DNA of 20,926 nt. Origin: a bacterium. Its GTDB lineage: Bacteria > Blakebacterota > Blakebacteria > Blakebacterales > Blakebacteraceae. The notes below the pieces were generated by a model that did not search any database, had not been told where the DNA came from, and saw nothing but the letters and a program-made list of their open reading frames with translations. How positions within the stretch are numbered: the stretch's first letter is position 1; each line of letters opens with the position of its first letter. Shown here piece after piece: positions 1 to 20,926 of this stretch. The position numbers were made by a program, and so were the translations under genes. Where the stretch lies: contig JALGVQ010000061.1 in NCBI GenBank assembly GCA_025774615.1, positions 1 to 20,926 of the forward strand, written 5' to 3'.

Positions 1-1833
1 GGACCAGCCGGATCTTCGAGTGGCGGTCCCCGGATCGAAAGCGGCGAACTCGCCCGGGGCGATGAGACCATCGATACCGGTGAATTCATCGACCTCTATA
101 CCTTTGAGGGAACCGCAGGTGAACAGGTCGTCCTCGACCTTCGCTCGGTCCATTTCGACACCTACCTGATCGTTCTCACACCGGGTCAGGAGAGACAGGA
201 GAACGATGACTTCGAGGGTGACATGGATCGATCCCTGCTCAACCTCGAGCTCACCGAGAGTGGGACCTACACCGTCGGCGTGACCTCCTACGAAGCCGGA
301 GAGACAGGAGGATACGACCTGCACATCCTGCGGGGCAGTCCGGCATCGGTATCAACAGGACCGCGCGTCGAGCAGGGCTCTCTCTCTGCAGGTGACGAGA
401 CTTTGGGCGACGGGGAGTACCTCGATGTCTTCACCTTCGAAGGCCTGCCGGGACAGCACGCCCGGATCGATGTTTCCAGCTCGGCGTTCGACACCTACCT
501 GATCGTGACCGGCCCCGGTGAGTTCCAGGAGGACAACGACGATGCAGATGACGCACCCGGTCACAGTATCGTCGAGTTCGATCTCACCGACAGTGGTACC
601 TACTCCGCCATCATCACCTCCTACTCTACCGGAGAGACCGGTGATTATGAGCTCTCCATCGAAATCGGTTCCGCCGCTCAGGGTGGCACGGATGCTGACA
701 ATCCCGGACAGCAGGACATCCGCCGCCTCTCTCCGGGTCAGAGTCTGTCAGGCAGGCTCGAGTCCGGAGATAATACTCTCGACAGCGGTGAGTACAGTGA
801 CATCTTCACCTTCGATGGCCAGGCAGGTCAGACCATATCGGTCGAACTGGCATCCTCTGAGTTCGACACCTACATCGGTCTCGTCTTCCCTTCGGATGAA
901 CTCCTCGAAAACGATGATCACGAGGGAAGCACGAGCAGATCCCGCATCGATCTCACCCTTCAGGAGAGCGGACGGTACTCTGTTATCGCCACCTCCTACG
1001 CAAGTGGCGAGACAGGATCGTACCAGGTTTCATTGACCACCGGTTCCGCAGGTCCCGCGTCGACATCCGGTCCCTCCGGTGCAGGAGGCAACGTCTACGG
1101 ACTCTTCGTCGGCATCAGTGATTACCCGGGCGAGGGTTCCGACCTGAGCTTCTGCGCCGAGGATGCCACCACCTTCTACTCGGCGATGCAGCGCGGAGCC
1201 GGCATGCCCTCCGGTAACGGGCGCGTCCTTACCGACTCCCAGGCGACCGCGTCCAACGTACGGAACGCTCTGCGTGATTTCGGCAACCGGGTCGGTCCCG
1301 ATGACGTGTTCGTCTTCTTCTACTCAGGTCATGGCAGTCGGGTCGAGAGACCGAGTGGGTTTGAACGTGCCGACCCGGATGGGATCGACGAGTCGATCTA
1401 CCTCTACGACGACCAGATCCTCGACAATGAGATGGCGGAGATCTTCGACGAGATCAATGCCCGTATCGCCATACTCGTGCTCGATTCATGCTTCAGCGGT
1501 GGGTTCGCAAAGGATGTGATCTCGGTTCCCGGCCGGATGGGGTTCTTCTCTTCCGAGGAGGATGTCACCTCGATGGTCGCCGCGAAATTCATGGCAGGCG
1601 GCTATCTGGCCAAGTTCATCTCCGACGCGGTCGGTGGCCGGTACGCCGACATTGACCAGGATGGCGAGATCAATGCGCTTGAGCTCTCACAGTACCTGTT
1701 CGAGCAGTACCGTGCCGAGGTGAAGTCGGGAACCAAGAGTGACTACGTCAGCCTGAACTCCAGGCAGCTCGGCTACCAGCACCTCATCGTCGACCGGGGG
1801 AGCATAGGAGCCTACGATGTCGTATTCAAATAA
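1..1833 (+). CDS. Secreted metacaspase-like (C14) protein with PPC-like repeats, 5'-truncated
   Basis: The frame is open from base 1 to a TAA at 1831-1833, so the start and any signal peptide lie outside the window. By codon number from base 1, three tandem beta domains occupy about 9-110, 120-220 and 240-345. Each carries the pattern F-D-T-Y ... N-D-D ... S-G-x-Y ... T-S-Y-x-x-G-E-T-G, typical of bacterial pre-peptidase C-terminal (PPC) domains, which occur in secreted proteins. A caspase-fold domain follows from about 364. It has the catalytic dyad His444 in YSGHGS and Cys497 in LDSCFSGG, as in the C14 metacaspase/paracaspase family, which cleaves after Arg/Lys or acidic residues. At about 550-561 the loop D-I-D-Q-D-G-E-I-N-A-L-E fits the EF-hand consensus, so calcium dependence is plausible. 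The M28 peptidase starts 46 bases downstream and may be co-transcribed. The family call is firm; substrate and role are unknown. Confidence 0.9.
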   Translation, partial: GPAGSSSGGPRIESGELARGDETIDTGEFIDLYTFEGTAGEQVVLDLRSVHFDTYLIVLTPGQERQENDDFEGDMDRSLLNLELTESGTYTVGVTSYEAGETGGYDLHILRGSPASVSTGPRVEQGSLSAGDETLGDGEYLDVFTFEGLPGQHARIDVSSSAFDTYLIVTGPGEFQEDNDDADDAPGHSIVEFDLTDSGTYSAIITSYSTGETGDYELSIEIGSAAQGGTDADNPGQQDIRRLSPGQSLSGRLESGDNTLDSGEYSDIFTFDGQAGQTISVELASSEFDTYIGLVFPSDELLENDDHEGSTSRSRIDLTLQESGRYSVIATSYASGETGSYQVSLTTGSAGPASTSGPSGAGGNVYGLFVGISDYPGEGSDLSFCAEDATTFYSAMQRGAGMPSGNGRVLTDSQATASNVRNALRDFGNRVGPDDVFVFFYSGHGSRVERPSGFERADPDGIDESIYLYDDQILDNEMAEIFDEINARIAILVLDSCFSGGFAKDVISVPGRMGFFSSEEDVTSMVAAKFMAGGYLAKFISDAVGGRYADIDQDGEINALELSQYLFEQYRAEVKSGTKSDYVSLNSRQLGYQHLIVDRGSIGAYDVVFK

Positions 1834-1879
1834 TCACTCCGGCCTCCGTGCGGTGTGAAGCCATCGGGAGAGGGAACAG

Positions 1880-3028
1880 ATGCAGATGAAGAGAGAACTG
1901 TCGGGACTCGCGCTGATCGCAGTCATCGCGATACAGGGCCAGGCGATAGCGCAACAGGGATCGATTTCGATACAGGAGCAGCGACTTCTTGAATCGATCA
2001 CACCCGCCTCCCTGGAGGGCCACCTCGAGTTCCTCGCCGGCGACGAGCTCATGGGGCGCGACACCCCCTCCCCCGGTCTCGATATGGCTGCTCTCTATAT
2101 CGCCACCCAGTTCAAACGCGCCGGTCTGGAACCGGCTGGGAACGACGGATACTTCCAGAGCGCGTGGTGGGTCATTAATACTGTCGAACGGGAGCGGACC
2201 CTCAGCTCGGGTGAGACCAGGGTATTCAGGTCGCAGCGCCCGGTCCCTGTGGAGGACGCCGAGAACCCTGAGGGGGAGCCGTTCGTGCTCCGGAACGTAG
2301 TCGGCCTTATACCCGGGTCCGATCCGGTTCTGAAGGACACCTACATCCTGGTGACAGCCCATTACGATCACATAGGTGTGAGGTCAGGTTCGGAAACGGA
2401 CAGTATCGCCAACGGGGCCAATGACAACGGAAGTGGAACGGTCGGCGTGATCGAACTCGGGGCCGCGCTCGCCCGGCTCGCAACAGCACCGAAGAGAAGC
2501 ATCCTCTTCATCGCCTGGTTCGGCGAGGAGAAGGGAATGCTCGGCTCGGCGTACTATGCCGAGCATCCTGTCGTACCGCTGGAGAAAACGATCGGCGTCG
2601 TCAACCTGGAGATGATCGGACGAACCGATGGAGTTGGCGGGGATCAGACCAATCGCGCCTCCTTCACCGGCTTCGACTTCACGGATCTGCCGCTGACCTT
2701 TGTTGAGGTGGGAGATCAGATCGGGATCGAGGTCTACCGGCATCCACAGAACTCTGAACGGTATTTCGGTGCCAGTGACAACGGCCCCCTGGCACGTAAA
2801 GGGGTTCCGGCCCATACGATCTGCGTGACCTTCTCCTACGACGACTACCATCAGGTAGGAGATCACTGGGAGAAGATCGACTTCGGGAACATGGCCAGAA
2901 CGACCCGGTTGCTTGCGATCGGACTCCTCAGGATGGCGAACAGCGACCGGGTGCCGGTCTGGAATGAGGAGAACCCGGGTGCTGAACGGTATATCCAGGC
3001 CTGGAAGGAACTTCACGGGAAAGGATAA
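1880..3028 (+). CDS. Secreted M28-family zinc aminopeptidase
   Basis: This 382-residue protein has a Sec signal peptide with a likely cut after A-I-A at residue 24, so it acts in the periplasm or outside the cell. The M28 metallopeptidase motifs appear in order: His161 and Asp163 in AHYDHIG, Asp182 in ANDNGSG, Glu216-Glu217 in WFGEEKGMLGS (general base and metal ligand), Glu244 in NLEMIG, and His324 in DDYHQVGDHW. These make a two-zinc active site that removes N-terminal residues from peptides. The fourth metal ligand is more often Asp (NLDM); here it is Glu. ATG 1880 follows a purine-rich GGGAGAGGGA at 1866-1875; ATG 1886 is a less likely alternative start. It lies 46 bases after the caspase gene on the same strand, which suggests a small secreted-protease operon. 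Exact substrate specificity cannot be read from the sequence. Confidence 0.93.
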   Translation: MQMKRELSGLALIAVIAIQGQAIAQQGSISIQEQRLLESITPASLEGHLEFLAGDELMGRDTPSPGLDMAALYIATQFKRAGLEPAGNDGYFQSAWWVINTVERERTLSSGETRVFRSQRPVPVEDAENPEGEPFVLRNVVGLIPGSDPVLKDTYILVTAHYDHIGVRSGSETDSIANGANDNGSGTVGVIELGAALARLATAPKRSILFIAWFGEEKGMLGSAYYAEHPVVPLEKTIGVVNLEMIGRTDGVGGDQTNRASFTGFDFTDLPLTFVEVGDQIGIEVYRHPQNSERYFGASDNGPLARKGVPAHTICVTFSYDDYHQVGDHWEKIDFGNMARTTRLLAIGLLRMANSDRVPVWNEENPGAERYIQAWKELHGKG

Positions 3029-3058
3029 CGGCCCGGGAGTGTCCATGCTCTGAGACAT

Positions 3059-3084
3059 CGCGTGTCCTTTTATCGGGACATGTG
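3059..3084 (+). terminator. Hairpin downstream of the M28 gene, possible terminator
   Basis: CGCGTGTCC at 3059-3067 can pair with GGACATGTG at 3076-3084 (9 pairs, two of them G-U) around the loop TTTTATCG. It lies 30 bases after the M28 stop codon. The following bases are only moderately T-rich (ATTATTTCGTT), so intrinsic termination would be weak. Confidence 0.35.
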
Positions 3085-3139
3085 CGAGCCATTATTTCGT
3101 TCCTGACAGGCACAGGTGCGCTTCCGGTCCACTATATCA

Positions 3140-3191
3140 TGATTCACAGTGCCCTGGTTTATCTGTAACCACCTGATTCACAACAGGTTAC
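3140..3191. repeat. Direct repeat TGATTCACA plus dyad GTAACC/GGTTAC
   Basis: TGATTCACA occurs at 3140-3148 and again at 3174-3182, 34 bases apart. Around the second copy are two alternative perfect inverted repeats: GTAACC 3165-3170 with GGTTAC 3186-3191, and ACCTG 3171-3175 with CAGGT 3184-3188. This could be an operator for the lipoprotein gene, but no regulator can be named. Confidence 0.35.
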
Positions 3192-3383
3192 TGACAAACT
3201 AACCGATCTGTTCATTTCCAGTTCCAGATACACTCCTCGTGGCATGGTTCTTGCGATTGTATATGAATCGGAAGCAGCAACAACCGACCATATCCAGGGC
3301 AAGGTCTATTCTTACAAGCCATGTCTATGATTCTCGAAACCAGGAAGACCGGTCATTCACGATCTGTGGATGTGTACCGACTG

Positions 3384-4283
3384 ATGGGCAGGAGCAGCCG
3401 TCCGCTCTGTATAGCTGTACTGACCATAGCATTGTGTATGGTTTCCTGCGCTGCTCCTGCCCGGATGTACTTCATCGAAGAAACCGCTCCCTATTCCATC
3501 GATCTTTCGCAGGGAACAGCCTGGGTCTACTGGATGATCGATCAGGATGAAACCGGCAGCCGATCGGCTCCCCTCGACACGCTCATCACCTGGGTTGAAA
3601 AAGAAGTGTACCACCCGCGGAACAGGATCCTCATCGATCCCCTGGTGAACTTCACCCGCCATCCCGCTTATGAAGAATTCCGGCACGACCCGGGGGCGCT
3701 GATCAGGCACCTGAAGGACGATCCGGTATTGCTGCCATTCGGCAGTTTCCACCTGCCCGCGGCAGGGTGGTTCGACTCCACCGGGTTCATCGAACATCAG
3801 GTGGTGAAAGTCGTCGGTCCCGTCTGCCTGATAGAGGCGATCGGTGATTCATCTCTGGGGAAGTATCCTCACTACATGGCGAACTCCACCGCCGGGCTCC
3901 TCGATCTGACCAGCTGGATCTGGCAAGGGAATGAAGAGGCGCCCCGCCCTGTCTATCGCCCCTATATCCGGATGGCCGACCTGATCGTTCCCGCTGCGGG
4001 ATCGAGAATCGGAGGCTGGAACACCGGTCAGAGCGGCTGGATGGTGACCGCGACCGACACACTCATCACCGTTCCCTCTGGCTCGTACTCCTGCATTGAG
4101 GTGTCCTACTACCAGGAATCGGACGCACCCGATGGTCCCGGATTCGAGGAATACCGGGAATACTGGACACCGGGTGTGGGACTGATCGCCTGGATCGACA
4201 GCAGGAGACACGGTGACGGGCACTGGGTCCTGGCTGAATATGGACCGGGAGCCGGCGGTGGACCGGCCAGAAATCCTGACTGA
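3384..4283 (+). CDS. Lipoprotein of unknown function
   Basis: From ATG 3384 this is a 299-residue protein. It has an arginine-containing N-region (MGRSSR), a hydrophobic stretch and a lipobox-like M-V-S-C at Cys22, so it is probably a lipoprotein. The frame also opens at ATG 3321, but that would put 21 extra polar residues before the signal sequence. Neither start has a good Shine-Dalgarno site; 3384 was chosen because it makes a normal signal peptide. The rest is rich in Trp, Tyr and Pro and has no enzyme motif I recognise. Near the C-terminus, V-P-S-G-S-Y-S-C-I-E-V followed by E-Y-W-T-P-G-V-G-L-I-A-W resembles a pattern common in exported beta-rich proteins (VPAGxFxC ... YxPGVGLV). It ends in TGA. 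The ADOP permease follows after 174 bases. Function unknown. Confidence 0.75.
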   Translation: MGRSSRPLCIAVLTIALCMVSCAAPARMYFIEETAPYSIDLSQGTAWVYWMIDQDETGSRSAPLDTLITWVEKEVYHPRNRILIDPLVNFTRHPAYEEFRHDPGALIRHLKDDPVLLPFGSFHLPAAGWFDSTGFIEHQVVKVVGPVCLIEAIGDSSLGKYPHYMANSTAGLLDLTSWIWQGNEEAPRPVYRPYIRMADLIVPAAGSRIGGWNTGQSGWMVTATDTLITVPSGSYSCIEVSYYQESDAPDGPGFEEYREYWTPGVGLIAWIDSRRHGDGHWVLAEYGPGAGGGPARNPD

Positions 4284-4330
4284 ATAATACGTATCTGTAT
4301 AATCCTGCCACAATCCTGCATCGGAACGAA

Positions 4331-4371
4331 ACTTCACTACTCTGAAGTACGTAATAGTAAGTGCGTAATAG
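4331..4371. repeat. Inverted repeat and tandem 13-base repeat upstream of the ADOP gene
   Basis: ACTTCA at 4331-4336 and TGAAGT at 4343-4348 form a perfect dyad with a 6-base spacer. Overlapping its right arm, AAGTACGTAATAG (4345-4357) is repeated with one mismatch as AAGTGCGTAATAG (4359-4371), a 14-base period. The array lies 87 bases before the permease start, and a TTGACA occurs at 4417-4422. It may be a regulator-binding array; that is inference. Confidence 0.4.
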
Positions 4372-4457
4372 AACAGGAACGGCATGCAGGGTGGATCCAT
4401 GTGGGGATTTCCACTTTTGACAGCCTCCAGAGCTGACACCCTCACCAGGATCTGTCG

Positions 4458-6875
4458 ATGAGTTCTCTTCTCCAGGATTTCCGCCACAGCGTCCGGATGT
4501 TCGTGAAGAACCCGGGCCTTGCCATCACCTGTGTGGTGACGCTGGCATTGGGCATCGGTCTCACCACCACGATGTTCATCATCGTCAACGGCGCATTGTA
4601 TGAACCGCTCCCCTTCGAAGAGTCCCGGGACCTGCGGTTCCTCACGGGGAACAATCCTTCCGAAGGCCTGGATCAGATGGGCATCTCGATCCACGACTTC
4701 ACCGACATGCGGGCCCAGCAGACCTCGTTCGAGGATCTCTCGGGTTGGTATGGGGGCACTGTCAATATCGTCAGCGAGGGAGATAATCCGATCCGGTACG
4801 ATGGCGCGTTCATCACTCCCGGCGCTTTCTCCGCTCTGCGGATCCAGCCCGTGATGGGCCGGATCTTCACCGAAGAGGAGCGGGCAAGTGACGCGTTACC
4901 GGTGATCGTGATCGGGTATGACGTCTGGCAGACCCGGTTCGAAGGTGATCCGGAGATCCTGGGCAGATCGATCCGGGTCAACGGTGAGACTTCGACGATC
5001 ATCGGCGTCATGCCCGAGGGATTCTTCTTCCCGATGGAAGAAGAACTCTGGCTGCCCCAGAAACAGGATCCCCTGGTACTCCTGAGGGGTGACGGCGTCT
5101 ATCTGAATGTGATGGGACGCCTGAGAAAGGGTGTCAACGACGAGCAGGCGACCGAGGAATTCAACTCCATTGCCGCCAACCTGGCCCGTGAGTATCCCGA
5201 GACGAATGAAGGTGTTGGCATCCAGGTTCAGAAAATTTCCGCGCTGATCATGGGATCCGAGGGAAACATCGTACTCCACCTGATGCTGGTGGCCACATTC
5301 GCGGTGATGCTGATCGCCTGCTTCAACGTGGCGAACCTCCTGCTGGCGCGCGCATCCCTGCGCACCAGGGAGATGGCGGTCCGGACCTCTCTCGGAGCGA
5401 CCCGGAAGAGGTTGATCAGACAACTCGTCATCGAGGCATCATCCCTCTCTGTTGTCGGAGCTGCAATCGGTCTTGCCCTCGGTCACATCGGTATCACGAT
5501 ATTCATGCAGTACGCCCAGGGGAGCGATCCGCCCTACTGGTTCAAGTTCAACATCGATCTGAATGTGATCCTCTTTGTTACCGGGATGATGCTTATCTCC
5601 TCCCTTTTTGCGGGGATATTCCCGGCACTCCAGGCTTCAAGCCCCAATATCAATGAGGTCCTCAAGGATGAATCCCGGGGCGCTTCTGGTTTCCGCATGT
5701 CGAGATTCAGCAGGTTCCTGGTCATCTCCGAGATAGCCTTTTCACTCGGCCTCCTCTTCGCGGCTGGCCTGATCACGCAGAGTGTGATGAACCTCAGCCG
5801 GTTCGACTTCGGGATCGAGGGTGAGAACGTCATGACCGCAAGGCTCGGTCTGTTCGATACCGACTATCCGACCGTCGAGAGCCGAACGCAGTTCTTCAAG
5901 GAACTCCATGCACAACTGAATGAGATTCCAGGTGTCTTCTCAGCATCAATCACTCCCTTCCTGCCGGTACGCGGTGCCGATGGAACCGACTTCATATTCG
6001 AGGGGGTCGATTATCCCCCCGAATCAGATTTCCCCTTCACCAATCTGAAGCCCGTCACCCCCGATTATTTCAATACCTTCGGGATCGAGATCCTCCAGGG
6101 CCGTGATTTTACCTCTACCGACGTTGCCGGCGGACTCCCCGTAGCTCTCGTAAACCAGAGTTTTGCGGAGAAATGGTCTCCGGGTGAGAGCCCGATCGGA
6201 AAGCGGGCGCGGGGGGCCACCGATGGCGGGAATGACCCCTGGTTCACCATCATCGGGGTAGTCGGAGATGAATGGACCGATACCGAGAACAATGTACCGG
6301 AGATCGCTTATGTAAGCCTCTACCAGTCAGATGCCGAGTTCGTCAGTCTGGCGGTGATGACCGGTGGCGATCCGCTTTCCTACGCCTCTGCAATACGCGG
6401 GGCAGTACAATCGGTGGATGGAGACCTCCCGATCTACTGGGTCATGCCGATGAGTGAAGTGATCTTCGAGGTGACCTGGTTCTACGCGGTCTTCGGGTCG
6501 ATGATTATGATCGCCGGGCTCTTTGCGCTCTTTCTTGCTTCGATCGGTCTCTACGGCGTGATGGCCTTCTCCGTCAGTCGCCGGACGCAGGAACTGGGGA
6601 TCAGGATGGCACTCGGCGCACAATCGGGGAACCTGGTTCGCATGATCGTCAGACAGGCCGTGGTGCAGCTTGTAATCGGCGTGGTTCTCGGTATCGGTCT
6701 TGCGCTGGGTCTCGCTCAGGGTGTCCGTATGCTCCTTTTCGGGGTCTCTCCAACCGATCCCGTCATGTTCGTACTCATCGTGGTGATCCTGGGTGGGACC
6801 GGGACCCTTGCCTCACTCATCCCGGCAAGACGGGCGACCCGTATCGATCCATTGATGACTCTCAGGTATGAATAG
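4458..6875 (+). CDS. ADOP-family (MacB/FtsX-like) duplicated orphan permease, copy 1
   Basis: The 805 residues match the usual length (about 800) of the ADOP family, which duplicates the MacB periplasmic domain plus FtsX permease unit. One membrane segment (about 21-46) is followed by a periplasmic domain. Three membrane segments (about 270-400) follow, including NVANLLLARASLRTREMAVR. Then come a second N-terminal-type segment near 415-440, a second periplasmic domain, and three last membrane segments (about 675-800) with RRTQELGIRMALGAQ. The end, PARRATRIDPLMTLRYE, is a family signature. Relatives work with ABC ATPases to move substrates or transmit mechanical force across the envelope, but no ATPase gene lies nearby, as is typical of ADOPs. 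ATG 4458 follows AGGA with a 7-base spacer. Substrate unknown. Confidence 0.93.
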   Translation: MSSLLQDFRHSVRMFVKNPGLAITCVVTLALGIGLTTTMFIIVNGALYEPLPFEESRDLRFLTGNNPSEGLDQMGISIHDFTDMRAQQTSFEDLSGWYGGTVNIVSEGDNPIRYDGAFITPGAFSALRIQPVMGRIFTEEERASDALPVIVIGYDVWQTRFEGDPEILGRSIRVNGETSTIIGVMPEGFFFPMEEELWLPQKQDPLVLLRGDGVYLNVMGRLRKGVNDEQATEEFNSIAANLAREYPETNEGVGIQVQKISALIMGSEGNIVLHLMLVATFAVMLIACFNVANLLLARASLRTREMAVRTSLGATRKRLIRQLVIEASSLSVVGAAIGLALGHIGITIFMQYAQGSDPPYWFKFNIDLNVILFVTGMMLISSLFAGIFPALQASSPNINEVLKDESRGASGFRMSRFSRFLVISEIAFSLGLLFAAGLITQSVMNLSRFDFGIEGENVMTARLGLFDTDYPTVESRTQFFKELHAQLNEIPGVFSASITPFLPVRGADGTDFIFEGVDYPPESDFPFTNLKPVTPDYFNTFGIEILQGRDFTSTDVAGGLPVALVNQSFAEKWSPGESPIGKRARGATDGGNDPWFTIIGVVGDEWTDTENNVPEIAYVSLYQSDAEFVSLAVMTGGDPLSYASAIRGAVQSVDGDLPIYWVMPMSEVIFEVTWFYAVFGSMIMIAGLFALFLASIGLYGVMAFSVSRRTQELGIRMALGAQSGNLVRMIVRQAVVQLVIGVVLGIGLALGLAQGVRMLLFGVSPTDPVMFVLIVVILGGTGTLASLIPARRATRIDPLMTLRYE

Positions 6876-6965
6876 ACGATAACCTGATGTAGACTCGCCT
6901 GCGATCGGATCTGGTTCACACCGAGAGGGAGCCCCGCACGGGTTCAGTGATGAATATTTCCGGAG

Positions 6966-6987
6966 GGCGACAACGGCAACAGTCGCC
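6966..6987. repeat. Inverted repeat in the gap after ADOP copy 1
   Basis: GGCGAC (6966-6971) and GTCGCC (6982-6987) are perfect complements around a 10-base loop, 91 bases after the ADOP stop codon. There is no T-tract, so a terminator role is uncertain. The 205-base gap 6876-7080 otherwise holds only the dyad at 7015-7030. Confidence 0.3.
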
Positions 6988-7014
6988 TGGTTCGAGAAGT
7001 GTCTACTGGACAGA

Positions 7015-7030
7015 TAGTTCATCAGAACTA
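7015..7030. promoter_or_regulatory. 16-base dyad upstream of the TlpA-like gene
   Basis: TAGTTC-ATCA-GAACTA is a perfect 6-4-6 palindrome, 50 bases before GTG 7081. The form suits a dimeric repressor or activator site, or a small mRNA hairpin. No regulator is encoded beside it. Confidence 0.35.
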
Positions 7031-7080
7031 GATTCTTGATGCAGATGAGATCCAGAAAACCAGGCACAAGGGAGATGTTT

Positions 7081-7190
7081 GTGAAGAAGATACGACAATT
7101 GAGAGGCGTTCCATGGTTGGCTCTGGTACCACTCCTGATCCTGGGATTATCAGGCTGCTCGAAGGAGCGCCGGCCACCGCTGCGCTGGAT
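7081..7190 (+). other. Lipoprotein signal peptide in a different frame from the TlpA-like body (apparent frameshift)
   Basis: GTG 7081 follows AGGGAG (7069-7074) with a 6-base spacer, an excellent ribosome-binding site. It encodes K-K-I-R-Q-L-R, a hydrophobic stretch, then the lipobox L-S-G-C with Cys26 at 7156-7158, a textbook lipoprotein leader. After S-K-E this frame becomes arginine-rich nonsense and stops at 7303-7305. The frame one base back (codon starts divisible by 3) carries the natural continuation, ATAALDTLQAEYDSSELARG. Joining leader and body needs a -1 shift, or one missing base, at about 7159-7180. No classic slippery heptamer is visible there, although an SD-like AAGGAG lies within it. 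The cause may be a sequencing indel, a true mutation or recoding. Confidence 0.7.
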
Positions 7191-8138
7191 ACGCTCCAGG
7201 CGGAGTACGACTCAAGCGAACTGGCTCGTGGTGAGAAGGCTGCAACCTTCTTCACGAGATACCAGGACCTCGCGAGCGAGTACCGGGGTACGGAAGCAGG
7301 GCTGAAGGCTGAGATGTGGATCCTCAGCGCGACCGAGGCACGCTCCCTCGAAGAGGCTGAGAGCATCGATGCCCCTTCCAGGGAGGAAGTCATCGAATCG
7401 ATCTTCGAAGGATATACCGGTTCTCCCCATATGTACCTTCTGTCGGAGAACTGGTATGCAGTTCCAGCAGCCGAGCACCAGGAACGGTTCGGCTATCTGA
7501 TGGAGAATTCCCCCCACGCACAGGTCCGGGCATCAGCCATGTACGTACTGGCCACCCTCGCCGAGCGTGGTGATGTCACAGCCGAGATGGAGCAGCGCCG
7601 CGTCGACCTTCTGACCGGGCTGGTCGATGACTACACCGATGAAGCCTGGAATGAGACCACCTATGGTGCGATCGCTGCGGCGGAGCTGAACCCGCACGAC
7701 CCGGCCGACCTCGAGGTCGGTGACCCCGCGCCGGAGATTACCGGCTGGAACCATGACGGTGAGGAGATGAAGTTGAGCGACTATCTCGGAAAGGTAGTGG
7801 TCCTCGATTTCTGGGGGGACTGGTGACCGCCTTGCCGGGCCATGTACCCACACGAGCGGTCGCTCGTTGCCAGACTGGAAGAAGAACCTTTCACCATCGT
7901 CGGCGTGAACAGCGATCCTGCTGAGCGTTACCGGACCGCGATCGTCGAAAACGAGATCACCTGGCCGTCATTCGCTGACGGCGGCACCACCGGAGGACCG
8001 ATCGCCACCCGCTGGGGCGTGACCGGGTGGCCCACTGTGTACGTGATCGATCATGAGGGCGTGATCAGGTCGGTCAGCCACTCCCTCGACGAGGACCTGG
8101 TCGACCAGTTGATCGCAGCATCCCGATCAGGTTCTTGA
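7113..8138 (+). CDS. TlpA/thioredoxin-like oxidoreductase with in-frame UGA at the redox Cys (candidate selenoprotein)
   Basis: In one frame from ATG 7113 the protein is 341 residues with a single internal UGA at codon 238 (7824-7826). Residues up to about 200 are helical and acidic, as in the N-terminal extensions of many TlpA-like lipoproteins. The redoxin domain opens with VGDPAPEITGW and KLSDYLGKVVVLDFWGDW. Then come UGA, P-P, Cys241 and R-A-M-Y-P-H-E. TlpA and thioredoxins have W-C-x-x-C here, so the UGA replaces the first, nucleophilic cysteine. The frame continues intact for 103 codons through IVGVNSD and the cis-proline motif GWPTVYVID to TGA 8136-8138. TGA also ends six other genes here, so the standard code is used. 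ATG 7113 has GAGAGG six bases upstream but gives no signal peptide; the real leader is probably the one at 7081. Role: thiol-disulfide exchange in the envelope. Alternative: a decaying gene. Confidence 0.8.
7824..7861 (+). promoter_or_regulatory. SECIS-like hairpin beginning at the in-frame UGA
   Basis: GACCGC (7825-7830), whose first two bases belong to the UGA, pairs perfectly with GCGGTC (7856-7861). With C7831 bulged, TTG 7832-7834 pairs with CGA 7853-7855, giving nine pairs. Above a small internal loop, GGG 7837-7839 can pair with CCC 7847-7849 around a loop of CCATGTA. Bacterial SECIS elements are stem-loops within the coding sequence just after the UGA that bind SelB, often with a G at the start of the apical loop; that holds here if the top G-C pair opens. 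Drawn by eye, not energy-minimised. Confidence 0.5.
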
Positions 8139-9224
8139 ATACCAGAGCGAGAAGAGCTCTGCTTCCCGTTCTGCCGTTATCCCGGCCCGGAGACGCGCCT
8201 GGCGTTCTTCCGGCCGGGTGAAGTGGTAATCGAGTGTATCCTTTGCTGTCACCGGCAGTGGACGGTATTTCAGCCCCGCTTCCCATGATCTCGTCAGATC
8301 GAACCGGTTGAATCCTGTATTCCGACCAACTGCGGGCATCCACAACGGCATGTGTGAATAGGCCCTGACTCCCTGCTGCTGGAGGAATTCCGTATCCATC
8401 CAGGTGAAGGTGGCATCCGACTCGACTCCCTCCCGCACCCCCTCCAGAAAACCCTGGAAGGTGAGCGGTGTGTCGGGTCCGAGGGCCATGAATGTACCCG
8501 TATATTCCTGCTCGAGCAGGTGGATGTACCATTCCCCCATGTCGCGCACATCGATGAACATGACCGGGTTGTCCGGCTCCCCCGGCGCGAGCACCTCCCC
8601 ACCCCGGTGGACGCGGACCGGCCAGTAGGTGAAGCGGTCGGTGGTGTCGCCCGGGCCGACGATCAGGCCGGGCCTGACGATGAGAGCCCGTTCACCGAAA
8701 GCCGCGATGGCCTCCTTCTCAGCGGTGGCCTTCTGGAGCCCGTAATGCATTGAGCCTTCATCCTCCTCTGTCCAGGAGTCGATCGAGTAGACAGGTCCGT
8801 CGACATCCATGGGAATATTGCTCAGATCGGAGAAAACCGAACGGGTCGATGTGAAGAGGTAAATCCCGACCGAGTCCTTCAGGAGCTGCGCCGATCTGCG
8901 TACCCAGGAGGGTCGAGTCGCTGAATTGTCGATCACCACATCCCACTCCCTGCCTTCCAGTGCCGACAGATCATCGATCCGGTCACCGACGAGTTTTTCA
9001 ACTTCAGGGAAGAGATCGGTATTGGTCCTGCCCCGGTTGAAAAGGGTGACCTCATGTCCCCTGGCCAGCGCCGGGCGAACCTGGTGAGGACCAACGAAAC
9101 TGGTGCCGCCCAGCACCAGGATCTTCAGCCTCCTCGGGGAGTTCGAACAGGCGTTCAATCCCAGGCTCATGGCACTCCCGGCCACGGCTGAAGTGATCAG
9201 AAAGTCGCGTCGTGTCGGTGACAT
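8127..9224 (-). CDS. Tat-exported NAD-dependent epimerase/dehydratase-like protein (SDR), possible lipoprotein
   Basis: The 365-residue protein begins with a twin-arginine signal (T-R-R-D-F-L-I) followed by a hydrophobic stretch and L-N-A-C at Cys26, close to a lipobox. A folded, cofactor-loaded enzyme is therefore probably sent out by Tat and perhaps lipid-anchored. The Rossmann fold starts at KILVLGGTSFVG (Gly39-Gly45, dinucleotide binding). It continues with GHEVTLFNRG, the Ser/Thr of LFTSTRSV near 124-130 and the catalytic Y161-x-x-x-K165 pair, as in extended SDRs that act on nucleotide sugars. The substrate cannot be inferred. ATG 9224 has GAAGAGG about 8 bases upstream. It follows the pilin-like gene by 19 bases, so the two are probably co-transcribed. 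Its last 12 bases overlap, tail to tail, the end of the TlpA-like gene. Confidence 0.88.
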   Translation of the reverse strand: MSPTRRDFLITSAVAGSAMSLGLNACSNSPRRLKILVLGGTSFVGPHQVRPALARGHEVTLFNRGRTNTDLFPEVEKLVGDRIDDLSALEGREWDVVIDNSATRPSWVRRSAQLLKDSVGIYLFTSTRSVFSDLSNIPMDVDGPVYSIDSWTEEDEGSMHYGLQKATAEKEAIAAFGERALIVRPGLIVGPGDTTDRFTYWPVRVHRGGEVLAPGEPDNPVMFIDVRDMGEWYIHLLEQEYTGTFMALGPDTPLTFQGFLEGVREGVESDATFTWMDTEFLQQQGVRAYSHMPLWMPAVGRNTGFNRFDLTRSWEAGLKYRPLPVTAKDTLDYHFTRPEERQARLRAGITAEREAELFSLWYSRT

Positions 9225-9243
9225 GCTGGTGCCTCTTCTTTCT

Positions 9244-9819
9244 CTACGGTGTCGCGTGCCAGGGTGTGATCTGTTCCGGCGTGATCAAGATGAGTGTACG
9301 CTCCCGGTTCCGTGCTTCGGTGACGAGCAGAAAAGTATCCGGTGAAGGCCTCAGATACCCCAGAAAAATCCATCCCTTCTCCAATGGGTCGGCAGGAAGG
9401 AAGGCATAATCCGACAGTATCTCCCGGAAGTCCGCATAGGAACGGATCGTCGATGAAGATGGATATCCGGACCCCTCCTCTTCTGCTGTCAGCATGACAA
9501 ATGCCATCTGGATGTTTCGGAGCTGCCCGAGAGCAACGGCCATCTTAGACTGATCGAGCGCTCTGGCTGCTTCACTCTGGAGTGGGACCGGAGGCAACGT
9601 CAGGTTCAGGCTCTCATATCCGGGACCTGGATCCAGCGAGATGCCGAGTGTCTCGAGGAGCGCCCCGGTCCGATGCAGGTGAAATGAGCACTCTGCCAGC
9701 TGCTCTTTTATCTTCCCCCTCAGGCCCTGCATCTGAAAGAAGAGCACACCGGATATCAGGAGACTTACCAGGGCAATACCGAATGCGATTCCTGCCGCAG
9801 GAGTTTTTCCCTGTTCCAT
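9244..9819 (-). CDS. Single-pass membrane protein, weakly pseudopilin-like
   Basis: From ATG 9819 the protein is 191 residues. This start has AGAGGAA at a good distance; a longer frame from 9858 adds 13 residues without a better site. One hydrophobic segment (about residues 10-28, AAGIAFGIALVSLLISGVLF) is followed by a helical stretch K-I-K-E-Q-L-A-E. A later region runs KMAVALGQLRNIQMAF ... YPSSS ... LPADPL. This recalls the helix, tyrosine-proline and PxDP order of type II secretion pseudopilins of the GspG kind, but there is no prepilin peptidase motif (G-F-T-L-x-E), so homology is doubtful. It ends 19 bases before the SDR start on the same strand and is probably the first gene of that operon. 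Function unknown. Confidence 0.72.
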   Translation of the reverse strand: MEQGKTPAAGIAFGIALVSLLISGVLFFQMQGLRGKIKEQLAECSFHLHRTGALLETLGISLDPGPGYESLNLTLPPVPLQSEAARALDQSKMAVALGQLRNIQMAFVMLTAEEEGSGYPSSSTIRSYADFREILSDYAFLPADPLEKGWIFLGYLRPSPDTFLLVTEARNRERTLILITPEQITPWHATP

Positions 9820-9934
9820 GGAGGTTCCTCTTCTGAAGGAGTGTGATTCGTTTCGCACCTTACCACCCCCCCCTCCCGATGGTCAATCAGGGCAGAATGG
9901 GTGTACCATGGGGGATATCATGGAGGTGTTGATT
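9820..9934. promoter_or_regulatory. Divergent intergenic region with a C8 tract
   Basis: These 115 bases separate the minus-strand pilin-like gene from the plus-strand STAS gene and must hold both promoters. A run of eight C bases lies at 9866-9873. For the STAS gene, GGAGGTG at 9922-9928 is six bases before ATG 9935, a near-ideal ribosome-binding site that decides the start. No clear -10/-35 pair was recognised. Confidence 0.5.
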
Positions 9935-10297
9935 ATGCCTGAGTCTCCCGGAGTTGATAACAGGATCGCTGTTGTACGCCCCTCTGGCAGGATGATGGAT
10001 CCTTTTGATACCAGCCGGATTCACAAGCCTGTCAAAAAGCATATCGACAAAGGTAACCCCTGGGTGGTTATCGATCTCGGCAATGTTGAATGGATGAACT
10101 CAAAAGGGATCGGGATGCTGATCAGCTGCCTGACAAGCTGTCGAGACGCTGATGGATTGATGGTCGTAGCACGACCGAGCAAGAAAGTAAAATCGCTCCT
10201 GATGATCTCGCAGGTGATCAGGCTCTTCGATTCCTACGGATCAGTGAGGGAAGCGAAGAGGGCTCTCCTTGAAATGAAAACAGCAGGCACCGGCTGA
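9935..10297 (+). CDS. STAS-domain anti-sigma factor antagonist (SpoIIAA-like)
   Basis: The 120-residue protein starts at ATG 9935, set by GGAGGTG six bases upstream; longer starts at 9818, 9908 or 9920 lack such a site. Nearly the whole protein is one STAS domain: beta strands around IAVVRPSGRM and WVVIDLGNVEW, then MNSKGIGMLISCL with Ser56 at the position phosphorylated in SpoIIAA and RsbV. Classical members read D-S-S/T-G; here it is N-S-K-G, so phospho-control may differ. Such proteins, when unphosphorylated, bind anti-sigma kinases and free a sigma factor, or act in partner-switching cascades. No kinase or phosphatase partner lies nearby, so the pathway is unknown. Its TGA stop abuts the stop of the GH2 gene on the other strand. 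Confidence 0.87.
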   Translation: MPESPGVDNRIAVVRPSGRMMDPFDTSRIHKPVKKHIDKGNPWVVIDLGNVEWMNSKGIGMLISCLTSCRDADGLMVVARPSKKVKSLLMISQVIRLFDSYGSVREAKRALLEMKTAGTG

Positions 10298-12571
10298 TCA
10301 CCGGTCCCTGATCGTCACGAAACCGGCATCGATATACTGCCCTCCACCCGTCTGGTGACAATGGATGGCGATCACATTGCCTCTGCGCCTGAGTGAGGCC
10401 TTCGCTTCCTGTGAGATCGGCTCATCAACGTAGGTGGAGGTATATCCTCTCAGCGTGGCAGCCAGGATACCGTTGATATAGACCTCTGCGTCCTCGTCAT
10501 GATGAACGGTGAGGTAGAGGTCGTCCATCGTTCCTCCCGGCAGATCGAACCGGCGCCGGATCCAGATATCTTCGCTCTCCCAGAGAGTGCGCACGATGGT
10601 TCCGGGTGTATCCTTCCTGCCGAATCCCGCTTCCCCCTCCTGCCAGGAGACATCGTCAAAACGGGGAGCGAACCAGTCGCCCTCAGGTTCGTTCAGGGTA
10701 TACCACCAGAGGTACGCTTCATCGCGGGCGTCCGGAACGACTGTCGAGACCTCAGGGGGTGGCAGTTCAAGCCTCCGGTTGGCAGCCGCCACCCGGTCGA
10801 CATCCATCTTGATGATCACCCGGTCATACGTCATCAGTCCATTCACTTCAGTTTCGACATCCGACGTCTGGGTGTAGACGGCAGCCGAGAGTCCCGGTTC
10901 GGCTATCAACCTGTGGAGTCGTCTCAGAAGGGTTTCATACGCCATGGTGAGATCGTCGGCAGACTCGTAGTTCCGGTATCCCCAGTTCCGCTCACTCTGC
11001 CACAGGTGGCCTGGAATCGGAAATCCAAGTCCCCCGAACTCACCGAGCACAATGGCGCGGTCGGGCGCGGCTACCGGTGCCGCTGGACCGGGATAGGAGT
11101 GAACATCGTGCACATCCCCTACACCCCTGTCTGACCAGCCACTGGCAGTGTTCACGAGCCGGGTGGGATCATATTCTCCGATCCAGTTACCGAGCCGTTC
11201 GGTATCGTACTGTCCCCACCCCTCGTTGAAGATGACCCACATCACGATACTGGGATGATTCGAGAGGGCATCGATGTTCCGCTTCAGTTCCAGTTCGAAC
11301 TGCCGTGCCGACTGGGCAGTCCGTTCGATATCGGGATCATCGCCTCCGATGTACCGGTCGCCACTCGGCATGTCCTGCCAGACAAGCAGGCCGAGTCGAT
11401 CACACCAGTAGTACCAGCGGTCTGGTTCGATCTTGACGTGCTTGCGTGCCATGTTGAAGCCGAGCTGTTTTGTCACTTCGACATCGTACCGCAGGGCCTC
11501 ATCACTCGGGGCCGTGTAGAGACCATCCGGCCAGAATCCCTGGTCGAGAGGGCCGACCTGGAAGAGGAACTCGTTGTTCAGCAGGATGCGGAGGATGCCG
11601 TCGTGGTCCCTCCCGAGAGAGATCTTCCGCATGCCGAAGTAGCTGTTCACCTCGTCGACCGCGGCACCATTGCGCAAGAGCGTAACCTTGAGGTCATAGA
11701 GGAAAGGTGAGTCGGGAGTCCACAATTTCGCGTCGGGTATTTCGAGCACGAGTTCCCCGCTCACCGCTCCCGTGGCACGAGCCACCACCCTGGTTCCGTC
11801 GAGGGCGAGAACCTCGACCACAGTTTCACTATCGGTCGTGGGCACATCAGCGGTGATGACCAGGCGTTCCCGGTCGATATCGGGCACCATATGGAGACGC
11901 TCGATCGAGTATTCAGGTACCGGTTCCAGCCAGACCGTCCGCCAGATACCGGTGGTCGGTGTGTACCATATCCCACGCGGTTGATCTACCTGCTTGCCCC
12001 GCGCCTGGTATCCCGAACTGGTTGGGTCCCAGACTGCTACGACGATCTCCTGTTCGGAACCCGGCTGAAGAGCCGAGGAGATATCGATGGTGAAGGGATC
12101 ATACCCACCACGGTGTTCTCCCACCATCCGGCCGTTCACCTGAACCATCGTCTCCCAGTCGACGGCCCCGAAATGAAGCAGTACCCGCTTATCCGTCCAT
12201 GAACCGGGAAGAGTGAAAAAGCGGCGGTACCAGAGCCGTTGATCGGCGTCGATCCGTTCCATTACACCTGAAAGAGCAGACTCGACCGGAAAGGGGACGA
12301 GGATGCCGGAATGCCACTCTGCCGGGCGAGCGGAATTCCGGGGGGTTATCGCATACTCCCAGAGACCATTCAGGTTCTGCCACTCGGTGCGCACCATCTG
12401 GGGGCGGGGGTATTCGGGATGGACGGAGTCTGGTGAAACATCCTCCGCCCACCGGGTCATGACCGGAGCATCCCGGGCGGTCCATTGGGCTTCCACCTGA
12501 AAGGGTGCAACACTGGATGTGCTGACAGTCAGAATGATCGCCATAATCGTGCAGAGTGTCAGTCGCCTCAA
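10298..12571 (-). CDS. Secreted glycoside hydrolase family 2 enzyme
   Basis: The 757-residue protein starts at TTG 12571, preceded by a GGGGGG-type ribosome site. The start gives M-R-R-L-T and a Sec signal with a likely cut after V-E-A near residue 28. Domains: GH2 sugar-binding jelly roll (about 55-230, with LNGLWEYAI, WYRRFF and GAVDWE), immunoglobulin-like domain (about 235-325), TIM barrel (about 335-600), and a galactose-binding-like beta domain near the C-terminus (about 640-757). The acid/base is Glu450 in FNEGWG and the nucleophile is probably Glu511 in VLGEFGG. GH2 enzymes are retaining beta-galactosidases, beta-glucuronidases or beta-mannosidases; which of these is not decidable here. 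The TTG overlaps the stop of the metal transporter gene by four bases, so translation may be coupled. Confidence 0.9.
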   Translation of the reverse strand: MRRLTLCTIMAIILTVSTSSVAPFQVEAQWTARDAPVMTRWAEDVSPDSVHPEYPRPQMVRTEWQNLNGLWEYAITPRNSARPAEWHSGILVPFPVESALSGVMERIDADQRLWYRRFFTLPGSWTDKRVLLHFGAVDWETMVQVNGRMVGEHRGGYDPFTIDISSALQPGSEQEIVVAVWDPTSSGYQARGKQVDQPRGIWYTPTTGIWRTVWLEPVPEYSIERLHMVPDIDRERLVITADVPTTDSETVVEVLALDGTRVVARATGAVSGELVLEIPDAKLWTPDSPFLYDLKVTLLRNGAAVDEVNSYFGMRKISLGRDHDGILRILLNNEFLFQVGPLDQGFWPDGLYTAPSDEALRYDVEVTKQLGFNMARKHVKIEPDRWYYWCDRLGLLVWQDMPSGDRYIGGDDPDIERTAQSARQFELELKRNIDALSNHPSIVMWVIFNEGWGQYDTERLGNWIGEYDPTRLVNTASGWSDRGVGDVHDVHSYPGPAAPVAAPDRAIVLGEFGGLGFPIPGHLWQSERNWGYRNYESADDLTMAYETLLRRLHRLIAEPGLSAAVYTQTSDVETEVNGLMTYDRVIIKMDVDRVAAANRRLELPPPEVSTVVPDARDEAYLWWYTLNEPEGDWFAPRFDDVSWQEGEAGFGRKDTPGTIVRTLWESEDIWIRRRFDLPGGTMDDLYLTVHHDEDAEVYINGILAATLRGYTSTYVDEPISQEAKASLRRRGNVIAIHCHQTGGGQYIDAGFVTIRDR

Positions 12572-13497
12572 TCCAGGTTCCCCCCGTTCATTTCCATTAT
12601 TATGGGATCTATATGCACAGTCGTTGCGATGCCCGACTCTTTCATGATTCTGATTTCGAGTCTGTTGGCAATTTCATGTGCTTCCTGCAATCGCATCTCT
12701 GCCGGGAGACCGATATGGAATGTCAGCTCTTTGTGTTCTCCGTATACATGGACCCTCGGATTGTGAAAATGTAGTTCCATGTCGGCATGGTCGACACAGA
12801 TGGCCCGGATAGCCTCCATATCCTCTTCACTGAGCCGTTCTCCGAGGAGAGGACTGATCGCACCCTTAAGAATGCTGACCGTAACACGCAGGAGGACGAC
12901 AGTGACCACCAGTCCGAGCACGCCGTCGGTCCACCAGAACTTCTGCCCCGCGATGATACCGACCAGGATGAGGACCGAAGAGATCGCGTCACTGCGATGA
13001 TGCCATCCATCAGCTATCAAAGCAGGAGAACTGACCCTCCGCCCCACTCTGATCGAGATCTGGGTCATTATTTCTTTGAGCAGTATCGAGATCCCGATGA
13101 TAACCAGCGCGAGAGTGGAATATTCAGCGGCCTGTCTCTCGCTGAGTCGACCGATTGATTCGATCAGAAAATCGATGCTGACTATTGCCAGGAGGAAACC
13201 GACCGCAAGTGTCGCGATCAGTTCCGCCCTTCCGTGCCCGTACGGGTGCTCCCTGTCGGGTGGCTTGGCTGAGATCCTGAAACTGATGAAGATGATGACT
13301 GATGAGAGTGTGTCAGAAAAGCTGTGCCACGCGTCGGCAAGAATGGCGATCGAACCGGTTGAGTACCCTACCCAGGCCTTGAATCCGGCAATGACCAGGT
13401 TCGTGATCGCAGAAAGAGCACTGACGACATATCCGGCCCTTCTCTTCTTTTCGGCCGGTGAGTCACGATCATGGTCGTGTCGTGAAGTCTGGTGCAT
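12568..13497 (-). CDS. Cation diffusion facilitator (CDF) metal transporter
   Basis: The 309-residue inner-membrane protein begins with a His/Asp-rich tail (HDHDRD) and has about six membrane segments. The CDF metal-site motifs are present: H58-x-x-x-D62 in ADAWHSFSD and H166-x-x-x-D170 in ADGWHHRSD, with the conserved loop HPYGHGRAE at 84-92. The two HxxxD sites suggest zinc, possibly cadmium or cobalt, over manganese or iron; this is a family generalisation. The cytoplasmic C-terminal domain contains several histidines (HADMELHFHNPRVHVYGEH), as expected of the dimerising, metal-sensing domain. CDFs export divalent cations in exchange for protons. The start has AGGGGGA just upstream, a rather short spacer. 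ADOP copy 2 ends 88 bases before it on the same strand, and the GH2 gene overlaps its end. Confidence 0.92.
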   Translation of the reverse strand: MHQTSRHDHDRDSPAEKKRRAGYVVSALSAITNLVIAGFKAWVGYSTGSIAILADAWHSFSDTLSSVIIFISFRISAKPPDREHPYGHGRAELIATLAVGFLLAIVSIDFLIESIGRLSERQAAEYSTLALVIIGISILLKEIMTQISIRVGRRVSSPALIADGWHHRSDAISSVLILVGIIAGQKFWWTDGVLGLVVTVVLLRVTVSILKGAISPLLGERLSEEDMEAIRAICVDHADMELHFHNPRVHVYGEHKELTFHIGLPAEMRLQEAHEIANRLEIRIMKESGIATTVHIDPIIMEMNGGNLD

Positions 13498-13585
13498 CGC
13501 TCCCCCTTCAGGAGTCTGTCATGATGCCCCGAAACCTCACTGATTGGCAAACAGGAACAGTACTCTGCGGTTGACCGACCAGTAC

Positions 13586-16027
13586 CTACTCCTGCGTCAA
13601 CACAACCATCGGATCAATCCTGGCAGCCCTCCACGCAGGCAGGAGGCAGGCCAGAAGCGCAATCGCGGCAAGCAGGACAATTCCCGAAAAGAGAGTCAGC
13701 GGGTCGAAGGAGTTGACACCATATATCAGATTCGAAACCAGTCGTGCCAGCAGAAGGGCTCCGACAACACCAGCCCCGATCCCTATCAGAACCATCCGGA
13801 ACCCGTCACGGACGATCAGGCCGATAACACTCCATGAACCAGCACCCAGGGCAACACGAACTCCGATCTCGCTGGAACGCTGAGCGACCGAGAAGCTGAG
13901 AACACCATAAAGACCCACTGCGGCCATGAGGAGCGCTGTCAGAGCAAAGAGCCCCAGAAGCTGCATGTTGAACCGGCGCTGGGCCAGAGAGGTCGAGAGG
14001 ACCTCGACCATGCTCACCATCTCGGTCACCGGCTGATCAGGATCGATATCAGCCACGACCTGCCGCAGAGTGGAGAAGACCATTTCAGATTCGGCCCGAC
14101 TCTTGATCACCATGGTCAGAAACGGCATCGGTGACTGCGAGAAAGGCCGGAAGATCTCAGAACGTGGTTCACTATCAAGAGATTCAAACCGCGTGTTCCC
14201 CACAACCCCGACGATCTCAGCCCATAACGTCTCGGGATCGGTCGGATCGCCCCAGGTAACCTGTTTACCCAGGGGATTCTCTCCGGACCACATCTCCTCG
14301 GCGAGCGCCTGATTTATCACTACAACCTGGGGGCCATTCTCGTTGTCAGTCTGCTCCAGAGTCCTCCCGCTCAACAATGGGATCCCCATGATCCGAAAAT
14401 AATCTTCGCTCACCAGCTGGAAACCACAGACCGGATCCTGGCCTGGTTCCACCGGTCTGTCCTGGATGTTAAAGGCAAGGGTTCCGGTTAAACCTGGATT
14501 GATCGGCAGGCTCAGAACCGCCGCGGCTCCATCGATCCCCGGTCTGGCCTCCATCTGCTCGATGACCTCCCGATAGAATCCGGTCACCTGCACATCTTCA
14601 CTGTATGTACTGCCGGGTATCCAGACACGCGCGGTATGGACCAGCTCAGGATCGAACCCCGGATTCACCTCGTTGAGAGCCATGAATGTCCGCACCATCA
14701 GGCCGGCACCGACCAGGAGTATCAGAGATACCGCCACTTCACTGATGATCAGCCCATTGCGAACGTTTCTTCTGGTTCGCCCGGCGGTGTGCTTCCCCCC
14801 ACCTTCACGCACCGCATTCATCAGGTTCCCTCCAGAGGAATGAAGCGCTGGAAGCAGACCGAACAACAGACCGGTCGCCATGGAGATGAACATGGTAAAC
14901 CCGAGAACGGTCCAGTCGACCGCAACCGAGGCCACCCGCGGAATCTCCTCGGGAACCAGTGCGAGGAGGAGCTCGGTTCCCCAGAACGCGAACGTGAGTC
15001 CGAGGATTCCTCCCACGAGAGCCAGGATGGCACTCTCGGTAACAAGTTGCCGGATCACTCGCGTTCGGGTCGCGCCGATCGCCATCCTGACGGCGATCTC
15101 CCGCTCCCTGCCGGAGGCACGCACCAGAAGCAGGTTCGCCACATTTGCGCAGGCTATCAGGAGAACGAACCCGACGGCACCGAAGAGTGTCATGAGGATA
15201 GAGCGTACATCACCAACTATCGCTTCCCGCAGGGAAACGATGTTGTAACCCTCGTCAGCGCTGAATCCAGGATATTCCTGACGGAGTCCCAGACCGATTG
15301 ACTCGAGTTCAGTGCGCGCCTGCTCCAGGGAGACATCATCTTTCAGCCGCGCGAAGGTATCAAAATATTCCGCTCCACGATTATCTGCCGGATCTCCTCC
15401 CAAAGGGAAGGGAGGGTCGGGTACGCTATATCTCGATGAAGCCCAGAACTGGGCTGTCTCGGGATAGCCGACACCCGGAGCCAGTATCCCGACGACGGTA
15501 TATGGTTCATCATTCAGCTCGATCGATTGTCCGAGAATCCCTTCATCCCCCCCGAATTCCACCTGCCAGAGGCCGTGGCTGAGCACGACGACGCGATTTT
15601 CTCCCGGCAAATCGGTCCCGGAAGCCAGCACCCGTCCCCGCCAGGCACCGATTCCGAGCATCTCGAACCAGTTGGATGTGACCGATGCACCCCTCAGCAT
15701 CCGGGGCAGATCGTACCCGGTCAGGGTAAGGTTGGCTCCGCATATACCTGCCAACTCATCGAAGGAATCACTCTGCTCCCTGATGTCGATGAAGGTCGCG
15801 CCATCCCAGTTGTCCCGGTCGCTATCGGGAGTGGTGCTCCAGACCCGTACCAGACGATCAGGTTCCCTGAATGGCAGAGGCTGCAGCACGACACCGTTGA
15901 CGATACTGAAGATCGAGGTGGTTGCGCCGATCCCAAGTGCGAGAGTGAGCACGGCAATCACGGTAAAACCGGGTCGTTTCAACAGGGTCCGGATCCCATA
16001 TCGGATATCGTGCAGAAAGTCAGCCAT
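13586..16027 (-). CDS. ADOP-family (MacB/FtsX-like) duplicated orphan permease, copy 2
   Basis: The 813 residues show the same two-unit layout as the copy at 4458-6875. The N-terminus FLHDIRYGIRTLLKRPGFT is the typical ADOP opening. A membrane segment (about 21-45), a first periplasmic domain and a permease block with NVANLLLVRASGREREIAVRM follow. The second unit ends in RSSEIGVRVALGAG and the C-terminal PAWRAARIDPMVVLTQE. ATG 16027 has GGGAG six bases upstream. It is transcribed divergently from a TolC-family channel gene, with a 202-base shared promoter region, so a functional link (permease plus outer-membrane exit) is plausible but unproven. No ATPase or membrane-fusion gene is adjacent. 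Confidence 0.93.
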   Translation of the reverse strand: MADFLHDIRYGIRTLLKRPGFTVIAVLTLALGIGATTSIFSIVNGVVLQPLPFREPDRLVRVWSTTPDSDRDNWDGATFIDIREQSDSFDELAGICGANLTLTGYDLPRMLRGASVTSNWFEMLGIGAWRGRVLASGTDLPGENRVVVLSHGLWQVEFGGDEGILGQSIELNDEPYTVVGILAPGVGYPETAQFWASSRYSVPDPPFPLGGDPADNRGAEYFDTFARLKDDVSLEQARTELESIGLGLRQEYPGFSADEGYNIVSLREAIVGDVRSILMTLFGAVGFVLLIACANVANLLLVRASGREREIAVRMAIGATRTRVIRQLVTESAILALVGGILGLTFAFWGTELLLALVPEEIPRVASVAVDWTVLGFTMFISMATGLLFGLLPALHSSGGNLMNAVREGGGKHTAGRTRRNVRNGLIISEVAVSLILLVGAGLMVRTFMALNEVNPGFDPELVHTARVWIPGSTYSEDVQVTGFYREVIEQMEARPGIDGAAAVLSLPINPGLTGTLAFNIQDRPVEPGQDPVCGFQLVSEDYFRIMGIPLLSGRTLEQTDNENGPQVVVINQALAEEMWSGENPLGKQVTWGDPTDPETLWAEIVGVVGNTRFESLDSEPRSEIFRPFSQSPMPFLTMVIKSRAESEMVFSTLRQVVADIDPDQPVTEMVSMVEVLSTSLAQRRFNMQLLGLFALTALLMAAVGLYGVLSFSVAQRSSEIGVRVALGAGSWSVIGLIVRDGFRMVLIGIGAGVVGALLLARLVSNLIYGVNSFDPLTLFSGIVLLAAIALLACLLPAWRAARIDPMVVLTQE

Positions 16028-16141
16028 GGATCACTCCCGGGGTTCTGGTGTCTGTGTTGAGAACGGTCAGATGAACATGAATGTTGCCTGCTTTCTTCTG
16101 GAAACTGTTCTCACTCCATTCAATCTCATGAACCATGAAGA

Positions 16142-16157
16142 TACAGGGATACCTGTA
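16142..16157. promoter_or_regulatory. 16-base dyad between ADOP copy 2 and TolC
   Basis: TACAGG-GATA-CCTGTA is a perfect 6-4-6 palindrome in the divergent region 16028-16229. Its position between two outward-facing genes suits a shared operator. No regulator gene is adjacent. Confidence 0.4.
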
Positions 16158-16229
16158 CTGTATTACTTCTGAACTGCGCAGCCTCCTGCGCCTCGCACAA
16201 CCGGATCCATCCTGAAGGAGATTGCATCG

Positions 16230-17759
16230 ATGCTCGTCCGACACCGCATCCGAACTCTGGCCGTGATCCTTTCCATCCCATGCTCTCTGATCGCTCTCAC
16301 TGATACTGCCGCGGCCCAGCAGGGTGATAACGGACTACCCGATTTCAATACCCGGGATGTGATCACGCTCGATGTCGATCTGGCCGTCCAGATCGCCCAG
16401 GACCGTTCTTACCGGATGGAGCTGGGCAGGTACGGCCTGGCGCGCAGCCGGTTCAACCTCGAAGCGAGCCGGGCGGCATTGAAATCGAACGCCAGCATGG
16501 ACTTCACCATTCCTGATTACGACCAGTCGATCAAGGAGGTCCTCGATTATGAGACCGGAAATCCCAAGATCCTGAGTACAAGCGGGGCCCGCTACTCGAC
16601 CTCCATCACTATCCGCCAGCCTCTGCCGACCGACGGCACACTCTCGTTGAGTGGCGTCATGAATCGCACCAGTGACCAGCTCTTCTCCTATACGCCAGGA
16701 GAGAAGAATTACTACAGCAGGCTTCTTCTCAGGTTCCAGCAACCCATCCTGCAGCCCAACGAGATAAAGAACAATATCAGGAAAGCTGAACTCGATCTGG
16801 AGGCGACCGAGCTCGGTTTCCGGGACGAGGAGATCAGGATTGCCACGCAGGTGTCACGGAGCTTCTACGAACTCTTCGAATTGACACATGAGGACATCAT
16901 AGCCGCCGGAGAGGCCGAGCGGCTCGCCGAGATCTACCAGATCGGTCAGCGATTGTATGCTGAGGAGGTGATCTCCGAGGTCAACCTTCTCCAGCTGGAG
17001 GTCAATTCTGTCACGAGCCAGAATGAAGCTTCAGCCAACGCCGGCCGACTCGCGCGTGAAATAGATGATTTCAAACAGGAGGTCGGACTGCCCGCGGATA
17101 CCGAGATCGAGATAGACGCCTCGATGGAGTACACACCCGAGGTGATCGACATTGACGCTATGATCGAGAAGGCCCTCATCCAGCGTTCTGACCTGCGCAG
17201 TACCCTGAGACGACGGGAAGAGCACGAAATGGACATCATGGAACGCAGGGCCGAGGGCAGGCTGACCGGTGACATCAGCCTCACTCTTGGTCTCGAAGGA
17301 CGCGGCCAGGAGATGGCTCAGCTGTATGAAGCGATCCGTGATCCTGATCAGGCCCGGGGCGTTGCCATTAAATTCGAGCTCCCCCTGTGGGACTGGGGGC
17401 GGAACCAGGCACGGGTCAATTCAAAGCAGACCGAACTGGATCAGAATCTCCGAACCGAGGAGGAACAGATCAGGACCATCCGGCGCGAAGTGGAAAACGC
17501 AGTCGCTCGGGTCCGGGAAGCAGAGGGCAGATTACGGCTACTTCAACCGGGTGTCGAAGCGTCTGTACGTTCCTATGACCTCGCTCTGGGGCAGTTCAAG
17601 GCAGGGGCTCTGAACGTGCAGGACATTCTGCTCACCCAGGATCAGGTCAGTGACTCGCGCTCCAGTTACCTGGGAGCATATCTTGATTACGAACGAGCAC
17701 GTATCGACCTGCGCGCGGTAACCACCGGGAGTGGCTACGGTGGTCGATTCAGGGGCTGA
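16230..17759 (+). CDS. TolC-family outer-membrane efflux channel
   Basis: The 509-residue protein has a Sec signal (arginine-rich M-L-V-R-H-R-I-R, likely cut after A-A-A at 29). It carries two halves with the long, heptad-like, charged helices of the outer-membrane efflux protein family, for example around residues 180-280 and 390-490. Aromatic and hydroxyl-rich strands (SATSIT-like beta segments near 120-160) lie between. TolC proteins form trimeric channels across the outer membrane and periplasm, used by MacAB, RND and type I systems. ATG 16230 follows AAGGAG (16215-16220) with a 9-base spacer. It ends in TGA, convergent with the GNAT gene 86 bases on. Its usual partners (membrane-fusion protein, ABC ATPase) are absent; the divergent ADOP permease is the only candidate inner-membrane partner here. 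Confidence 0.92.
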   Translation: MLVRHRIRTLAVILSIPCSLIALTDTAAAQQGDNGLPDFNTRDVITLDVDLAVQIAQDRSYRMELGRYGLARSRFNLEASRAALKSNASMDFTIPDYDQSIKEVLDYETGNPKILSTSGARYSTSITIRQPLPTDGTLSLSGVMNRTSDQLFSYTPGEKNYYSRLLLRFQQPILQPNEIKNNIRKAELDLEATELGFRDEEIRIATQVSRSFYELFELTHEDIIAAGEAERLAEIYQIGQRLYAEEVISEVNLLQLEVNSVTSQNEASANAGRLAREIDDFKQEVGLPADTEIEIDASMEYTPEVIDIDAMIEKALIQRSDLRSTLRRREEHEMDIMERRAEGRLTGDISLTLGLEGRGQEMAQLYEAIRDPDQARGVAIKFELPLWDWGRNQARVNSKQTELDQNLRTEEEQIRTIRREVENAVARVREAEGRLRLLQPGVEASVRSYDLALGQFKAGALNVQDILLTQDQVSDSRSSYLGAYLDYERARIDLRAVTTGSGYGGRFRG

Positions 17760-17845
17760 TTGCTGGTTGCGCCACCGACTGCAGATGAGTTGAAAGACAA
17801 TACCTGGGAAGTGCTGAACAACGGCCGGGCCGTACCCGGGTTCGG

Positions 17846-19015
17846 TCAGGGTACTATCGGTCTTCTCACGAATTCCGCTTCCTTGTCGAAAAGCATCCGG
17901 TAGGTAGCCATCTTCCTGAACAAGCTGGTCCCGAGCGAGCCGATAATGTGGATCATCCTGGGATTGAAATCACCTATCCACGCGAGAATCACGTCGCGGT
18001 ATTGCCCCCGCTCCACCGCCCGATCTCCGAAGGCTTTGAAGAGAGCTCCCGCCAGTCCCTGCCCCTGATAGTCAGGATCGATCCCGAACGCGATCCCGAA
18101 GACCGAGGTACAGGGAGTTCTTGATCGGTGCCACAGAAACTTCAGTTTCCCGATCAGGCTCAGATTTCCGTCGATGAACCGCATGATCTGGTTCACTTCA
18201 GGCAGTGTGATGAGGAATGCGATCGGCCGGCCGCGGTGATAAGCATACCAGATCAGATCCTCGTCGATCATCGGCTTCATGGACCGGACGATTTCAACCG
18301 CCCGTTCCTTCGACAACAACTTGAATATCTCTCCGTCCCTGCCCCCCCACGCCCGGTTGAACACCGTCCGGAAATCTTCCGCACACTCCCTGAAACGCTT
18401 CTTATCGAATCGCCTGATCTCATATTCAGGATCGTGACTGAACCGCTCAGCGTTCTTCAGGTGTTTCTCATCGAGAGTGCCGGTCAGAGTGCGCCAGTAG
18501 ATGAGTTGTTCGTAATAAACCCTGAATCCATAATCTTCGAAGAAGTCGACATAATAAGAAGGATTGTAATTCTGGTGATAATACGGAGGGTGGGAGAAAT
18601 TTTCGGTTATCAGGCCCCAGTATCGGTCGTTCTCACCGAAGTTGATCGGTCCATCCATGGCCTCCATGCCCCGTTCCTGAAGCCAGTTGCGACAGGTATC
18701 GAAAAGCATGAACGCCGCTTCCCTGTCATCAACGCAGTCGAAGAAGCCCATGCCGCCGGTCGGTGGATCGAATCGTTCAGCCTGTTTCCGGTCGATGAAC
18801 GCCGCGACCCGTCCGATCAGATCACCCTGATCATCCACCAGTATCCAGCGCGCAGCATCACCGTTGCGGAACGTCTGGTTCTTCCGGGGGTTGAATACAG
18901 CCCTGATCTCCTGATCGACATGGCTGATCCAGTGCGGATCATTGCGATAGATGACACGGGGTACCTTCAGGAATGCTTTCCGGGTAAACGGGGAATCTGC
19001 CTGGACGATCTTCAT
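17846..19015 (-). CDS. GNAT-fold protein of the YghO-like family
   Basis: From ATG 19015 the protein is 389 residues; AAGGGA lies nine bases upstream. A longer frame from 19165 adds 50 residues that do not look like family sequence. The N-terminal half has the conserved pattern P-x-x-I-Y-R-N-D-P-H-W, N-P-R-K-N, G-R-V-A-A-F-I-D, G-M-G-F-F-D, D-G-P-I-N-F-G-E-N-D and N-P-S-Y-Y. This is typical of uncharacterised proteins related to E. coli YghO. The C-terminal part has an acetyl-CoA-binding GNAT motif, G-I-D-P-D-Y-Q-G-Q-G-L-A-G-A-L. No signal peptide is seen, so it is probably cytoplasmic. Acetyl-CoA binding is likely, but the substrate is unknown. It is convergent with the TolC gene and divergent from ADOP copy 3. 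Confidence 0.85.
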   Translation of the reverse strand: MKIVQADSPFTRKAFLKVPRVIYRNDPHWISHVDQEIRAVFNPRKNQTFRNGDAARWILVDDQGDLIGRVAAFIDRKQAERFDPPTGGMGFFDCVDDREAAFMLFDTCRNWLQERGMEAMDGPINFGENDRYWGLITENFSHPPYYHQNYNPSYYVDFFEDYGFRVYYEQLIYWRTLTGTLDEKHLKNAERFSHDPEYEIRRFDKKRFRECAEDFRTVFNRAWGGRDGEIFKLLSKERAVEIVRSMKPMIDEDLIWYAYHRGRPIAFLITLPEVNQIMRFIDGNLSLIGKLKFLWHRSRTPCTSVFGIAFGIDPDYQGQGLAGALFKAFGDRAVERGQYRDVILAWIGDFNPRMIHIIGSLGTSLFRKMATYRMLFDKEAEFVRRPIVP

Positions 19016-19189
19016 GACGGAGCATCCCTTCAGGTGCAGGAAACGTCTGCATGATACATCAAACAGCTCTCTCCCGGTCAACTGTGAGAAAATAAGGTGG
19101 GAGAAACCCGCGGCATGGTCACTCCGTATGAGTAAGTATCTGTAGTTGTTACCTGTGGGGACCAACCTGGTGGATGGGGATCTGATCGC

Positions 19190-20926
19190 ATGGAATCATT
19201 ACTGCAGGATCTGAAGTACGGACTGAAACTCCTCTGGAAAGAGAAAGGCTTCACCATCACGGCGCTGCTGACCCTGGCGGTCTGCATCGGCGCCAACAGC
19301 ACCATCTTCAGCGTGATCAACACGGTGATCCTGAGACCCCTGCCCTACGAGGATCCGGGACGTCTGGTCATGACCTTCAACAGCTATCCCGGAGCTGGCG
19401 TCGGAAACATGGGCGCGGTTGGAGGTGGAGACTATTTCTTCCGGCGGGATGGTATCGAGGCGTTCGCTGAATGCGGCCTGTTCCAGAATGCCGGCAACAC
19501 CCTGGGTGACGAGAACGGGACTGAACGGGTTGCCAGTGTCAATGTCACTCCATCATTCCTGCCGATGCTGGGTGTTGAACCCGCCCTGGGGCGACATTTC
19601 ACCGAGGATGAGATGGAACCGGGCAATCAGTTCAAGACGATCATCACTCATGGATTCTGGCACGATCGGTTCTCCGAATCCCCTGATATCCTCGATCAGG
19701 AACTGCGGATCGACGGGCGAAATTACACCATCGTCGGCGTCCTGCCGGCCGATTTCCGGCTGTGGAACCGACGGGACACCCGGTTCTTCCTCCCGATCGC
19801 ATTCCCCGAAGAGGCCCGCGGACTTCAGTCGCTCCACAGCAATAATTTTCAGATGATTGCCCGTCTTGCTCCCGACGCCACCATCGAACAGGCGGTGAGC
19901 CAGCTCGATGTGCTGAACGCAGCCCTTACCGAACAGTCCCCGATCCCCAACGCCATCCAACTCCTCGAGGATGCCGGATTCCATACCCAGGTCCATGATC
20001 TCCAGCGCTTCCTGGTGCGGGATATCCGTGACTCCTTCTACATGCTCTGGGCGGGTGTGTTCCTGGTTCTGCTCATCGGCTGTGTGAATATAGCCAACCT
20101 TCTCTTTACACGGTCGAATGTACGTATGGGAGAACTTGCCACCCGCTTCGCGCTGGGAGCCGACCGGAAGCGGCTTACCCGCCAGCTTATCTCGGAGAGC
20201 GTTCTCCTCTCGATAATCGGCGGAGCTCTCGGGATCGGTGTCGCTCTGCTCGGACTGAAACTGCTGACCGTCCTTGGCGCCGATCAGGTCCCGCGGGGCG
20301 CGGAGATCGGTCTGGACGGCAGTGTTCTGCTCTTCACCCTCCTCCTTGCCATCGCTGCCGGGATACTTTTCGGCGCGATCCCACTTTTCAGGATCTTCCG
20401 CCTCGATCTGAGCAGCGTCTTCCGGCAGGAGGGACGTACGATCACTGGCGGAAAACGCACATCACTGCTACGGAATACCCTGGTTGTATTTCAGGTCGCG
20501 GTGGCGTTCATCCTGCTTGTAGGAGCAAGTCTGCTGTTCAGCAGTTTCCGGCAGGTCCTGAAGGTGAACCCCGGTTTCGAGCCTGAATCGATCCTGACCG
20601 GTTTTATCGACCTGCCCGGATCGAGGTATGAGGATGCCGCCGCCCGCCGGCAGTTCATCGACCAGTTGCTCGCAGAGGTACGCACACTCCCCGGTGTCAC
20701 TGAGGCAGCCGTCGTCACCGGACTCCCCTTCACCGGTAACAATTCTTCGAATGTGATCATGCCGGAGGGATACCAGCCACAGCCGGGTGAGTCAGTTCTC
20801 GCTCCAGCGACGATATGGGCGGGCCCGGAGTACTTCCAGACGATGGGGATCCCCCTGCTCGAGGGCCGGTATTTCGAGGAAGCCGATACCGAAGGGACCG
20901 AGCAGGTACTCATCATCGATGCCTGG
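19190..20926 (+). CDS. ADOP-family permease, copy 3, truncated at the window edge
   Basis: The frame from ATG 19190 stays open for 579 codons to the window end, without a stop. The start M-E-S-L-L-Q-D-L-K-Y-G-L-K-L-L-W and the first membrane segment (A-L-L-T-L-A-V-C-I-G-A-N-S-T-I-F-S) match the other two copies. A periplasmic domain with LGVEPALGRHFT and IVGVLPADF follows. The first permease block contains G-C-V-N-I-A-N-L-L-F-T-R-S and L-G-A-D-R-K-R-L-T-R-Q-L. The second unit begins near residue 423 (LLRNTLVVFQVAVAF). About 220 residues, including the last three membrane segments, should lie beyond the window. GGGGA sits nine bases upstream of the ATG. Sequence detail differs clearly from copies 1 and 2, so these are diverged paralogues, not a recent duplication. 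Confidence 0.92.
   Translation, partial: MESLLQDLKYGLKLLWKEKGFTITALLTLAVCIGANSTIFSVINTVILRPLPYEDPGRLVMTFNSYPGAGVGNMGAVGGGDYFFRRDGIEAFAECGLFQNAGNTLGDENGTERVASVNVTPSFLPMLGVEPALGRHFTEDEMEPGNQFKTIITHGFWHDRFSESPDILDQELRIDGRNYTIVGVLPADFRLWNRRDTRFFLPIAFPEEARGLQSLHSNNFQMIARLAPDATIEQAVSQLDVLNAALTEQSPIPNAIQLLEDAGFHTQVHDLQRFLVRDIRDSFYMLWAGVFLVLLIGCVNIANLLFTRSNVRMGELATRFALGADRKRLTRQLISESVLLSIIGGALGIGVALLGLKLLTVLGADQVPRGAEIGLDGSVLLFTLLLAIAAGILFGAIPLFRIFRLDLSSVFRQEGRTITGGKRTSLLRNTLVVFQVAVAFILLVGASLLFSSFRQVLKVNPGFEPESILTGFIDLPGSRYEDAAARRQFIDQLLAEVRTLPGVTEAAVVTGLPFTGNNSSNVIMPEGYQPQPGESVLAPATIWAGPEYFQTMGIPLLEGRYFEEADTEGTEQVLIIDAW

Follow-up and report, generated by a model that had tools for sequence, protein, structure and literature searches.

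Background

Selenoproteins that carry a UxxC motif (U, selenocysteine, Sec) in a thioredoxin fold are already known, and the gene analysed here is a further member of this broad kind. Those with a COG0526/TlpA domain were found in the GOS survey as Trx-like 1 (321 sequences; PMC2398784), and a 2026 review lists UxxC selenoproteins with COG0526/TlpA, PF00578 and PF08534 domains (PMC13188914 Table 1). The Trx-like 1 or thiol-disulfide isomerase-like group (COG0526, cd02966; PMC2398784, PMC13188914) shares with our gene the TlpA-like thioredoxin fold, Sec as the first residue of UxxC, common Cys homologues and a predicted bacterial SECIS element (bSECIS); its comparison with the subfamily presented below, which has a helical N-terminus and an invariant hairpin, is one of domain and motif only. 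Two other entries of the review are alike in their Pfam match and in the UxxC motif: the Prx-like thiol:disulfide oxidoreductases (PF00578, UxxC/UxxU) and the redoxin family selenoproteins (PF08534, UxxC). Their descriptions in the table, on which this comparison is based, mention no helical N-terminal domain (PMC13188914 Table 1).

Among Cys enzymes, the ResA/TlpA/CcmG group resembles our protein in fold (Z 19-20, about 131-133 residues aligned), position of the active site and Trp-Pro loop, and in its extracytoplasmic location, which for our protein is predicted from the orthologue and the paralogue. Contrary to these enzymes, our protein has a putative Sec in place of the first Cys and an additional helical N-terminal domain, and it scores 65-74 bits with the model of ResA proper (NCBIfam PRK03147), whose cut-off is 170. 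The ResA-like WAxxUGC selenoprotein (NF041054) likewise combines a ResA-like domain with an active-site selenocysteine, but its motif is UGC instead of UxxC and its model gives 33-39 bits against a cut-off of 300. None of the NCBIfam models reaches its cut-off on the family, and a search of the open-access literature found no paper on this subfamily in Planctomycetota or Gemmatimonadota.

The stretch of DNA analysed, called here the window, comprises 20,926 nt of contig JALGVQ010000061.1. Our computational analysis establishes for its TlpA-like gene (the window gene) a shared UGA column, Sec machinery in the genome, conservation of a hairpin, exchange of Cys and Sec, the fold and the presence of DsbD. 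We propose that the UGA codon in this gene family is very probably decoded as Sec, which would make the product a W-U-P-P-C selenoprotein.

Results and discussion

An in-frame UGA codon in the active site of a TlpA-like gene

The following features of the window gene, all on the forward strand, are referred to throughout.

7081..7166, likely true N-terminus, with GTG start and lipoprotein signal peptide VKKIRQLRGVPWLALVPLLILGLSGC (comparison with the starts of the orthologue L030 and the paralogue L009)
7162..7168, site of one base fewer than in orthologue and paralogue, at about 7164-7167 (side-by-side sequences)
7164..7691, N-terminal all-helical domain of about 176 residues (AlphaFold2 of the domain alone, pLDDT 90.2, pTM 0.84)
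7695..8135, TlpA/ResA-type thioredoxin-fold domain (AhpC-TSA PF00578, 82 bits; full model)
7824..7826, UGA, putative Sec codon, U of W-U-P-P-C (frame translation, homologue alignment)
7833..7835, TGC, putative resolving Cys of the UxxC pair (sequence; invariant among Sec members)
7852..7867, predicted bacterial SECIS hairpin ACGAGC-GGUC-GCUCGU, 6-bp stem and 4-nt loop, -7.9 kcal/mol
8028..8036, Trp-Pro-Thr of GWPT, at the cis-Pro loop position of thioredoxin-fold enzymes (sequence; cis presumed from the family)
8136..8138, TGA, stop codon of the gene (sequence)

The frame is open from 7113, meets TGA at 7824-7826, continues for 103 sense codons and ends with TGA at 8136-8138. Around the first TGA the protein reads VVVLDFWGDW-U-PPCRAMYPHERSL, and GWPTVYVID follows further downstream. 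The initial annotation had located this in-frame UGA exactly where a WCxxC motif has its first Cys, with 103 sense codons running through GWPTVYVID, and translation of the frame agrees on both points: the WCxxC of TlpA/ResA-type enzymes is present as its Sec variant, W-U-P-P-C, the first Cys being the UGA codon. Its statement that TGA also serves as a stop elsewhere and ends this same gene is equally borne out. As most genes of the window, the window gene included, terminate with TGA, the genetic code is standard apart from Sec.

Domains, predicted fold and selection

Besides PF00578, the window protein matches PF08534 with 65 bits. An AlphaFold2 model of the full protein, calculated with Cys for Sec and a 20-row alignment, reached pLDDT 93.9 and pTM 0.88, with helices at residues 2-175 followed by a thioredoxin fold. 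The C-terminal domain superimposes on DsbE-like 3gl3 (VIA-align Z 19.9, 1.7 A over 133 residues) and on ResA (Z 19.4, 1.6 A over 131 residues), and the model thus has the thioredoxin fold of ResA/TlpA kind. In the helical domain no Pfam family was found, and a Foldseek search of the PDB with this domain alone gave no significant match (best E 0.07), a result which does not imply a new fold.

Comparison with the orthologue L030 gave dN 0.16 and dS 0.85 for the codons after the UGA (dN/dS about 0.19), and dN 0.29 and dS 1.40 for those before it (dN/dS about 0.2). The codons downstream of the UGA are therefore under purifying selection.

Homologues and exchange of Cys and Sec

A paralogue in the same genome (L009, contig C51; 51% identical) and the orthologue in the sister genome G001 (L030; 66% identical) have UGA at the same column. 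A gene of bacterium isolate Meg22_46_Bin_213, which corresponds to the sister genome, is 99% identical to the orthologue (L075). Scanning of named genomes added eight further UGA homologues: two from Longimicrobiales (L076, L085), one from Gemmatimonadetes (L077), four from planctomycetes (L078, L079, L081, L098) and one from an unclassified bacterium (L093). Together with the window gene, its paralogue and its orthologue they form the set of 11 Sec genes used below. At the Sec column a Cys codon, TGC or TGT, stands in other homologues, among them some from Pirellulaceae and Bacteroidota, and in L060, a Cys homologue of the sister genome, the Cys aligns to it as well. Cys (TGC/TGT) or Sec (UGA) at the column of the window UGA is what the selenoprotein reading of the initial annotation led one to look for. 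The scan patterns may bias the ratio of Cys to Sec homologues and we claim none.

Three changes suffice to place the Sec and Cys labels on a tree of TlpA domains. The tree is poorly supported at depth and joins long branches, so the direction of change is not read from it; one Mariniblastus gene, discussed below (L101), is the only case for which a direction is proposed. No relative was found in viral contigs, either by protein search or by pattern. The best relative in a plasmid collection is a Cys homologue on plasmid pPL62-2 of Planctomyces sp. SH-PL62, which has no hairpin.

Some neighbouring arrangements were also observed. On one planctomycete contig a Sec member and a Cys member lie about 2.5 kb apart (L081; 3680-5143 and 7620-8888). 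Some Gemmatimonadota genomes have several TlpA-like genes without UGA clustered on one contig (G145:C5:89976-93349; L156, L169, L177).

Sec machinery of the source genome

The source genome is a 3.30 Mb draft in 324 contigs, 82% complete, and its phylum is very small, with four genomes in the collection searched. All four components of Sec decoding, whose presence the selenoprotein reading calls for, were found in it: selA (509 bits), selB (321 bits, 346 with neighbours, in a 701-residue frame), tRNA-Sec (selC; 66 bits, over the Rfam cut-off, and called by ARAGORN as tRNA-SeC with anticodon TCA) and selD (351 bits). The selD gene (L026, contig C273:7717-8634) itself has an in-frame UGA, in TCAG-U-ASK (GUASK Sec site), the known Sec site of selenophosphate synthetase; this makes it a good internal control for Sec decoding. 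selA was over the cut-off in all genomes bearing Sec forms (9/9), and also in most of the sampled planctomycetes with Cys forms only. Its presence is thus necessary here and not predictive.

Two other thioredoxin-like genes with in-frame TGA came to light. One, on contig C109 of the same genome (L007; 2666-3022, reverse strand), has the codon in a UxxC motif, FWFPT-U-GGCRVELPH, and to judge from its sequence is probably a further selenoprotein. The other is a different TlpA-like gene of a sister genus (L047, genome G003, contig C47:2245-2622), which reads FWGVW-U-GSCRSAVPH and is without the invariant hairpin; that genome also carries selA.

A predicted SECIS hairpin conserved between genomes

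According to the published consensus, bSECIS elements have an apical loop of 3-9 nt, a stem of 4-16 bp, a minimum free energy (MFE) of -7.5 kcal/mol or lower, G in loop position 1 or 2, and a distance of 16-37 nt between UGA and apical loop (PMC13188914 Fig. 2). The window hairpin agrees with each of the four constraints of this model, and a bSECIS prediction was one of the checks that the initial annotation had suggested. Loop and stem measure 4 nt and 6 bp, the loop is GGUC, the apical loop lies 31 nt after the UGA and the energy is -7.9 kcal/mol.

Taken from the window alone, the hairpin is not significant, and such an argument was rejected: a comparable hairpin follows 44 of the 868 TGA triplets of the window (about 5%), and 293 of 5000 synonymous reshuffles gave a hairpin as stable. 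As chance hairpins are this common, the case for a SECIS element rests on conservation between genomes. The 60-nt MFE fold of the window RNA from the UGA favours another pairing; with the 12 nt next to the UGA omitted, the hairpin becomes the optimum fold. Among the Sec homologues, L098 has lost the outermost A-U pair, and its contiguous hairpin does not reach the energy cut-off of the model. An Rfam scan of the window gave no matches.

All 11 Sec homologues share the 16-mer CACGAGCGGTCGCTCG (7851-7866) without a single difference, synonymous positions included, and likewise the codons TAC (+7) and CAC GAG CGG TCG CTC (+9 to +13 after the UGA). The frozen Arg, Ser and Leu codons are six-fold degenerate, and other columns with an invariant amino acid mostly use 2-4 codons. 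The sequences are related, so a product of per-codon probabilities is not a proper P value, and the argument is the contrast between alignment columns. As the hairpin hardly varies, covariation cannot be used as evidence. The codons for HERSL, frozen in Sec genes, vary in Cys genes. A column shared by 11 homologues, purifying selection after the UGA and six codons identical in 11/11 place the pattern beyond chance.

Cys homologues have no such hairpin in 15 of the 16 examined. The exception is the Mariniblastus gene (L101, 4151-4193), which has TGC in place of TGA and the identical 16-mer CACGAGCGGTCGCTCG, in a genome with selA. Its sequence suggests that it is likely a Sec gene recently converted to a Cys gene, with a relict SECIS.

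Census of planctomycete genomes

A pattern that prescribed the hairpin and the second Cys, and allowed any base in third position of the Sec codon, was searched in 392 planctomycete genomes. It recovered 58 sites in 45 of them, with TGA at 58/58, and the reversed control pattern gave 0 matches. When 20 of these sites were translated, all stayed in frame past the UGA, most of them for at least 100 residues.

The start of the window gene and its neighbourhood

The start implied by the initial annotation, ATG 7113, is not real. Both the orthologue and the paralogue start further upstream, at GTG-AAG, and their signal peptides end in LAGC or LTGC. A corresponding start is present in the window at GTG 7081, preceded by GGGAG at 7070-7074 and followed by a lipobox Cys at 7156-7158, and the peptide from this GTG, VKKIRQLRGVPWLALVPLLILGLSGC-SKE, is out of frame with the remainder of the gene. 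The window therefore has one base fewer than both of these relatives, at about 7164-7167 when the sequences are set side by side; the difference may stem from a fault of the assembly or from a recent lesion. The earlier description of the product as an envelope enzyme is supported by the orthologue and the paralogue, where the lipobox points to extracytoplasmic anchoring in the membrane; the window copy's own signal peptide, with its lipobox, is out of frame.

Immediately upstream (6930-7016), ATVAWFEKCLLDR, up to its stop, matches the C-terminal end, ATVAWFENYLLDR and stop, of a hydrolase-like gene. In the sister genome this gene lies upstream of the orthologue; the window has only its C-terminal end. 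The 21 kb also hold three large genes for permeases that are alike in build (MacB/FtsX type), at 4458-6875, 13586-16027 and 19190-20926, two on the forward and one on the reverse strand, with domains confirmed by search for the first only. The protein at 1-1833, truncated by the left end of the window, combines a PPC domain with a Peptidase_C14 domain of caspase-like type.

Other explanations of the UGA and of the window copy

If the base deletion at about 7164-7167 is real, no full lipoprotein would be made and the window copy would be decaying or non-functional, within a family that would still consist of genuine selenoproteins. Signal peptide and body do lie in different frames, and orthologue and paralogue are intact; however, comparison with the orthologue shows purifying selection on both halves of the gene (dN/dS about 0.2 on either side of the UGA), the UGA and the hairpin are fully conserved, and a single-base indel is easily an assembly error in a draft of 324 contigs. 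We regard decay of this copy as unlikely, though a matter for serious consideration.

Sec UGA codons are generally prone to termination. The UGA might accordingly act largely as a conditional stop under selenium-dependent regulation: cells short of selenium would make a truncated helical lipoprotein, and only those well supplied with it the full enzyme. The confident prediction of the N-terminal domain on its own would suit such a truncated product. There is no sign here of a role for the truncated form, however, and the N-terminal domain is almost missing from two homologues, L098 with Sec and L101 with Cys and the relict hairpin, which makes this explanation improbable.

In a fragmented draft (324 contigs, 82% complete), and the more so in a gene with another apparent lesion, one might suspect that an ordinary Cys enzyme has acquired the UGA by nonsense mutation or through an error of sequencing. 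Yet 11 genes, the majority of them from assemblies independent of one another, have UGA at this column, and the codon accompanies the same hairpin at 58 planctomycete sites; we consider this explanation very improbable. Least credible is a changed genetic code with UGA read genome-wide as Cys, Trp or Gly: the frame is indeed open on read-through, but UGA terminates the majority of the window's genes, among them this one, the genome has tRNA-Sec, selA, selB and selD, and the UGA is coupled to a SECIS hairpin.

Proposed mechanism

Decoding of the UGA as Sec, which we prefer, would proceed as follows. SelB carrying Sec-tRNA(Sec) would bind the hairpin at 7852-7867, and selenocysteine would be inserted at UGA 7824-7826. 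The product would be an exported, probably lipid-anchored thiol-disulfide oxidoreductase, built of the helical N-terminal domain and the TlpA/ResA-type domain. The selenolate of W-Sec-x-x-Cys would attack a disulfide or another oxidised sulfur group of the substrate, and the Cys three residues after Sec would resolve the mixed selenide-sulfide. The enzyme would then be re-reduced, plausibly by a DsbD-type transporter as electron donor; the source genome encodes DsbD with a C-terminal WCVAC thioredoxin domain. Its likely role is that of a reductase, with disulfides or oxidised thiols in envelope proteins as targets. The genes flanking it, for a MacB/FtsX-type permease and an epimerase-like protein, give no pointer to the substrate.

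Conclusions

Tentatively, we put forward the possibility that these genes represent an undescribed subfamily of envelope selenoproteins, in which a helical and a TlpA domain are combined and one invariant 16-nt SECIS cassette has been kept unchanged, perhaps while being passed between phyla: Planctomycetota, Gemmatimonadota and a tiny candidate phylum. The subfamily would include neighbouring Sec and Cys paralogues, as at L081, and at least one natural conversion of Sec to Cys that left an idle hairpin (L101).

Standard annotation cuts the window gene at the UGA and so hides the enzyme. A simple pattern of UGA and fixed hairpin recovers further members, in 45 of the 392 planctomycete genomes sampled, and the presence of the Sec-decoding trait in the window's candidate phylum is established. 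The family offers a clean, testable case of RNA-level selection on a coding segment, and its natural Cys homologues, one of them with a relict hairpin, permit a comparison of Sec and Cys in an envelope oxidoreductase.
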